From Aequorivita marisscotiae (GTDB lineage: Bacteria; Bacteroidota; Bacteroidia; Flavobacteriales; Flavobacteriaceae), in NCBI RefSeq assembly GCF_029814825.1, contig NZ_CP122379.1, positions 372,001 to 436,000 of the forward strand: DNA of 64,000 nucleotides. The letters are read 5' to 3'. A program made the translations under genes and the position numbers. The number at the start of each line of letters is the position of its first letter. Position 1 is the stretch's first letter. Positions 1 to 64,000 of the stretch are shown here, one piece after another. The notes under the pieces are model-generated. The model saw only the letters and a list, made by a program, of their open reading frames with translations. It made no database searches and was not told the origin of the DNA.

Positions 1-147
1 ATAACTAATAACAAGGTTTCGAGGATTGTCAAAAAGCATTTTGGTTACATAACCGCTGTGAGCAGATTGTATAGCGATGCGCGAATCCTGTGCTTGCAGA
101 TTTAGCACAATGAGAAGAAGGATAAATATTGTAAATAGCTTTTTCAT
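1..147 (-). CDS. Secreted WD40-like protein, N-terminal part only (runs off the window)
   Basis: Only 49 codons are visible. They encode a signal peptide (MKKLFTIFILLLIVLNLQAQ, cleavage expected after AQ) followed by a stretch containing SAHSGYVTKMLF and NLVISY, which reads like the first blade of a WD40 repeat (GH-x-V-xx-hhF...hhS). The ATG lies one base past the stop codon of the protease gene at 149-1654, so the two are almost certainly co-transcribed. In Flavobacteriaceae, proteins starting this way are often WD40 proteins that also carry a caspase-like domain. The part that would show this is outside the window, so the family call is inference. Confidence 0.6.
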   Translation of the reverse strand, partial: MKKLFTIFILLLIVLNLQAQDSRIAIQSAHSGYVTKMLFDNPRNLVISY

Positions 148-148
148 A

Positions 149-1654
149 TTATAAATGTGTTATTTCTACCATTAGCGGCACTACGTAACCTTTTGCACCA
201 TCTTTAACCTTAAAACCTAGTTCGCCAGAAGCGTATTGAACCATATGTTTATCTATCAATTTATCGCCTAATGCTGCTTTTATTTTTGAAGTAAGGCCGC
301 CGTTAGTCTGTTGCATTTTCTGAAGTAATTCTGCTTGGTTCAATTCTTCTTGGCTGAAAAGTATTAGCAAATAATCGGTTCCAGGATTGCTGTCCATTTT
401 TATCACCTTCTTTTCACTGGGAAAAGCAAATTCTGAATTAGCACCAATGAGCGGCGACATGCCGTCGCTAAATGGTAAAATTTTATTGATTTTTTGTGAA
501 AGATCTGTTGCAAAAGCATAGATGTAACCTTCATTTACATTTTTTAGATAAAACCGGAAACGCGTGTTGCTGGGATACCCTTGCGTCATTCTATACGCAA
601 CCAAATCTTCTCCTTCAACATCGTCTTCTACTACAAGGTTTCTTGTTGAAATACGGGTAACCGGCATTGGCTGTCCGTTGTTTTGTTCAAAACGAAGGCT
701 GCCCTCAGGTAGTTTTGCAGCTATAGGGTTTGGGTCTGGTTTGGGTTCAGGTTTAGGCTCTGGCTTAGGGTCTGGTTTTGGTTTAACGTCATCTTCTTTT
801 TTCTTAAAATAACTATATGGTTGCAAGGCGCCCAAGCACCATTTATCGTACACATCGTACGGAATCCAGATAAATCCGCCATCGCCCCATTGGGTGCTCC
901 AACTGTTTAGTACTCTAAAACAGCCCCCTTCGTAATTATCGTCGTAGCCAACAGCTACCATGGCGTGTTGGCCGTGTTTTTTAGCCTGTGTTCCTTCATC
1001 GCTAGGTACGGTACGCCACACTTTTTTAGATGTAAAAAAACTTTCAGGTAATTTCATACCTATTAATACGGGATAGCCTTCAGACAATGCTTTTTTAGTG
1101 GCGTTTACCCTTACCATCGGTGCTTGTTCATCATAAAAAAACAAGGTTTGATAGTCTCTAATCCGATAGTCTATAGCTTCCATTTGAGCCGCTTGGCTTA
1201 TGCGGGGATTGCATTGGTAAGGCACTGTTTTTAAGGTAGGAACCCCGAGTACTTTTAAAGCCTCCATTCCCAATTTTGGATTGGTTCCCATTTGGCAATT
1301 TACATCTTCTTCTCTTTTAATTGCGTAATACACAAAAGAAGGGGAAAGAGCTGCCTGGGTTATTTTTTGTTTGTCGGTTATGTTGTAATCTTTTGCGAGC
1401 ATTGTAGTACGCAAGCCATAGGCCGCCGCATAGGCAACACAAGTACCAAATTGGCCCTGATCGCCGGGAATGGGCACATACTTTTCCAAGGAATACGCGC
1501 TAGGCAAATCGTCGTAAGTACTTGCGGTAAATTGTACTTTGTACGGAATACTCCGATAGGATTCTTCGTCCCATACCATCCCGGTACTGTATTGATTTTG
1601 CGCGAATAATAAACTCGTGAAAAGGAATGCAATAATGCAGCTTAGATTTTTCAT
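149..1654 (-). CDS. Secreted C1 (papain-family) cysteine protease with DUF4384-like C-terminal domain
   Basis: 501 residues. A signal peptide (1-19) precedes a papain-fold domain at about 50-285. The oxyanion Gln66 and catalytic Cys72 lie in DQGQFGTCVA, His230 in HGQHAMVAVGYDD, and Asn250 in LNSWSTQWGDGGF, so the catalytic set is complete. The usual Cys before the catalytic Gly (CGSCWA) is replaced by Phe and the Trp after Cys by Val. A Pro/Lys/Asp/Glu linker (about 291-310) leads to a C-terminal domain with the pattern of DUF4384 (GYIYAFATDL...ILPFSDGMSPLIGANSEFAFP). No propeptide is evident between the signal peptide and the catalytic domain. It is probably periplasmic or secreted. The gene is followed after one base by the WD40-like gene, suggesting a joint function. 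Substrate is unknown. Confidence 0.88.
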   Translation of the reverse strand: MKNLSCIIAFLFTSLLFAQNQYSTGMVWDEESYRSIPYKVQFTASTYDDLPSAYSLEKYVPIPGDQGQFGTCVAYAAAYGLRTTMLAKDYNITDKQKITQAALSPSFVYYAIKREEDVNCQMGTNPKLGMEALKVLGVPTLKTVPYQCNPRISQAAQMEAIDYRIRDYQTLFFYDEQAPMVRVNATKKALSEGYPVLIGMKLPESFFTSKKVWRTVPSDEGTQAKKHGQHAMVAVGYDDNYEGGCFRVLNSWSTQWGDGGFIWIPYDVYDKWCLGALQPYSYFKKKEDDVKPKPDPKPEPKPEPKPDPNPIAAKLPEGSLRFEQNNGQPMPVTRISTRNLVVEDDVEGEDLVAYRMTQGYPSNTRFRFYLKNVNEGYIYAFATDLSQKINKILPFSDGMSPLIGANSEFAFPSEKKVIKMDSNPGTDYLLILFSQEELNQAELLQKMQQTNGGLTSKIKAALGDKLIDKHMVQYASGELGFKVKDGAKGYVVPLMVEITHL

Positions 1655-1800
1655 AATGTTGAACTTAGTTTTTACATTATAAAATAACAGCTACTATTTT
1701 TAATTTTAAATAGGGCAGTTGCCGTATTATTTGGCGTGAATAATCTCTGTTCAAAGTTTGCGTTTAAGAGTTGGCTCACATTTTGTAACTTGCCACACGT

Positions 1801-2598
1801 ATGAAATCGTTACTTCTTCTATTTTTAATTATCGCTCAAATTGGTGTAGCGCAAAGCATCGCTCCCGAAAGCAAGGCGCCACTTGTGGCTGATAGGTTTA
1901 TTGGCATTGACAATTACAAGAACACCTATTTTATTAAAGATCGTGTAATTAATAAACAAGGGCCGGACGGAAATTTTCTATTTAACGATTTACAATTGGG
2001 GCGAATTACTTCGGTAGATATTATAAATCCGTTAAAGGTTGTTGTGTTTTTTCAGGATACCAATACAGTAGTTTTATTAGACAATAAACTGAGTGAAATA
2101 CAACGAATTAATTTTAACAACCTTCCGCAATTTTTAAATGTAAGTACCGCTACAAATGCAGGCAATAACAGTCTTTGGCTATTTAATGTTGATACCCAAC
2201 AGCTTGAACTTTACAATTACGGATCAAAATTGCAGACGGTGGTATCGCAACCGTTTCCGGGGAAATTACTATCGCAAGCCAGCAATTTTAATTATTGTTT
2301 CACATTAACCGAAAAGAAATTACGCGCCTTCAATATTTATGGAAGCATTTTAAATGAAGCACCTTCAGAAGGTTATGAACGTATAGTTCAACAGAATGAA
2401 AATGTAATAGCCCTAAAAGAAAACCAACTGCACTATCTCCCCGATTTTGCAAAGCGCAACAACGAAATTACCCATAACACTGTTAGGTTGAAATTGCCCG
2501 AAATTAGCATTAAAGACTTGCAGCTTAGCAATGATTTCCTGTATATTTATGACGGCGAAAATTTGCACACTTTTAAACTAACCATCCCAAAGAAATAA
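1801..2598 (+). CDS. Secreted propeller-like protein of unknown function
   Basis: 265 residues with a clear signal peptide (1-17, ending VAQ). The mature part has regularly spaced hydrophobic beta-strand segments and short polar turns (VVLLDNKLSEIQRIN, LWLFNVDTQQLELYNYG, LRAFNIYGSILNEA, FLYIYDGENLHTFKL), which suggests a small beta-propeller. I recognise no catalytic motif. The ATG lies 7 bases after a possible -7 element at 1786-1793 (taacttgc, imperfect), so the leader would be very short. The deoxynucleoside kinase gene starts 5 bases after the stop, indicating an operon. The functional link between an exported propeller and a cytosolic kinase is not clear. Confidence 0.75.
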   Translation: MKSLLLLFLIIAQIGVAQSIAPESKAPLVADRFIGIDNYKNTYFIKDRVINKQGPDGNFLFNDLQLGRITSVDIINPLKVVVFFQDTNTVVLLDNKLSEIQRINFNNLPQFLNVSTATNAGNNSLWLFNVDTQQLELYNYGSKLQTVVSQPFPGKLLSQASNFNYCFTLTEKKLRAFNIYGSILNEAPSEGYERIVQQNENVIALKENQLHYLPDFAKRNNEITHNTVRLKLPEISIKDLQLSNDFLYIYDGENLHTFKLTIPKK

Positions 2599-2603
2599 CA
2601 GTT

Positions 2604-3218
2604 ATGCACGTTGCAATTGCAGGAAACATAGGTTCTGGAAAAACTACCCTTACTCGTTTATTGTCTAAACATTACAAATGGCAAGCCCATTATGAGGACG
2701 TGGAAGACAACCCGTATTTGGACGATTTTTACAACCAAATGGAGCGTTGGTCGTTCAACCTGCAAATTTATTTTTTGAACAGTCGTTTCCGTCAGATTCT
2801 CGATATTCGTGAAAAAGGCAAGTCGGTAATCCAAGATAGAACAATCTATGAAGACGCCTATATTTTCGCACCCAATTTACATGCCATGGGGCTAATGACG
2901 AATCGTGATTTTGAAAATTACCGTTCGCTTTTTGAACTGATGGAAAGCGTAACCGAAGGTCCCGATTTGCTCATTTACTTGCGCAGCAGTATTCCTAATT
3001 TGGTAAACCAAATACACAAACGCGGGCGCGATTATGAAAATTCTATCAGCATTGATTACCTCAGCCGATTGAACGAGCGCTACGAAGCTTGGATCCATGG
3101 GTACGACAAAGGAAATCTGATAATTTTTGATGTTGACAATATTAATTTTGTTGACGATCCCGAGCATTTGGGAGAAGTTATCAATAAAATTGATGCAGAA
3201 CTTCACGGACTATTTTAA
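2604..3218 (+). CDS. Deoxynucleoside kinase (dNK family)
   Basis: 204 residues. The P-loop GNIGSGKTT is at 7-15. It is followed by the family pattern YEDVEDNPYLDDFY (substrate-binding Glu region), WSFNLQIYFLNSRF, and the DR motif in QDRTIYEDAYIF. The C-terminal half has LIYLRSS and the Arg-rich lid RGRDYE. These are the signatures of the deoxyadenosine/deoxyguanosine kinase group, which phosphorylates deoxynucleosides in the salvage pathway in the cytosol; length is normal for the family. Substrate preference (dA, dG or broader) cannot be read from sequence. It is the second gene of the operon with the propeller protein. Confidence 0.92.
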   Translation: MHVAIAGNIGSGKTTLTRLLSKHYKWQAHYEDVEDNPYLDDFYNQMERWSFNLQIYFLNSRFRQILDIREKGKSVIQDRTIYEDAYIFAPNLHAMGLMTNRDFENYRSLFELMESVTEGPDLLIYLRSSIPNLVNQIHKRGRDYENSISIDYLSRLNERYEAWIHGYDKGNLIIFDVDNINFVDDPEHLGEVINKIDAELHGLF

Positions 3219-3301
3219 AAATATAAACACTTCATTGCTACGTTTGATAAAAGTTATACCTTGCGCGCTTTAACTTTTTATTAACACGTAAAACATCACA
3301 A

Positions 3302-3826
3302 ATGAAGATTTTTAAATTATTCTTATTTACAGCATTTATTTCATTAACTATTTCTTGTTCAAGCGATGACGACAGTTCATCTGCCGCTAATAACGATAAC
3401 ATCGTTGGCGTTTGGAAAGGCACTGAAGTAAATTATACAGGCGTACAAACTAGCGTTGCGAATGGAGAAACGACGACTATGGAATTTGTAGGAACAGGCT
3501 ACGATCTTGATTACACAATAACCATTACTGCCAACCCAAATAATATAACATCTGAGGGAAGTTATAAAGTAGAATTGGTTACTACCATAGACGGGCAAAC
3601 CAATACTGTAAATCTTGAAGATATCAACTTTCTTGAGACCAGCACTTGGAGTATAGACGGCGATCAGTTTTCATTAACCAGTAATGGCGATACAGACGTT
3701 ATGACTATTGTAGAATTAACAGACAGCAACTTAGTGTTGAATGGCATATCAGTAGAAACACTTTCACAAGGTGGCGTTCAAATGGAATCGACAACAGATA
3801 TAACTTTAAAGTTCTCTAAATTATAA
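3302..3826 (+). CDS. Lipocalin-like lipoprotein
   Basis: 174 residues. A lipoprotein signal ends in a lipobox (TISC, Cys19), followed by an acidic Ser/Asp-rich spacer typical of surface-exposed Bacteroidota lipoproteins. The mature domain begins IVGVWKGTEVNY, resembling the start of lipocalin-like domains (GTWK). It continues as alternating beta strands (YDLDYTITITANPNNITSEGSYKVEL, TWSIDGDQFSLTSNGDTDVMTIVELTDSNLVL), the pattern of a small barrel. Function is unknown; ligand binding is only an inference from the fold. A hairpin terminator follows at 3855-3881. Confidence 0.75.
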   Translation: MKIFKLFLFTAFISLTISCSSDDDSSSAANNDNIVGVWKGTEVNYTGVQTSVANGETTTMEFVGTGYDLDYTITITANPNNITSEGSYKVELVTTIDGQTNTVNLEDINFLETSTWSIDGDQFSLTSNGDTDVMTIVELTDSNLVLNGISVETLSQGGVQMESTTDITLKFSKL

Positions 3827-3854
3827 TTTTCAGCTTGTTTGTTTTTAAAAAATT

Positions 3855-3881
3855 CCTCGTCAATTATGGCGGGGTTTTTTT
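3855..3881 (+). terminator. Rho-independent terminator after the lipocalin-like gene
   Basis: Five-base stem cctcg/cgggg (3855-3859 with 3870-3874, one G-U pair) and a ten-base loop, followed directly by seven T (3875-3881). It lies 29 bases past the stop codon. Confidence 0.6.
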
Positions 3882-3958
3882 ATGCCCATTTGCAAATGTC
3901 TTTTAACGTTTCCCTTACAGTATTCTATTACTAATTCCAGTAATTTGCCGTACAGACT

Positions 3959-6010
3959 ATGGCATCACTCTACAACACTAAATTTTATCACCGCGATCTT
4001 TCTTGGTTGCGCTTTAATCATCGAGTTTTACAGGAAGCGGAAGACGAACGAAACCCGCTTTATGAACGCATTAAATTCTTAGCGATTTTTTCGTCTAATT
4101 TAGACGAATTTTTTCGGGTTCGCGTTTCAGATATTCGGCAGATCAAAGACTTAGAAAAACCACTCCGAAAAAAGCTTATAACCAAACCCAATAAGGTTTT
4201 AAAGGAAATAAAAGCGCAGGTAGATATTCAGCAAAACCAATACGGACACATTTTTAATAATGAAATTATTCCACAATTGGCTTCGGAAGGAATTCATTTA
4301 ATTCGCCATGAAAACTTTTCAGAAGAACAAAAAGAAATAGCTACGGCCTATTTTGAAGAGCAGCTAAAGGAAATTACCGAAATAAGCTGTAACCCTTGTA
4401 CCCAAACGCAATCGGTTTTTGTAAAGAATGAAAGGCTCTATTTAGCTGCCCAGACTACCAAAGACGAATTTTTAATGGTAGAAATTCCCGATACCGAACC
4501 GCGATTTTTTGTATTTCCGTCCAAAGATAAAACGGCGTTTTATATCACTTTTATAGACGATATTTTAAAATTCAATTTAAAAAGGGAATTTACAAAAGAG
4601 CAAGCCTTAGATTTTTATTCTATCAAAATTTCGCGCGATGCTGAATTGTATATTGAAGATGAATTTTCAGGAAATTTGATGGAAAAAATAAAGGCCGCAC
4701 TTCCAAAAAGAGATACCGGCCAAGCTACAAGAGCTTTAATAGACCCGGAGATGCCACAGGAGTTCCGGGAAATTTTAAAGAAAGCACTTGATGTAAACCA
4801 CACCGACGTAATTTTAGGCGGGCGCTATCATAACTTTAAGGATTTTATGCAATTTCCAAATCCGACGAAAAAAGACTTTAGCAACCAAAAATTGCCGCCC
4901 TTGCCGCATCCGGATTTAGCAAATTGCGATTCTATTTTTAACTTAATTGATAAAAAAGACCAACTGCTGCATTATCCATATCAGAGTTTTAAGCCAGTAA
5001 TAAAATTGATGCAGGAGGCTGCTATCGATCCGCTGGTGAAAACGATAAAGATGACCATTTACCGCGCAGCAGACGATTCCGATTTAAACGATGCCATTGC
5101 TTTAGCCGCCAAAAACGGAAAGGATGTTACCATTTTTATTGAAGTAAAAGCTCGTTTTGACGAACATAACAATTTAAAGTGGGGTGCAATTTTTAGGGAA
5201 AATGGGGCAAAGGTTATTTACAGTTATCCTGATATTAAAGTACATTCAAAAATTTTATATTTTGAACGGGAATTGGATGGAAAAACAAAGCGCTACGCAT
5301 ATATTGCCACTGGAAATTTTAATGAAAACACGGCAAAACTTTACACCGATTTTGGATTAATGACTAGTCACAAAAAAATAACCAACGATTTAAAACGTGT
5401 GTTTATGGTTTTGGAGCGCGATGTAATAGTACCAAAAGCAAAACATTTACTCATCTCTCCATTTACTACGCGCGAACGGTTTACTGCACTGGTAGAAAAA
5501 GAAATAGCCTTGGCAAATGCAGGTAAAAAAGGACTTATTGTTTTAAAAATGAACAGCCTGCAAGATAAAGGAATGATAAAAGAACTTTACAAAGCCAGCA
5601 ATGCGGGCGTAGAAGTTAGATTGCTTATTAGGGGTATTTGTTCTCTGGTACCCGGAATTAAAGGCCAAAGCGAAAACATTTATATTACCAGCATTGTAGA
5701 TCGTTTTCTTGAACACGGACGGGTATATTTATTCGGAAATGATGGAGACGAAAAAATATTTGTGGGCTCGGCAGATTGGATGACGCGAAACCTAACGCAC
5801 AGAATTGAGGTGGTAACACCAATTTTGGATAAAGACCACAAAAAAACCATTCGCGATTTACTAAATATTGAACTGGCAGACAACGTAAAAGCCCGCATTG
5901 TAGATGCCGATCAAAAGAATGAATATGTAAGAAATTCTAAGCCTGAAGTGCAGTCGCAGTTGGCAATTTATAGATATTTTAAAAAGAAAAGTATTCAAGA
6001 ATCAGAATGA
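3959..6010 (+). CDS. ppk1: Polyphosphate kinase 1
   Basis: 683 residues, the usual PPK1 length. The N-terminal domain carries LSWLRFNHRVLQEAED and FLAIFSSNLDEFFRVRV. The two phospholipase-D-like catalytic domains follow: His429 in KVHSKILYF matches the autophosphorylated His of the E. coli enzyme, and His586 in RFLEHGRVYLF is the second conserved His. FVGSADWMTRNL near the C-terminus is also characteristic. It makes inorganic polyphosphate from ATP, reversibly, usually at the inner face of the membrane. The gene stands alone on the plus strand and converges on the App1-like phosphatase gene. No exopolyphosphatase (ppx) is adjacent, unlike in many bacteria. Confidence 0.96.
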   Translation: MASLYNTKFYHRDLSWLRFNHRVLQEAEDERNPLYERIKFLAIFSSNLDEFFRVRVSDIRQIKDLEKPLRKKLITKPNKVLKEIKAQVDIQQNQYGHIFNNEIIPQLASEGIHLIRHENFSEEQKEIATAYFEEQLKEITEISCNPCTQTQSVFVKNERLYLAAQTTKDEFLMVEIPDTEPRFFVFPSKDKTAFYITFIDDILKFNLKREFTKEQALDFYSIKISRDAELYIEDEFSGNLMEKIKAALPKRDTGQATRALIDPEMPQEFREILKKALDVNHTDVILGGRYHNFKDFMQFPNPTKKDFSNQKLPPLPHPDLANCDSIFNLIDKKDQLLHYPYQSFKPVIKLMQEAAIDPLVKTIKMTIYRAADDSDLNDAIALAAKNGKDVTIFIEVKARFDEHNNLKWGAIFRENGAKVIYSYPDIKVHSKILYFERELDGKTKRYAYIATGNFNENTAKLYTDFGLMTSHKKITNDLKRVFMVLERDVIVPKAKHLLISPFTTRERFTALVEKEIALANAGKKGLIVLKMNSLQDKGMIKELYKASNAGVEVRLLIRGICSLVPGIKGQSENIYITSIVDRFLEHGRVYLFGNDGDEKIFVGSADWMTRNLTHRIEVVTPILDKDHKKTIRDLLNIELADNVKARIVDADQKNEYVRNSKPEVQSQLAIYRYFKKKSIQESE

Positions 6011-6040
6011 TAAAAGAATCTTTTCACACGAATTTCTTTT

Positions 6041-7051
6041 CTAAATAAAATTGTTTTCTTTGGCATGGGCTATAGCGGCTTCGCTATCTTCAACCAATAA
6101 TACTGGTACGGTTTCAAAGGTTTTAAAAAGGCCTTTTACACGAAGCATTTTGCGTTTGTGTTTTACATTTCGCAAGTAGATTGCAAGAATGCGTTCGGGG
6201 TGGTCTTCGGCAATTTCTATATAAATATCTGGGTCGTGTTCGCCGCTATCGCCAATTAAAATAAAGGGCAATTGCGGATATGTTTTTAGAATATTTATAA
6301 TTTCCTTTTGCTTTTGCGGCTTTTCCCCATCTGTAGCTTTTGGCGCGAATAGTTTTACGAACGGATTTACAAAATCGCGAAGCAATATTGGTCCTTTTAT
6401 AAAATTATTCTTTTGCAAGAATATTTCTAAATAACTGTATAGATTCCACGGGCCGTGACTTACATAAAATACTGGATTACACTCATTACCCGATTTACCA
6501 TCGTGTAATTTTTCATACAATGCTGCAGCTCCTTTTAGTGGAATTCGTTTTTCGGCTCTTTTAAAAATTGTGTTTTTAACCACCTGCCATTTTAACCGAG
6601 ACGTGAGTCCGGTGTGCATAATTGTGTCGTCTATATCGCTAATTATTCCGTATTTCACTTCCGTTGAAGGGATTAATACTTCGCCTTTAAAATTATTTTT
6701 ACGTTGAATTTTTCGACTTAAATTTTTATCGACAAACGAAATGGAATAATGCAGCCACCCTTCTTTATCGATAAGCGGAAGTAAATTTTTAATTGTGGTA
6801 TCTATTAAAAAATAACCTTGCGAATCTGTAGTGGTTTCAATGCTTCTTCCATCGGGAAGGGTGAGTAAAAGTTTCGTGTTTGTTACTTTATCCGTTTCAA
6901 AGCGTTTCCAACTATTCCAAAGTAAATTAAAAACGCCAGTCTTGGAATGATCTATGTTTTCATCTTCAATAGCCCGACCTTTTACATACAAATGGTTTGA
7001 CGTACCATAGCTCCGGAAAGTGATAATTTGAATTGGGTCTTTTTTGAACAT
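6041..7051 (-). CDS. App1-like phosphatase (DUF2183, HAD-type)
   Basis: 336 residues from the ATG at 7051. An in-frame GTG at 7084 would add 11 residues, but MFKKDPIQI is the more natural start and a -7-like element (tacgttca) covers the upstream codons. An N-terminal beta-rich region (about 10-120) precedes the phosphatase core: DISDIDDTIMHTG holds the nucleophile and acid (DxDxT), YVSHGPWNLYSYLEIFL is the substrate helix, and ILIGDSGEHDPDIY carries the Mg-binding aspartates. The family is named after yeast phosphatidate phosphatase App1. The bacterial substrate is not established; a phospholipid or phosphate ester is likely. It converges with ppk1, leaving a 30-base gap. Confidence 0.85.
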   Translation of the reverse strand: MFKKDPIQIITFRSYGTSNHLYVKGRAIEDENIDHSKTGVFNLLWNSWKRFETDKVTNTKLLLTLPDGRSIETTTDSQGYFLIDTTIKNLLPLIDKEGWLHYSISFVDKNLSRKIQRKNNFKGEVLIPSTEVKYGIISDIDDTIMHTGLTSRLKWQVVKNTIFKRAEKRIPLKGAAALYEKLHDGKSGNECNPVFYVSHGPWNLYSYLEIFLQKNNFIKGPILLRDFVNPFVKLFAPKATDGEKPQKQKEIINILKTYPQLPFILIGDSGEHDPDIYIEIAEDHPERILAIYLRNVKHKRKMLRVKGLFKTFETVPVLLVEDSEAAIAHAKENNFI

Positions 7052-7109
7052 AGTTAAAGTTTGTGATTGGCATTGAACGTACACCTAATCTTTGCAAGTG
7101 GGTTACACT

Positions 7110-8375
7110 TTAAAAATGCCAGTTCTCGGGCCAGAGCATCATCAACAATAATCCAAAAACAATAGTAATTCCAAAAGAAATTCCCACCCATTTTGCCAAT
7201 TGCCGTGTACCGAGAACGGCTGCCATAATTCCCTTAAACAATAAATTGGAAAGCGATGCCAACAAAATAAGTCGCCAGCCTGTAGCGGTATTCAGGCCTT
7301 CAACTTTCATCATTTGCGATAGAGACAGGGTAATTGCATCTACATCGGTAAGCCCGCTAATTATAGCGACCACATACAGTGCTTCTTTCCCGAACTCTTG
7401 TTTGGTAAATGCAACTGCCAATAAAATAGCGCCGTAAAGTAGTCCGAAAATCAATGCGCTTTTAAACTGAGCTGGATTTTCAGGTTCGGGCATTTTATCA
7501 TCCGTACCATTTTTGGTGATTATATAAAACAAACCTACGCAAAGCAATACCATTAATACCAAAACAGTAAGCAGCGGTAATAGCAGCTCGGGCAGTTTGC
7601 TGGGAATAACTACGCTAACTTCAATTAAAACTCGCACCAAGGCTACAGCAGAGGCAGCAGTAATAACAAAAGCAGCCATTTTACTTATTGAGGTGTTATC
7701 TGTGGTCTTTCTGGCGTAGCTTACAGTTGTAGCCGTACTGCTAATAAGGCCACCTAAAATTCCATTTGAAATAATGCCTACTTTCTTACCTACAAATTTA
7801 TAGATAAAGTAGCCTACCACGCTAATACCAACTATTAAAGTAACCATTAACCAAATATTCCGCGGGTTTAGCACATCCAGTGGACCGTAAGTTTTATCCG
7901 GCAAAAGTGGAAGAATTATTAAAGATATTCCGGCAAACGTCATAATAGCCGCAAGGTCTTTTTCGCTGAGTTTTTCAATAAAACTGTGGAGGTGTTCCTT
8001 TAAATAAAGCAGTATGGCCATAGAACCTCCAACAATAACCGCAATAACCCGATCGCCCATTACCAAATAAGCTCCCACGGCAAACATAAGCAATGCGGCT
8101 ACCTCGGTGGTTTGACCAATATCGGTTTCGTTTAGTTTTTTCAGCTTTATAATATTTGCAGTAACCAGCAAAGCAGTTAGACACAGACCGAGGACTGGAA
8201 GAATAAAAGGATTGTTAAAGTCGCGTGCTAAAAAAGCCGAAACTACGCCCATAATAGAAATTAGGGTAAACGTTCGGACTCCCGCCATTTCATGGTCGCT
8301 TTTTTGTCTTTGCAGACCCACAAGCATCCCTAAACCAAAGGCGATTGCCAAAGTAACAATATCGTGGTAGTTCAT
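7110..8375 (-). CDS. MgtC/DUF4010 family membrane protein
   Basis: 421 residues, very hydrophobic, with about 11-12 membrane segments. Residues 1-140 match the MgtC/SapB pattern (GLGMLVGLQRQK, AGVRTFTLISIMGVVSAFLA). The rest is the DUF4010 domain (GGLISSTATTVSYARKT, SGLTDVDAITLSLSQM). Proteins of this architecture are widespread; MgtC itself modulates F-type ATP synthase and Mg or phosphate homeostasis in Salmonella, but the role of the DUF4010 fusion is not established. It lies 58 bases upstream of the App1-like gene on the same strand, so co-transcription is possible. Its position beside pyrophosphatase and polyphosphate genes would fit a phosphate or Mg link, which is inference. Confidence 0.85.
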   Translation of the reverse strand: MNYHDIVTLAIAFGLGMLVGLQRQKSDHEMAGVRTFTLISIMGVVSAFLARDFNNPFILPVLGLCLTALLVTANIIKLKKLNETDIGQTTEVAALLMFAVGAYLVMGDRVIAVIVGGSMAILLYLKEHLHSFIEKLSEKDLAAIMTFAGISLIILPLLPDKTYGPLDVLNPRNIWLMVTLIVGISVVGYFIYKFVGKKVGIISNGILGGLISSTATTVSYARKTTDNTSISKMAAFVITAASAVALVRVLIEVSVVIPSKLPELLLPLLTVLVLMVLLCVGLFYIITKNGTDDKMPEPENPAQFKSALIFGLLYGAILLAVAFTKQEFGKEALYVVAIISGLTDVDAITLSLSQMMKVEGLNTATGWRLILLASLSNLLFKGIMAAVLGTRQLAKWVGISFGITIVFGLLLMMLWPENWHF

Positions 8376-8506
8376 AGCAGTGCCAAGATAATAAAAATTG
8401 TGAATAATTTTTTACAATATAATGTAAAATGGTGCTGCTGTTGAATGACCCTGGATGGGTGCCCGATGACAGGTGGCCGAGTGATAAAGGGCGCGGAATT
8501 TATATT

Positions 8507-8542
8507 AAAAAAAACCCCCAACGGTTTTGAAAACCATTGGGG
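8507..8542 (-). terminator. Rho-independent terminator of the membrane pyrophosphatase gene
   Basis: Thirteen-base arms (8516-8528 and 8530-8542, one mismatch) form a strong stem read on the minus strand, followed by eight T (plus-strand A run 8507-8514). It starts 31 bases past the stop codon. Confidence 0.8.
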
Positions 8543-8572
8543 ATTGAGTTAAATTGAAATACGAATTTATCG

Positions 8573-11107
8573 TTATTCTTTATCTTTTATTTTTATTTTC
8601 ATTCCTTCAACATCCTTTAGTTGGGCTCGAACTTCTTCTTCGGTACCGGTGAAGGTTTTGGTTTCAACTGTTTCTTCGCCATTAACGGTTTTAGTGATGG
8701 TTACATTGGCAGTTACTTGGTTGTTGTTATCGTTTTTCAACATTTCAACTACAGTTTCAGTTTTATCTTTAAGATTTTCACCTTCAACAATCGTGCTTCC
8801 AGTTTCAATATATTGAATTTGCTTTTCGGTTAAAACAGTTTTGTTTCCTTCGGCATTAATAAAGTAAACTTCCTCCGTAGTAGTTTCCGCAGCCGTTACG
8901 GTATTGGTATGGCCACCGAGAATAGGCGCAATAACAAGTCCGATTAGGCAGGTAAGTTTAATTAAGATATTCATAGACGGTCCAGAAGTATCTTTAAAAG
9001 GATCACCAACGGTATCGCCAGTTACAGCAGCCTTGTGCGCATCACTACCTTTGTAGGTCATTTTGCCATCGATCATAACACCTGCTTCAAAAGATTTTTT
9101 AGCATTATCCCAAGCGCCACCAGCGTTATTTTGGAAAATAGCCCAAAGTACACCACTTACGGTTACCCCTGCCATATAACCTCCGAGCATTTCGGCGATA
9201 GCCATATTGTTCATTCCAAAAATCATAGGTACAAAGGCGATAACAATAGGAAAACCAATTGTCATAATACCTGGTAACAACATTTCTCTTAACGATGCTT
9301 TCGTTGAAATTGCCACACATTTATCGTATTCTGGCTTGCCCGTACCTTCCATAATTCCAGGAATTTCACGGAACTGACGTCTTACTTCATTAACCATTTG
9401 CATGGCAGCTTTACCTACGGCATTCATTGCCATTGCCGAAAATACAACGGGAATCATCCCACCTACAAAAAGCATGGCCAGTACGGGAGCTTTAAAAATA
9501 TTAATTCCGTCAATTCCTGTAAAAGTTACGTAGGCAGCAAAAAGCGCCAATGATGTTAATGCCGCCGAAGCAATGGCAAAGCCTTTACCTGTTGCAGCCG
9601 TAGTATTACCTACAGAATCTAAAATATCGGTACGTTCACGTACAATTGGGTCTTGTTCGCTCATTTCGGCAATTCCACCTGCATTATCGCTAATTGGTCC
9701 GAACGCGTCTATAGCAAGTTGCATAGCTGTTGTAGCCATCATAGCAGAAGCTGCAAGCGCAACTCCGTAAAAACCAGCCAGTGCATACGAAGCCCAAATA
9801 GCACCTGCAAAAAGTATTACTGAAGGAAAGGTAGAAATCATTCCAGTAGCTAAACCCGCAATAATGTTTGTTCCTGCTCCAGTAGAAGATTGTTGTACAA
9901 TTTTAAGAATTGGTTTTTTACCTAGACCCGTGTAATATTCGGTAACCGATGAAATTCCAGCGCCCACTACCAAGCCAACCAAGGTGGCATAAAACACTCT
10001 CATAGATGAAATTTCTTGTAGTCCTTCACCGAAGAAACTCATATTCATAGTTTCGGGAAGCATCCATTTTACTAGCGCAAAACACGAAATAGCTACCAAT
10101 ATAATTGAAACCCAGTTACCAATATTTAAGGCGCCCATAACTTGAGCTTCCTTTGCATCATTATTTTTTATTTTCACCAAGGTTGTACCTATTACAGAAA
10201 TAATAATACCCACTCCTGCAATGGCCATTGGCAATAATATTGGGCCAATACCACCAAAAGCATCGGTTATTGCACCGCCCATATCTTTAATTACGTAATT
10301 CCCTAAAACCATAGCGGCCAATACCGTTGCTACGTAGCTCCCGAATAAATCGGCACCCATTCCTGCAACGTCTCCTACGTTATCTCCAACGTTATCGGCG
10401 ATAGTTGCCGGGTTACGAGGATCGTCTTCTGGAATTCCTGCTTCAACTTTTCCTACTAAGTCGGCACCTACGTCGGCAGCTTTCGTATAAATACCCCCAC
10501 CAACTCTTGCAAATAGTGCAATAGATTCTGCTCCAAGTGAAAAGCCAGCTAATGTTTCAAGAACAATGGTCATAAGTTCCTGAGGCGCCAAGGTAACTCC
10601 ATCTATAGTAGTTGGCTCCCAAACCCCATTCATAAAAACGTGAAAGAAGATGATAAAAAACAAGGTAAGACCTAAAACGGCTAAACCTGCAACACCCAAC
10701 CCCATTACGGTACCACCACCAAAAGATATTTTTAGTGCTTCTGGCAAGCTTGTACGCGCAGCTTGTGTTGTACGAACATTTGTTTTGGTCGCTATTTTCA
10801 TCCCCATATTTCCAGCTAAGGCCGAGAAAAATGCTCCGAAAATAAAAGCAATTACAATTAAGATATGTGTTGTGGGGACCACGTATGATACAAATGCCAA
10901 AGCAACGCTCACTACAAGAACAAACACCGCTAATAATCTGTATTCGGCATTTAGAAAAGCTAAAGCACCTTCGTAGATGTGGTCGCTAATTTCTTTCATT
11001 TTACCGTCCCCTGAATTTTGTTTTAATACCCAAGAACGTTTAACGGCCATAAAAAGCAAGCCTACAATCGCCATCGCTATTGGCGCATAAATCATCATTG
11101 ATTCCAT
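8573..11107 (-). CDS. hppA: Membrane-bound pyrophosphatase (ion pump), K+-dependent type
   Basis: 844 residues with about 16 membrane segments. The pyrophosphate site is clear: [18 protein letters not shown], then [15 protein letters not shown], and a second acidic cluster near [14 protein letters not shown]. The segment [10 protein letters not shown] has Ala where K+-independent enzymes have Lys (GNTTKA), so this should be a K+-dependent enzyme. Those pump Na+, H+ or both, and which one cannot be decided here. It couples hydrolysis of pyrophosphate to ion export across the inner membrane. An extra C-terminal tail of about 112 residues (from about 733, after [12 protein letters not shown]) is hydrophilic and beta-rich, and is not part of the standard pump of about 700-770 residues. 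A -7 box and a strong terminator bracket it as a single-gene unit. Confidence 0.95.
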
Positions 11108-11146
11108 ATAATTTTAAATTAAAGTTGGTTGTTAAAAATGCGATTG

Positions 11147-11154
11147 CAAAAATA
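11147..11154 (-). promoter_or_regulatory. Probable -7 box of the hppA promoter
   Basis: On the minus strand this reads TATTTTTG, an exact match to the Bacteroidota TAnnTTTG -7 element. It lies 40 bases upstream of the ATG. No clear -33 element was identified. Confidence 0.4.
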
Positions 11155-11288
11155 GGGAAATGGATTGGGATACGAAACAGTAAAATAACATAGAACAATA
11201 CGGCCTTTTAAAAAGCGTTGTACCATTCTATGTTATAGCTATATAGCTGGAAAGACTACAATAAGTTTTATGCCGGTATTTGTACTAT

Positions 11289-11801
11289 TTAAATACTAAA
11301 ATGTCCGTGAACTTCAGGAGTATCGGCATAACGCTTAATACATTGATTGTAAATTTCAGTAGCTTCTGCGGCATCGCCCCAACCACCAACATCTACGCGT
11401 TTCTTTTCTAGGTCTTTATAAACTTGAAAGAAATGTTCAATTTCACGTACCAAATGAGGGTTTATATCTGACAGATCATTTAAGGTGCTCCAAATAGGAT
11501 CTGAAATAGGAACACAGATAATTTTTTCATCTTGGCCTTTTTCGTCTGCCATGTGGAAAACGCCAATTGGCTTCACTTCCATAACACACATAGGGAAAGT
11601 TGGCTCGCCTCCTAAAACCAGTACATCTAGCGGATCGCCATCCAGCGCTAAGGTTTCGGGAATAAAACCATAGTCTGCAGGATACATCATGCTGCTAAAG
11701 AGCATACGGTCAAAACGAATTTTCTTTAGTTCAAAATCGTATTCATATTTGTTGCGGCTTCCTTTGGGGATTTCTATCAGTACGTCGAATGTCTTTTTCA
11801 T
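11289..11801 (-). CDS. ppa: Soluble inorganic pyrophosphatase (family I)
   Basis: 170 residues, typical for bacterial family I enzymes. The signature DGDPLDVLVLGG is present with its metal-binding aspartates. EIPKGSRNKYEYD near the N-terminus and KRVDVGGWGDAAEA near the C-terminus also fit the family. It hydrolyses cytosolic pyrophosphate without conserving energy and drives biosynthetic reactions forward. It lies 181 bases upstream of hppA on the same strand and both have their own -7 boxes, so the cell keeps both an energy-conserving and an energy-wasting pyrophosphatase side by side. Confidence 0.96.
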   Translation of the reverse strand: MKKTFDVLIEIPKGSRNKYEYDFELKKIRFDRMLFSSMMYPADYGFIPETLALDGDPLDVLVLGGEPTFPMCVMEVKPIGVFHMADEKGQDEKIICVPISDPIWSTLNDLSDINPHLVREIEHFFQVYKDLEKKRVDVGGWGDAAEATEIYNQCIKRYADTPEVHGHFSI

Positions 11802-11833
11802 AATCTTTTCTGTGAATTATTTTTTGGTGGGTG

Positions 11834-11841
11834 CAAAAGTA
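11834..11841 (-). promoter_or_regulatory. Probable -7 box of the ppa promoter
   Basis: Minus strand TACTTTTG matches TAnnTTTG exactly and lies 33 bases upstream of the ppa ATG. Confidence 0.4.
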
Positions 11842-12282
11842 GTCTTTTTTATTGGTATTTTTTAGTAGTGAGTAGTTAGTAATGGTTATTGAGGTTAGAA
11901 TTTTTAGTGGATACTTTTTTATTATTTTCCATATCCAATCGGTATTTTGATTGCTCATTTCTGCGCATTTTCTACTATTTTCTAATTTGTAGGAAAAAAG
12001 AGCCATTTTCTTACAATTTAATACAGTATCTATGGCTTTGGTAGGGCTTTGCGGTCTAGTATATGAAAAGTAGGGCGGTTGATAAGCACCCATTTTCGGA
12101 TTTATACTGAGCCATATTTTTCATTTTATTTTTATCTTTTTTCTAAAATACAAATTAAAAATGTGGCGGACTTTGCAAAAACGCACAAACCTTTGATTTA
12201 GCAATTATCGTCCTATTTTTTATATACATCTTTGTTATCTGGCTGGCGTTTCTCCGCAAACTTGCTAGCGTTGGCAATTCCG
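11842..12282. other. AT-rich intergenic stretch between ppa and the restriction-modification genes
   Basis: About 440 bases with no coding potential that I can support. A reading frame on the minus strand (11743-12093) overlaps ppa and its promoter and looks random. This is the left flank of the restriction-modification block; I see no integrase, tRNA or clear attachment-site duplication in it. Confidence 0.5.
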
Positions 12283-13464
12283 CTATGTCATTAAATTATA
12301 ACTTTCACTTGGCGGGAACAGTAATTCAATTCCTTTAGGTCTGATTTTAAATAACGGACCTTTTTCAACCACTTTCCCTTTTGAGTTTCGCTTAATTAAA
12401 TGGTCAAGAGTTATGATACCTTGTTCAATTAGTAAGTCAAATTGTGAGGTAATTGGCTTTTTTGTGTGTTCTACCAGCTTATATTGAAAATGTTCACGTT
12501 CATCAATCCTTATACTTTCAGCTTCTACCCAAAATGTTTCTTTATGTTTTGATTTTAATCGGTTATGAAGTTTGTCTAATGTCCACACTACAAAATCTCC
12601 AACCTCTGGCTTATCAGAGTTTTCAATTAGTTGTTTTATTTCGCTATCAATTCTTAAATTCAAACCTTGCGAGTTTCTTGTAATTGCTGAAACTGTGCAA
12701 TAAAGTTTAAAATCATCATCACGTTCATATCCAAAATTGTCAAGAATTTCAGCTGAACTTTTAAACTTACTTAATTTCCAATCTGGAACTTGTGCGAATA
12801 GATTTTTTCGATTCGTTCTGCTGTTTCTAAACGATTTAAGTTCAATTCCTTTATAATCTGGTTGTTTTGAAGAGTTAATGTCAATTCCGAGTGCTGTCTC
12901 AAGTGTCCTACCTACAGAAGTGTCAGCGTCAACCATTGAAGGAATTGGGCCAGCATTTGCTATTTTTCTTAACATAGCCAAAAGCTCAAAAGCGACTTCG
13001 TTCTCAGTTGTGTTAATTGCATTAATTAACTCTTGAAATGGATTCAGAATTGAAGAATAAATTAATTCCTTGATATTTAATTTTGTCAAGTTAAAAACTT
13101 GAAAATTATCGTTGTAAAAAGTAATTCCAATAATATCGTTAGGGTCAGCTACTTTTGTTAAACCATAAAACCAAATTCTTGGGTCTCCTTTTTTAGTTGA
13201 AGGACGATATAGAGATGCTTTTGATTTTATAATCTTAAAACCAGTATGAATAATTGCTGGAATCATTACTTTGCTCTCTGTACCTTGATTCTGCAATTCA
13301 TAATCGTGAATGTTCTCACTTTTTAAATAACTACGAACAGAACCAGTCGCATCCATAATGGATTTTTTTAATCCGGTTTCGGTTGGCTCAATTAAAGTAA
13401 GAGAAACTTGGTTTTTGGTCAGTAATTTTATTTTTTCTTGTTCGTCGTCTGTAAGTTTTCTCAC
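12283..13464 (-). CDS. Type II restriction endonuclease, MvaI/BcnI-like
   Basis: 393 residues starting with GTG at 13464. This codon overlaps the methyltransferase stop (GTGA, 4 bases), so translation is coupled and the nuclease is made after the methyltransferase. Residues 185-230 hold the PD-ExK core: TLETALGI, then PD (202-203) and ELK (208-210) in QPDYKGIELKSF, followed by NLFAQVPDWK. This order is typical of the MvaI/BcnI family, whose characterised members cut CCWGG or CCSGG as monomers. An N-terminal domain of about 170 residues (TGLKKSIMDATGSVRSYL) and a C-terminal extension surround the core. The true recognition site cannot be derived from sequence. Nuclease downstream of methyltransferase is a safe order for a mobile R-M unit. 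Confidence 0.85.
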   Translation of the reverse strand: MRKLTDDEQEKIKLLTKNQVSLTLIEPTETGLKKSIMDATGSVRSYLKSENIHDYELQNQGTESKVMIPAIIHTGFKIIKSKASLYRPSTKKGDPRIWFYGLTKVADPNDIIGITFYNDNFQVFNLTKLNIKELIYSSILNPFQELINAINTTENEVAFELLAMLRKIANAGPIPSMVDADTSVGRTLETALGIDINSSKQPDYKGIELKSFRNSRTNRKNLFAQVPDWKLSKFKSSAEILDNFGYERDDDFKLYCTVSAITRNSQGLNLRIDSEIKQLIENSDKPEVGDFVVWTLDKLHNRLKSKHKETFWVEAESIRIDEREHFQYKLVEHTKKPITSQFDLLIEQGIITLDHLIKRNSKGKVVEKGPLFKIRPKGIELLFPPSESYNLMT

Positions 13465-15668
13465 TTGATATGTTTTAAAATTTCACTTGCTACTGCTCTT
13501 GCTAATAATGGTGGAACAGCGTTACCCACTAAAGTGTATTGTGGCACTTCCGTTTTTCTATTATTTCCACCTGTTGAGCGTTTGCCTTGGAATACAAAAG
13601 AGTCGTCAAAGGATTGTAAACGTGCCATTTCTCTAACTGTTAAAGACCTTGGCGAATTGTAATGAATATAATCGTCTGCGATGGTCATTATTGTAGAGCT
13701 TTGTTCATCTGGTTTTAAAACATTATAATTTCGCTTGTTTGTCGAAAGACCTAATTTTTCTAATTCTGGTTGCGCTTTTTTATAATCTCCATTTTTTAAA
13801 ATGACACCAAGTCTTTCAATAACGGTTTCGTTTTGGTTACTTGTTTTGTGATTGTTTAGTATGTCAAAATACTTTTCTCCATTTTCAAGTGCTTCACTAT
13901 TCCTTACATAAAACGGCTTAGTTTGTGGTTTGAAACGTTCAATCAATCGACCTTTTTTTGACCACTCAGCAAATGATTTTCCGCCTTTTGAAATTGGCTT
14001 TCCATCAATTCTACGTTTTTTCAAAAGTTTAGCCATTTTTTTGGCTGTTCCATTGTATTGAGCTGAAATGTCAACCAATTCGTAACGATGGGCTTCTTGA
14101 TTGTTGCCTATAAAATCCAAATCATACAAAGCTTCAAAAATGGTAACTTTTTCTTCTTCTGAAACTGTTGCTGGAATTTCAGAAATATACTTTTGGTCTT
14201 TACGACAACCTATAAAAAGTACTCTTTCTCGATTTTGTGGAACACCATAATTTGATGCGTTAGCAACAAATGGCTGTTCTATTTTGTAAAGCCTAATGCT
14301 CTCAAGAATTATTTCTAACTCTTTATTCTGTTTGGTATTACAATGCGATTTTAATATTTCAATGGATTCATCAAAAGACGTTGTGTAGATTTTCAAAGAT
14401 GTAATAATGTCTTCACAATCTTTTTTATGAGTACTTGGTACTTTAAGAATTTTGAAAGCATCTTCAATTTTTGAAATTACATTTTCAGAACTGATTTCTG
14501 TAAGGAAATCTGTGAACGCATTTGCGAAATTGTCGCTGTCAATATTGCAAAAATCTTTCTCTTTTATAATATCACGTTTGAGTTTTTCCCATTCTTTTGT
14601 TCTAGCCAAAAGGTTAAAACCGTGACGAATTGTGTTGATGTTTTCGTCCGTTTTACTCGTTTTGTAATCAGCAATTTTTGGCGTTAACTTTCTAAATCTA
14701 TTTTCTACAAAAGTTATGAAATCAGCTTTTCCAGTATCTTTATCTTTTTCAAGTAGTTTTTCTAGTTCTACTCGTTTTATTATACTGTCAAAAAGAAACG
14801 AATTAGATTCTTTTCGTATTTTTTTAATGAATGAAATGAGTAATGGAATTTCATTTGTGTCAACAATAGAGTTAATCTCTTTGATGATTAGTTCTTTTAT
14901 TTTGCCTTTTTCTTTTGTTAAAATTCCCTTTACATTTTCCATAACGAAGTATTTTGGTTGTAAAACCTTAATTACTTCTAAATAATGAGAGAATAAATCA
15001 TCTTTTTTGTCAAACTTTTTTCTTTTCCCTGCAAGACTAAAACTTTGACAAGGTGGTCCACCACAGACAACATCAATTTGACGACCGTCAATTTTTTTTA
15101 ATAAATTATCTAAAAAGTCTGGTTCTGTAATATCTTGTTTTAGAAATTCTGTATCTAAACCTAATTGGTGGTTGTATCGAACAACGTGAGTTAATTCGCA
15201 ATTTTCATTAATATCGTTGGCAACCACGAAATCAAAGAATTTGTTGTTGTGCTCAGCTTGCAAAAATCCCTCACTAAAACCACCTGCTCCTGCAAATAAG
15301 TCTACAAAAGTGAAGGGCTTTCCATAAAGAGAGACCTGTTCTTTTATAATATTTACATTGCTATTCGCTTTATAGTTTTCTATATGCTCGTTCAATAAAC
15401 TTTTTACTTCGTCCTGAACAAAGGTTTTTTTGTTAGAATGGTGCAGAAGTTCGTCCGCTCGTTCTCTTAGAAAATCCAAATAATGGTTGATTTCGTGAGA
15501 TTCTACACTTAATCCAATAGCTTTTTGTTTGGATTTATTGAAGTTTTTCAGTTTTATTTTTTGTCCCGTTGAAACCTTAACTTGACTTCCGTTACAGTTT
15601 ATTCGTAAATGAATTGGTGTAAACCCTTTTTTGTCTGGTTTGTCTAGATAAAAATTAATTGTTGCCAT
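13461..15668 (-). CDS. DNA (cytosine-5) methyltransferase with N-terminal integrase-type arm domain
   Basis: 735 residues, about twice the usual size. Core motifs are complete: motif I FVDLFAGAGGFSEGF (121-135), motif IV GGPPCQSFSLAG with catalytic Cys207, motif VI ENV (244-246), motif VIII NYGVPQNRERVLFIG (473-487), and motifs IX/X in SLTVREMARLQSF and LVGNAVPPLLA. Two additions stand out. Residues 1-80 (INFYLDKPDKKGFTPIHLRI, then KVSTGQKI) resemble the arm-binding domain at the N-terminus of Bacteroidota tyrosine recombinases. A helical, Lys/Glu-rich insert of about 210 residues (about 255-465) separates motifs VI and VIII, and a further long stretch (510-650) contains the expected target-recognition region. 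It protects the site cut by the co-transcribed nuclease. Three acggac repeats around its promoter suggest autoregulation. Confidence 0.93.
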   Translation of the reverse strand: MATINFYLDKPDKKGFTPIHLRINCNGSQVKVSTGQKIKLKNFNKSKQKAIGLSVESHEINHYLDFLRERADELLHHSNKKTFVQDEVKSLLNEHIENYKANSNVNIIKEQVSLYGKPFTFVDLFAGAGGFSEGFLQAEHNNKFFDFVVANDINENCELTHVVRYNHQLGLDTEFLKQDITEPDFLDNLLKKIDGRQIDVVCGGPPCQSFSLAGKRKKFDKKDDLFSHYLEVIKVLQPKYFVMENVKGILTKEKGKIKELIIKEINSIVDTNEIPLLISFIKKIRKESNSFLFDSIIKRVELEKLLEKDKDTGKADFITFVENRFRKLTPKIADYKTSKTDENINTIRHGFNLLARTKEWEKLKRDIIKEKDFCNIDSDNFANAFTDFLTEISSENVISKIEDAFKILKVPSTHKKDCEDIITSLKIYTTSFDESIEILKSHCNTKQNKELEIILESIRLYKIEQPFVANASNYGVPQNRERVLFIGCRKDQKYISEIPATVSEEEKVTIFEALYDLDFIGNNQEAHRYELVDISAQYNGTAKKMAKLLKKRRIDGKPISKGGKSFAEWSKKGRLIERFKPQTKPFYVRNSEALENGEKYFDILNNHKTSNQNETVIERLGVILKNGDYKKAQPELEKLGLSTNKRNYNVLKPDEQSSTIMTIADDYIHYNSPRSLTVREMARLQSFDDSFVFQGKRSTGGNNRKTEVPQYTLVGNAVPPLLARAVASEILKHIK

Positions 15669-15676
15669 AATTATTC

Positions 15677-15712
15677 ACGGACGTTTTTACGTACACGGAC
15701 AAATTTACGGAC
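15677..15712 (-). promoter_or_regulatory. Putative operator/promoter of the R-M operon: three acggac repeats around a -7 box
   Basis: The hexamer acggac occurs in the same orientation at 15677-15682, 15695-15700 and 15707-15712 (spacing 18 and 12 bases). On the minus strand TAAATTTG (15700-15707) is a perfect TAnnTTTG -7 box lying exactly between the last two repeats; the first repeat falls in the leader. The methyltransferase ATG is at 15666-15668. A protein bound to the repeats would block this promoter. Confidence 0.5.
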
Positions 15713-15770
15713 ATTTTTTTAAATTCCTATTTAATTCTGATTTTTGTTCGGATTAAGCGTTGGAAAAAGG

Positions 15771-15815
15771 CAAGCTCTTTTATTTTGTGAGGCACGAGCA
15801 AAATAAAAGAGCTTG
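15771..15815. repeat. Perfect 17-bp inverted repeat upstream of the R-M operon
   Basis: caagctcttttattttg (15771-15787) is repeated as its exact reverse complement at 15799-15815, with an 11-base loop (tgaggcacgag). A short T run follows on the minus strand only (plus-strand aaaaa at 15764-15768), so it could end minus-strand transcripts, but no gene ends nearby. A boundary structure of the inserted R-M block is an alternative. Confidence 0.7.
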
Positions 15816-16446
15816 ACTATGCGGCTGAATTCGCTTGCAGGTAACTATGGGGTATCCGTGGGCGAGGGTTTTTGGAGCAGATATTATACGTTTTTGGATT
15901 TAAAAATGCTGGGGGTAGTTATAGGGATTTTACGGGAAAACGAATTTTAAGTTGGTATTGAGCAATGTTGGTTTTGAGGGTTTTGAGATATTATAAGCCT
16001 TTAAATTTTAGTTTAAAAAAATAAATGATTTTTGGTTTCTTGAAAAAAATTAATCTTTTCAATTAATGCTAAATTACCATTACAAAAAGAATTTTTCATT
16101 ATTTATGCACCAGAGTGCCGAAGCTATAAATGGTGCTATTAGAATTTCAAATCAATTTAACTCTTTTCAAAATCAAAATAGTTTTACAAACTCTAAATAT
16201 CGATTCTTAAAGAGGCGGTCTTCCCACTTATATTGCTTTATTAAAAATATGTATAAAACCCACGCTGGCTACCGTTTGCAACTTGTAGTTCCAAACAACC
16301 CCCAATCTCATCTTATAATATTTACACTAAATTCAGTCTGTATATTAAAATGATTGCCATGTAAGTTATTACATCGAGCATTTCAAAATAAAACAACTTA
16401 CAAAACGCTCAAAAAGATTACATTCAAAAAGCCAAAACACTTCTAT
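15816..16446. other. Intergenic stretch without a supportable gene
   Basis: About 630 bases of non-coding-looking DNA between the R-M block and the MORN protein gene. A 95-codon frame at 16066-16353 (plus) has no ribosome site, a biased Asn/Ser/Phe/Tyr composition and no recognisable motif; I do not call it. The patchwork composition would fit decayed insertions at the edge of a mobile R-M unit. Confidence 0.45.
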
Positions 16447-18525
16447 TTAATATTTTATAACTAAGTTACCTTTTTCCCATCTTCCGGCTTCCACTGTTTT
16501 ATTGCTGTAAAATTTAATGCCCTTTCCTGTTAATTGATTGGCTTCAAAATCTCCAATATAGGTGAAACTTGGCATGGTGTACATACCGGGGCCTTGCATA
16601 ATATTGTTGGTGTAACTGCCATAATAGTGGGAATTGACGCTTTTAAAATAGTAATGTCCTACTCTTTGTTGTTTGCCGGCTGTCCAAAAGCCTTCGTAAG
16701 TATCGCCGTTGCTATAGGTAAATTTACCAAATCCGTTTTCGCAATCGCCTTCGCAGCCGGCTATGTTGCTTTGTTTTCTTTCGAGAAGATAATTATACTT
16801 TTGTTTGCCATTTTCATATTCGCCAGCTTGGAGCAGTTTTCCGTCTTGTACAAAAAAACCGAAACCGTGTACATTTCCGTTGCTCCAATACCCATAGTAG
16901 TATTGGTTGCTGTCTTTCCAATAATATACGCCAAAACCGTCTCTAGCGCCATTCAGGAATTCACCTTTGTAATAGTCTGCACCATACGATCTCTCGCCGT
17001 ACGAACTAAATTTACCCTTAAGATAAAGTCCTTTTTGAATATTGTTTTCAACTTTTTTTACACCATAACCATCTTTACAATTGCCTGAAATGCACGCGTC
17101 AGTTTCTTCATTTGCAATAATATTTGTTGTAGGAAGGTTATTGCCGCCCGGTAAGTTTGTGGTTAGTTTATTTAATTTCGGATTGTTTTCAAAATCTTCC
17201 AAGGTATATGCCGCGTAAAGTTCATTCGGTTTCGCTGTATTAAAATCTGGCAGCACCACTTTTATTTCATTATTGGGAAATCCGCTATGATACAAACTCA
17301 CATAGGTAGTGTTTTTAGCAGACTGTGCTATTTTTTTTGATTCCGTATTCAATTTAACAGCTTTATAAACTACGCTAAATTCCTTCCCGTTACTATGTTT
17401 TACAAAAAACAGATGCTGGTTAGCAGTCATTGGTATTGCTTTATAATAGCCAGGATAGTCAGTTTTTATACTGAATGAAGTGTTAAGCGCTTCAATATAG
17501 AAAAAGCAAAATCCCTCGTTTATATAGGTGTCTTTTACTCCGCTAGCATATACACTTTGAGTATAGGTATTACCTTCGTGAATAAGGCCCGAATAACTTT
17601 TTTCTATTTGGGCGTAGGCTGCATTATCTGTAACGTTATAGAGTATTAAATTTAATTTTTTATTTCTTTCTTGGGTTACATCTACGTTGGTTAGGTATTT
17701 TTTTTGTGAAAAATCCCACAGCACCACTTGCTTTCTATCAATTAGATTGATGGGGATAAAAGAAGCGCGTTTGCCGTTCACATATACTTTAATATCATTA
17801 GCTGCCAAAGGCATCGCCATGGTGTTGGAAACATATTGCGTATTTTCTATTTGAATGTTATTCTGTTTGTTTTCAATTTCAGAAAAAGTGAAGTAATCGT
17901 TTGCCGTAAGCGGCGTTGTTTCAAATCGATCGCCGTTGCTGGTGATTGTATATACTTTAAAACCATCTTTATAGGCTTCCACACGAGATGTTTTTTTACC
18001 ATTATTGTTTTCTACTATAGCAACCTCTAGTATATCACCTACTTTTTTATAGGAATAATCCTTGGTGAATTTCCCATCTTTATAAGACTGGCTTATAATG
18101 CGGTCTTCGTTATCATAGGCATAAGTAGTTTTAAACTCTTGGTTTTGTTGCTCTACCAACAAACCTTTGTTGTTATAGGTATAAGTCCAAATTCCACTGT
18201 TGCCCGCACCAGGTCTGCTAAATTTGGTTATATAACCTTGAGAGTTAAACTCAAATTTTTCTTGCAGTGAATTAGTTTTTAAAACACCATTTTCATAAAA
18301 GTACTTTACACCTCTATCAAAATTTAAAGCCGTATATACACTTCCATCTTTATTGAAGGTTTTATCTTGAAAAGCAAAAACACCTTTTGGCAGATTAAAA
18401 TGCTCTAATTTATATTCAAATGCCATGGGATTTACCGGCGCTTTCACCCAATCTATTTTCTGTGCATTAACAGTTATTGAAATAAGAAAAATCCAGCTAA
18501 TAGAGAAGCGTATTTTAAATTTCAT
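16447..18525 (-). CDS. Secreted MORN-repeat protein
   Basis: 692 residues from the ATG at 18525. The longer frame to 18573 would put 16 residues ahead of the signal peptide MKFKIRFSISWIFLISITVNAQ, so the internal ATG is preferred. Residues about 90-170 hold tyrosine-rich YD-type strands (YTYNNKGLLVEQQ, YAYDNEDRIISQSY). The C-terminal third (about 500-690) carries a run of MORN-like units (YYKGEFLNGARDGFGVYYW, YEGFWTAGKQQRVG, YIGDFEANQLTGKG). Cysteine pairs CISGNCKDGYG and CEGDCENGFG are each followed by a MORN unit, as if one module were duplicated. It is probably periplasmic or surface located. MORN repeats bind proteins or lipids; no enzymatic motif is visible. Confidence 0.8.
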   Translation of the reverse strand: MKFKIRFSISWIFLISITVNAQKIDWVKAPVNPMAFEYKLEHFNLPKGVFAFQDKTFNKDGSVYTALNFDRGVKYFYENGVLKTNSLQEKFEFNSQGYITKFSRPGAGNSGIWTYTYNNKGLLVEQQNQEFKTTYAYDNEDRIISQSYKDGKFTKDYSYKKVGDILEVAIVENNNGKKTSRVEAYKDGFKVYTITSNGDRFETTPLTANDYFTFSEIENKQNNIQIENTQYVSNTMAMPLAANDIKVYVNGKRASFIPINLIDRKQVVLWDFSQKKYLTNVDVTQERNKKLNLILYNVTDNAAYAQIEKSYSGLIHEGNTYTQSVYASGVKDTYINEGFCFFYIEALNTSFSIKTDYPGYYKAIPMTANQHLFFVKHSNGKEFSVVYKAVKLNTESKKIAQSAKNTTYVSLYHSGFPNNEIKVVLPDFNTAKPNELYAAYTLEDFENNPKLNKLTTNLPGGNNLPTTNIIANEETDACISGNCKDGYGVKKVENNIQKGLYLKGKFSSYGERSYGADYYKGEFLNGARDGFGVYYWKDSNQYYYGYWSNGNVHGFGFFVQDGKLLQAGEYENGKQKYNYLLERKQSNIAGCEGDCENGFGKFTYSNGDTYEGFWTAGKQQRVGHYYFKSVNSHYYGSYTNNIMQGPGMYTMPSFTYIGDFEANQLTGKGIKFYSNKTVEAGRWEKGNLVIKY

Positions 18526-18811
18526 AGTAATAGTCTTAGAATTAACGACTAAAATACCGTGGATAGATTGCAAATGGTATAAGGCATTTGCCCTATATTG
18601 ACGAACATATGCTACATAATTGCTTATTCTAGAATTTAATGATTGTAAATTCCATCATTTGTTATTTTTAAAACAAGGTTATTGGATTTCGGTTGTAGCT
18701 TCTCTCCTCCTTGCCTATTCAATCTTGGTGAAGTTATACCTATATTGAAATCGCGATGGCAGAAGTATTCTAATTCCTAATTACAGAATCAACCATTTTA
18801 AGGCACAGCAC

Positions 18812-19588
18812 TTACCTCTCTTCAAAAGTCCGAAATCGCGTTAGCAAGATATAAAATGTACCGTATGATATAAACCCTACGGCAGTAATGGCCATTAAAA
18901 TACCGCCTATTCCAGAAGTGTGTAAAAACGAAAAAGCATCTTGTATGCCTTTAATTTCATTATTATCGGTATAAATTCCTGCTCTTAAAAAGAAATAGGC
19001 AAGAATTGCTACTACAAAGGCACGCGCGTAATATCCAAACTTGCCCAGAATTTTTATAAGATGTGAATATGTAGCACCCTCCAAATTAAACCTGTCGAGC
19101 AGATGCCCTTTAATTACGCCAATAATTAATGCAACAGCTTGCACGGTTAGCACTACTCCTACCACAATAAACAGGATGGTTAGCGTGGTTGGACCCAGAA
19201 AATCGAGATATGCAGTATCAGATTTTTTACTGCCGGTGCTGCCAAATAAATGATAAAAAGCCAATCCAGCGATTACCGTGTATACCAAACCATTAAAAAA
19301 ATAGATGAATCGTTTTAGCTTGCCTTTGGTATCCGAACCTATATTTTCGGGGTCTTTAATGCTTTGTACATACATCCAAGCCGAATAACAAATAAGCCCT
19401 ACACCCAATAACATTAATAGTACTTGCCCAAAAGGCTGTTTCTTTAAAAAAGACAATGCCGAATTGGTCCCTGTACTTTCGCCACCCATATTTAAAGCAG
19501 CTAAGAGCGAAAGTGTACCAATTACAAGATAAATAAGCCCTTTTGAGACAAACCCTATATAGGCAATTGTTTTAAACGATTTTTTCAC
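18812..19588 (-). CDS. DUF1206 integral membrane protein (copy 1)
   Basis: 258 residues with six membrane segments arranged as three two-helix DUF1206 units (AYIGFVSKGLIYLVIGTLSLL; FIYFFNGLVYTVIAGLAFYH; YYARAFVVAILAYFFLRAGIY). Start is GTG at 19588. The family is found across bacteria with no assigned function; the Gly-Leu-Ile-Tyr motif at the start of each unit is characteristic. It is followed upstream by a close paralogue (19771-20544) in the same orientation, so the pair arose by tandem duplication. A terminator was not seen between them. Confidence 0.85.
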   Translation of the reverse strand: MKKSFKTIAYIGFVSKGLIYLVIGTLSLLAALNMGGESTGTNSALSFLKKQPFGQVLLMLLGVGLICYSAWMYVQSIKDPENIGSDTKGKLKRFIYFFNGLVYTVIAGLAFYHLFGSTGSKKSDTAYLDFLGPTTLTILFIVVGVVLTVQAVALIIGVIKGHLLDRFNLEGATYSHLIKILGKFGYYARAFVVAILAYFFLRAGIYTDNNEIKGIQDAFSFLHTSGIGGILMAITAVGFISYGTFYILLTRFRTFEER

Positions 19589-19770
19589 AAGTTATAATTT
19601 GAATTTTATAAAAGTACAACTTGTCATGTCATCCTATTTGTGTTTTTTGATGATGTTAACAGGTTTACAGCGTAAACAGCAAACAAATTCTTACAGATAT
19701 CCAAGATTACTGAAGGGTTTGTATTTATAAAATATAGTAGTAATTTAAAATACTTGAAATTTCATCCTCT

Positions 19771-20544
19771 TCACTCTTCAAAACTCCGAAACCTTGTAAG
19801 CAGTATATAAAATGCGCCATATGAGATAAACCCTACGGCAGTAATCGCCATTAAAACCCTACCAACCGGAGACTGATCTAAAAAAGAAAATGCATCTTGA
19901 ATGCCTTTAATATCATGGTTACCCGTATAAATTGCAGCATGCAAAAAGAAATATGCTATTATTATTACCACAAAGGCTCTGGCATAAAATCCAAATTGCC
20001 CGATTTTTCTGATAACCCCCGAGCCTCTATGACCTTCTAAATTAAACTGATCTAACAGGCCACCTTTAATTACACCCACAATTAACACCACCGCTTGAAA
20101 GGCCAAAATAACTGCAATTCCACCAAATATATACGATAGCGTTACTGGGCCAATAAAATCTAAATACTGCGAATTGTCACTATCAGAGGTGGGATACGTT
20201 ATTAAATGATAAAAACACAAAATAGCAACTACTACGTAAACCAAGCCTGTAGTAAAGAGTCCAAATCGGCGCAATTTCGCTTTCAATTTACTGCCTATAT
20301 TTTCGGGATCTTTAAACGTTTGAATAAACATCCAATACGAATAACACAACAGCCCAACACCCATCAACATTAATAATACTTGGCCAAAAGGCTGTTTCCT
20401 TAAAAACCTAAGTGCTTGATTGGTCCCCGAACTTTCACCGCCCATATTTAAAGCTGCCAATAGAGATAATGCGCCAATAACTAGGTATATAATTCCTTTG
20501 GAAATGAAACCGATAATAGCAGCAGTTTTAAAAGAATTTTTCAA
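19771..20544 (-). CDS. DUF1206 integral membrane protein (copy 2)
   Basis: 257 residues, collinear with the neighbouring DUF1206 protein and sharing long identical stretches (LLAALNMGGES, GTNxALxFLxKQPFGQVLLML, GIQDAFSFL, GRVLMAITAVGFISYG). It has six membrane segments in three repeated units. The only start at the conserved N-terminus (KNSFKTAAIIGFISKG) is TTG at 20544, which would keep expression low. It is the upstream member of the duplicated pair, separated by 182 bases. Function is unknown. Confidence 0.82.
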   Translation of the reverse strand: MKNSFKTAAIIGFISKGIIYLVIGALSLLAALNMGGESSGTNQALRFLRKQPFGQVLLMLMGVGLLCYSYWMFIQTFKDPENIGSKLKAKLRRFGLFTTGLVYVVVAILCFYHLITYPTSDSDNSQYLDFIGPVTLSYIFGGIAVILAFQAVVLIVGVIKGGLLDQFNLEGHRGSGVIRKIGQFGFYARAFVVIIIAYFFLHAAIYTGNHDIKGIQDAFSFLDQSPVGRVLMAITAVGFISYGAFYILLTRFRSFEE

Positions 20545-20684
20545 TAGATTTTTTTCTTATTTGTAGTATTACTGAGCTTGTAAAGTTACAACTACAATGT
20601 GAGATTTATTAAAATATTAAAGATCAAAATCTTTGGTTAAAATTTATGAGAATTCGGTTAAAATTATCATTGCTTAATTTCTTT

Positions 20685-20953
20685 AACGCTTTAAAAAATT
20701 TTAATGGAGAAATTTATAGCGCTGTTTCAAAATCAACTAATATGAAAGTGAATCAATTTTGGAGACACGGTAATAAGTCTATCGAGTTGTGAAGCAATAA
20801 GCCTATTTGGGAGAAAATTAGTTATGTTCACAAAATTCTGCTGAGGCTGGTTTGGTTTATAGAGCGCAAGATTATGATTGTGGCAGTGCTTCGGATTATG
20901 TAATAGAAAAGGGATTGTTAGATGATATTGTAGTATATCGGTATTATGGTTGA
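20685..20953 (+). pseudogene. Decayed C-terminal end of a REP-associated (Y1/IS200-type) transposase
   Basis: No open frame remains, but a broken translation is recognisable. 20742 onwards reads MKVNQFWRHGNKSIEL, then a TGA where Trp is expected, then SNKPIWEKISYVHK. After a frameshift it reads EAGLVYRAQDYDCGSASDY, then VIEKGLLDDIVVYRYYG and a stop at 20951. This matches, from memory, the conserved end of Bacteroidota RAYT proteins (QFWRHDNKPIELWSN...IDYIHNNPVEAGLV...SSA.DY...KGLL). The N-terminal catalytic part (HUH motif, Tyr) is missing. One stop and at least one frameshift show it is inactive. Confidence 0.65.
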
Positions 20954-21059
20954 ATGGGAAAATTAGAGAATTTAATTAAAAATTGTGCAAGGAAAGAACA
21001 CGATGTAATCTCGCACCAGTGGGGGATTGAGATAGTGTTTTATGGCAGTAATGAATATT

Positions 21060-21090
21060 AAAAAACCGCCTAGAGAATTTCCCTAGGCGG
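21060..21090 (-). terminator. Rho-independent terminator of the giant T9SS gene
   Basis: Perfect eight-base stem ccgcctag/ctaggcgg (21066-21073 with 21083-21090) and a nine-base loop, followed on the minus strand by six T (21060-21065). It starts 28 bases past the stop codon. Confidence 0.85.
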
Positions 21091-21118
21091 CTTTACAAAA
21101 TAAACTAACAAATAATTA

Positions 21119-24100
21119 CTATTCCTTTATAAGTCTCATGGTTATTTCACCATTAGCGCCTTTAATTTTTACGTAGTAAGAAGCAGCTGCAAGTTGATCT
21201 ACGTTTATAGTTTTTACATTGCCCATTCCACGAAGGTCTGCACTTTGTACCAATCTACCTCTTAGGTCGTAAATTTCCAGTCTTTCCAATTCTAAACTCT
21301 GCGGATTGCTGATGTTTAAAATATTGTTGGTTGGAACTGGATACATTTTAACGCTTCCAAGGTTTTGGTGATTGTCTTCTGCACCAAGTACGCTTTCAAC
21401 AGTTAATTCAAATTCGCAAGTACTTGTATTACCATATGCATCGGTTGCAGTGAAAGTAATAGTGTGTACTCCATCAGGAAGCGGCGTGCCTGCTACTGGC
21501 GATTGCGTTGTATTTGTAACTGGATCTGTACAGTTGTCTATTGCTGTAGCTTCGCCCGTTGCAAAATAATCTGGAAGTATATAGAATATATTTCCTGGTC
21601 CTGGATCTACTGTTTGATCTACTGGACACGTAATTACCGGTGCAAGGTTGTCTACCACAGTAACTTCTGCTGTACAAGATGCAAGGTTGCCATTTACGTC
21701 AATTGTAAACACCTGAACCGTTACTGGCGCACCAATATCTGAACAATCAAAATCGGTAATATCTACTGCCGAAGTAAAGATTCCACAAGCATCATCATTA
21801 GAAGCTATCACATCACTTGGGTCAAGAATAGCTGTTCCGTCTGCACCAAGCTCTAATGTGAAGTCTTGACAAACTAATACCGGACTCGTATTGTCTTCTA
21901 CTGTTACCGTAGCGGTACAAGTTGACGTATTTCCGTTTACATCGGTTACCGTCAATGTTACAATATTGTCACCAACATTTGAACAATCAAAAGTATCCAT
22001 ATCTAAATCATAACTCGCAATGCCACAAGCATCGGTGCTTCCGCCGTCAACGTCTATTCCTGCGATGGTTACAGTTCCTGTTGCATCGAGTACAACTGTA
22101 ATATCTTGACATACTACCATTGGTGCAGTTACATCTTCAACAGTTACAATGGCAGTACAAGTTGAAGTATTTCCGTTTACATCGGTTACTGTTAAAATAA
22201 CGTTGTTGTCGCCAACATCAGAACAGTCAAAAGTATCAACATCTATCGATAGGCTACCAATACCACACTGGTCTGTACTTCCTCCATCAACATCGGCTGC
22301 AGTAATAGTTGCATTACCAGCTGCATCAAGTTGGATAGTGATATTCTGACATACTGCTACCGGAGCTTCATTATCCGTTACGGTAATAGTAAAACTGCAG
22401 GTGCTGGTGTTTCCATTTACATCGGTCGCGGTGAATTCAATGGTGTTTACGCCAACCGGGAAACTGCTTCCGCTTGGGTCACCCATTGTTTGGACGACGC
22501 TTGCAATGCCGCAATTATCAAATGCTACCGGAGTAACAAAGATTACCGTTGCAAAACAATCTCCCGCATCTGTGTTGGTGGTTATGTCTGCCGGGCAGAT
22601 AATTGTTGGTACTTCATTGTCCTCAATTGTAATAACTGTAGTACAAGTAACAGTTTGACCGTTGCCATCATCTACTGTCCAAACTACTGTAGTTACTCCT
22701 TTTGGAAGCACTTCGCCAGCCATAGTAGTTGTTCCATTATAATCGTTGGTTATTGAACCATCAGGACAGTTATCTGTAAAAGTTGCATCAAATTCAGTTC
22801 CTATTACTGTGTATTCACATAAACCTGGTTCGGTATCTCTTGAAGCATTTGGTACGCAAGTGATAACCGGATCTTCGTTGTCTTCCACAGTGATTACCGT
22901 AGTACAAGTAGCAGTTTGACCGTTTCCATCATTCACTGTCCAAATTACAGTAGTTACTCCTTTTGGAAGAACTTCTCCAGCCATCGTAGCTGTGCCGTTA
23001 TAATCGTTTGTAATTGAACCATCAGGACAGTTGTCTGTAAATGTTGCATCAAATTCAGTACCTACAATTGTGTAGTTACATAAACCTGGATCGGTATCTC
23101 TTGTTGCATTTGGTACGCAAGTGATAACCGGATCTTCGTTGTCTTCCACAGTGATAACCGTAGTACAAGTAGCGGTTTGTCCGTTGCCATCATCTACCGT
23201 CCAAATTACAGTCGTTACTCCTTTTGGAAGGACTGCTCCCGCCATAGTAGCCGTACCGTTATAATCGTTTGTAATACTTCCATCAGGACAATTGTCTGTG
23301 AAAGTGGCATCAAACTCAGTACCTACAACTGTGTAGTTACATACTCCTGGATCGGTGTCTCTTGTGGCATTAGGCACACATGTAATTACTGGGTCTTCGT
23401 TATCTTCAACGGTGATTACTGTAGTACATGTAGCGGTTTGACCGTTACCATCATCTACCGTCCAAACTACCGTAGTTACTCCTTTTGGAAGAACTTCGCC
23501 AGCCATAGTAGCTGTGCCGTTATAGTCGTTAGTTATTGAACCATCAGGACAGTTATCTGTAAAAGTTGCATCAAATTCAGTTCCTACTACTGTGTATTCA
23601 CATAAACCTGGATCGGTATCTCTTGTGGCATTTGGCGCGCAAGTGATAACCGGCGCTTCGTTGTCTTCAACGGTGATTACTGTAGTGCAAGTAACAGTTT
23701 GACCGTTGCCATCATCTACTGTCCAAACTACTGTAGTTACTCCTTTTGGAAGCACTTCGCCAGCCATAGTAGCCGTGCCGTTATAATCGTTTGTAATACT
23801 TCCATCAGGGCAGTTATCTGTAAAAGTTGCATCAAATTCAGTTCCTACTACTGTGTATTCACATAAACCTGGGTCGGTGTCTCTTGTGGCGTTTGGTACG
23901 CACGTGATAACTGGGTCTTCGTTGTCTTCAACCGTAATTACCGTAGTACAAGTAGCGGTTTGACCGTTGCCGTCATCTACTGTCCAAATTACAGTCGTTA
24001 CTCCTTTTGGAAGTACTTCTCCAGCCATAGTAGCCGTTCCGTTATAATCGTTTGTAATGCTTCCATCTGGACAATTGTCTGTAAACGTAGCATCAAACTC

Positions 24101-27097
24101 AGTTCCTACAACGGTGTATTCACATAGACCTGGTTCGGTATCTCTTGTGGCATTTGGAACGCAAGTAATAACCGGCGCTTCGTTGTCTTCAACCGTAATT
24201 ACCGTAGTACAAGTAGCGGTTTGACCGTTGCCGTCGTCAACTGTCCAAACCACAGTCGTTACTCCTTTTGGAAGAACTTCTCCCGCCATAGTAGCCGTGC
24301 CGTTATAGTCGTTAGTAATACTTCCGTCAGGACAGTTATCTGTAAATGTTGCATCAAATTCAGTTCCTACTACTGTGTAGTTACATAAACCTGGATCGGT
24401 ATCTCTTGTGGCATTTGGTACGCACGTAATAACCGGATCTTCGTTGTCTTCAACGGTAATTACCGTAGTACAAGTTGCCGTTTGACCGTTACCATCATCT
24501 ACTGTCCAAATTACAGTCGTTACTCCTTTTGGAAGCACTTCGCCAGCCATAGTAGCTGTGCCGTTATAGTCGTTGGTAATTGTGCTACTCGTACAATTAT
24601 CGGTAAAAGTTGCATCAAATTCAGTTCCTACTACTGTATAACTACATACTCCCGCATCGGTATCTCTTGTGGCGTTTGGTACGCAGGTAATTACTGGTGC
24701 TTCATTATCTTCAATTGTGATAACAGTTTGGCAGAAAACAACCGGATTCGTGCCATCAAACACTGCCCAAACAACTGTTGTGCTTCCTATTGGGAAAACA
24801 GCTCCTGCCAATGAAGTAGATCCGTTGTAATTATTTCCTATGGTACCTCCACAATTATCGTTAAATGTAGCGTCAAACTCGGCACCTACCACGGTATAAT
24901 CACAAACTCCCGGATCGGTATCTCTAGTTTGATTTGGTACACAAGTAATTACTGGCGATTGATTATCAACCACTGTAATATCGGTAGAACAAGTAGCAGT
25001 TTGACCGTTACCGTCATTGGCTGTCCAAACCACCGTAGTTGTACCACTCGGGAATATTTCGCCCGCTAGGGTTGCCGTTCCGTTATAATCATTTGTAATG
25101 GTTCCGCCAGTACAATTATCTGTAAAAGTGGCGTCAAACTCTGTTCCTACAACAGTATAACTACATACGCCAGGATCGGTATTTCTTGAGTCGTTTGCAA
25201 CACAAGTGATTACAGGAGCTTCGTTGTCTTCAACGGTGACAATAGTTGTACAAGTAGAAACATTTCCATTTACATCTGTTACAGTCAAAGTAACATTGTT
25301 TGGACCTATATCAGCGCAAGTGAACATGTTTGGCGAAACAGAGAGTGAAGAAATTCCACAGGCATCTGTTGAGCCACCATCAACATCGGCCCCCGTAATT
25401 GTTACATTTCCGGTAGCGTCTAGTTGCGCAATAAAAGGCTGACATACAGCTGTAGGTGAAACATTATCTTCAACTATTACTGTAGAAGTACAAGTTGAAC
25501 TGTTGCCATTTACATCGGTTACCGTTAGGGTTACCGTATTTGGACCAACATCTGCACATGTAAAATTATTAGGACTCACCGACATACTGGCAATTCCACA
25601 ATTATCTGTGCTTCCACCATCAATTGTCGCAGGATCTAATATTGCTTGACCATTTACATCCAACTGTATTACAGTAGGTGCAGTTGCAGTCCAAACATAG
25701 TTTATTTTGCTAAGATCGGTGTGATCCCTTACATAAGCAGATACCGCAGAATCATAGCCACCTGGATTATTATAGCCAGGAGCTCCAGTATCTAAACTAT
25801 AATCTTCGGCATTGATTACAAAACCAGTTCCCCAGCTATCAGTCCAACCAGTGTTGGTAATGGTGCTAGGATCGGTAGTATTTGGATCAACAGAGATTGC
25901 ATAATCTGATGCATTTCCTCCAAAAATTAAAGCAGCTGCTTCTTGAGGGCTATAAACGGAAGGATTAGTATTCCAGGTAGGTCCATCACTAACTCTATAA
26001 GATCCTACGAATATAGGCGCAGATCCAAGACATACGGCAGTCGGCGCTTCGTTGTCTTCAACGGTTACATCAAAACTACAAGTTTCGGTATTTCCATCGC
26101 TATCAGTTACTTCAAAAGTATTAGTTGTTGTACCAACTGGAAACCGAGATCCAGAAGGAAGCCCTGCCGTTTGGGTAGGCGTTAACGGCCCGTCTTCGGC
26201 ATCATTGGCGGTTACCGTATAAGTTACTATTGCACCACATTCATTCGCATCATTATCAACAGTAATATCTCCAGGGCAGGAAATAGTGGGTGGTGTATTT
26301 GGTTTTACCAAAAACTCAACTTCATTTTCAATAAGATCTAAATATGAATTAAGGTCCATATCTCGCGCCGCAAATCCATGAAATATACTATTGCCTCCAT
26401 TCCCCAAAACTATTGCTGCTTCATTTGTTGTTGGAGAAGACACAAAACCACCGAGAGCAGTAGCTCCTGCAGCTGGCTCTAAGCGATCACCGTTATCACC
26501 ACCGCCATAATCGCCAATTGTGGCTAAGCCACTTACAGTATTAGGATTATTAAAAATAGGATGTGCAGCATCCCATACTGAAACCGAAATTGGGGTATTA
26601 AATGAAATTGTATTACTTACTTCTACTATCGATTGTACGGCAGGGTCATTATTTAAATTCCAATAAGACATTATTAACTTTCCCCCACTTGCAAGATAAT
26701 TGGATAGAGCCGTTACTTCATTTGGTGAAAGATTACTTGCTTGTATTTGCAGAATTACAAGATCCCAAGGTTGAGAAGGAAGTAAAACATCCAAATTTCC
26801 AGCACCGTTATCTTCAGTAACAGTAAATCCTATACTCGTTAATAAAGGACTGAGTTCAACACCAGATCCAAACTGCATATAATCTAGCACAATCGATCCT
26901 GGAGGAACAAGGGCCGATGTAGTACCAATTGAAGAATCTTGACGCATCTGCAAAAGAGATTCTTGAACTGTAGTTTGAAAATTTAAAGGAAGATTGACAT
27001 TTGTCGGTCTACTCTCAGAGTTAGATATCGTTTGTGCCGTTACGACACCTGCAATACACAAAAGCATCACAGAAAGAACCAAGGTAATTTTTCTCAT
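21119..27097 (-). CDS. Giant T9SS-secreted protein with GATase-like domain and HYR-type repeats
   Basis: 1992 residues. A signal peptide (1-21) is followed by a domain at about 48-265 with alternating strands and helices (DLVILQIQASNLSPNEV, GGKLIMSYWN, HGFAARDMDLNSYLDLI) that looks like a ThuA/class-I-amidotransferase-like fold. A first HYR domain (about 270-352), a unique insert (about 353-470) and further Ig-like units come next. Ten 87-residue repeats (about 624-1495) start PVITCVPN.TRDTDPG and end TTVITVEDNE; the last eight are nearly identical. More HYR/Cys-rich units (LDATGTVTI...DVDGGSTDACGI) and a T9SS type A sorting domain (VKMYPVPTNNILNIS... to ITMRLIKE) end it. It is a probable cell-surface adhesin or matrix protein exported by T9SS. 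Paired Cys in each unit suggest disulphides. It has its own terminator. Confidence 0.93.
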   Translation of the reverse strand: MRKITLVLSVMLLCIAGVVTAQTISNSESRPTNVNLPLNFQTTVQESLLQMRQDSSIGTTSALVPPGSIVLDYMQFGSGVELSPLLTSIGFTVTEDNGAGNLDVLLPSQPWDLVILQIQASNLSPNEVTALSNYLASGGKLIMSYWNLNNDPAVQSIVEVSNTISFNTPISVSVWDAAHPIFNNPNTVSGLATIGDYGGGDNGDRLEPAAGATALGGFVSSPTTNEAAIVLGNGGNSIFHGFAARDMDLNSYLDLIENEVEFLVKPNTPPTISCPGDITVDNDANECGAIVTYTVTANDAEDGPLTPTQTAGLPSGSRFPVGTTTNTFEVTDSDGNTETCSFDVTVEDNEAPTAVCLGSAPIFVGSYRVSDGPTWNTNPSVYSPQEAAALIFGGNASDYAISVDPNTTDPSTITNTGWTDSWGTGFVINAEDYSLDTGAPGYNNPGGYDSAVSAYVRDHTDLSKINYVWTATAPTVIQLDVNGQAILDPATIDGGSTDNCGIASMSVSPNNFTCADVGPNTVTLTVTDVNGNSSTCTSTVIVEDNVSPTAVCQPFIAQLDATGNVTITGADVDGGSTDACGISSLSVSPNMFTCADIGPNNVTLTVTDVNGNVSTCTTIVTVEDNEAPVITCVANDSRNTDPGVCSYTVVGTEFDATFTDNCTGGTITNDYNGTATLAGEIFPSGTTTVVWTANDGNGQTATCSTDITVVDNQSPVITCVPNQTRDTDPGVCDYTVVGAEFDATFNDNCGGTIGNNYNGSTSLAGAVFPIGSTTVVWAVFDGTNPVVFCQTVITIEDNEAPVITCVPNATRDTDAGVCSYTVVGTEFDATFTDNCTSSTITNDYNGTATMAGEVLPKGVTTVIWTVDDGNGQTATCTTVITVEDNEDPVITCVPNATRDTDPGLCNYTVVGTEFDATFTDNCPDGSITNDYNGTATMAGEVLPKGVTTVVWTVDDGNGQTATCTTVITVEDNEAPVITCVPNATRDTEPGLCEYTVVGTEFDATFTDNCPDGSITNDYNGTATMAGEVLPKGVTTVIWTVDDGNGQTATCTTVITVEDNEDPVITCVPNATRDTDPGLCEYTVVGTEFDATFTDNCPDGSITNDYNGTATMAGEVLPKGVTTVVWTVDDGNGQTVTCTTVITVEDNEAPVITCAPNATRDTDPGLCEYTVVGTEFDATFTDNCPDGSITNDYNGTATMAGEVLPKGVTTVVWTVDDGNGQTATCTTVITVEDNEDPVITCVPNATRDTDPGVCNYTVVGTEFDATFTDNCPDGSITNDYNGTATMAGAVLPKGVTTVIWTVDDGNGQTATCTTVITVEDNEDPVITCVPNATRDTDPGLCNYTIVGTEFDATFTDNCPDGSITNDYNGTATMAGEVLPKGVTTVIWTVNDGNGQTATCTTVITVEDNEDPVITCVPNASRDTEPGLCEYTVIGTEFDATFTDNCPDGSITNDYNGTTTMAGEVLPKGVTTVVWTVDDGNGQTVTCTTVITIEDNEVPTIICPADITTNTDAGDCFATVIFVTPVAFDNCGIASVVQTMGDPSGSSFPVGVNTIEFTATDVNGNTSTCSFTITVTDNEAPVAVCQNITIQLDAAGNATITAADVDGGSTDQCGIGSLSIDVDTFDCSDVGDNNVILTVTDVNGNTSTCTAIVTVEDVTAPMVVCQDITVVLDATGTVTIAGIDVDGGSTDACGIASYDLDMDTFDCSNVGDNIVTLTVTDVNGNTSTCTATVTVEDNTSPVLVCQDFTLELGADGTAILDPSDVIASNDDACGIFTSAVDITDFDCSDIGAPVTVQVFTIDVNGNLASCTAEVTVVDNLAPVITCPVDQTVDPGPGNIFYILPDYFATGEATAIDNCTDPVTNTTQSPVAGTPLPDGVHTITFTATDAYGNTSTCEFELTVESVLGAEDNHQNLGSVKMYPVPTNNILNISNPQSLELERLEIYDLRGRLVQSADLRGMGNVKTINVDQLAAASYYVKIKGANGEITMRLIKE
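22612..24704. repeat. Tandem array of eight near-identical 261-bp units inside the giant T9SS gene
   Basis: Landmark text such as tactccttttggaag recurs every 261 bases (for example near 22695, 22956 and 23217), equal to 87 codons, so copy number can change without breaking the frame. Two more diverged units extend the array to about 25226. Confidence 0.9.
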
Positions 27098-27427
27098 AGA
27101 TTTGGGGTTAGTTATAAATATGCGAAGTTATAACATTTTGTTAATATAATTTTAGCTAAAAACTCGTAACAACACCTAACTCGCTATAAAACACAACCAA
27201 ATAATTAATTTACAAATTTTTAACTCATGCAAAAAAATAAAAATAAATTCAAATAAGACGATTATTGACTAAAATTATAGATTAAAAGCATTCTTACGTG
27301 TTAGGTATTGAATGATATTTTACCTATTTTTTAAAGAACTTCGGATGAAAAAAATCAGACTTTTAAAACGAAGTAGGATTAATTCCATATAACGGGAATA
27401 ATTCCAATTATTTCAAATAGATTTCCC
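27098..27427. other. Divergent intergenic region between the giant T9SS gene and the exonuclease/GIY-YIG gene
   Basis: About 330 very AT-rich bases with no coding frame. It must hold the promoters of both flanking genes; only the rightward -7 box (27428-27435) is clear to me. Confidence 0.5.
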
Positions 27428-27435
27428 TACATTTG
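27428..27435 (+). promoter_or_regulatory. Probable -7 box of the exonuclease/GIY-YIG gene
   Basis: TACATTTG matches TAnnTTTG exactly and ends 17 bases before the ATG at 27453, giving a leader of about 12 bases. Confidence 0.45.
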
Positions 27436-27452
27436 TTGATCGATTAAAAAAC

Positions 27453-28931
27453 ATGCAATCACAACTTTTCGCAATTATAGATGTAGAAACTACCGGCGGT
27501 GGCATTGCAGGCAATCGCATTACCGAAATATGCATCGCACTTTTAAAGAATGGTGAAGTTGTAGATAAATATTCAACATTAGTAAACCCCGAGCGCGATA
27601 TTCCGCAGTACATTACAGCACTCACCGGAATTGATAATGACATGGTATCCGACGCCCCACGCTTTTTTGAAGTTGCCGAAAAAATTGAAGAATTTACAAA
27701 AGACGCAATTTTTGTAGCGCATAACGTAAGTTTCGATTACAACGTAATTCGCGGCGAATTTAGGCTTATAGGTCAGCATTACAACCGAAAAAAGCTATGC
27801 ACTGTTCGGCTTTCACGAAAATTAATACCGGGTATGCTTTCCTATAGTTTAGGGAGGCTATGTAACACTATAAATATTCCGCATCTTAATCGGCACCGTG
27901 CTGAAGGCGATGTAGATGCTACAGTTATTCTCTTCCAAAGGCTACTTTCTTTAGATAAAGATTTCAGCACAATTAGTTCATTTTTAAATCCGCGCTCAAA
28001 GCAAGCCACCCTTCCGCCACATTTGCCCGCCGAACAAATAGACGAGCTCCCGGAAGAGGCCGGAATTTATCTTTTTAAAAACCAAAAGCACCAAGTGATT
28101 TATGCTGGAAAGGCGAAAAATATTAAGAAACGCGTTCTCTCCCACTTTTACGATAAAAAAACCAAGGAGTATCAATTAGGGCAGGAAACACATTTTATTG
28201 ACTTTGAACGTACTGGCAATGAATTGTTGGCCCTTTTGGTGGAGTCTGAACATATTCGAAACTACTATCCAAAATTTAATCGCGCCCAAAAATGGCCTGC
28301 CACAACGTATCAAATAATAAGTTACGAAAATCAACGTGGCATTACGCAGCTTGCATTAGGTAAAACTAAAGCGCATCGCGATTCGGTTAGTACGTTTTAC
28401 AATCGCGCCGAAGCTACCGAAAAGCTGGAGGAAATATGCGAAACATTTAAACTGTGCCCACGGTTTTGCAGTTTGCAAAGTAGTACCGAAAAATGTTCGC
28501 ACTATCGCATAAAAAACTGTGAAGGTATTTGTGAAGGCTCCGAAAATGTGGCAGATTACAATTTAAAGGTGCAAGCGGCTATAAAGTCTTTAGACGAAAA
28601 CCAACCTACTTTCGCTATTCAAGGAAAAGGCAGAAATCAAGACGAAATTGCTTTTGCTTTAGTTACTGAAGGGCAGTATAAAGGATTTGGGTTTTTTAGC
28701 AGAAGTGAAGCTATTTGCAATATTGAAGACTACGAACCTTTTTTAAAATTGCAACAAGCTAGTTATCACACGCACGCAATTATTAGAAGTTATCTTAAAA
28801 AAAATGGCGATCGCAATGTGGTTTATTTTGAAAAGCCCAAAAAACTTACAAATCACCGCCTAAAGAAATTATCAACGTATAAAGAAACCACAGAAACCGA
28901 AAATATTTTCAGCCATTGGAATTTGGGATAA
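27453..28931 (+). CDS. DEDDh exonuclease fused to a UvrC-like GIY-YIG nuclease
   Basis: 492 residues. Residues 1-170 are a DnaQ-type 3'-5' exonuclease: Asp10 and Glu12 in FAIIDVETTGG, Asp95 in HNVSFDYNVI, His148 and Asp153 in HRAEGDVDAT. Residues about 198-282 are a GIY-YIG domain (GIY 204-206, YAG 217-219, the Arg of NIKKRVLSHF, Glu266 in LLVESEHI). The C-terminal part has the Cys-containing pattern CPRFCSLQSSTEKCSHY...NCEGIC seen in UvrC/Cho-type proteins. The combination is known in Bacteroidota and Actinobacteria as a DNA polymerase III epsilon/UvrC-like fusion and is likely to act in DNA repair as an incision plus trimming enzyme. It has its own promoter and converges with the HAD gene. 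Confidence 0.9.
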   Translation: MQSQLFAIIDVETTGGGIAGNRITEICIALLKNGEVVDKYSTLVNPERDIPQYITALTGIDNDMVSDAPRFFEVAEKIEEFTKDAIFVAHNVSFDYNVIRGEFRLIGQHYNRKKLCTVRLSRKLIPGMLSYSLGRLCNTINIPHLNRHRAEGDVDATVILFQRLLSLDKDFSTISSFLNPRSKQATLPPHLPAEQIDELPEEAGIYLFKNQKHQVIYAGKAKNIKKRVLSHFYDKKTKEYQLGQETHFIDFERTGNELLALLVESEHIRNYYPKFNRAQKWPATTYQIISYENQRGITQLALGKTKAHRDSVSTFYNRAEATEKLEEICETFKLCPRFCSLQSSTEKCSHYRIKNCEGICEGSENVADYNLKVQAAIKSLDENQPTFAIQGKGRNQDEIAFALVTEGQYKGFGFFSRSEAICNIEDYEPFLKLQQASYHTHAIIRSYLKKNGDRNVVYFEKPKKLTNHRLKKLSTYKETTETENIFSHWNLG

Positions 28932-29007
28932 ACATTGCTTTCTAGCCTTTCCTTTTGAAAGAGATAGGTAGTTTTTCGTTCTACAAATTAGAATTCATAA
29001 AACTATT

Positions 29008-29655
29008 TTAGGGTAGATTGGCAAATAATATTTCGTCAAAACTTGTAATTACCCTATCTGCTTTACTGTAATCCTGATTTGCGGAGTGCGGACTTTTAAA
29101 ACCCACGCAATAAATATTGGCGGCTTTTGCAGCGGCTATTCCGTTTGTAGAATCTTCAATAACCATGCAATTCTCTCTACGCTCGTTAGCGAGTTCGGCA
29201 GCTTTTATAAAAATTTCTGGATGCGGTTTTGAAGCTTTTAAATCGGCACCGCTAATTTTGGCTTTAAAGTATTTATTCAAGTCGAACCTATCAAAAATTC
29301 GGTTTATGTTAGGCATAGAAGCCGAAGATGCCAAAACCAACGTTAGCCCGTTATTGTAATAATCTTTAATTAAATTATGCACTCCGTCTAAAAGTGCTAA
29401 TTCACTATCATTTTCAAACAAATATTTAAAGTGTTTTCTTTTTAAGGCAACTAAGTTTTCTGGAGCATCAGAAAGGTTAAAGTGATTACAAAGTGTTCTG
29501 CAAATAGGCAGAGTTGCCTGTCCGGTAAACGAATCGTACAAAGTTTCGGAAACTTCAATATTTACATCTTCAAACATTTTAAAGTATGCTTTTCGGTGCA
29601 AGGGTTCGGTATCTACAATTACCCCATCCATATCAAAAAGTACTGCTTTTAGCAT
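29008..29655 (-). CDS. HAD-superfamily phosphatase/phosphoglucomutase-like (subfamily IA)
   Basis: 215 residues. The nucleophile motif FDMDGVIVDTEPLH (Asp8, Asp10) is followed by a helical cap, ASSASMPNINRIFDRF (motif II Ser), the Lys of KASKPHPEIF (motif III) and MVIEDSTNGIAAAKAA (motif IV). The layout matches beta-phosphoglucomutase/sugar-phosphatase-like HADs. The substrate is probably a small phosphorylated metabolite in the cytosol; it cannot be narrowed by sequence alone. It lies 73 bases downstream of the LLM/OYE pair on the same strand and may be read through from it. Confidence 0.85.
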   Translation of the reverse strand: MLKAVLFDMDGVIVDTEPLHRKAYFKMFEDVNIEVSETLYDSFTGQATLPICRTLCNHFNLSDAPENLVALKRKHFKYLFENDSELALLDGVHNLIKDYYNNGLTLVLASSASMPNINRIFDRFDLNKYFKAKISGADLKASKPHPEIFIKAAELANERRENCMVIEDSTNGIAAAKAANIYCVGFKSPHSANQDYSKADRVITSFDEILFANLP

Positions 29656-29728
29656 TTTTTATAATTTTTGTTGGCAAAGAAAACAAAACTTTTTTAGAGT
29701 ATCCCTTCAAAAGCAATTTGACTTCTTT

Positions 29729-30748
29729 TTAAATTGAAATATCATGTTTAAGTTGCGCTAATAACTCAAAAGAATTCAATCGCGCTTTTTGATCGTATAT
29801 ATGGGCAACCGTAATTAGTTCGTCAATATGAGTTTCCGAAATAAAATTGACTAATTTCTCCTGAACCGTTTCTGGGCTTCCCACAAATGTATATTGCATC
29901 ATTTTCAAAATTTGTGCTTCCTCAATCGGACTCCAGCGTCCGTTCATACTTTCCACCGGCGGCGGAAGCGGTGCACGGGTATTTCTGATAATATTTAGCA
30001 TAAACAGCTTCATACTCGTAGCCAAATATTCGGCTTCCGCATCGGTTGTTGCCACGACAACATTAACGCAGGCCATAGTATACGGCTTATTTAATTGCTT
30101 GGAAGCTTCAAAATTGCTGTAGTATAAACCCAGCGCATCGTGTAAATGTGTTGGTGCAAAATGACTGGCAAACGCATAGGGCAAACCCAGCGCTCCAGCC
30201 AATTGTGCACTGTATGTACTTGAACCCAAAAGGTAAAGCGGTACTTCCAAACCTTCGCCCGGAATGGCCCGAACCAAACTATTTTTATTGGTTGCTGAAA
30301 ATAACCTTTGCAATTCCTGCACGTCATTCGGAAAATCGTTTACCGTTTCTGTGCGTTCGCGTCTAAGTGCTCGCGCTGTAATCTGATCTGTACCCGGCGC
30401 ACGCCCCAAACCCAAATCAATTCTTTCTGGGTAAAGTGTAGCGAGGGTTCCAAATTGTTCTGCAACAATAAGGGGCGCGTGGTTTGGCAACATTACGCCA
30501 CCAGAACCAACCCGAATGGTTTTAGTGTTTCCGGCTACATACCCAATAAGCACAGGCGTGGCCGAACTCACAAGACTTTCTGCATTGTGGTGTTCCGAAA
30601 TCCAAAACCGCTTAAACCCTAAATTCTCCGCGTGTTGCGCCAACGCCAAGCTGTTTTCCATAGCTGTTTTATGGCTACTGCCTTCAATTACAGGGACAAG
30701 ATCTAAAACTGAAAAAGGGATTTTTATAGTATGCTTTTCGTTACTCAT
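29729..30748 (-). CDS. LLM-class flavin-dependent oxidoreductase (MsnO8-like)
   Basis: 339 residues with the bacterial-luciferase-like TIM-barrel pattern: [14 protein letters not shown] at the start, [42 protein letters not shown], and [15 protein letters not shown]. This sequence style matches the MsnO8/YhbW group of one-component relatives that use FMN. The reaction is not known for the group. It begins 5 bases after the stop of the Old Yellow Enzyme gene, so both flavoenzymes are co-translated, perhaps acting on related substrates. Confidence 0.9.
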
Positions 30749-30753
30749 ATTTT

Positions 30754-31821
30754 TTAAATTTTGGCTCTTTCATATTGTAGTGGCCAATCTACGTCAACAT
30801 TTAACTCTTGGGCAGCGTGCAGTGGCAAATAGGGATCTCTCAAACTTTCGCGCCCAAAGAGAATTAGATCTGCCTTCTCTTTCTTTAAAAGTTGCTCGGC
30901 CTGTTCTGCATTGGTAATTTGGCCAACGGCTCCTGTTAAAATATTCGCTTCTTTTTTAATTTGTGCAGCGAAACCTGCTTGATATCCCGGTTCGCTCGGA
31001 ATGTTTGCTTTGGGAACATTTCCACCCGAAGAAACATCAATTAGATCTACCCCTATTTTCTTTAAGGCCATTGCGAGCTTTACAGAATCATCAACATTCC
31101 AACCGCCCTCTATCCAATCTGTGGCTGAAATGCGAACGAACAGCGGCTTTTTCTCCGGCCATTCGTTTCTTACAATCTCGGTAACCTCCAGTAAAAGTCT
31201 AATTCTGTTTTCAAAACTGCCACCGTATTTATCGGTTCGTTTATTAGCCAAAGGCGAGTAAAACTGATGGAATAGATATCCGTGGGCCGCGTGAATTTCA
31301 ACTATGTCGTAACCCGCAATTTTAGCACGGATGGTTGCGGCTTTATAATCGTTTTTTATTTTGTCAATTCCGCTTGCGTCCAAAGCTAATGGTGCAGGTT
31401 CCGTATCCCTAAAAGGCAAAGCAGAAGCAGAAACCGTTTGCCATCCATTTTTATCAGTAGGCTTAATTTTTTTGGCTCCTTCCTTCGGCAATTCGTGACT
31501 GGCTTTTCTGCCAGCGTGTGCTAATTGAATTCCTATCAATGCGTGCTGCGCGTGAACAAAATCGACAATTTCTTTAGGTTTTCTGATTTGCTCATCGTTC
31601 CATAAGCCCATATCGCCATAACTAATTCTTCCTTCGGGCGAAACAGCAGTTGCCTCTTGAATTATCAATCCAAAACCGCCAACCGCACGACTGCCCAAGT
31701 GCACTAAATGAAAATCGTTTGCATAACCGTCAACGCAGCTATACATACACATAGGCGACACTACCGTTCTATTTTTAAACGTGGTGTCTTTAATTTGTAA
31801 TGGGGAAAAGAGTAGGCTCAT
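30754..31821 (-). CDS. Old Yellow Enzyme family NADPH dehydrogenase (YqjM/NamA-like)
   Basis: 355 residues. The N-terminus [17 protein letters not shown] contains the Cys that tunes FMN in YqjM-type enzymes. The substrate-binding His pair and Tyr are in [16 protein letters not shown], followed by [14 protein letters not shown], and the FMN phosphate site is in GAVGQI...[15 protein letters not shown]. These enzymes reduce activated C=C bonds of enones, nitro compounds and similar electrophiles using NADPH. It is the first gene of a two-gene unit with the LLM oxidoreductase, 5 bases apart, which suggests joint handling of electrophilic or aromatic compounds (inference). Confidence 0.92.
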
Positions 31822-31870
31822 ATTTTGTGTTTATTCTCTATTATTATTTGTTTTATATTGAATTGGCATT

Positions 31871-32197
31871 CTATAAAAACTTTAAAAACCCGAAAGGTTT
31901 TCTACGTTTTATATAATCGAAATGTTGTTCGTGAAAATACGCTTCTCTTTCAAAAGAAATATTACGATACGCTTTTAGCCGGTTTTTATATTGAAACCAA
32001 CGAAATAAGAATTCAATCCCGTACCATACATAAAAAAGCACCAAGAGCAATTCGGCTTGTTGGCGAAGATGAATGCGCTCGTGATTTATAAAAATAGCGT
32101 CATTTTTTAATGAATTGTGTTTTAAAATTACGAACGGCCAAAGAGTTATTCCATTAAAATTTTTTCGAAGAAGTTTTGGTTGCACGAGTAATATCAC
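31871..32197 (-). CDS. Small membrane-associated HExxH-like protein
   Basis: About 108 residues from GTG at 32197; a TTG at 32215 would add six. The sequence has the motif HERIHLRQQAELL (His-Glu-x-x-His) at about 43-47, then a hydrophobic segment (LLVLFYVWYGIEFLFRWF), then ISFEREAYFHEQ with a possible third ligand Glu. This is the skeleton of a gluzincin metalloprotease (M48/M56 style) in miniature. It lacks a full protease domain, so enzymatic activity is uncertain. I recall similar short proteins in many flavobacteria, usually annotated as hypothetical. It lies just past the acnA terminator and 49 bases upstream of the OYE gene on the same strand. Confidence 0.7.
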   Translation of the reverse strand: MILLVQPKLLRKNFNGITLWPFVILKHNSLKNDAIFINHERIHLRQQAELLLVLFYVWYGIEFLFRWFQYKNRLKAYRNISFEREAYFHEQHFDYIKRRKPFGFLKFL

Positions 32198-32217
32198 GTT
32201 TCTATAAAATAGCAAAA

Positions 32218-32254
32218 GTTAGTTCGAGATTCAAATAAAGAATCCCGAGCTAAC
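32218..32254 (-). terminator. Hairpin terminator after acnA
   Basis: Fifteen-base arms (32218-32232 and 32240-32254, two G-U pairs) with a seven-base A/T loop. It lies 11 bases past the aconitase stop. The T run after it is weak (cttttgctatttt), so some read-through into the next gene is possible. Confidence 0.6.
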
Positions 32255-32265
32255 CAATTAGTAGT

Positions 32266-35046
32266 TTATTGTTTTAGAAACTGTCGCAATACATATTGCA
32301 AAATTCCTTCATTTTGGTAATAGGCAACTTCAATTGGAGAATCCAGTCTGGCAACAACTTTAAATTCAATTTTCTTGCCATCCTCAGTTTTCGCAATAAC
32401 ATCAATTTTTTTAGATGGAGTTAAATTATTCTCAATACCCGTTATACTAAAAGATTCGTTACCCGTAAGCCCGTGAAAACTGGCCGATTCACCCTTTAAA
32501 TATTCCAGTGGCAATACGCCCATCATAATTAAATTGCTTCGGTGAATACGCTCGTAACTTTCTGCCAAAACGGCCTTAACCCCAAGTAAAATTGTTCCTT
32601 TGGCGGCCCAATCTCGCGATGATCCACTACCGTATTCTTTACCGGTAAGCACAATTAGCGGGGTTTTATCTGCAATATATTTTTGCGCCGCATCGTACAC
32701 GGTCATTTCTTCGCCTGTAGGGAGATACTTGGTATAACCGCCTTCGCGTTGGGCCAATTGGTTTTTTATACGCACATTGGCAAAAGTTCCGCGAACCATC
32801 ACTTCGTCATTTCCGCGACGCGAACCGTAGCTGTTAAAATGTTTCTTTTCCACCCCTCGCGAAATTAAATATTTACCTGCGGCGGAATCTTCGGAAAAAG
32901 CTCCTGCCGGCGAAATATGATCTGTAGTAATACTATCGCCTAACATCAACAGGGCGCGGGCGCCTTCAATATTTTTAAGTGGCTTTGGATCGTCAGGGAG
33001 ATTGTGAAAAAACGGCACTTCCTTTATATAGGTAGAATCGTCTTCCCATTGGTAGAGATTATCTTCCGGCACTTCCAAGTTTTGCCAAATATCGTTTCCT
33101 TCAAATATTTCGTCATAATTCTTTTTAAAATCTTTAGGTGTTAACACCTTGCTCATCACTTCGTGAATTTCGTCATCGGTAGGCCAGATGTCTTTTAAAT
33201 ATATTGGCTTGCCGTTTCGGTCGCAGCTTAATGCTTCCGTTGTAAGATCTATGTCTACTCTCCCAGCGATTGCAAAAGCCACAACGAGCATTGGCGACAT
33301 TAAGAAATTCATTTTAACCTGTGAATGAATTCGCGCTTCAAAATTTCGGTTTCCAGAAAGTACAGAGGTTACAATTAAATCGTTTTCTTCCACTGCTCTA
33401 GAGATTGCTGGCGGCAATGGCCCAGAATTTCCAATACACGAAGTACAACCATAGCCTACCAAGTGAAATTGCAGAGCTTCAAAATCTTTTAGCAGATCTG
33501 CTTTTTCCAGATAATCTGTAACTACTTTTGATCCAGGCGCCAAAGACGTTTTCACCCAAGGCTTTACATCTATGCCGTGTTCCCTGGCTTTTTTGGCCAC
33601 CAAGCCAGCCCCTATCATTACAAATGGGTTTGATGTATTTGTACAAGACGTAATAGCCGCAATTGCTACCGCACCATCGGAAAGCATATATTTTTCATTG
33701 CCGTGCGAAATCCAAACGGTTTTTAAACCATTTTTAATTTTAGCTTCAATTTCTACATCGGGTTCGGGATCGTGCGGCTGCTCAACCGGCTGGCTTCCAC
33801 CTTCGGCTTTCCACCGCGTTATTGCATCTTCTCTATCTGCGGGCGCAATATATTTTCTGCCGAAGGAAGTATCCTCCAACTCAATAAACTTTTCTTTTAA
33901 ATCTTTTAATAAAATTTTATCCTGTGGACGCTTTGGCCCAGCTACACTTGGCATTACAGTTGAAATATCCAATTCTACTACATCGGTATATTCAATTTTA
34001 TCTTCATCCTGTCTCCACAGCATATTTGCTTTACAATAATCTTCAACCAACTTTATCTGTTCCTCGCTGCGATTACTGCCGCGCATATACTCCAACGTTT
34101 TGTTGTCTATTGGAAAATAAGTAATTGTACAGCCAAACTCTGGCGACATATTACCAATAGTTGCTCTGTCTGGCACCGAAAGATTGTCTAAACCGGGTCC
34201 AAAAACTTCAACAAATTTACCCACTACCCCATACTTACGCAGTAAGTTGGCAATGGTAAGCACTAAATCTGTGGCCGTTGATCCCAGCGGGAGTTTTCCA
34301 GTGAGCTTTAAACCAATAACTTCTGGGCTAATAAAGTAAATAGGCTGCCCTAAAATGGCGGCTTCGGCTTCAATACCGCCAACGCCCCAAGCCACTACGC
34401 CAATTCCGTTTACCATAGGAGTATGACTATCGGTACCCACAAGCGTGTCTGGAAAAACCATGCCGTCGCGCGCAATGGCTCCCTTAGAAAAATACTCGAG
34501 ATTTACTTGATGGCAAATACCCATTCCCGGTGGTACCACGCTAAAATTATTAAAGGATTTCTGTGCCCATTTTAAAAATGTATAGCGCTCTCTATTGCGT
34601 TTATACTCCTCTTCCATATTTTGTTGGTAGGCGTATTGAGCGGCAAAATAATCTACTTGCACACTGTGGTCTATCACCAAATCTACAGGAATTAGCGGGT
34701 TTATTTTGGAAGCATCGCCACCTTTTCGCGCCATTTCGGCTCTAAGCGATGCAATATCCACTACGGCCGGAACACCCGTAAAATCCTGCATTAAAACACG
34801 TGCAGGCTTAAAAGCGACGTCTTTTTCGCTTTGTTCAGGGGTCCAATTGAGTATTGTTTCTACGTGTTCTTTAGTAACCGAAAAATCATCAAAATTGCGC
34901 AGTGCATTTTCTAGTAAAATTCTTATAGAAAAAGGCATCTTGCTTATGTTATGCCCTTGTTTTTCGAGTTCGGGAAGACTGTAATACGTAAGTTCTTTGT
35001 TAGAAGAATTTAACTTCTTTGTGAGATTGTAGATATCGTGTTGCAT
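32266..35046 (-). CDS. acnA: Aconitate hydratase
   Basis: 926 residues, as expected for the AcnA/IRP type. The three [4Fe-4S] ligand cysteines are in AAITSCTNTSNP and GYGCTSCIGNSGP. Other family marks are FSVVPPGMGICHQVNLE, VGTDSHTPMVNGIGV, GDSITTDHISPAG and KEYGSGSSRDWAAKG with the catalytic Ser. It interconverts citrate and isocitrate in the TCA cycle in the cytosol. It is a single-gene unit ended by a hairpin. Unlike many relatives there is no citrate synthase or isocitrate dehydrogenase next door. Confidence 0.97.
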   Translation of the reverse strand: MQHDIYNLTKKLNSSNKELTYYSLPELEKQGHNISKMPFSIRILLENALRNFDDFSVTKEHVETILNWTPEQSEKDVAFKPARVLMQDFTGVPAVVDIASLRAEMARKGGDASKINPLIPVDLVIDHSVQVDYFAAQYAYQQNMEEEYKRNRERYTFLKWAQKSFNNFSVVPPGMGICHQVNLEYFSKGAIARDGMVFPDTLVGTDSHTPMVNGIGVVAWGVGGIEAEAAILGQPIYFISPEVIGLKLTGKLPLGSTATDLVLTIANLLRKYGVVGKFVEVFGPGLDNLSVPDRATIGNMSPEFGCTITYFPIDNKTLEYMRGSNRSEEQIKLVEDYCKANMLWRQDEDKIEYTDVVELDISTVMPSVAGPKRPQDKILLKDLKEKFIELEDTSFGRKYIAPADREDAITRWKAEGGSQPVEQPHDPEPDVEIEAKIKNGLKTVWISHGNEKYMLSDGAVAIAAITSCTNTSNPFVMIGAGLVAKKAREHGIDVKPWVKTSLAPGSKVVTDYLEKADLLKDFEALQFHLVGYGCTSCIGNSGPLPPAISRAVEENDLIVTSVLSGNRNFEARIHSQVKMNFLMSPMLVVAFAIAGRVDIDLTTEALSCDRNGKPIYLKDIWPTDDEIHEVMSKVLTPKDFKKNYDEIFEGNDIWQNLEVPEDNLYQWEDDSTYIKEVPFFHNLPDDPKPLKNIEGARALLMLGDSITTDHISPAGAFSEDSAAGKYLISRGVEKKHFNSYGSRRGNDEVMVRGTFANVRIKNQLAQREGGYTKYLPTGEEMTVYDAAQKYIADKTPLIVLTGKEYGSGSSRDWAAKGTILLGVKAVLAESYERIHRSNLIMMGVLPLEYLKGESASFHGLTGNESFSITGIENNLTPSKKIDVIAKTEDGKKIEFKVVARLDSPIEVAYYQNEGILQYVLRQFLKQ

Positions 35047-35217
35047 AATTTAGCTATTAAATTACTAAAATTACGCAATATTTACTGTCTTAAGTAGGTA
35101 GTCTATTTGTTTAACAAGGTGTTAACAATTAGCTTATTTGTTGAAATTAATAAATTAAAGCAATTTGTGCAGCACCGCAATTTTTTTTCTAAAACTTTAA
35201 AAATAATCTTGCTTAAA

Positions 35218-36768
35218 CTAGTAGTTTTCATTTAGAACGCTCACGAGTATTTTACTGTTTTCCAAACTCATTTTTTTACTGATGCGATAGCGTATGCTTT
35301 CCACACTTCGAATACTTCTGTCGAGAAAAAACGCAATTTCCTTATTTTTAAAACCTAATTTTAAATAATAGCACACTAGTGTTTCTGTATTTCCTAGTTG
35401 GGGATAATCTTCATTAATTTCATCAAAAAAAGACTCGTTTAATTCCTGTAGCATTTCAAAATGCTTTTCGTCGTCGTTTTTTATAGTAGTTGTTTCGGCA
35501 TTTATAGTTCGGTATAAATCTCTAATTTCACTTCTCTGCGTGGATTTGTCTTCTTTGGAAGTAATTGCTTTAAGCTTGTTTTTTACATCTTCAATATAAC
35601 TTTCCAACTCATGGTTTTTTACTTTTAGTTTCTCGTGTTTTGTTTCAAGTTGCGAAAAGTTTTTCTCCTTAAGTAAGAGATGCTTGATGCTTATCTTTAA
35701 TTTTTTGTATCCAAAAATCAATACAAATAAAAAGAACAAGAGTACAACTCCTAATATTTTAAGCCAATTTTGATGTCTTTCTGTGTTTTCAGACTCTTTG
35801 CTCAATGTTTCTTCGGTTTTCAGCAATATGTCGTTTAGTTCTAAACTGGCTTCCATATTATCGCTAAAAATTTTTTCCTGAAATAGTTTAAGAGAATCTA
35901 AATAGGCGAGGCTTTTATCATAGGCTCCCTTGGCTTTATATGCCTCTGCATTAAATGAATAAAATTCACCTTGCGCAATTAGCCCTAAATAGTCTTGTAA
36001 ACGCCTTGCATTAGACAAATAAAAGATAGCAGAATCTGACTGCTTTAGGTCTAAATGCAGTTTGGCCATACATATATTTAATTCGGCCTTATAATTTTTA
36101 TAATTATATTCTTCAATTGTAGGGTTAGATTTTAGGCTTCGAAATTCATCCAAATATTTGTTGGCATTTTCTAGATCATTTAAATGTATATAGTTAGACG
36201 TTAGCATATATATAGCGAACAAATAGTAGTATGCATCGTCTGTTACAGCTTTGTACTCCGCCAGATCTTTAAGGATAAGCTCATTGCACTTTTTATAATC
36301 ACTGTGCGTAAACGCAACGTAGGCATGCATTTGCTTTATCTGAAGTAGTCCGTTATGATCGTTTGCAAGTGTGTAATACCTTTGGGCGTCATCTAAATAT
36401 TTATAGGCCGTAGAATCATTTTCAATTACATAAATATCTGAGAACAGTTCTATGCTGGCATCACCAGCAACAGAATAATCTTTTTCTTTTTTGGCATTTC
36501 TAATTGCCAGCAGATAACTTTGATACATTAATGCCTCCTCGTTTAGGCGGTAGTAGGCAATTCCCTGCAAATAATAATATTTTCCAACGCTTCCATCTAT
36601 GTAGTTTTCCAGCGGTGTAGGAATGCTGTCTAAAAACTGAAGTGCTTTTTCGCCATCTACAAGAACATATACATCTGCGGAATCAATATACTTACCGTAA
36701 TTGTTTTCCTTTTGGGAAAAAACGGGTAAAAATTGAAGGAAGAGGAAAACACAAAACAGGAATTTCAT
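35218..36768 (-). CDS. Membrane-tethered TPR regulator with LuxR-type helix-turn-helix
   Basis: 516 residues from the ATG at 36768; the preceding in-frame TTG is not needed. A signal peptide (ending FSQ) leads to a periplasmic region of TPR-like helices (about 30-320; for example KYYYLQGIAYYRLNEEALMYQSYL). One membrane segment follows (WLKILGVVLLFFLFVLIFGY), then a coiled coil (about 365-415). A C-terminal HTH of LuxR/GerE style ends it: LGNTETLVCYYLKLGFKNKEIAFFL with RSIRSVESIRYRISKKM. This is the Bacteroidota one-component design in which a periplasmic TPR part controls a cytosolic DNA-binding domain. It is divergent from the large T9SS gene at 36932 and may control it. Confidence 0.85.
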   Translation of the reverse strand: MKFLFCVFLFLQFLPVFSQKENNYGKYIDSADVYVLVDGEKALQFLDSIPTPLENYIDGSVGKYYYLQGIAYYRLNEEALMYQSYLLAIRNAKKEKDYSVAGDASIELFSDIYVIENDSTAYKYLDDAQRYYTLANDHNGLLQIKQMHAYVAFTHSDYKKCNELILKDLAEYKAVTDDAYYYLFAIYMLTSNYIHLNDLENANKYLDEFRSLKSNPTIEEYNYKNYKAELNICMAKLHLDLKQSDSAIFYLSNARRLQDYLGLIAQGEFYSFNAEAYKAKGAYDKSLAYLDSLKLFQEKIFSDNMEASLELNDILLKTEETLSKESENTERHQNWLKILGVVLLFFLFVLIFGYKKLKISIKHLLLKEKNFSQLETKHEKLKVKNHELESYIEDVKNKLKAITSKEDKSTQRSEIRDLYRTINAETTTIKNDDEKHFEMLQELNESFFDEINEDYPQLGNTETLVCYYLKLGFKNKEIAFFLDRSIRSVESIRYRISKKMSLENSKILVSVLNENY

Positions 36769-36897
36769 CAAAAAAAATAAGAGATTTGAGTTAAAAAATT
36801 GAGTTTGTAATTATACACCTTTTAACTGTAAAGTACAATATTTAGGGTTGCGTAGTAGGTGCGTAGTTGAAATTTTATTGTTGAATTGTAAAAAAAT

Positions 36898-36905
36898 TAA
36901 ATTCG
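36898..36905 (+). promoter_or_regulatory. Probable -7 box of the large T9SS gene
   Basis: TAAATTCG fits the relaxed TAnnTT(T/C)G pattern. TTG triplets 14-17 bases upstream could serve as the -33 element. The ATG follows after 26 bases. The 160-base divergent region also serves the TPR/LuxR gene. Confidence 0.35.
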
Positions 36906-36931
36906 CTCTATAAATTTTAATTCCACAAAAA

Positions 36932-39900
36932 ATGTTGAAAAACTTTACCTTCTTATTTTGCATCTTGAGCATCGGGTTTATGACGGCCCAAAACAAAGAT
37001 TTTGAATATAGTCAAAATTACAAATCTAGTGTAAACGACCCCAGCGCAAATTTCTTTGAAATAGTAGCGCAGAAAAGAGCGGAAATAGCCACTTGGGATC
37101 TTCGCGTAAAAGCAAACCACAAAGCGATGAAACAATTTGAACGCTGGGTGTACATTTGGCAAGACAAAGTAAACGCAGATGGATCTTTTCCTACAATGGC
37201 CAATCGTCCGTTATCTGGCACTGCATATATAAATGCTTTAATGGCAGACCAAAACCAAAATCGTGGTCCTGGCGATACGTGGGAACAGATAGGGCCTGTG
37301 GACAAACCTTTAGAAAATGGATATGTAGGCTATCCTGGAAAGGGAAGAATAAACGTAATTGCTGAAGACCCAACAAATACAGACATAATGTATGCTGGAT
37401 CTGCTGCCGGAGGTATTTGGAAAACAACTAATGGTGGTTTGTTATGGACGCCAAAATCTGATTTTCTTGCGGGATTGGGTGTTACAGATATACTTGTAGA
37501 TCCAAACAATACCAATATAATTTATATGGCAACTGGCGATGAAGACGGACAGCATATTTCTTCAATAGGCGTGTTTAAATCTACAGATGCCGGTGAAACG
37601 TGGAACCCAACCGGTTTAACATTTAGCTTAGACGAAAATGAATTTATAAACGACTTGGCATTTGCTCCGGGCAGTAGTACCAAAATTTTTGCTTTAACAA
37701 ATACTGAAATAAAAGTTACTACCAACAGCGGAACTACTTGGACAGATGTACCGGTAACTTATCCCTATGGAACTTTTACAGAAGGATTTCAAAATATAGT
37801 TTTTGATCCAAATGATGCTACCAAAGTGGTGGTTTCAGATAGATTTGATGCTATATATTTTTCTACGGACAGTGGTGCAAACTTTGCGATGCACGCTATT
37901 TTTGAAGGAGGAAATAGTCAGAAAAAATTAAAAATAACCAGTTCGCCAAATGATCCCGATTATTTTTACGGTGTAAGTGAAGAAGAAAGAAGCAGTGGGG
38001 TTATTACCAAACAAGCTGAATTTAGAAAATATAAATTTAATTTGGCAAACACAGCCGCAGATTTAGTATCATCAACAGACATGACCGGGTTTAATTCGCA
38101 AGGCGGTTACAATCAAAATATTGCGGTTTCTCCTGTAAATAAAAATCATATTATCGTTGCCGGTGTAAATGGATTTCGCTCTACCGACGGAGGAGCCACC
38201 TTTACTACCCTAATGAATGCTTATGACACACCTCCAGGAGTAGGTTTTTATGTACATGCAGATCATCATCACGTATCATTTGTAGGAAATACTGAAAATG
38301 TATTAAATGGGCATGACGGTGGCATTCACAAAGGACCATTTAATGCAACAACCGCTACGCCTTGGGAAGATATCTCTAACACATTAGTAATTACACAACC
38401 ATATAATATTGCAGTTACACAAGAAGCCAGTGGCGATAACTTTATGATGGCCAATCAGGATAATGATGGTTTCTCGAAAATACTGCAAGGTGGAAGTAGA
38501 AATTGGCTTTCGGCAATTGCAGGTGATGGTACGGCAACAGCTATTGATATTTCAAATTCAGATATTAGATACTTGGGTGGAACAAACGGGCAATTATATC
38601 GCGCAGATGCTGGATATGCAGATGGGTACGACCAAGCTACCTATATTCTTGGAAACAATAATGATGCTGCATTTGTTTCACCAATGGCAGTACATCCTAC
38701 CAATGCCAATATTATTTATGCATGTCACGGCGATATAAAAAAATCTGTAAATAAAGGAGGTACTGGAGACCCAAGCGACTGGACCGCATTAAGTACGGGA
38801 TTAACCAGAACAAAATTTATTGATGTTACAGCTAATGGTGGATCAATACGAATTTATACCATTAGTGAAACTGGTGTTGCAAAAAGAAGCGATGATGATG
38901 GAGCAACCTGGACAACCGTAACCCCACCAGCAGGGCAGGTTTTTAATAGTTTTTCGGCAATACCAAATGCCACAATAGTTTATGCAACGGTAAATGGTTA
39001 CAATGCAGGAAATAAAGTATATAAATCTACTGATAGTGGCGCTACTTGGACGAATATAAGCGCTGGTCTTCCAAATATAATTATGAAGAAGGTAGTTGCC
39101 AACAGAGCCTCCACAGACGAAACTCTTTATTTAGGCACTGAATTAGGCCCTTATTTTAGAAACAATACAGCAAACTGGCAAAAAATGGGTACAGGTTTGC
39201 CGAACGTTCGGGTAGAAGATTTAGAAATAAATTATACCGACAATATACTTTATATTGGAACATTCGGACGTGGTATGTGGAAAATGTCTACAATCCAAAC
39301 AGACTCAACACCACCAGTCCCAGATGTACCCGTGTTACCAGATGTAATTTCGCAGTGCGCTATTAATAGTATCGCCGAATTAACGATTCCAACAGCTACC
39401 GATGCAGTGTCAGGAACAATAAACGGAACTACCACAGCAACATTCCCTATTACTGCAAACACGACCATTACTTGGACTTATACCGATACAGCTAATAATT
39501 CTTCAACACAAACGCAAGATATTATTATCAATGACACTACAGCACCTGTTCCTGATGTAGTAAATTTACCAGATGCTATTGAACAATGTAGTGTAACGAG
39601 CTTGCCAGTGCCAACCGCAACAGATAACTGTGTGGGAAGTGTTACAGGCACTACAACAACTACATTCCCTATTACTGCATCAACTACGGTAGTTTGGACG
39701 TATACGGATGGTGCTAACACAAGTACGCAGAACCAAACGGTAACTATTAACGATACCACGGCTCCTGTGCCAGATGTTACAACTTTACCGGACGTTGTAG
39801 AACAATGTAGCGTAACCAGTTTACCTGCACCAACAGCAACAGATGCTTGTGCGGGTAGCGTAACGGGTACTACAACAACTACTTTCCCTATTACTGCATC

Positions 39901-41320
39901 AACTACGGTAGTTTGGACGTATACGGATGGTGCAAACACAAGTACGCAGAACCAAACGGTAACTATTAACGATACCACGGCTCCCGTGCCAGATGTTACA
40001 ACTTTACCGGACGTTGTTGAACAGTGTAGCGTAACCAGTTTACCTGCACCAACAGCAACAGATGCTTGTGCGGGTAGCGTAACAGGTACTACAACAACTA
40101 CTTTCCCTATTACTGCTTCAACTACAGTAGTTTGGACGTATACGGATGGTGCAAACACAAGTACGCAGAACCAAACGGTAATTATTAACGATACCACGGC
40201 TCCCGTGCCAGATGTTACTACATTACCGGACGTTGTAGAACAGTGTAGCGTAACCAGTTTACCTGCGCCAACAGCAACAGATGCTTGTGCGGGTAGCGTA
40301 ACAGGTACAACAACAACTACCTTCCCTATTACTGCATCAACTACAGTAGTTTGGAATTATACGGATGGTGCTAACACAAGTACGCAGAACCAAACGGTAA
40401 CTATTAACGATACCACGGCTCCTGTTCCAGATGCTACTACATTGCCAGATGTTATTGAAGAATGTAGCGTAGCAAGTTTACCTGCACCAACCGCAACCGA
40501 TAACTGCGTTGGCGGCGTAATAGGTACTACAACAACTACTTTCCCTATTACTGCATCAACTACGGTAGTTTGGACGTATACGGATGGTGCTAACACAAGT
40601 ACGCAGAGCCAAACGGTAACTATTAACGACACCACGGCTCCCGTACCAAACATTCCTAATTTACCCACAATAACAGCTACTTGTAGTGTTGATAGTATCC
40701 CCGCGCCAATTGCGACAGATAATTGTATTGGAAGTGTAACTGCAACCACCACGGCAACTTTCCCGATTTTGGAAAGTACTGTAATAACATGGTCGTATAC
40801 CGATGGAACGAATGTTTCCATTCAAAACCAGATAATTGTTATTGAGCCTATTGACAATTCGGTTACCCAAACCAGCAATACCTTAACTGCCAATGCATCC
40901 GGATATAACTATCAATGGGTTGATTGCGACAACGGTAACGCTCCAATTTCTGGCGAAACAAACCAGAGCTTTACCCCTACGGTATCTGGAAACTATGCTG
41001 TAGTTATTAGTAATGCGCTATGTACAGTAACCTCCAACTGTTATATGGTTACAGTTTTAGGCATACCAGAAACGAGTTTTGGTACAAACCTAAAAGTATA
41101 TCCAAACCCTGTAAAAAGGAGTGTTACTGTAGAATTAGGATCCTTCCATAAAAATGTAAGTGTTAGTATTTACAATTTATTGGGACAAATAGTGGCGAAA
41201 CAAGATTTCAATGACACCAATAAAATTGAAATGGAAATTGAAGCAGCTGCTGCTATATATTTTATGAACCTTACTTCTGAAACAGGGCAGACAGTAATGC
41301 TCAGACTTATTAAAGAATAG
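36932..41320 (+). CDS. Large T9SS-secreted Asp-box (VPS10/sialidase-like) propeller protein with repeats
   Basis: 1462 residues. A signal peptide (1-19) precedes a long beta-propeller region (about 110-790) with repeated Asp-box motifs (STDAGETW, STDGGATF, SDDDGATW, STDSGATW, TTNSGTTW), the pattern of VPS10/sortilin-like and GH74-like propellers. Around residues 790-1305 are seven 73-residue units (core DTTAPVPDV...LPDV.EQCSV and ending STQNQTVTIN), the central ones nearly identical. A PKD/Ig-like domain (about 1310-1380) and a T9SS type A sorting domain (LKVYPNPVKRSVTVELG...MLRLIKE) complete it. It is probably exposed on the cell surface or released. Whether the propeller is catalytic or adhesive is not clear, as GH74 catalytic acids cannot be confirmed by eye. 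A strong terminator follows. Confidence 0.92.
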   Translation: MLKNFTFLFCILSIGFMTAQNKDFEYSQNYKSSVNDPSANFFEIVAQKRAEIATWDLRVKANHKAMKQFERWVYIWQDKVNADGSFPTMANRPLSGTAYINALMADQNQNRGPGDTWEQIGPVDKPLENGYVGYPGKGRINVIAEDPTNTDIMYAGSAAGGIWKTTNGGLLWTPKSDFLAGLGVTDILVDPNNTNIIYMATGDEDGQHISSIGVFKSTDAGETWNPTGLTFSLDENEFINDLAFAPGSSTKIFALTNTEIKVTTNSGTTWTDVPVTYPYGTFTEGFQNIVFDPNDATKVVVSDRFDAIYFSTDSGANFAMHAIFEGGNSQKKLKITSSPNDPDYFYGVSEEERSSGVITKQAEFRKYKFNLANTAADLVSSTDMTGFNSQGGYNQNIAVSPVNKNHIIVAGVNGFRSTDGGATFTTLMNAYDTPPGVGFYVHADHHHVSFVGNTENVLNGHDGGIHKGPFNATTATPWEDISNTLVITQPYNIAVTQEASGDNFMMANQDNDGFSKILQGGSRNWLSAIAGDGTATAIDISNSDIRYLGGTNGQLYRADAGYADGYDQATYILGNNNDAAFVSPMAVHPTNANIIYACHGDIKKSVNKGGTGDPSDWTALSTGLTRTKFIDVTANGGSIRIYTISETGVAKRSDDDGATWTTVTPPAGQVFNSFSAIPNATIVYATVNGYNAGNKVYKSTDSGATWTNISAGLPNIIMKKVVANRASTDETLYLGTELGPYFRNNTANWQKMGTGLPNVRVEDLEINYTDNILYIGTFGRGMWKMSTIQTDSTPPVPDVPVLPDVISQCAINSIAELTIPTATDAVSGTINGTTTATFPITANTTITWTYTDTANNSSTQTQDIIINDTTAPVPDVVNLPDAIEQCSVTSLPVPTATDNCVGSVTGTTTTTFPITASTTVVWTYTDGANTSTQNQTVTINDTTAPVPDVTTLPDVVEQCSVTSLPAPTATDACAGSVTGTTTTTFPITASTTVVWTYTDGANTSTQNQTVTINDTTAPVPDVTTLPDVVEQCSVTSLPAPTATDACAGSVTGTTTTTFPITASTTVVWTYTDGANTSTQNQTVIINDTTAPVPDVTTLPDVVEQCSVTSLPAPTATDACAGSVTGTTTTTFPITASTTVVWNYTDGANTSTQNQTVTINDTTAPVPDATTLPDVIEECSVASLPAPTATDNCVGGVIGTTTTTFPITASTTVVWTYTDGANTSTQSQTVTINDTTAPVPNIPNLPTITATCSVDSIPAPIATDNCIGSVTATTTATFPILESTVITWSYTDGTNVSIQNQIIVIEPIDNSVTQTSNTLTANASGYNYQWVDCDNGNAPISGETNQSFTPTVSGNYAVVISNALCTVTSNCYMVTVLGIPETSFGTNLKVYPNPVKRSVTVELGSFHKNVSVSIYNLLGQIVAKQDFNDTNKIEMEIEAAAAIYFMNLTSETGQTVMLRLIKE
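39533..40846. repeat. Six tandem 219-bp units in the large propeller gene
   Basis: The segment ga(t/c)accac(g/a)gctcc starts units at 39533, 39752, 39971, 40190, 40409 and 40628, exactly 219 bases (73 codons) apart. Units 2 to 4 are almost identical at the DNA level, the sixth is diverged, and a degenerate unit precedes the array. Confidence 0.9.
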
Positions 41321-41350
41321 GCTCATAGCTTTAGATTAATTGTTATTCGA

Positions 41351-41383
41351 ATAACTCCAAAGACTACCTTTGGAGTTATTTTT
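41351..41383 (+). terminator. Rho-independent terminator of the large propeller gene
   Basis: Perfect 12-base arms ataactccaaag/ctttggagttat (41351-41362 with 41368-41379), a five-base loop, and a T run to 41383. Confidence 0.85.
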
Positions 41384-41509
41384 GAATAATAATTAAAATT
41401 CGCACAATAAATTAAGTTGCTTTACACATCGTTTTTGCAACCGATTTAACTACGTTAAAAAATCTTTCCTTTATTAATTTCTTTCAGAATTTTAAAGGAA
41501 ATAATCTGA

Positions 41510-41950
41510 ATGAAGAATTCAAAAAAAATGCATTATTTAAAAATCATTGCGCTGTCGCTCGTTACAGGTATAACAATAGGCTGTAACATTATACAAGTTT
41601 CAAATGTACATAGTCAAATACACAGACCCGGATTGCCATCAGGCTCACCAACAATTAATTATTCCTGGAAGCTCTCTGTAGAAAAACCTATTGAAATAAA
41701 ATCTGTTTCATTATATAAAAAAAGTGAAGTAATTAAAATTCCCAACTATATTATTTACGATTTAAAAGACGGAAAAATAATTAATGGGGAAAAATTGCCT
41801 TCGGGAGACTATTTTATAAAATTTGAAATTTCAGGCAACCAACTCGATCCAAAAGAAGAGAATATAATTCAACTGGAATATATTAAAAATAGCACCAAAA
41901 ATACCCTTCGTTTTAAAAGCACAAAAATTGCAGATTTACTTATGAAATAG
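41510..41950 (+). CDS. Small lipoprotein of unknown function
   Basis: 146 residues. An N-terminal hydrophobic stretch ends in a lipobox (TIGC, Cys25), so it should be lipid-anchored. The first ATG is preceded by aaaggaaataa at a good ribosome-site distance; a second ATG at codon 7 is also possible. The mature part has a short Gly/Pro/Ser turn-rich segment and then alternating strands (YSWKLSVEKPIEIKSVSLYKK, YFIKFEISGNQLDPKEENIIQLEYI) resembling a single Ig-like fold. I recognise no family. Confidence 0.65.
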   Translation: MKNSKKMHYLKIIALSLVTGITIGCNIIQVSNVHSQIHRPGLPSGSPTINYSWKLSVEKPIEIKSVSLYKKSEVIKIPNYIIYDLKDGKIINGEKLPSGDYFIKFEISGNQLDPKEENIIQLEYIKNSTKNTLRFKSTKIADLLMK

Positions 41951-42030
41951 TTATTTGAAATATTCTGACTTTCATTTTACCCTAAAATTTAAACCACATA
42001 TATTGAATGAATTTTAAAGTTAAGAATAAT

Positions 42031-42065
42031 AAAAAAACTCCCGAAACATAACATCTCGGAAGTTT
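42031..42065 (-). terminator. Rho-independent terminator of the 42094-43137 gene
   Basis: Ten-base arms (42035-42044 and 42056-42065, one G-U pair), then seven T on the minus strand (plus-strand A run 42031-42037). It lies 28 bases past the stop codon. Confidence 0.7.
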
Positions 42066-42093
42066 CTTTCTCCCCACATTCATAAATTTTAAA

Positions 42094-43137
42094 CTATTCC
42101 TTTACTATCTTTTTTGTTATTGTGCCATTTTCAGTTTCTAGTTGAAGTATGTAAGCACCTCTTACAAGATTTTCAATATTTACTTCTCCATTAGAAAAAA
42201 TTGAACCGGTATCTCTGCCAAGCATATCAAAAAGCGTAACGTTTTTTAATGCCACTCCAGTTGGATTCTCAATGTATAGTTTGTTGGTAGCTGGATTTGG
42301 GTACACACTTACCAAAGCCAGATCGTTCTCGCTTACCCCAAGCGATTCACCATTAATCGCAAAAAGACTGTATTTTCTGGAACCTCCAAATCCAAGGGTT
42401 GTAAGAGCTCCATTAGAAAGATTAACCGTATAAAAAGTAGACCAAATAGCACCTTCTCTATTCTGCAAAACTGCATACATAACATTGGTGCCGGGGTCTA
42501 TGGAAAACCCGCTTCGCACCGGGTACATTCCATTGGGAAGCATATTGCCAACTACGCTGCCAACACCCGTATTAATATCTACAGTATACAAATTTCCTGT
42601 GTTAGCATCGGCAACGTACACGTTTCCGTTGTTGTCTATTTCCATAGCAACGCCATTTAAAATACCTGTACCAGCACCTATTGGTGTTAGAACGCCGGTG
42701 GTAATATTAACCTCATAAAACTGTGTTCCGGAGTTATTGTTAGGGTCTGCACTCAATGCGTAAAAAGTATTATTTGTGGTGTTAAAAGATAACTGACTTA
42801 AAAATTGGCCACCTACATTGCCGGATACGGTAGCGGCATAGTTTACAGCTCCCGTACTTAAATCTACAATTCCCAGTACATAATCTGGGGCTTGATATAC
42901 AAATGTATAAAGTTCGCCAGCATCGTTAAAATCACCTCCCAACATAGTAAAAGCATTACCCGTAATTACAGTACCCAATGGGTAATACGGCCCTGCAAGC
43001 GGAATAGTGCCAAACTGCCCCGGATTGGTAAAAGTTTCCATTACATAAACATCTGTTGCAGCTCCGAGCAAATTCTGCGCTTTGGTGTTAGCTGCAATAA
43101 GTGCGAACAAAAAAGTAAAAAGAAGTAAATTTTTCAT
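42094..43137 (-). CDS. T9SS-secreted propeller-like protein
   Basis: 347 residues. The signal peptide MKNLLLFTFLFALIAANTKAQ is followed by about 240 residues of repeated four-strand units (ELYTFVYQAPDYVLGIVDLSTGAVNYA, NNTFYALSADPNNNSGTQFYEVNITTGVLTPIG, GNVYVADANTGNLYTVDINTGVGSVVG). This is the look of a DUF4394/NHL-like propeller. A T9SS type A sorting domain ends it (LVSVYPNPATNKLYIENP...NGTITKKIVKE). It is secreted or surface exposed, and its ligand is unknown. It stands alone, with its own terminator. Confidence 0.85.
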   Translation of the reverse strand: MKNLLLFTFLFALIAANTKAQNLLGAATDVYVMETFTNPGQFGTIPLAGPYYPLGTVITGNAFTMLGGDFNDAGELYTFVYQAPDYVLGIVDLSTGAVNYAATVSGNVGGQFLSQLSFNTTNNTFYALSADPNNNSGTQFYEVNITTGVLTPIGAGTGILNGVAMEIDNNGNVYVADANTGNLYTVDINTGVGSVVGNMLPNGMYPVRSGFSIDPGTNVMYAVLQNREGAIWSTFYTVNLSNGALTTLGFGGSRKYSLFAINGESLGVSENDLALVSVYPNPATNKLYIENPTGVALKNVTLFDMLGRDTGSIFSNGEVNIENLVRGAYILQLETENGTITKKIVKE

Positions 43138-43423
43138 GACTTATAATTTTAAGGATTATAACCATATATCGAAGATTGAGTAATTGGTCATCATTCTTTT
43201 GGGAAGAATTTTTGTAAATTTAAAACCCTTAAACACAAATTTTCAGTCTGAATATTTTCCGGGAGATCCTTTTACGGTTTTCACTTCCGAATATTCTGAA
43301 ATAAGGAATGCATATTTTGCTGAAAGGTATGCTGTTTGGAAGAGGGGGGAATGGGAAGTAAAGCCTAAAATAAATTTATTTGTAGCTTTAAATTAGTTCC
43401 ATCATTTCAATAAATATTCTTTT
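43138..43423. other. Intergenic region with a doubtful 70-codon frame
   Basis: Holds the upstream region of the leftward T9SS gene. A plus-strand frame at 43184-43396 (MVIILLGRIFVNLK... to ...KINLFVALN) has no clear ribosome site. Its second half (GDPFTVFTSEYSEIRNAYFAERYAVWKRGEWEVKP) has protein-like composition and could be the remnant of a gene. I do not call it as functional. Confidence 0.35.
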
Positions 43424-43855
43424 ATGAAACTAGATCAAAGTAAAAACAGTGATTTTACATTCGAAATGACCTCAGAGAATGTCGAGAAAATAATCAAAAA
43501 AATTAAATCACATATTAACGATGATGATAATGGTTATTGCCGTGTAGGTTGGGCAATGGCAGAAATTTTAGGAACTGAACAAGTTTATAATGATAAAGAA
43601 CAAGTTTTAAAAAAAGTCAGAATTACTTCTTTGATTACGCAATCTGGAAAATACAAAGCAGAGTCGTCCGTAAAAGATTATAGAGATTGGGATATTATGC
43701 TAAATAGTGACTATCAAAAATCCCAATTAGAGATAAAGCTAGCTAAATCAACTCTCAAAGCATATAAATTAAATAATAAAGCAACAATTATAAACGTTTC
43801 TTTTGGCTTAATAAATCTGATACTATTAGTGATTCAAATTTTGTTATTAATATAA
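43424..43855 (+). CDS. Hypothetical protein with C-terminal membrane anchor
   Basis: 143 residues. A charged, mostly helical N-terminal part (SENVEKIIKKIKSHINDDDNG, then YCRVGWAMAEILGTEQVYNDKEQVLKKVRI) is followed by a long helix and one C-terminal membrane segment (INVSFGLINLILLVIQILLLI) with only one residue after it, so it would be tail-anchored with the N-terminus in the cytosol. The middle part could be a winged-helix fold, but this is weak. No family is recognised. It converges with DUF1697 and is AT-richer than its neighbours, which hints at recent acquisition. Confidence 0.6.
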   Translation: MKLDQSKNSDFTFEMTSENVEKIIKKIKSHINDDDNGYCRVGWAMAEILGTEQVYNDKEQVLKKVRITSLITQSGKYKAESSVKDYRDWDIMLNSDYQKSQLEIKLAKSTLKAYKLNNKATIINVSFGLINLILLVIQILLLI

Positions 43856-43864
43856 AACAAACAG

Positions 43865-44389
43865 CTATCCCGCCAACGCCACCAATTTAGCAAGCGTACG
43901 ATGGTTGCGCGTAGTAGCCGCAACCTTCAGCTTTTTCTCAAAGAAGTTGTTGTTCAATTTTGCATTGCCGTAACCATTGCCGAAGTAGATATAAACACAT
44001 TCTGGGGTCAACACAAATTCTTCATTTGGGTAGCTAATTTCGCGCACTGCCTCCATTAATTTCGCTTTGGGTGGCGATGTAAGTAACATATAATAGGTTT
44101 CAGTTTTCTTTGTTTCGTCAAAAGGACAATCGGCTAAAATTTCGGCAATTGCCTCGCCTGTTTTTACTAATACGGGAACTTCCCAACCAAACTTATTCGT
44201 TATTTCATTTGAAATTTTTTCAGAAAGACTTCTTTCTCCCGCAGCAGAAAAAATCACGTTCCCGCTTTGTATATAAGTAACCACATTTTCAAAACCCAAT
44301 CCTTCAAAAAGAAGTTTTAAATCTGCCATTTTCAGTTTTTTATGTCCGCCAACGTTAATACCGCGAAGGAGAGCAATGTGGGTTTTCAT
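43865..44389 (-). CDS. DUF1697 family protein
   Basis: 174 residues, the normal length. The start HIALLRGINVGGHKKLKMADLK and the YIQSGNVIFSA segment are diagnostic of DUF1697. The family has an alpha/beta fold and no assigned activity. It starts one base after the stop of the RelE/ParE-like toxin gene, so it is the third gene of the toxin-antitoxin operon, an arrangement worth noting because DUF1697 is otherwise a stand-alone housekeeping-type gene. Confidence 0.88.
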   Translation of the reverse strand: MKTHIALLRGINVGGHKKLKMADLKLLFEGLGFENVVTYIQSGNVIFSAAGERSLSEKISNEITNKFGWEVPVLVKTGEAIAEILADCPFDETKKTETYYMLLTSPPKAKLMEAVREISYPNEEFVLTPECVYIYFGNGYGNAKLNNNFFEKKLKVAATTRNHRTLAKLVALAG

Positions 44390-44390
44390 T

Positions 44391-44660
44391 TTAATAGTTT
44401 TGGCGCTGGTGAAGAACCTTATAAATCTTTATACTGCCATCTGTCAGTTCATAATGAATATTAAAGCTGAAATATTCTAAAGCAACAATGCGTACAGAAT
44501 CGTACCGAATCTGAAACGCTTCCGGCATCAATTTAATAACTTCTAATGTATTAAAGATATCATCTAAGAACAAGTCTCCCTTTTGAGCAAGATCATATTG
44601 GCATTTCGCTCTGTAAATATCACGCTTGGCATCCTCCGAAAAGAATGTTTTATCTGCCAT
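44391..44660 (-). CDS. RelE/ParE-type toxin
   Basis: 89 residues with the ParE/RelE layout: KTFFSEDAKRDIYRAKCQYD (first helices), then LFLDDIFNTLEVIKLMPEAFQIRYDSVRIVALEYFSFNIHYEL, ending in VLHQRQNY with the typical IxxVLHxR strand. Members inhibit translation (mRNA cleavage) or DNA gyrase; which one applies cannot be told. The ATG overlaps the end of the antitoxin gene by 11 bases, the usual coupling. It is followed after one base by DUF1697. Confidence 0.85.
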   Translation of the reverse strand: MADKTFFSEDAKRDIYRAKCQYDLAQKGDLFLDDIFNTLEVIKLMPEAFQIRYDSVRIVALEYFSFNIHYELTDGSIKIYKVLHQRQNY

Positions 44661-44895
44661 AGCTCTTCTTTATTTCTTCGGAGGTATACCATTTTAATTT
44701 CCCTTCTGCATCACGTTTCTTCAATATATCCATCATAGCCTTATATTCCTCACTGGGCTCTGCTAAACGCAGTGCCGTTTCTTCCAAAGACCATTCAAGG
44801 AAATTTTTTAAAGAACGCTTGTTTATTTTTGCCTGTTCTTCAAGAATAGCAATTGTTTTATTATCCAGCTCGATCAATTTTTTTGTCTTTCCCAT
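44650..44895 (-). CDS. Antitoxin of the RelE/ParE-type pair
   Basis: 81 residues from the ATG at 44895. The frame is open to 44946, but that would run through the operator palindrome and the -7 box, so the internal ATG decides. MGKTKKLIELDNKTIAILEEQ looks like a ribbon-helix-helix or short helical DNA-binding N-terminus. The C-terminal half (EYKAMMDILKKRDAEGKLKWYTSEEI) is a charged helix of the kind that wraps a toxin. It overlaps the toxin start by 11 bases. It should repress its own promoter through the inverted repeat at 44902-44932. Confidence 0.82.
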   Translation of the reverse strand: MGKTKKLIELDNKTIAILEEQAKINKRSLKNFLEWSLEETALRLAEPSEEYKAMMDILKKRDAEGKLKWYTSEEIKKSYGR

Positions 44896-44901
44896 TGTAT
44901 A

Positions 44902-44932
44902 TAGATTGTATATATCAAATATATACAATCTA
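44902..44932 (-). promoter_or_regulatory. Operator palindrome of the toxin-antitoxin operon with embedded -7 box
   Basis: Perfect 14-base inverted repeat: tagattgtatatat (44902-44915) and atatatacaatcta (44919-44932) with a 3-base centre. On the minus strand TATATTTG (44916-44923) sits at the centre and matches TAnnTTTG. The antitoxin ATG is 7 bases downstream of the repeat. This is the expected site of autorepression by antitoxin or complex. Confidence 0.75.
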
Positions 44933-44953
44933 ATACTGAATTTCAAAAATTAA

Positions 44954-46171
44954 TTATAAATTTTGTGAAACAACGAACCCACTCGTCCAAGCACTCTGAA
45001 AATTGAAACCTCCAGTAATAGCATCAATATTAAGCACTTCGCCCGCAAAAAATAGGTTTTGGCAAATTCTACTTTCAAAAGATTTGAAGTTCACTTCTTT
45101 TAAATCTACTCCACCAGCTGTTACAAATTCTTCCTTAAAAGTACTTTTTCCAGTAACTTCAAAAATTGCCGCGGTTAACTGATTTGCAATATTTAATAGA
45201 TTTTCGCGCGTAGCTTCGGCCCAAGTTAGGCGTTCGTTAATTCCCGAAGATTTAATAATACTTTGCCAAAGTCGTTTAGGCAGATCGAACTGGGCATACT
45301 TAAATATGGTCTGCTTCCCTTGAAATGATTTTAATTCCTTTAAAGAATCTAAAACATCTTCTTCAGAAAGTGTATTCAACCAATTTATTTCAATATTGAA
45401 ATTATATTTTAAAGGTTCCAAAAGTCGTGCGCCCCAAGCCGAAAGTTTTAAAATGGCGGGGCCACTCATTCCCCAATGGGTAATTAAAAGCGCACCGCTA
45501 CTTTCTAAAAGTGTTTTGCTTTTATTGTCTAGTACTTTTACCGTTACATCGGTGCTTAAGCCGGGTAAATCTGCAATACGGCTATCTTTAATATTAAAAG
45601 TGAAAAGCGAAGGCACCGCAGGCACAACGGTATGTCCCAAACCTTCAAGTATTTTCCAAATCTTCGGATTACTACCTGTGGCAACAACTAGTTTTTTTGC
45701 CGAAAAAGTCTCCGAGGTTGTATGTAAAATGAAGGATTCACCCTCCTTCTGAATTTCTTTTACGGGTTCATTTAACAGAATTTCAACACCCAACCGTTTG
45801 GCTTCAGACAAAAAACAATCAATAATTGTTTGGGAAGAATCTGTAACCGGAAACATACGGCCGTCTTCTTCAATTTTTAGCTCCACGCCTCTATTCTGAA
45901 ACCATTCAATGGTATCGCCAGTCATAAAAGTGTGGAAAGGCCCTAAAAGCTCCTTTTCACCCCGCGGATAGTTTTGTGATAATTCTTTCGGGATAAATTC
46001 GGCGTGGGTAACATTGCACCTTCCACCGCCAGAAATTTTCACTTTTGTGAGTACTTCCTTTCCGCGTTCGAGGATTATAATTTTAAGATTCGGATTCCTT
46101 TCCGCAACATTAATTGCTGTAAAAAATCCGGCTGCCCCACCGCCAATTAGTAGTATATCGGCCTTTTTCAA
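44954..46171 (-). CDS. BaiN/HI0933-family FAD-dependent oxidoreductase
   Basis: 405 residues from TTG at 46171, which overlaps the decarboxylase stop (TTGA); an ATG at 46204 would add 11 residues not expected in the family. The FAD-binding motif ADILLIGGGAAGFFTA is at the N-terminus, then KVKISGGGRCNVTHA (diagnostic), VVATGSNPKIW, and at the C-terminus FFAGEVLNIDAITGGFNFQ. The length and pattern match YhiN/HI0933 proteins, flavoproteins of uncertain physiological reaction (some relatives reduce bile acid intermediates or are tied to tRNA or redox chemistry). Coupled translation with a PLP decarboxylase suggests a joint task here, but this is inference. Confidence 0.88.
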   Translation of the reverse strand: MKKADILLIGGGAAGFFTAINVAERNPNLKIIILERGKEVLTKVKISGGGRCNVTHAEFIPKELSQNYPRGEKELLGPFHTFMTGDTIEWFQNRGVELKIEEDGRMFPVTDSSQTIIDCFLSEAKRLGVEILLNEPVKEIQKEGESFILHTTSETFSAKKLVVATGSNPKIWKILEGLGHTVVPAVPSLFTFNIKDSRIADLPGLSTDVTVKVLDNKSKTLLESSGALLITHWGMSGPAILKLSAWGARLLEPLKYNFNIEINWLNTLSEEDVLDSLKELKSFQGKQTIFKYAQFDLPKRLWQSIIKSSGINERLTWAEATRENLLNIANQLTAAIFEVTGKSTFKEEFVTAGGVDLKEVNFKSFESRICQNLFFAGEVLNIDAITGGFNFQSAWTSGFVVSQNL

Positions 46172-47607
46172 ACAAGTGCTTTTTCGGCTGCAAAAGATTC
46201 GCAAAGCGCAATTGTTTCTTTTACATCAGTGAGAGTTGTTCGCGGATTTATTAAACACATACGCAGCACCACTTGCCCATTGAGCACCGTGGTTACTAAT
46301 AATGCTTCTTTGGAATTTACAACACTTTGTGAAATCCGCTGGTTTAAAGCGTCCAATTTTTTCTCTGAGAGCTTGTTGCCAATTGGGTTATATCTAAAGT
46401 TGATAACCGCCAAAGTTGCCGGCGAAATTACTTCCCAATTAGAACTTGTACGAAGAAAGCTTTCGGTAGCTTCTGCCAATTTAATATTGTATGAAATAGC
46501 TTTTCTAAATTCGCCCATTCCAAAAGTTTTTACAGACATGTAAAATTTTAATGCGCGGAAACGGCGTGTTAATTCAATCCCGTGATCGTAAAAATTTATC
46601 TCGGAAGTATTGCCTTCAATATCGCGAAGGTATTCAGGTTTTTCGGTAAAAGTTCCCTTTAACCACTTGTGATTTTTAATTAATAAACATCCTATTTCAT
46701 ACGGTTGATAAAACCATTTATGTGGATCGACAGTTAAGGAGTCTGCCTTTTCAATTCCTTTCATCGCTTTTTTTCCGTCTTCAGAAAGAATTGCAAAACC
46801 TCCGTAAGCCCCATCAATATGAAACCAAATATCTTCCTTTTTACAAATTTTTGCAATCTCCGATAACGGATCTACCGTTCCCGTATTTGTAGTTCCGGCA
46901 GTTGCAATTAAGCAAAAAGGCTGCAAACCTTCCAGTCTATCTTTTGCAATTGCGTTCTTTAATTTATTGAGCGAAAATTTAAACTCGCCATCGGTGGGGA
47001 TTACTCTAATTTGTTCCTTTTTAAAACCGAGCACACGAATGGCCTTAATATTTGAGGAATGCGCTTGGTCTGAAAGATAAATTACTGCCTTGCTAAAATC
47101 GTCGCCACATTTTACCGTACGTGCTGTAACCAACGCAGTTAAATTGGCCATTGAACCACCACTCGTAAAAATTCCACCTCCTTTTTTCTGAGGAAAACCG
47201 AACATTTTTAACAACCAGTTCATAGTAACTATTTCCATTTCGGCTGCAGCGGGCGAGGCTTGCCAACCTCCAGAAAATATATTAAAACCTGAAGCCAACC
47301 CATCTGCCATGGCACTAATATAATTGCTCGGCCCCGGAACAAATGAGTAGGATTTTGGATGCGAAACAATATTGCTTTTGGTCATTACTTCGTTTAAAAC
47401 AAAATTTAAAACCTTTTGTGGATCGCTGGATTTTTCGGGTGCATCTTCAAGAAATAAATCTTCCATTTCCTCTCGTGACCCAGAAACTACGGGTAGTTTT
47501 TCGTTTTGGGTTGCAAAATGCTCCACGATGGCATCAACTACTTTATAACCATAGTGTTTCATTTCGTCATGGCTCAATTCTAACGTTGCTTTATTCTGAA
47601 TTTTCAC
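46168..47607 (-). CDS. PLP-dependent group II decarboxylase (aromatic amino acid/diaminobutyrate type)
   Basis: 479 residues from GTG at 47607. The open frame to 47757 runs through the terminator of the next gene and the promoter, so the longer form is rejected. Landmarks of the fold: SYSFVPGPSNYISAMADGL, GIFTSGGSMANLTAL, SDQAHSSNIKAIRVLG, WFHIDGAYGGFAIL (PLP-binding Asp), and DPHKWFYQPYEIG with the Schiff-base Lys. It is most like aromatic-L-amino-acid or L-2,4-diaminobutyrate decarboxylases, giving an amine and CO2; the substrate is not resolved. It overlaps the BaiN-type flavoprotein gene by 4 bases, so the two are made together. Confidence 0.9.
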   Translation of the reverse strand: MKIQNKATLELSHDEMKHYGYKVVDAIVEHFATQNEKLPVVSGSREEMEDLFLEDAPEKSSDPQKVLNFVLNEVMTKSNIVSHPKSYSFVPGPSNYISAMADGLASGFNIFSGGWQASPAAAEMEIVTMNWLLKMFGFPQKKGGGIFTSGGSMANLTALVTARTVKCGDDFSKAVIYLSDQAHSSNIKAIRVLGFKKEQIRVIPTDGEFKFSLNKLKNAIAKDRLEGLQPFCLIATAGTTNTGTVDPLSEIAKICKKEDIWFHIDGAYGGFAILSEDGKKAMKGIEKADSLTVDPHKWFYQPYEIGCLLIKNHKWLKGTFTEKPEYLRDIEGNTSEINFYDHGIELTRRFRALKFYMSVKTFGMGEFRKAISYNIKLAEATESFLRTSSNWEVISPATLAVINFRYNPIGNKLSEKKLDALNQRISQSVVNSKEALLVTTVLNGQVVLRMCLINPRTTLTDVKETIALCESFAAEKALV

Positions 47608-47634
47608 GGATGTGTATTTTGAAATTTTAAAGTG

Positions 47635-47642
47635 CAAAATTA
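47635..47642 (-). promoter_or_regulatory. Probable -7 box of the decarboxylase/BaiN operon
   Basis: Minus strand TAATTTTG matches TAnnTTTG exactly and lies 28 bases before the GTG at 47607. It supports that start over the longer reading frame. Confidence 0.45.
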
Positions 47643-47678
47643 CAGTTTTATGAAGGGAAATTAGGCTTTTATATAATA

Positions 47679-47710
47679 AAAATGCCTTGATGTAAAAACC
47701 AAGGCATTTT
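47679..47710 (-). terminator. Terminator of the beta-helix T9SS gene
   Basis: Perfect 11-base arms aaaatgccttg/caaggcatttt (47679-47689 with 47700-47710) and a ten-base loop, followed on the minus strand by ttttta. It is 74 bases past the stop of the 47784-49250 gene. The symmetrical A/T flanks allow weak function on the other strand. Confidence 0.75.
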
Positions 47711-47783
47711 AAAAAAATTGTAGCACCGAACGTAGTCCAGACCTGTAAAGCGGTCACGTACTGCGATTGAATAAACTATCGCG

Positions 47784-49250
47784 TTATTTTACAATCATTT
47801 TCTTTGTAACCGTTTGTGTATTATTGCTGAATTTCACAAAATACATACCAGGAGATAAGTTAATTGGCAAAGATTGTTGCCCTTCAGAAATTGTTTTTAA
47901 AGCAATTAAACTTCCTTGTACATTATAGATTTCAACTTTTTCAAAAACAAAACGGTTGTTGAAGTTAATTTCGTTTTTCACCGGATTTGGATAAAAGTTA
48001 AAGTTTTCGGCCGTATTCTCCGCAACACCCAATACGCCACATAAAAAAGGATTAAAAGTAACCTCGCCTAAAGTAGGGTCGTCAACGCTGTGATAAATTA
48101 CATCTTCTACTTGTTCCGGAGTACTTTCCTGGTTTTCGATCCAGCAGTTATTTTTAGCCATAATCGGGTTTGCCGTGTTGTTGTACAGTGCGTACACTAC
48201 GCCTCCATTTTCGTTTTCGGCAAAAATATTATTGCCCGGATTACCTGCGTCATCTCCGAGATTTGCCGTAGCTGAGCCTTGTAGTGTAATTCCCCAAAGG
48301 TTTCTTCTTATTTGGTTATCCGAAACAATTATTGCAGTTCCAACATTAGAAGCATTGTGGTTTATTCCGCTTCCACCGAGCAAAGGATCTCCCTGAATGT
48401 TATTGTCTTCAATTATATTATTTTTTATTTCTGCCGAATCTACATTACCCAAAATAGTAATTCCGTACCGATTGCCGCGAATTGTGTTATTTTCAATTAG
48501 CACATTTACATCGCCGCCCACGAAATTGGCAATGGCAATACCGCCAGCTTGGTCTAAAGCAGGATCGCCAATGATTGTATTTTGAATAATCTCTAATGTA
48601 GTATTTGCCAATGTGGTACCCAAATTAATTTGCGGTCTGTTAGAATTTGCAATATTGTTACCTTGGATGGTATTGTTGAAAATATAGGCCGAAACAGCCG
48701 AATTTGCAGCAGAACCAATTGCCGGATTGCTATTGGATGAAATAGTATTATTGGTAATTTGCGGCGTTCCGCGAGAAAGTTGAATTACAGCACTACTTGT
48801 TGTTCCGGAAACATTATTAGTAAGCGTACAGTTATCTATGGAGAAAGTTTCGGTTAAAACTCGCAAACCACCCCCGTAGGTTATGGTTGCATTTTTTATA
48901 TCTATAGTTGAAAATTCCTCAAAGCGAAAACCGTCGTAGGGTGCGTTTTCGTCTAAAGCTGTAATGGTTACAGCATTTGCATCTACTGTGAAATCGCCAA
49001 AAATCGTAACTCTTTTTTCAAAATCAATAAGTAAAGTTAAATCGGCGTCTATTAGCAGCGCGTCATTTTCCGAAATTGTAAGATTTCCCAAAAGCGTGTA
49101 GTCACTACCAGAAACAGTAATGGTAGAAGGGCTTGCAGCCGCAATGTCGTCTAGCGAATAGGTAACACCTGTATTTGGAGTTGTGTAATCTTGTGCAATC
49201 AAAGCACAGCTTAAAAGTGTAAAGAAGACACTAAAAATAGTTTTTTTCAT
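47784..49250 (-). CDS. T9SS-secreted right-handed beta-helix protein
   Basis: 488 residues. The signal peptide ends in LIAQ. The body (about 100-390) is a series of 20-25 residue rungs rich in Asn and Ile (GTPQITNNTISSNSNPAIG, AYIFNNTIQGNNIANS, VLIENNTIRGNRYGITILG, AEIKNNIIEDNNIQGD), the pattern of parallel beta-helix/pectate-lyase-like (NosD/PbH1) domains. A T9SS type A sorting domain closes it (FNFYPNPVKNEINFNN...TKKMIVK). Such proteins bind or cleave polysaccharides; no catalytic residues can be assigned here. It has its own terminator. Confidence 0.87.
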   Translation of the reverse strand: MKKTIFSVFFTLLSCALIAQDYTTPNTGVTYSLDDIAAASPSTITVSGSDYTLLGNLTISENDALLIDADLTLLIDFEKRVTIFGDFTVDANAVTITALDENAPYDGFRFEEFSTIDIKNATITYGGGLRVLTETFSIDNCTLTNNVSGTTSSAVIQLSRGTPQITNNTISSNSNPAIGSAANSAVSAYIFNNTIQGNNIANSNRPQINLGTTLANTTLEIIQNTIIGDPALDQAGGIAIANFVGGDVNVLIENNTIRGNRYGITILGNVDSAEIKNNIIEDNNIQGDPLLGGSGINHNASNVGTAIIVSDNQIRRNLWGITLQGSATANLGDDAGNPGNNIFAENENGGVVYALYNNTANPIMAKNNCWIENQESTPEQVEDVIYHSVDDPTLGEVTFNPFLCGVLGVAENTAENFNFYPNPVKNEINFNNRFVFEKVEIYNVQGSLIALKTISEGQQSLPINLSPGMYFVKFSNNTQTVTKKMIVK

Positions 49251-49340
49251 TTTTAATTATTTTTTAGAATGTGGCAAAAGTAGGGATATGTAATTAAGCA
49301 AAAAAGTTATTTAATTGGTTTTACATAATTACAAAAGCGG

Positions 49341-49348
49341 TAACTTTG
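49341..49348 (+). promoter_or_regulatory. Probable -7 box immediately before the EEP-hydrolase gene
   Basis: TAACTTTG matches TAnnTTTG exactly and ends only 4 bases before the ATG at 49353. Transcription would start at or next to the start codon, so the mRNA may be leaderless. Confidence 0.45.
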
Positions 49349-49352
49349 AAAT

Positions 49353-50393
49353 ATGGTATTATACGTTTTGATGCTATTTTTTATAATCAGCCCCTTTTTT
49401 CCTGCAACTGGAAACCCGCATTGGTTTTTCAGAACCGCAGATTTTGTACGATTGCAATCTTTATTTATACAACTAGTTTTACTTGGGCTGTTTTTCTATT
49501 TTGAAGAAAACTACTCGGCTTTTAGTTATGCCCTCGCAATAGCTTTAATTGCCAGCGTATTGTATCAGCTCTATAAAGTGTTTCCGTATAGTTTTTTATT
49601 TCCAAGAAGAAGATCGCACGCTGCGAGCGATGGCCACGTTTCTATTTTAGCCGGAAATGTTTTGCAAACCAATACAAGCTATCCTCAATTTTTAGCCGAA
49701 GTAAAACGATTTAAACCAGATTTGGTTTTGGTAATGGAATCGAACAAAGATTGGGAAAACGGACTTTCAGAACTTGAAAACAACTACCCATTCACCGTAA
49801 AAGTACCCTTAGAAAATTTTTACGGAATGCATTTGTATTCTAAAAAAGAATTGAAAAATGTGGAGGTAAAATACCAAATCGAAGGCGATAAGCCTTCAAT
49901 TTTTTTCGATTACTACACCGATAAGTATTCGCCAATATTTTTCTGCTGTTTACATCCCGCTCCTCCCAGCCCCACTGAAAATGAAACCTCTAAAGAGCGC
50001 GATGCAGAGTTAATGATTACAGGAAAACGAATACGAAAACTAGACAAACCAACAGTTGTTTGTGGAGATATGAACGATGTTGTTTGGAGCCGCACCACCC
50101 GCCTTTTCAAAAAAATGACGGGAATGATAGATCCGCGTGTAGGCCGTGGTTTCTTTTCTACCTATCATGCTAACTATTTCTTTTTACGATTTCCTTTGGA
50201 CCATCTATTCCACACGCGCGATCTGTATGTTGGAAAAATGATTCGTTCTAAAAATTTTGGCAGCGATCATTTTGCTATGTATTATGAAATCCATCATAAA
50301 AAAAAAGTAAAAACTCCTGAGAATCCTAAATTAAACGGCGAAGAAAAAGAAGAAATTGAGGAGTTAGTAGATGAAGGAAAAAACAATACATAA
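49353..50393 (+). CDS. Membrane-anchored endonuclease/exonuclease/phosphatase (EEP) family protein
   Basis: 346 residues. The first 85 contain three hydrophobic segments, followed by the EEP catalytic fold: VSILAGNVLQTNTSYP (Asn of motif I), LVLVMESNKDW (metal-binding Glu), LHPAPPSPT (His), VVCGDMNDVVWS (GDxND) and FGSDHFAMYYEI (catalytic Asp-His). All key residues are present. The domain is on the periplasmic or cytosolic side of the membrane, undecided. Relatives cut nucleic acids or phospholipids/inositol phosphates, and the substrate here is unknown. The C-terminal tail is highly charged (Lys/Glu-rich). Confidence 0.85.
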   Translation: MVLYVLMLFFIISPFFPATGNPHWFFRTADFVRLQSLFIQLVLLGLFFYFEENYSAFSYALAIALIASVLYQLYKVFPYSFLFPRRRSHAASDGHVSILAGNVLQTNTSYPQFLAEVKRFKPDLVLVMESNKDWENGLSELENNYPFTVKVPLENFYGMHLYSKKELKNVEVKYQIEGDKPSIFFDYYTDKYSPIFFCCLHPAPPSPTENETSKERDAELMITGKRIRKLDKPTVVCGDMNDVVWSRTTRLFKKMTGMIDPRVGRGFFSTYHANYFFLRFPLDHLFHTRDLYVGKMIRSKNFGSDHFAMYYEIHHKKKVKTPENPKLNGEEKEEIEELVDEGKNNT

Positions 50394-50567
50394 TATTGCC
50401 ATTCTTTCGTTTTATAATTTAAAATATCCCCTCTCAGTAATCTTTTGTTTTGCGTCTTGTTTTTAGATATTTTTTCCGCCACACACACTACGCAGCTACA
50501 CAATTTTAAAAGTTTCAAAATTATTGTAACTTCATAGGCTATATCAATAATTTAAATACGGAGCATT

Positions 50568-52082
50568 ATGGAGGATAAAAAATCGAAATTAACAAGACAA
50601 ACTGGAGCACCTGTTCCAGACAATCAGAATGTACAAACCGCCGGACCACGCGGCCCAATGCTTATGCAAGACGCATGGTTTCTCGAAAAAATGGCGAATT
50701 TTGACAGAGAAGTAATTCCCGAAAGGCGAATGCACGCCAAAGGTTCGGGAGCTTTCGGAACATTTACGGTTACGCACGATATCTCGAAATACTCCAAAGC
50801 GAAAATTTTTAGTGAAGTGGGCAAAAAAACCGAAATGTTTAGTCGCTTTTCCACCGTTGCCGGGGAAAGAGGCGCTGCCGATGCCGAAAGAGATATTAGG
50901 GGTTTTGCCTTAAAATTTTATACCGAAGAAGGTATTTGGGATTTAGTTGGAAATAATACACCTGTTTTTTTCTTCCGTGACCCAATGAAATTTCCAGACT
51001 TAAACCACGCCGTAAAGCGCGACCCAAAAACTAATTTGCGGAGCGCCAACAACAACTGGGATTTTTGGACATTGCTACCTGAGGCTTTACACCAAATTAC
51101 CATTGTTATGAGCGATCGCGGCATTCCAAAAGGTTACAGACATATGCACGGCTTTGGAAGCCATACTTATAGTTTAATAAACAATGACAACGTTAGGCAC
51201 TGGGTGAAATTCCATTTTATTACCCAACAAGGTATTAAAAATCTAACGGATAAAGAAGCCGCAGAATTAGTGGGTATTGATAGAGAGTCTTCGCAAAGAG
51301 ACTTGTTTGACGCCATTGAAAAGAAAGATTTTCCAAAGTGGAAGATGTTTATTCAGGTTATGACCGAAGAGCAGGCAAAAACATATCGCTTTCACCCTTT
51401 CGATTTAACCAAGGTTTGGTCTAAAAAAGATTTTCCACTTATTCCTGTAGGTGAATTTGCATTAAACCGAAACCCCGAAAATTATTTTCAAGATGTTGAA
51501 CAGGCAGCTTTTAACCCAACGAATATAGTACCTGGAATTGGCTTTTCTCCAGATAAAATGCTACAAGGACGATTGTTTTCGTACGGTGATGCACAACGTT
51601 ATAGATTGGGGGTAAATCATTACCAAATTCCTGTAAATAAACCTACCTGCCCGTATCACGCTTATCACAGAGATGGCGCTATGCGCGTAGACGGCAATTA
51701 TGGAGCAACCAAACATTACGAGCCAAACAGCTACGGACAATGGCAAGAACAGCCCGATGCAAAAGAACCACCGTTGGAATTAAATGGCGATGCCTATGCC
51801 CATAATTTTAGAGATGACGATGAAGATTACTACACACAACCAGGCGATTTATTCCGCATAATAAAGAGCGATGGGAAAGCACAGCAATTGTTTGATAATA
51901 CTGCAGCTCAAGTAGGGGGTGCAGAAAAGTTTATTCAGATTCGCCATATTAGAAATTGCTATAAAGCAGATCCAGAATATGGCGAAGGTGTGGCTAAAGC
52001 GCTGGATTTAACAATGGAAGAAGTTGATAGTTTTGACATGGCTCCATATAACAGATGGGCCCCCAGCCCCTCACAACGATAA
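50568..52082 (+). CDS. katA: Catalase (monofunctional, clade 3 type)
   Basis: 504 residues, a small-subunit length. The active site is clear: His in [17 protein letters not shown], Asn in [14 protein letters not shown], and the proximal haem ligand Tyr in [39 protein letters not shown] is the family signature. The first codons are preceded by ggagcatt, a fair ribosome site. It dismutates hydrogen peroxide in the cytosol. A near-consensus -7 element (taacttca, 50527-50534) lies upstream. No OxyR gene is adjacent. It shares a bidirectional terminator with the tRNA gene. Confidence 0.96.
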
Positions 52083-52101
52083 ACTCACAAATCATTATAT
52101 A

Positions 52102-52134
52102 AAAAAAGCCGACTAGTTAAAGTCGGCTTTTTTG
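52102..52134. terminator. Bidirectional terminator between katA and tRNA-Leu
   Basis: Perfect 10-base arms aaagccgact/agtcggcttt (52106-52115 with 52122-52131) with a six-base loop and A/T runs on both sides, so it can end katA rightward and the tRNA transcript leftward. Confidence 0.85.
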
Positions 52135-52139
52135 TTTAG

Positions 52140-52221
52140 TACAGGCGGAGAGACTCGAACTCTCACACCGTAAGGCACTAGATCCTAAGTCTAGCGTGTC
52201 TACCAATTCCACCACGCCTGC
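52140..52221 (-). tRNA. tRNA-Leu (anticodon UAG)
   Basis: The minus strand folds as a class II tRNA of 82 nt (no encoded CCA). The acceptor is GCAGGCG with CGCCTGT, discriminator A. The anticodon arm CTAGA-CTTAGGA-TCTAG gives anticodon TAG. It has a long variable arm (TGCCTTACGGTGT) and a T arm with GTTCGAG. It reads CUN leucine codons. Confidence 0.95.
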
Positions 52222-52394
52222 ATTAAATTCTCCCACAAAAGTTATTACTTATTGTAAAAGGAGTGCAAATATAAACAAGAATTTTATTTTTCAACCAAAT
52301 CTTTTCGGAAAATTTTCAATGTCATAAAATATCTATATTTCTTCAATGAAGGAGGGTTGTTTTTGTAACTTCGCTTTTATTCAAATAGTAATTT

Positions 52395-53783
52395 ATGAAA
52401 AGCGCAAAACCTTACATTGAAAAAAATAAAGATCGATTTATAGACGAATTGGTTTCACTATTGAAAATACCTTCTATCAGTGCAGATTCAGCCTATAAAA
52501 AGGATGTTTTAAAAACTGCCGAAGCAGTAAAAAATCAACTTAAAAAAGCAGGCTGCGACACAGTTGAAATCTGCGAAACACCCGGGTATCCTATTGTTTA
52601 CGGTGAAAAAATAATAAACAAAAAATTGCCCACTATTTTGGTATACGGACATTACGATGTGCAGCCGCCAGATCCATTGGATTTGTGGGATAGCCCGCCA
52701 TTTGAGCCGGTAATTAAAAAAACCAAGCTACATCCTGAAGGCGCTATTTTTGCCCGCGGAAGTTGCGACGATAAAGGCCAAATGTATATGCACGTAAAAG
52801 CGCTGGAATATATGACCGAAACCAATCAATTGCCTTGCAACGTGAAGTTTATGATTGAAGGCGAAGAGGAAGTGGGTAGCAGCAGCTTAGAGTGGTTTGT
52901 AACCCGAAACCGAGAAAAACTCGCTAATGATGTTATTTTAATTAGCGATACCGGTATGATTTCTAAAGACGTACCCTCAATAACTACGGGACTTCGCGGC
53001 TTGAGTTATGTAGAGGTGGAAGTTACGGGACCAAATCGCGATCTGCACAGCGGTCTTTACGGCGGTGCAGTGGCAAACCCAATAAACGTTTTAACTAAAA
53101 TGATTGCGTCCCTTCACGACGAAAACAACCATATTACCATTCCAGGATTTTATGATGATGTTGAAGAACTTTCAACCGATGAACGCGCAAAAATGGCAGA
53201 AGCTCCATTCAACTTAAAAGATTACGAAGCATCTATTGATATCGACTCCGTTTATGGGGAAAAAGGATATTCCACAAACGAGCGAAATAGCATTCGCCCA
53301 ACTTTAGATGTTAACGGTATTTGGGGCGGCTACATTGGTGAAGGTGCAAAAACAGTTATTGCTAGTCAAGCTTTTGCCAAAATAAGTATGCGATTGGTGC
53401 CAGACCAAGATTGGAGAAAAATTACGGAACTTTTTAAAAATCATTTTGAAAGTATTGCTCCAAAAGGCGTTCGCGTTAAGGTAAAACCGCATCACGGCGG
53501 GCAGGCGTATGTTACCCCGATTGATAGTCTGGGTTACAAAGCTGCTGAAAAAGCGTATGAGGCAACCTTCGGCAAAACGCCTATTCCGCAGCGAAGCGGT
53601 GGTAGCATTCCAATTGTAGCGCTGTTTGAAAAAGAATTAAAAAGCAAAACAATCTTAATGGGATTTGGATTGGATAGCGATGCCATCCACTCGCCAAACG
53701 AGCATTTTGGTATTTGGAATTACCTAAAAGGAATAGAAACCATTCCACAATTTTATCATTATTTTACTAAAATGAGTTCATAA
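52395..53783 (+). CDS. M20 family metallopeptidase (dipeptidase type)
   Basis: 462 residues. Metal and catalytic residues are in place: TILVYGHYDVQPPDP (His and catalytic Asp), ARGSCDDKGQMYMHV (bridging Asp), MIEGEEEVGSSSLEW (general base Glu-Glu) and SDTGMIS. The dimerisation-domain motif GPNRDLHSGLYGG and a C-terminal HSPNEHF with the last His complete the set. It cleaves dipeptides in the cytosol using two Zn ions. A -7-like element (taacttcg, 52368-52375) precedes it. It stands alone, followed by a repeat-like hairpin. Confidence 0.94.
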   Translation: MKSAKPYIEKNKDRFIDELVSLLKIPSISADSAYKKDVLKTAEAVKNQLKKAGCDTVEICETPGYPIVYGEKIINKKLPTILVYGHYDVQPPDPLDLWDSPPFEPVIKKTKLHPEGAIFARGSCDDKGQMYMHVKALEYMTETNQLPCNVKFMIEGEEEVGSSSLEWFVTRNREKLANDVILISDTGMISKDVPSITTGLRGLSYVEVEVTGPNRDLHSGLYGGAVANPINVLTKMIASLHDENNHITIPGFYDDVEELSTDERAKMAEAPFNLKDYEASIDIDSVYGEKGYSTNERNSIRPTLDVNGIWGGYIGEGAKTVIASQAFAKISMRLVPDQDWRKITELFKNHFESIAPKGVRVKVKPHHGGQAYVTPIDSLGYKAAEKAYEATFGKTPIPQRSGGSIPIVALFEKELKSKTILMGFGLDSDAIHSPNEHFGIWNYLKGIETIPQFYHYFTKMSS

Positions 53784-53790
53784 AAAATAA

Positions 53791-53829
53791 TCTCCACACC
53801 TCCCTTTTAGCGGGGAGGTTCGGTGGAGA
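53791..53829. repeat. REP-like imperfect hairpin after the M20 peptidase gene
   Basis: tctccacacctccc is followed by ttttag and then cggggaggttcggtggaga, giving a long GC-rich stem with small bulges in an otherwise AT-rich gap. No T run follows. Intergenic palindromes of this style are repeated in many flavobacterial genomes. Only this copy was noticed in the window. Confidence 0.5.
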
Positions 53830-54006
53830 AATAAATTGTTATATGTACTCAGCAAAATTCTAAATTGTTAAGCCTACACTGTTTTTTAGGATAAATTCAT
53901 TCCCATTTAAATTGGAATGTAATTAACCGCGTAAACTTTTAAATAGAATTTTAAAACATAATTTCGCTATCTTTAGGATTAGATTCCTCACCAAAGAATC
54001 TAAATT

Positions 54007-55788
54007 GTGAAGCGAAAAAATAGCTTTTGGAATGAACTAAAACGACGTAACGTAATAAAAAGCGCAATTTCGTATGTAGTTGTGGCGTGGTTACTTATAC
54101 GTATTGTTGCGCTATTGGGAGATATTTTGGAAATGCCGCTATGGATTTCAAAAAGCCTGTTTTACCTACTTTTAATAGGTTTCCCCTTTTATTTATTGGG
54201 TTCTTGGATTTATGAATTTACTCCCACAGGCATAAAAAGAACCAGTAAAGTAACCGAATCTGCTTCCATTCGAAAAAAAACCGGAAAACGTCTCAATAAA
54301 ATCATAATTGCCTTCTTAGTTTTAATACTCGCAGTTTTAATTGTTGACAGGTTTATTATAACCGACAAAAAAGCCGAAAACAACATTAGTAGTTTAGTTT
54401 TAGCGACAAACGCTACGACCATAGCCGTACTTCCATTTCAAGATTTTTCGGAACAAAAGGACAACGCCTATTTTGCCGACGGACTTACCGAAGAACTTCT
54501 CAATCTGCTGTCGCAAGTAACCAATCTAAAAGTAACTTCACGAACCTCAACATTTTCTTTTAAAAATTCTGAACTAAAAATTACCGACATCGCCAAAAAA
54601 CTAAATGTTTCGTACATTTTAGAAGGAAGTGTTCGCAAATCGGGAAACCTTCTTCGTATTACTGCACAGCTCATCGATGCAAAGAACGATAAACACTTGT
54701 GGTCTGAAACATACGACAGAACTTTAGATAACATATTTGTAATTCAGGACGAAGTATCGGAAGCTGTTGTAAAAGCGTTGGAAATTAATTTATTGGACAC
54801 AAAACCCCTTCCAAAATCTAAAAAAACAAATCCCGAAGCATATAAATTGTATTTACAGGCAATTCACGAATCGCATTTTTCCAGCGATCCCCAACAATTA
54901 ATACAGGCTGTATCTTTTGCAAAACAAGCTTTGGCAATAGACAGCAACTACGTTCCGGCTTGGTTATTATTGGCAAATATATATCAAACACAGGCCAACA
55001 ACGGCACCTTAACTTTTGACGAGGGCTATGGTTTGGCGACAAAAGCAGCAAAGAAAGTGTTGGAAATTGAGCCAAATAATGCCTTAGCATACGCCTACCT
55101 AGCCGATATTGAATTAGGATATAACTGGGATTTTACCAAAGCCAAAAAACTTAATGCAATTGCGCTAAAACTAGACGGTTCCAATCCCGAAATAATAAAC
55201 TTAACTGCGGTACTTGCCATTGCACTTGGCAATATTGAAAAAGCCTTGCGGCTGCAGGAATATTCGGCAAGTTTAGACCCTCTTAACCCAGACATATATT
55301 ACCAATTGGTAAACGTATATTATTGTGCAAATAGGCTCGACGAAGCCGTAGATGCTGCCAAGAAATGTATAGAATTACAACCCAATCGGTATGCCATTCA
55401 TTATTATTACACAAGGGTTTTATTACAGCAGAATAAACCAAATGAAGCTCTTGAAGCTATAAAGGCAGAGAAAGATGAAGGATGGCGCTTACAGATGTAT
55501 GCCGATATCTACTTTAAATTAAATGAAAAAGAAAAATCTGATGCATATCTGAACGAACTTATTTTAAAATATGAGCAAGAAATGGCGTACCAAATTGCCG
55601 AAAGCTATTCGTTTAGACGCGATACCGAAAACGCTTTTAAATGGCTAGACATAGCATACAAACTGCACGATGTAGGATTAAACGAAGTGCTTTCCGAACC
55701 GCGTTTTAGAAATTTACACAACGATAAAAGATGGCAACTCTTTATAGAAAAGATGGGTTTTCCCGAAACAGCTAACGATACCCAATGA
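54007..55788 (+). CDS. Membrane-anchored TolB-like/TPR protein (copy 1)
   Basis: 593 residues starting with GTG. The first 75 residues carry the motif FWNELKRRNVIKSAISYVVVAW and two to three membrane segments, then a fourth segment at about 98-116. Residues about 135-255 are the TolB-N-like/FlgO-type domain (IAVLPFQDFSEQKDNAYFADGLTEELLNLL, then LKVTSRTSTFSFK, YILEGSVRKSGNLLRITAQLIDA). The remainder is TPR repeats. This architecture is often found behind adenylate-cyclase or winged-helix domains; here the sensory or enzymatic front is replaced by a membrane module. The partner gene starts inside its stop codon (ATGA). Function is unknown. Confidence 0.85.
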   Translation: MKRKNSFWNELKRRNVIKSAISYVVVAWLLIRIVALLGDILEMPLWISKSLFYLLLIGFPFYLLGSWIYEFTPTGIKRTSKVTESASIRKKTGKRLNKIIIAFLVLILAVLIVDRFIITDKKAENNISSLVLATNATTIAVLPFQDFSEQKDNAYFADGLTEELLNLLSQVTNLKVTSRTSTFSFKNSELKITDIAKKLNVSYILEGSVRKSGNLLRITAQLIDAKNDKHLWSETYDRTLDNIFVIQDEVSEAVVKALEINLLDTKPLPKSKKTNPEAYKLYLQAIHESHFSSDPQQLIQAVSFAKQALAIDSNYVPAWLLLANIYQTQANNGTLTFDEGYGLATKAAKKVLEIEPNNALAYAYLADIELGYNWDFTKAKKLNAIALKLDGSNPEIINLTAVLAIALGNIEKALRLQEYSASLDPLNPDIYYQLVNVYYCANRLDEAVDAAKKCIELQPNRYAIHYYYTRVLLQQNKPNEALEAIKAEKDEGWRLQMYADIYFKLNEKEKSDAYLNELILKYEQEMAYQIAESYSFRRDTENAFKWLDIAYKLHDVGLNEVLSEPRFRNLHNDKRWQLFIEKMGFPETANDTQ

Positions 55789-57536
55789 ATCTAAACGAAT
55801 TTTTTAATGAGTTAAAAAGAAGAAATGTCTTTAAAGGCACAGTTTCCTATTTGGTGTTTTCTTGGGTTCTGCTACAGGTTATCGCCATACTCAGCCCCAT
55901 AATAAATGCCCCGGCCTGGTTTGGCAAAATGTTGCTAATTATTTTAATTGTGCTTTTGCCCGTTTGGATTTGCATTTCATGGTTCTTTGAAATTACGGCT
56001 GATGGTATAAAAAAAACAAAGAATGTTCCAAGAGAAAAATCAATTTCACAAAAAACAGGGCAAAAACTCAACACTTTTATCATTGCGTTTTTGGCCCTGG
56101 CAATAATTTTATTGTTTGTAGATAGATTTAGATTACGGGCCGAAAAAAAAGAAACCGCCATTGCTACAGAAACAATTCCCGAAAAATCTATTGCAGTTTT
56201 ACCCTTTTCAGATATCACCCCCGATAAGCAACAGGGTTATTTTGCCGATGGATTGGCAGAAGAGGTGCTTAATTCATTGGTGAAAATAAACGAACTGCAA
56301 GTTACCTCCCGCACCTCTGCTTTTTCGTTTAAAAACAAAGCTATGGACCTGCCCGAAATTGCAAAAGCACTTCACGTTAGTTATATTCTCGAAGGCAGTG
56401 TACGCGCCCAGGACAGCACACTACGGGTAAGCGTAAATCTTGTGGAAACAAAAACCGACAACAATATTTGGTCTCAAACTTGGGAAAAAGAACTGAAAAA
56501 CATTTTTAAAATTCAAAATGAAATCGCTGAGGCTGTTGCAGAAAATCTTCAGTTACGCATTCTCGACAATATAATTCCGAAGGTTAAAGAATCTAACACC
56601 GAAGCGTACGAATTGTTTTTAGAAGGCAGATACGTTTTTAGAAGTAACATTGACGAGGCTTCGCTAATAGAATCTGAGCAGTTAATAAAACAATCCCTGG
56701 CTATTGATTCTACCTACGTTCCCGCATTAGTGCTTTTAGGAAATATTTATCACGTGCAAAACAATTACGGAACAATAGATTTTGAACAGGCAAAAAAAGT
56801 TACTTCGCAAATTGCTGAAAGAGCAATAAAAGCAGACAGTACCTATGCCGAAACGTATGCTTTTATGGCATTATCCTCCTTAGAATATGAAAACGATATC
56901 GGCAAAGCCGCTAAACTTACAAACAAAGCATTAAGCTTAGAGCCCAATAATGAAACTGCTTTGCACAGAGCATCAGAGATAGCATTACTCCGAGGCAATG
57001 CAGAAGAAGCAATAAACATTCTTAAAAAAGTGCTTGCGATAGATCCTTTGAATGCCAACAATTACTATGCGCTGGCAAACACATATTACATGGCTAAAAA
57101 ATTTCCGGAAGCCGAATTAAATATTAAAAAATCTATAAAATTAGACCCAGATCAAGATTTGGCATATTCGCAACTTGCACTTACATTAATGTATCAAAAA
57201 CGGTACAAAGAAGCTTTAAAAGTTATAGAAAAAGAACCTTTAGAAGGGTTTCAATTACATGTACAAGCTATGATATATTATTTTTTGGGCGATACGGAAA
57301 AATCTGATGCCGCGTTAAATAAACTTACCAAAGAATTTGAAAAAGCATGGGGCTTCCAAATTGCCAGTACCTATGCCGTGCTCAATAACGAAACCCAAAT
57401 GTATTTTTGGTTAGAGAAAGCCAGAACCAACAATGATCTCGGATTAATAGAATTACCGTATGAACCTACTTTTGAGCCCTATAGAGACCAACCTCGCTTT
57501 AAAGAATTTATTAAAAAGCTGAATTATAAATACTAG
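55785..57536 (+). CDS. Membrane-anchored TolB-like/TPR protein (copy 2)
   Basis: 583 residues, a paralogue of the upstream protein with the same order: FFNELKRRNVFKGTVSYLVFSW membrane module, IAVLPFSDITPDKQQGYFADGLAEEVLNSL domain, then TPRs (YVPALVLLGNIYHVQNNYG, NANNYYALANTYYMAKKFPEAE). Its ATG overlaps the previous stop by four bases, so the two are translated together and may form a heteromer. No enzymatic residues are visible. The tandem duplication with divergence suggests two matched subunits rather than simple redundancy (inference). Confidence 0.85.
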   Translation: MNLNEFFNELKRRNVFKGTVSYLVFSWVLLQVIAILSPIINAPAWFGKMLLIILIVLLPVWICISWFFEITADGIKKTKNVPREKSISQKTGQKLNTFIIAFLALAIILLFVDRFRLRAEKKETAIATETIPEKSIAVLPFSDITPDKQQGYFADGLAEEVLNSLVKINELQVTSRTSAFSFKNKAMDLPEIAKALHVSYILEGSVRAQDSTLRVSVNLVETKTDNNIWSQTWEKELKNIFKIQNEIAEAVAENLQLRILDNIIPKVKESNTEAYELFLEGRYVFRSNIDEASLIESEQLIKQSLAIDSTYVPALVLLGNIYHVQNNYGTIDFEQAKKVTSQIAERAIKADSTYAETYAFMALSSLEYENDIGKAAKLTNKALSLEPNNETALHRASEIALLRGNAEEAINILKKVLAIDPLNANNYYALANTYYMAKKFPEAELNIKKSIKLDPDQDLAYSQLALTLMYQKRYKEALKVIEKEPLEGFQLHVQAMIYYFLGDTEKSDAALNKLTKEFEKAWGFQIASTYAVLNNETQMYFWLEKARTNNDLGLIELPYEPTFEPYRDQPRFKEFIKKLNYKY

Positions 57537-57537
57537 C

Positions 57538-58113
57538 CTATATTTTCTTTACAAAATCTGTGATAATCACAATTTGTTGGCCATCTACTTTACCTTCAAT
57601 ATATTTTTCGTTTTCGTGATCGAGCGAAATTCTGCGTACGGCCGTTCCCTGCTTGGCAACCATACTGCTACCTTTCACTTTTAAATCTTTTATCAAAACT
57701 ACAGAATCGCCCGCTTCCAAAATAACACCGTTGCTATCGCGATGAATAACGGCATCGGCTTTTGCTTCTGCTACACCTGCCTTTGCCCATTCCTTTGTTG
57801 CGTCTTCCAGATACATCATATCCAGCAAATCCTGTGGCCAACCTTCGGCTTTTAAACGGGTTAGCATGCGCCAAGCCATAACCTGTACTGCAGGAACTGT
57901 ACTCCACATACTATCATTCAAGCATCGCCAATGGTTTGCATCTACTTTTTCTGGGTCTTCTATTTGTTCATTACAAGTATGGCAGATTAAAATAGTTGTT
58001 TCGGCCACGTCTGTTGGGGAATTTGGCACTTCAAAAACCCTAAGATTTTCTTCGTTTCCGCAAAGTTCACATTTGTTATCGCTTCGCTGTTGTAATTCTT
58101 TCTCTAAACTCAT
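57538..58113 (-). CDS. PhnA/YjdM family zinc-ribbon protein
   Basis: 191 residues from ATG at 58113. The frame is open to 58230, but the -7 box at 58131-58138 places transcription start inside it, so the shorter form is used. MSLEKELQQRSDNKCELCGN opens a zinc ribbon (CELCGNEE and CHTC). The C-terminal domain is diagnostic for PhnA (VIHRDSNGVILEAGDSVVLIKDLKVKGSS, ending ITDFVKKI). Despite the name the family is not clearly tied to phosphonate use; E. coli YjdM is of unknown role. It is divergent from the BlaI gene. Confidence 0.88.
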   Translation of the reverse strand: MSLEKELQQRSDNKCELCGNEENLRVFEVPNSPTDVAETTILICHTCNEQIEDPEKVDANHWRCLNDSMWSTVPAVQVMAWRMLTRLKAEGWPQDLLDMMYLEDATKEWAKAGVAEAKADAVIHRDSNGVILEAGDSVVLIKDLKVKGSSMVAKQGTAVRRISLDHENEKYIEGKVDGQQIVIITDFVKKI

Positions 58114-58130
58114 CTTAAAATAATTTGGGT

Positions 58131-58138
58131 CAAAGATA
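58131..58138 (-). promoter_or_regulatory. Probable -7 box of the PhnA-family gene
   Basis: Minus strand TATCTTTG matches TAnnTTTG. It ends 17 bases before the ATG at 58113 and rules out the longer upstream reading frame as the translated form. Confidence 0.45.
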
Positions 58139-58247
58139 TTCTTTTGAACTCGAAACCGAAACCCAAATCGAGACCAGTTCATAACTTTAAAAAGGTTTTG
58201 GTTACGACTTTGAAATTTGGGATTTGTCATTTGAAAATTTTTTAACC

Positions 58248-58289
58248 TCTACATTTGTAGAATTAAAATAATTGTTCTACGTTTGTAGA
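58248..58289 (+). promoter_or_regulatory. Two BlaI-type operator boxes, each containing a -7 box
   Basis: tctacatttgtaga (58248-58261, perfect inverted repeat) and tctacgtttgtaga (58276-58289, one mismatch) lie 28 bases apart. They match the TACA/TGTA core of BlaI/MecI operators. Each box contains a TAnnTTTG element (58250-58257 TACATTTG; 58278-58285 TACGTTTG), so repressor binding would cover the promoter. The BlaI ATG is at 58311. Confidence 0.7.
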
Positions 58290-58310
58290 GTTAGTTTTAA
58301 AAATACAAAG

Positions 58311-58676
58311 ATGACGCTCTCAAATGCCGAAGAACAATTAATGCAGCTCCTCTGGAAAAAGGAGCGTGCAATTATGAAAGATTTAGTTGAAGCTTATCCA
58401 GAACCAAAACCTGCCACAACTACCGTTGCCACGCTTTTAAAACGCATGCAGGACAAAAGGTTTGTAGATTACGTACAACTGGGGCGATCGCGCGAATATT
58501 TCCCATTGGTGAAAAAGAAAGATTATTTTTCAAAACACGTAAATGGGTTGATAAAAAATTTCTTTAACAACAGTCCGTCGCAATTTGCTTCATTTTTTAC
58601 GGAAGAAACCAATCTTTCCAAAAAAGAGCTGGAGGAATTAAAGGCTCTAATAGATTCAGAAATTAAAAAGAAGTAG
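58311..58676 (+). CDS. BlaI/MecI-type transcriptional repressor
   Basis: 121 residues from ATG at 58311; the frame is open from 58272, but that would cover the operator. MTLSNAEEQLMQLLWKKERAIMKDLVEAY is the first half of the winged helix, then TTVATLLKRMQDKRFVDYVQLGRSREYFPLV. The C-terminal helices (EETNLSKKELEELKALID) form the dimer, and the protease-sensitive Asn-Phe region used by BlaR1/MecR1 is plausible around KNFFNNSPSQF. It represses itself and the BlaR1-like gene, starting 2 bases after its stop. In Bacteroidota such pairs often have no beta-lactamase; none is present here. Confidence 0.9.
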   Translation: MTLSNAEEQLMQLLWKKERAIMKDLVEAYPEPKPATTTVATLLKRMQDKRFVDYVQLGRSREYFPLVKKKDYFSKHVNGLIKNFFNNSPSQFASFFTEETNLSKKELEELKALIDSEIKKK

Positions 58677-58678
58677 TT

Positions 58679-60733
58679 ATGGTAGTATATTTACTGAAAT
58701 CCGCAGCCATTCTAACAGTTCTTTTCGCATTTTACAAAATTGTTTTGGAAAAAACCTCCATGCACACTTTTAAGCGTTTTTATTTATTGGGAAGCTTTTG
58801 CGCCGCTTTTTTTATTCCTCTAATAACCTTTACCAGTTATGTAGCAATATCGCCGAGCGTTACTATTTATAACGACCAAATTTTGCAACCCATACACGCC
58901 GAAACCAAAATAACGATAAATTATTGGCCGTTTGTTTTATGGACAATTTACGGTTTGGGAGTATTGTTTTTTAGTGTGAAATTTATTCGAAATCTGCTGG
59001 CATTAGTTCAGAGAATTCAACAAAATCCAAAATATAAAAACAGTAGTTTTATTCATGTGCTTTTAAGCGAAACTGTTGTTCCACATACATTTTTCAACTA
59101 TATTTTTTTAAATAAAATACAGTTTACAAACGGTGAAATCCCCGCCGAAGTTATGCAGCATGAAGAAACCCACGCACGGCAAAATCACAGTTTAGATATA
59201 CTTTTAGTCGAAATTTTACAAATTGTATTTTGGTTTAACCCCCTATTCGCTTTCTTAAAAAGCAGTATTAAGCTAAACCACGAATTTTTGGCAGACCAAG
59301 CAGTATTGAACTCTGGCGCGCAAACTTCGGAATATCAAAAAATACTACTTGCATTCTCATCAAATGCTTTAACGCCCTCGTTGGCACATTCACTCAATTA
59401 TTCATCAATCAAAAAACGTTTTACAGTTATGAAAATACACACGTCAAAAAGAGCCATTTGGCTTCGAAGCCTCTTAATTTTACCCATACTTTCCCTGTTA
59501 ATTTATGGGTTTAGTACAAAGGAAGTTTTAGCGAAGGTTTCTGAAAAGAACACAACTATTACAACCGACACTATAGAGGATATAAGAATTGTAATTGATA
59601 AAGACTCTCAATTAACCCTAAATGGTTTCTCTGTAGATTTTGAAGATTTAAAAAGTGAAATCAACAAACGAAATACACATTTAACAGCCGAACAAAAGCA
59701 AAAATATATTTCGGCCACTGTGGGGTTCCACAATGATGATGATAAAGTTTTAGCTAAAAATATAATAGAAATACTTTATGCGAATAACTTGAGAAAACTA
59801 AGCATGTCCAATATAAAAAACCTGGAAGCTGCCAATTTGGATACAAATGTTATCGTAAATTCATACTCAGGAAAAACTATTGAAGAAGCTAGAATTTTAT
59901 ATCAGGAATATTTAAAGGATCTTGAAAAATTTAAAGCGACAAGAACTAATGTGAAAAATGACGAAAATAATCCGTGGTCCATTCAAGTTGGCGAACCCGA
60001 AGAAAGAGACGAAAACACTGGGAAAATTATCCAGCAAAAAGCTACAAAAGCCGAACTCGCCGAATACGACAAACTAGCGTTAAAATACAACGCTGTTGAA
60101 ATTGAAAAACGCATCATCAAAAAGAAGGATTTGGAGCGATTGGAAATTATCTACAGAAAAATGACCGATGCACAAAAGGCAATAGCGCAGCCTTTTCCGG
60201 AATGTATTCCGCCGCCTCCGCCTTCGCCACCGAAACCACCGAAAGTAAAAAAGGGCGATAAAAGTGAAATTCCCCCGCCACCGCCGCCAAAGCAATTCAG
60301 TTCCAAAGAAGAGGACAACAAGAAATTTAGGGAAGCTACTTACTATTTTAAAGGAGAGAGAATCACTTTTGAAAAAGCCAACCACTTACTCGACAACAAC
60401 AATAATCTGGGGATTTATATTGGCAAACCTGGAGGTGAAGTAGGGATTGTTCATTTATATGAAGAACCTTTCGATAAAACTAAAATAGAGGTTAAAGAAC
60501 AGTCAAAAGCACCTTCAGCCGAAAACGGCAATTTATATACGGCAGCCCAAGCCCCCCCGCCACCAAATTCAAACCCAGTTGAATACGTAAAGGAATTGGG
60601 GAAAAGAGGTGCTACTTTTTATATAGGCCCTCACAAATACAGCACAGATGAGGCGATTGATTTGGTACGGAAAAGTAATGAAGCAACCATTGATGTAAGC
60701 AATTATCCAAAAGTGATTTTGGGAGGATGTTAA
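58679..60733 (+). CDS. BlaR1-like M56 membrane protease with proline-rich extracellular region
   Basis: 684 residues. The N-terminal half has four membrane segments and the zinc protease site HEETHARQNH (161-170), with the third ligand Glu202 in NHEFLADQAV. A further membrane segment (about 262-282) leads to an extracellular part of about 400 residues in place of the penicillin-binding domain. There is no SxxK/SDN/KTG set, so a beta-lactam sensor is unlikely. Residues about 505-540 contain two proline runs (IPPPPPSPPKPPK and IPPPPPPK). Two similar segments follow (ATYYFKGERITFEKANHLL and ATFYIGPHKYSTDEAIDLV). It starts 2 bases after BlaI. It probably cleaves BlaI when the outside part senses a signal. 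Confidence 0.88.
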   Translation: MVVYLLKSAAILTVLFAFYKIVLEKTSMHTFKRFYLLGSFCAAFFIPLITFTSYVAISPSVTIYNDQILQPIHAETKITINYWPFVLWTIYGLGVLFFSVKFIRNLLALVQRIQQNPKYKNSSFIHVLLSETVVPHTFFNYIFLNKIQFTNGEIPAEVMQHEETHARQNHSLDILLVEILQIVFWFNPLFAFLKSSIKLNHEFLADQAVLNSGAQTSEYQKILLAFSSNALTPSLAHSLNYSSIKKRFTVMKIHTSKRAIWLRSLLILPILSLLIYGFSTKEVLAKVSEKNTTITTDTIEDIRIVIDKDSQLTLNGFSVDFEDLKSEINKRNTHLTAEQKQKYISATVGFHNDDDKVLAKNIIEILYANNLRKLSMSNIKNLEAANLDTNVIVNSYSGKTIEEARILYQEYLKDLEKFKATRTNVKNDENNPWSIQVGEPEERDENTGKIIQQKATKAELAEYDKLALKYNAVEIEKRIIKKKDLERLEIIYRKMTDAQKAIAQPFPECIPPPPPSPPKPPKVKKGDKSEIPPPPPPKQFSSKEEDNKKFREATYYFKGERITFEKANHLLDNNNNLGIYIGKPGGEVGIVHLYEEPFDKTKIEVKEQSKAPSAENGNLYTAAQAPPPPNSNPVEYVKELGKRGATFYIGPHKYSTDEAIDLVRKSNEATIDVSNYPKVILGGC

Positions 60734-60759
60734 TCTGAATTTCTTCAAATATCTTACAA

Positions 60760-60787
60760 AAAAAACCTCTTGTTTTTAGAGGCTTTT
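60760..60787. terminator. Hairpin terminator between the BlaR1-like and M1 peptidase genes
   Basis: acctct/agaggc stem (60765-60770 with 60778-60783, one mismatch at the base) with a seven-base loop, A-rich before and T-rich after, so it can serve both converging genes. Confidence 0.6.
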
Positions 60788-60802
60788 CTTTCGCTAAATG
60801 GA

Positions 60803-62737
60803 TTATAACTTATTCCAAGTATCATTTAACACATTTACATCGGGAATAATTTTATCGGGATCCAACACCACGCGTTTTATTTCTTTGGTGCTATTTATTA
60901 GATGGGTCCAACTATTGCCGCGGTGCCAAATTTCAACTGGCAATTCAACAATTTCCGAAGCGTTATCGGTATAGATAACCTGAAATTTTACGGGCATTGG
61001 TATTTCCCCTTTATTTTCCAACGTTATTAACGAATTGCCTTTATACGGTTTCACTTCCACAATGCCCAAATCTATGTTGCCATTGCCATAAAACCATCCT
61101 TTCCAAAACCATGCTAAATCTTCGCCCGTAACGTTTTCAAAATGATTAAAAAAATCATTCGGCTGTGGATGTTTATACGCCCAAGTTTCAATATAACTTT
61201 TAAACGCATTGTCAAAACGCTCGTGGCCAATTATGTATTCGCGAAGCAAATAAAGCCCTGCAGCAGGTTTGTAATATGCGGTATAAGCTAAATTTCTTGG
61301 ATTGGCTACATCTGGATAGGTATCAATACCTTCTCTACTTTCTGAAGTAAGATACCCAATTAGGCTGCGCGGACTGCTAGATCTGGTGGGGAATTCGCCA
61401 TTGTTAAAAGCTTCGGTACTGTAATGGTTTATAAATATATTGAAACCTTCGTCCATCCAAGCATAGCGGCGCTCATTGCTTCCCACAATCATCGGGAACC
61501 AGTTGTGACCAAACTCGTGATCTGTTACGCTCCACAGCGAAGAGCCTTTACTTTGATAGCTGCAAAAACTAACGCCTGGATATTCCATTCCGCCAACGCT
61601 AGCTGCAACGTTAATTGCGTTATGGTAGGGATATGGGTAATAATTATTTGAATAAAATTCTATTGAAGCTTTTGTATATTCTGTAGAACGTGACCAAGCA
61701 ATTTGCCCATCACTTTCCTTTGGATAAACCGATTGCGCTAACCCCGTTTTGCCATTGCCAAGATTCATTTTAGCAGCGTCCCAAATAAATGCCTTTGAAG
61801 CGGCCCAAGCCACATCGCGAGTGTTTTCCATTTTAAAATGCCAAGTAAGTGTGCCGTTGGTTTTGGTTTGGGCAATAGGTTTACCAACTTCCTCTGGTTT
61901 TATAATGTAAACCGTTTTGTCGCTTTTCTCGGCTTTTTCCCAACGTTCCTGTTGCTCCTTAGTCAATACTTCTTTTGGGTTTTGTAAAATTCCGGAGCAA
62001 ACAACCGTTAGATTTGCCGGGGCGGTAATTTTTACATTGTAGTCTCCATATTCGCAATAAAATTCACCCGCACCCAAATACGGATCTGTGTTCCATCCTA
62101 CCACATCGTCAAAAACCGCTACTCTAGGATACCATTGTGCCAAGGCGTAAATAGTGCCATCTTTTACTTCTAATCTGCCCATGCGATCCATACCTTCTAC
62201 GGGCACTTTAAATTTGAAATCCATTTTTATCTCAACCTCGCCTCCATTAGCTGCCAAGGGTTTATCCAACCAAAGTTGCATGCGGGTATCCGTAATTATA
62301 TATTTTGAAGAAACGCCCGTATCAGTTTTAGCGGAAACGTTAGAGAGGGTATAACCGCCTTCAACATCGCCACTGTATCTACCACCTTGAATTGAAGTGG
62401 TTAATGTACCGCGCGAATTTTCGGTAAAGCGATTTTGTTCCAAATAAATCCAAATAAAATCTAAGGTTTCAGGACTATTGTTTGTGTATTGAATGGTAAC
62501 ATTTCCCGAAACGGTGTGGTTTTTATCGTCTAAAGTAACATCCAAGTTATAATCTGCTGCATTTTGCCAGTATTCCGGGCCCGGTTTCCCCGAGGCGGTT
62601 CTGTAGGCATTGCCCTGTCTGTAGGTAAAATTATTAAAGAGATGTTGGTTGTCTTGATTTACTTCCTGTGCATTCAAAGTGAAAGATACTGTGGAGGAAA
62701 GCAGCATGAATAATAGGCTGCCAGCAAAATACTTCAT
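60803..62737 (-). CDS. Secreted M1 family zinc aminopeptidase
   Basis: 644 residues with a signal peptide (ending LNAQ). The zinc site is HEFGHNWFP (His407, His411) with Glu430 in WMDEGFN, the HEXXH-18-E pattern. GGMEYPGVSF (382-391) is the substrate-binding GxMEN counterpart. The N-terminal beta domain (about 60-250) contains the DVTLDDKNHTVSGNVTIQYTNNS start of the M1 fold. It is shorter than the ERAP/PepN enzymes and similar to the Bacteroidota-type M1 proteins of about 600-650 residues. It is periplasmic or secreted and releases N-terminal residues from peptides. It stands alone. Confidence 0.93.
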   Translation of the reverse strand: MKYFAGSLLFMLLSSTVSFTLNAQEVNQDNQHLFNNFTYRQGNAYRTASGKPGPEYWQNAADYNLDVTLDDKNHTVSGNVTIQYTNNSPETLDFIWIYLEQNRFTENSRGTLTTSIQGGRYSGDVEGGYTLSNVSAKTDTGVSSKYIITDTRMQLWLDKPLAANGGEVEIKMDFKFKVPVEGMDRMGRLEVKDGTIYALAQWYPRVAVFDDVVGWNTDPYLGAGEFYCEYGDYNVKITAPANLTVVCSGILQNPKEVLTKEQQERWEKAEKSDKTVYIIKPEEVGKPIAQTKTNGTLTWHFKMENTRDVAWAASKAFIWDAAKMNLGNGKTGLAQSVYPKESDGQIAWSRSTEYTKASIEFYSNNYYPYPYHNAINVAASVGGMEYPGVSFCSYQSKGSSLWSVTDHEFGHNWFPMIVGSNERRYAWMDEGFNIFINHYSTEAFNNGEFPTRSSSPRSLIGYLTSESREGIDTYPDVANPRNLAYTAYYKPAAGLYLLREYIIGHERFDNAFKSYIETWAYKHPQPNDFFNHFENVTGEDLAWFWKGWFYGNGNIDLGIVEVKPYKGNSLITLENKGEIPMPVKFQVIYTDNASEIVELPVEIWHRGNSWTHLINSTKEIKRVVLDPDKIIPDVNVLNDTWNKL

Positions 62738-62897
62738 CGTTGTTCAATTTTAAAAATAATCTGCTAATGTACTAAATACAATTTGAAATAGGGTGTTAAA
62801 GTAGATGCTTTAGCGCAACTTCAGATAAAATGAAAGCACGCTCAATTCCACCTTTTTCAGAGCTGATTGTAATTTTAAAATTTCTAAGAAACACAGC

Positions 62898-63572
62898 TTA
62901 TAAATCTTGAATGCGCTTCATAACATTTGCAACCAATACGTCGCATTTATGATTTCCAAACTCAAACACCGAGGGATCGTGGGTGGTTTTAAAGAGTTCT
63001 TCTTTCAATAAATTTTTGGCACGATGCAAACGCACCTTTACATTGCTATCGCTCAGTTTTAAGCAAGCAGCTATTTCAGGATTAGACAATCCTTCTATTT
63101 GATGCAGTATAAATACCACTCTGTATTTTTCTGGAAGTGCATCAACAGCTTTTTCAACCAATATTTTGGTTTCTGTTTTTATAGCTTGCTTTTCTGGATT
63201 CATAGTATTTGTGTCTGGCAGATGAAAAACATTTTCTAAACTTTCGGTTTTTCCATAATTCGTCATTTGCCTTTTTTTCTTTCGAATTATTTGAAGTGCT
63301 TCGTTAATGGCTATTCTAGTGAGCCAGGTAGAAAAGGAAGATTGGTTGTTAAATTGATAAAGTTTTGTGAAAGCTTTTACGTAGGCATCCTGCAAAATAT
63401 CCTGTACATCGTCTTCAGAATAAATATAGCTCCGAACCACCCTAAACAGACGCTGATTATAGCGTCGCATCAAAATTTCAAAAAGTTCTTTTTCGCCTTC
63501 CAACACCCGTTGCACAACGATAGAATCGGTTAATTGGGTATCAGCAGATCTGTTGGTTTGTGTCGCCTTCAT
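62898..63572 (-). CDS. ECF-type RNA polymerase sigma factor
   Basis: 224 residues from ATG at 63572; the longer frame would need TTG at 63596. Region 2 is LFEILMRRYNQRLFRVVRSYIYSEDDVQDILQDAYVKAFTKLYQF, followed by FSTWLTRIAINEALQIIRKKKR. Region 4 is ALPEKYRVVFILHQIEGLSNPEIAACLKLSDSNVKVRLHRAKNLLKEEL. A short C-terminal tail with one Cys (HKCDVLVANVMKRIQDL) is unlike an anti-sigma domain. No anti-sigma gene is adjacent, which is unusual for this group. It is divergent from the DoxX-like gene, with a palindrome between them. Confidence 0.93.
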   Translation of the reverse strand: MKATQTNRSADTQLTDSIVVQRVLEGEKELFEILMRRYNQRLFRVVRSYIYSEDDVQDILQDAYVKAFTKLYQFNNQSSFSTWLTRIAINEALQIIRKKKRQMTNYGKTESLENVFHLPDTNTMNPEKQAIKTETKILVEKAVDALPEKYRVVFILHQIEGLSNPEIAACLKLSDSNVKVRLHRAKNLLKEELFKTTHDPSVFEFGNHKCDVLVANVMKRIQDL

Positions 63573-63609
63573 AAGTTGTTTTTCTTTTAGATGCAATAAC
63601 CAAGCTTAA

Positions 63610-63626
63610 GTTACAAATTTTGTAAC
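63610..63626. promoter_or_regulatory. Palindrome in the sigma factor/DoxX-like divergent region
   Basis: gttacaaattttgtaac has perfect 8-base arms around one central base. It lies 38 bases upstream of the sigma factor ATG and 50 bases before the ATG of the rightward gene, a position suited to a repressor or activator serving both. No protein is known to bind it here. Confidence 0.45.
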
Positions 63627-63675
63627 CGTTTTTCGCATAATACATCTAACCGATAGAACTTTAATTCTAAAAACT

Positions 63676-64000
63676 ATGAAAACACTAATAAACAATGCTG
63701 AAATCAGCAAATTACAGACTCTATTAAAATACACTTTTACTATAGTCCCCATTGCCGCTGGCGTGGACAAATTTTTAAATATTCTGACAGATTGGAGCAA
63801 TTATTTGGCACCTTCCATGGTAGATATATTACCCATAAGTGCAACAACTTTTATGATGATTGTTGGGGTTGTTGAAATTGTTGCGGGAATACTTGTTTTC
63901 ACCAAAACCCAACTGGGGGCTTATATAGTTTCTATTTGGCTATTACTAATTGCTTTAAGCTTACTGTTTACCTGGCATCAACCGGATGTTGCGGTACGCG
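63676..64000 (+). CDS. DoxX-like membrane protein, N-terminal part (cut by the window end)
   Basis: 108 codons are visible. MKTLINNAEISKLQTLLKYTFTI is followed by hydrophobic segments VPIAAGVDKFLNIL, ISATTFMMIVGVVEIVAGILVF and LGAYIVSIWLLLIALSLLFTW, with the GxDKF and VGxxEIxxG patterns of the DoxX/DoxD-like superfamily. Such proteins are four-helix membrane proteins linked to quinone or thiol redox chemistry in some cases. Divergent from the sigma factor gene with a palindrome between, it may be a target of that factor or of a common regulator. Confidence 0.7.
   Translation, partial: MKTLINNAEISKLQTLLKYTFTIVPIAAGVDKFLNILTDWSNYLAPSMVDILPISATTFMMIVGVVEIVAGILVFTKTQLGAYIVSIWLLLIALSLLFTWHQPDVAVR

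Follow-up and report, generated by a model that had tools for sequence, protein, structure and literature searches.

All features described here lie on the reverse strand of the window, the 64-kb stretch of DNA that was analysed. A C5 DNA methyltransferase of 735 residues is encoded at 13461-15668, with an ATG start and a stop codon that overlaps the next gene, and the open reading frame matches both PF00145 (E 3.6e-55) and PF17293. The methyltransferase domain (residues 119-735, 13464-15314) includes a long insertion and is matched by PF00145 in two stretches, and conserved motifs can be read in the translation, among them what we take to be the family motifs DLFAGAGG, PCQS, ENV, and GNAVPP. 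Scans with Pfam, NCBIfam, and PHROGs revealed no recombinase domain in the protein, which does not qualify as a tyrosine recombinase. A linker (residues 104-117, 15318-15359), modeled with low confidence (pLDDT below 50 at residues 104-113 and 115-117), precedes the methyltransferase domain.

The adjoining gene (12283-13464) has a GTG start overlapping the methyltransferase stop by 4 bp, and encodes a restriction endonuclease of 393 residues from the MvaI/BcnI family (PF15515, E 3.3e-80; R.MvaI, E 8e-7). The methyltransferase and this nuclease constitute a Type II restriction-modification operon of the MvaI/BcnI family, whose classic members recognize CCWGG or CCSGG. Many relatives have in common, as a block, the unit 12052-15845, since BLASTN ends recur at many loci near 15845 and near 12267 or 12052; this unit is possibly a mobile cassette.

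Identity of the N-terminal domain

Residues 1-103 (15360-15668) correspond to an integrase-type arm DNA-binding domain. The original prediction, that residues 1-80 read like the arm domain of tyrosine recombinases, is borne out by PF17293 (Arm-DNA-bind_5), which matches residues 9-74 with 27.3 bits in the whole protein and 33.4 bits in residues 1-116, above the cut-off of 22.6, and which is also matched by 29 of the 29 representative homologues scanned (E 0.01 or lower). The profile search of the N-terminus that had been proposed gave a strong match as well: a profile of the 29 domains aligns with 16 integrase arms over 98 columns (hhalign 99.3%, E 1.2e-20), indicating homology to the arms of tyrosine recombinases, and also detects genes of integrase type, with E values as low as 3.3e-14, in genomes from the family to which the window belongs. 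PF17293 occurs together with PF13102 and the PF00589 catalytic domain in all ten integrase-type proteins scanned.

The AlphaFold model (mean pLDDT 81.4, pTM 0.73) predicts strands at residues 3-8, 16-25, and 28-39 and helices at 55-76 and 85-103. This predicted succession of three strands and then helices is compatible with the arm-domain topology, with recombinase arm domains absent among the 50 structural matches listed. A search by sequence for solved relatives of the domain gave five matches, all unrelated molecules at E 0.039 or worse. The homology to a DNA-binding domain family suggests that the methyltransferase carries an N-terminal DNA-binding extension.

Direct repeats over the promoter

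Upstream of the methyltransferase start, we observe four repeats, given here as read on the gene strand: R1 (GTCCGT, 15707-15712), R2 (GTCCGT, 15695-15700), which is spaced 12 bp from R1, R3 (GTACGT, 15689-15694), and R4 (GTCCGT, 15677-15682), again 12 bp from R3. The whole site, GTCCGT-N6-GTCCGT-GTACGT-N6-GTCCGT, is a 36-bp block (15677-15712). R1, R2, and R4 are conserved in relatives, and R3 is GTCCGT or GTCCGC in 17 of the 76 loci in which the arm domain and the methyltransferase are fused (see below). The three ACGGAC copies named in the original prediction are R1, R2, and R4, all less than 50 bp from the ATG at 15668, and the perfect -7 box TAAATTTG (15707-15700) that it placed between two of them is indeed present between R1 and R2, overlapping each by one base. 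Not part of that prediction were R3, the spacing of 12 bp, the nuclease gene that overlaps the methyltransferase gene, and the resemblance of the repeat geometry to that of integrase loci.

The conserved repeats thus overlap the apparent -7 box of their own gene, forming a candidate operator. The first spacer reads TAnnTTTG in 70 of the 76 fused loci, and the second is A-rich. The -7 box has a described consensus and occupies positions -12 to -5 (PMC9723704); transcription is predicted to start near 15695, and the four repeats would span about -17 to +19, over both the box and the predicted start. No clear -33 element stands out: across the 76 loci, we count 15 occurrences of TTG at a distance of 19-20 bp from the box. 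A sigma-70 scan returned 9 sites, compared to 9.7 in shuffles, the sigma-70 type being ill-suited to this phylum.

The pair GTCCGT-N6-GTCCGT occurs once in the window and in none of 100 dinucleotide-preserving shuffles, and the exact R1-R2 pair occurs once in the 3.45-Mb home genome. A general regulon was considered and rejected, given this single exact pair and the 75 places matching with up to two mismatches, compared to 134 for the reversed control. Some exact GTCCGT-N6-GTCCGT is present in 77 of 296 genomes across the phylum; among ten such stretches inspected, picked mostly for AT-rich spacers, two lie upstream of fused methyltransferases and eight do not.

Conservation of the site with the fused gene

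The upstream set comprised 80 loci, from which L070, L073, L077, and L079, whose gene start lies outside the locus, and L080, which has no arm domain, were left out. Homologous fusions keep the repeats, the absence of which had been named beforehand as a refutation: R1-R2 is found in all 76 fused loci, close and distant, exactly in 73 and with one changed base in three, and all four repeats are found in 72 of 76 when one mismatch to GTCCG is allowed. The distance from the beginning of the site to the ATG is 37-51 bp in 75 loci and 30 bp in the remaining one. The pair is kept in L076, whose arm is only 32% identical, and, with one changed base, in L249, which comes from another family. A second search of 249 genomes found 12 fused genes, all with the pair, although only four are new because eight repeat members of the 76. 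When 395 genomes of the phylum were searched with the core, the matches numbered five, namely the window, G148, G164, G466, and G135; each of them is a fusion and has the R1-R2 pair.

At 60-79% protein identity, motif identity is 0.85-0.87 compared to 0.36-0.38 in the flank and 0.35-0.38 at four-fold sites (328 pairs of 90% cluster representatives). Pair and gene are kept together in records named Flavobacteriales, Bacteroidales, Chitinophagales, and others, and the pair is kept in six loci with no detected nuclease gene, each of which extends 4.4 kb or more beyond the start of the gene.

Relatives lacking the arm domain are P0121 (L080), P0122, and P0123, among the best 120 of 6016. P0137, P0161, and P0199 also have no Pfam arm call, but they begin inside the linker or domain and resemble shortened genes, and were therefore excluded from this count. 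L080, which is 68% identical and adjoins a nuclease homologue, shows no significant arm-domain match, and the 1 kb preceding its gene is free of GTCCG. The co-absence of repeat and domain is a single case, L080 being the sole arm-less relative with readable upstream DNA. Its clade nests among fused clades in a midpoint-rooted tree; if the root lies on the arm-less stem, lacking the repeats is the ancestral state and no joint loss took place. A search for plasmid or phage relatives with the core of L080 found none at E 1e-40. Viral copies of the methyltransferase were also sought with L080 as query, and none of the seven stretches fitting the pattern was confirmed.

Repeats at integrase loci

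In 16 of 32 non-redundant PF17293 integrase loci, the 300 bp preceding the gene contain exact 8-mer direct repeats with a spacing of 11 or 12 bp. The 32 loci are the best-scoring ones and not a random draw; the controls gave 0.06 in shuffles, 0 in coding, and 2 in distal sequence. The other 16 loci were blank in this strict test. This set was obtained by removing 19 of 51 loci as near-duplicates, the fragment L085 having been excluded beforehand, and it retains the short open frames L113 (92 residues) and L177 (119 residues). The 12-bp spacing of the methyltransferase repeats matches the 11-12-bp spacing at the integrase loci, where the repeats may serve recombination and not transcription.

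A direct donor integrase carrying GTCCGT was also looked for and rejected: in 34 integrase-type loci, 2.2 to 3.3 kb long, no two GTCCG copies lie within 30 bp of each other on the same strand. None of 52 viral stretches found by the pattern TTGTCCGTA-N1-4-TTGTCCGT has an arm-domain match.

Proposed autorepression and alternative explanations

The homology of the domain, the conservation of the site and its position over the promoter, the one co-absence, and the spacing in common with integrase loci suggest that an integrase arm module, domain and direct-repeat site together, has very probably been captured as the autorepressor of a restriction-modification operon. As a prediction from sequence, the original reading of autorepression through a recombinase arm domain is supported. 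We hypothesize that the four direct repeats (15677-15712) are the binding site of the arm domain, so that, as the methyltransferase accumulates, the repeats would become occupied, RNA polymerase would be excluded, and transcription of the gene would fall, together with that of the overlapping nuclease gene. R1-R2 might be the minimal operator, strengthened by R3-R4, and both the domain and the repeat geometry would descend from an integrase arm-site module.

It is improbable, in our estimation, that the repeats are bound by another regulator encoded by the host while the arm domain serves another purpose, for example anchoring the methyltransferase on DNA. The link between domain and site is drawn from sequence, and direct repeats can be bound by stand-alone repressors of restriction systems, as described for RptR (PMC12255303); nevertheless, the site travels with the gene across the orders named above, is single in the home genome, is missing in the readable arm-less locus, and persists in the six loci with no detected downstream nuclease gene.

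Activators usually bind upstream of the promoter box and start site. The four repeats, in contrast, would all lie over both, and we regard as slightly less probable again that binding of the arm domain activates the promoter, or first activates and, at higher concentration, represses it, as described for C proteins (PMC12707154), even if occupancy in two steps is conceivable with two repeat pairs that differ in conservation. A use of domain and repeats in recombination, whether left over from the integration of the restriction cassette or assisting it, is the least probable: the arm sites to which such domains normally bind lie close to sites of recombination (PMC8138268) and the operon behaves as a block common to different surroundings, but no recombinase domain is fused to the methyltransferase, the site begins 37-51 bp from the ATG in all but one of the 76 loci and overlaps the -7 box, and a relic is unlikely because the 36-bp block stays 85-87% identical while the flanks saturate.

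Returning to autorepression by a captured arm module, we lean slightly towards a broader reading, in which the module left recombination to become the autorepressor of an operon since widespread in Bacteroidota, and integrases with this domain commonly repress themselves likewise. If true, this would be a recombinase arm domain that represses transcription as part of a protein other than a recombinase, of which we found no case in the open-licence literature. The site is a precise, testable candidate operator for a widespread restriction-modification family, and repeats spaced 11-12 bp near integrase genes may help to predict where integrases of the PF17293 type have their arm sites.

Comparison with known systems

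The small regulatory domain of M.SsoII is a helix-turn-helix. M.SsoII, M.Ecl18kI, M.EcoRII, M.MspI, M.ScrFIA, and M1.LlaJI are C5-methyltransferases that repress their own genes, M.SsoII doing so through its N-terminal domain and a site distinct from its methylation site (PMC3978073). The M.SsoII site is a 15-bp near-palindrome, whereas here we observe direct repeats spaced 12 bp and an integrase arm domain.

IntS of KplE1, an arm-bearing protein, represses its own promoter, which overlaps the arm sites (PMC2951348). It is an imperfect precedent for arm-site autorepression, by analogy: single arm-site mutations left repression intact, and the site over the -10 box was inseparable from promoter activity (PMC2951348). 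In addition, IntS is a recombinase, whereas the putative effector here is a methyltransferase with no recombinase domain. RptR represses restriction-modification promoters and binds three direct repeats, but it is a separate small protein and not a methyltransferase domain (PMC12255303); C proteins repress such promoters too and are likewise separate proteins (PMC12707154).

The operon resembles other MvaI/BcnI-family restriction-modification systems in its PF15515 nuclease with a C5-methyltransferase neighbour, and probably differs in that the methyltransferase bears an arm domain. With the Arm-DNA-bind_5 (PF17293) tyrosine recombinases, it has in common the homologous N-terminal domain and, as in 16 of 32 of their loci, upstream direct repeats at a spacing of 11-12 bp; it differs from them in having a methyltransferase in place of the recombinase core, and in the repeat itself, GTCCGTAA here compared to, for example, GTTGTACCT or GGTGCGTAA there.

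The methyltransferase operon and its leader repeats

The C5-methyltransferase gene (15668-13461, minus strand, 735 aa) carries a PF00145 domain and an N-terminal integrase-type arm domain, Arm-DNA-bind_5 (PF17293), which matches residues 9-74 with a score above the curated cut-off, and no recombinase domain was detected in domain-profile scans of the protein. Its stop is overlapped by 4 bp by the GTG start of the nuclease gene (13464-12283, minus strand, 393 aa), whose product belongs to the MvaI/BcnI family (PF15515, E 3.3e-80) and matches R.MvaI (E 8e-7). AlphaFold models the arm region (mean pLDDT 81.4, pTM 0.73) with strands at residues 3-8, 16-25, and 28-39 and helices at 55-76 and 85-103. 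This layout is compatible with the arm-domain fold published for the Tn916 group, which has three strands plus one helix (PMC8138268); no recombinase arm domain was among the structural matches listed for the model.

On the gene strand, the leader at 15712-15677 reads GTCCGT-AAATTT-GTCCGT-GTACGT-AAAAAC-GTCCGT, i.e. two tandem 18-bp units (repeats R1-R2 and R3-R4), with the hexamers of each pair 12 bp apart. GTCCGT-N6-GTCCGT has a single exact occurrence in the window, versus none in 100 shuffles, and the whole home genome likewise holds just one. Within the block, TAAATTTG at 15707-15700 agrees with the flavobacterial -7 box TAnnTTTG, reported to sit at -12 to -5 (PMC9723704). We infer a transcription start near 15695, so that the repeats would span about -17 to +19.

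Conservation in fused homologues

A scan of genome contigs yielded 80 homologous loci, of which five were excluded, four lacking the gene start and one, L080, lacking the arm domain; the other 75 and the window make up the 76 fused loci. Every one of them has R1-R2, in 73 as exact copies and in three with a single changed base, and TAnnTTTG is unbroken in 70. Allowing one mismatch to GTCCG, all four repeats are present in 72, while three of the remaining loci carry R1-R2 only and one lacks R3. The first spacer remains promoter-like and the second A-rich, and the two are therefore under different constraint.

Among 29 representatives at 90% identity, we compared pairwise identity in the 36-bp block, the flank, and four-fold sites. 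The respective values are 0.91, 0.47, and 0.44 for pairs at 80-89% protein identity (n=50), 0.87, 0.38, and 0.38 at 70-79% (n=207), 0.85, 0.36, and 0.35 at 60-69% (n=121), and 0.60, 0.38, and 0.37 at 50-59% (n=28). The last pairs apparently all involve L076, the locus at the greatest distance, where the second repeat unit is missing.

In 249 genomes searched separately, 12 fused genes turned up, all with R1-R2; eight of these, including the window's own, were already in the first set, which leaves four new ones. Searching with the methyltransferase core, the gene was found in 5 of 395 genomes of the phylum; one of these loci, L249, from another family, likewise keeps R1-R2 with one changed base, and no second unit was seen there.

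The repeat site and the neighboring nuclease

By tblastn, 59 of the 75 loci have a nuclease homolog immediately behind the methyltransferase, and in another nine (L001, L030, L031, L033, L053, L054, L062, L063, and L076) the two genes are about 0.5 to 2.2 kb apart. No homolog was found in the remaining seven, one of which stops shortly past the methyltransferase. The other six (L055, L059, L065, L067, L068, and L072), fused and with no nuclease homolog within at least 4.4 kb after the gene start, all keep R1-R2, and five also keep the second unit. Judging from these loci, the repeat site travels with the methyltransferase and not with the nuclease.

One locus, L080, whose record is named Kiritimatiellae, lacks both the arm domain and the repeat site. 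Its methyltransferase is 68% identical, with an adjacent nuclease homolog, but has an unrelated N-terminus, with no significant match to either of two arm profiles; GTCCG is absent from both strands of the 1 kb upstream of the gene. When 32 fused sequences, including the window, were placed with three arm-less ones in a tree rooted at its midpoint, the arm-less clade came out among the fused sequences, and there are well-supported splits with fused sequences on both sides. The node uniting this clade with L050 has moderate support (67). If the true root lay on the arm-less stem, the absence would be ancestral instead of a joint loss.

Similarity to many relatives starts near 15845 and stops near 12267 or 12052, and pieces of the element at 12040-12290 recur elsewhere in L008, L011, L016, and L025. 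These shared ends and extra copies suggest that 12052-15845 is a mobile cassette whose end is repeated. Elsewhere in the window, 21119-27097 encodes a protein of 1992 aa that carries numerous near-identical repeats in tandem, which we take to be HYR-like, and a C-terminal sorting-type tail.

Relation to integrases

The A1 profile, built from 29 methyltransferase arm domains, matches genes of integrase type in genomes belonging to the same family as the window (E down to 3.3e-14); PF17293, PF13102, and the catalytic PF00589 occur in all ten of these integrase-type proteins that were scanned. A profile-profile comparison with 16 integrase arms gave a probability of 99.3 (E 1.2e-20, 98 columns). 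In the home genome, two integrase-type genes with the arm domain, equal in score and length, L081 and L082 (G000:C1 near 2397071 and 2461359), lie 64 kb apart and are perhaps duplicated elements.

The 51 best-scoring arm-domain loci, reduced to 32 by removing near-duplicates, were searched over 300 bp before the start codon for 8-mers that contain three or more G or C and recur exactly at a spacing of 11 or 12. Qualifying repeats occur in 16 of the 32, versus a mean of 0.06 in first-order shuffles, none in coding sequence, and two in the interval 600-900 bp upstream. Examples are GTTGTACCT, spaced 11 bp, and GGTGCGTAA, CGGTGCCC, and GGTGACCT, spaced 12 bp. The 12-bp geometry at the methyltransferase thus resembles that accompanying this domain at integrase genes. 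In L109, L113, L115, and L181 the repeats stop a few bases before a -7-like box, TATCTTTA, and in other loci they lie farther upstream. Pairs of GTTGTACC spaced 11 bp, likely arm sites, occur in the integrase leaders of these four loci and of L090, L105, L110, and L111, with two pairs each in L090 and L110. A GTCCG pair was absent from all 34 integrase loci tested, so no donor was identified. Two viral contigs carry tandem 10-bp repeats, TTGTCCGTAT (L214 near 8984-9073, L197 near 9145); the stretches examined around them gave no arm-domain match.

Proposed mechanism and comparison with known systems

Negative feedback through the arm domain acting on the repeats is the most likely explanation, in which positions, homology, and constraint are read from the sequence and we infer that the domain binds, that it represses transcription, and that the nuclease is affected. 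The arm domain would sit on the repeats, covering the -7 box and the start site, and this occupancy would keep methyltransferase expression low, and likewise that of the overlapping nuclease gene behind it. In a newly entered host without methyltransferase, the predicted operator would be unoccupied.

Several C5-methyltransferases, among them M.SsoII, M.Ecl18kI, M.EcoRII, and M.MspI, are described as repressing their own genes (PMC3978073; PMC12707154). The integrase IntS is described as repressing its own promoter, the role of single arm sites not being cleanly separated from promoter activity in that account (PMC2951348). Among the titles listed from open-licence PubMed Central, we found none on an integrase arm domain repressing a methyltransferase gene. 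Self-repression is established for C5-methyltransferases and for integrases; here the arm domain and the methyltransferase are combined in one protein.
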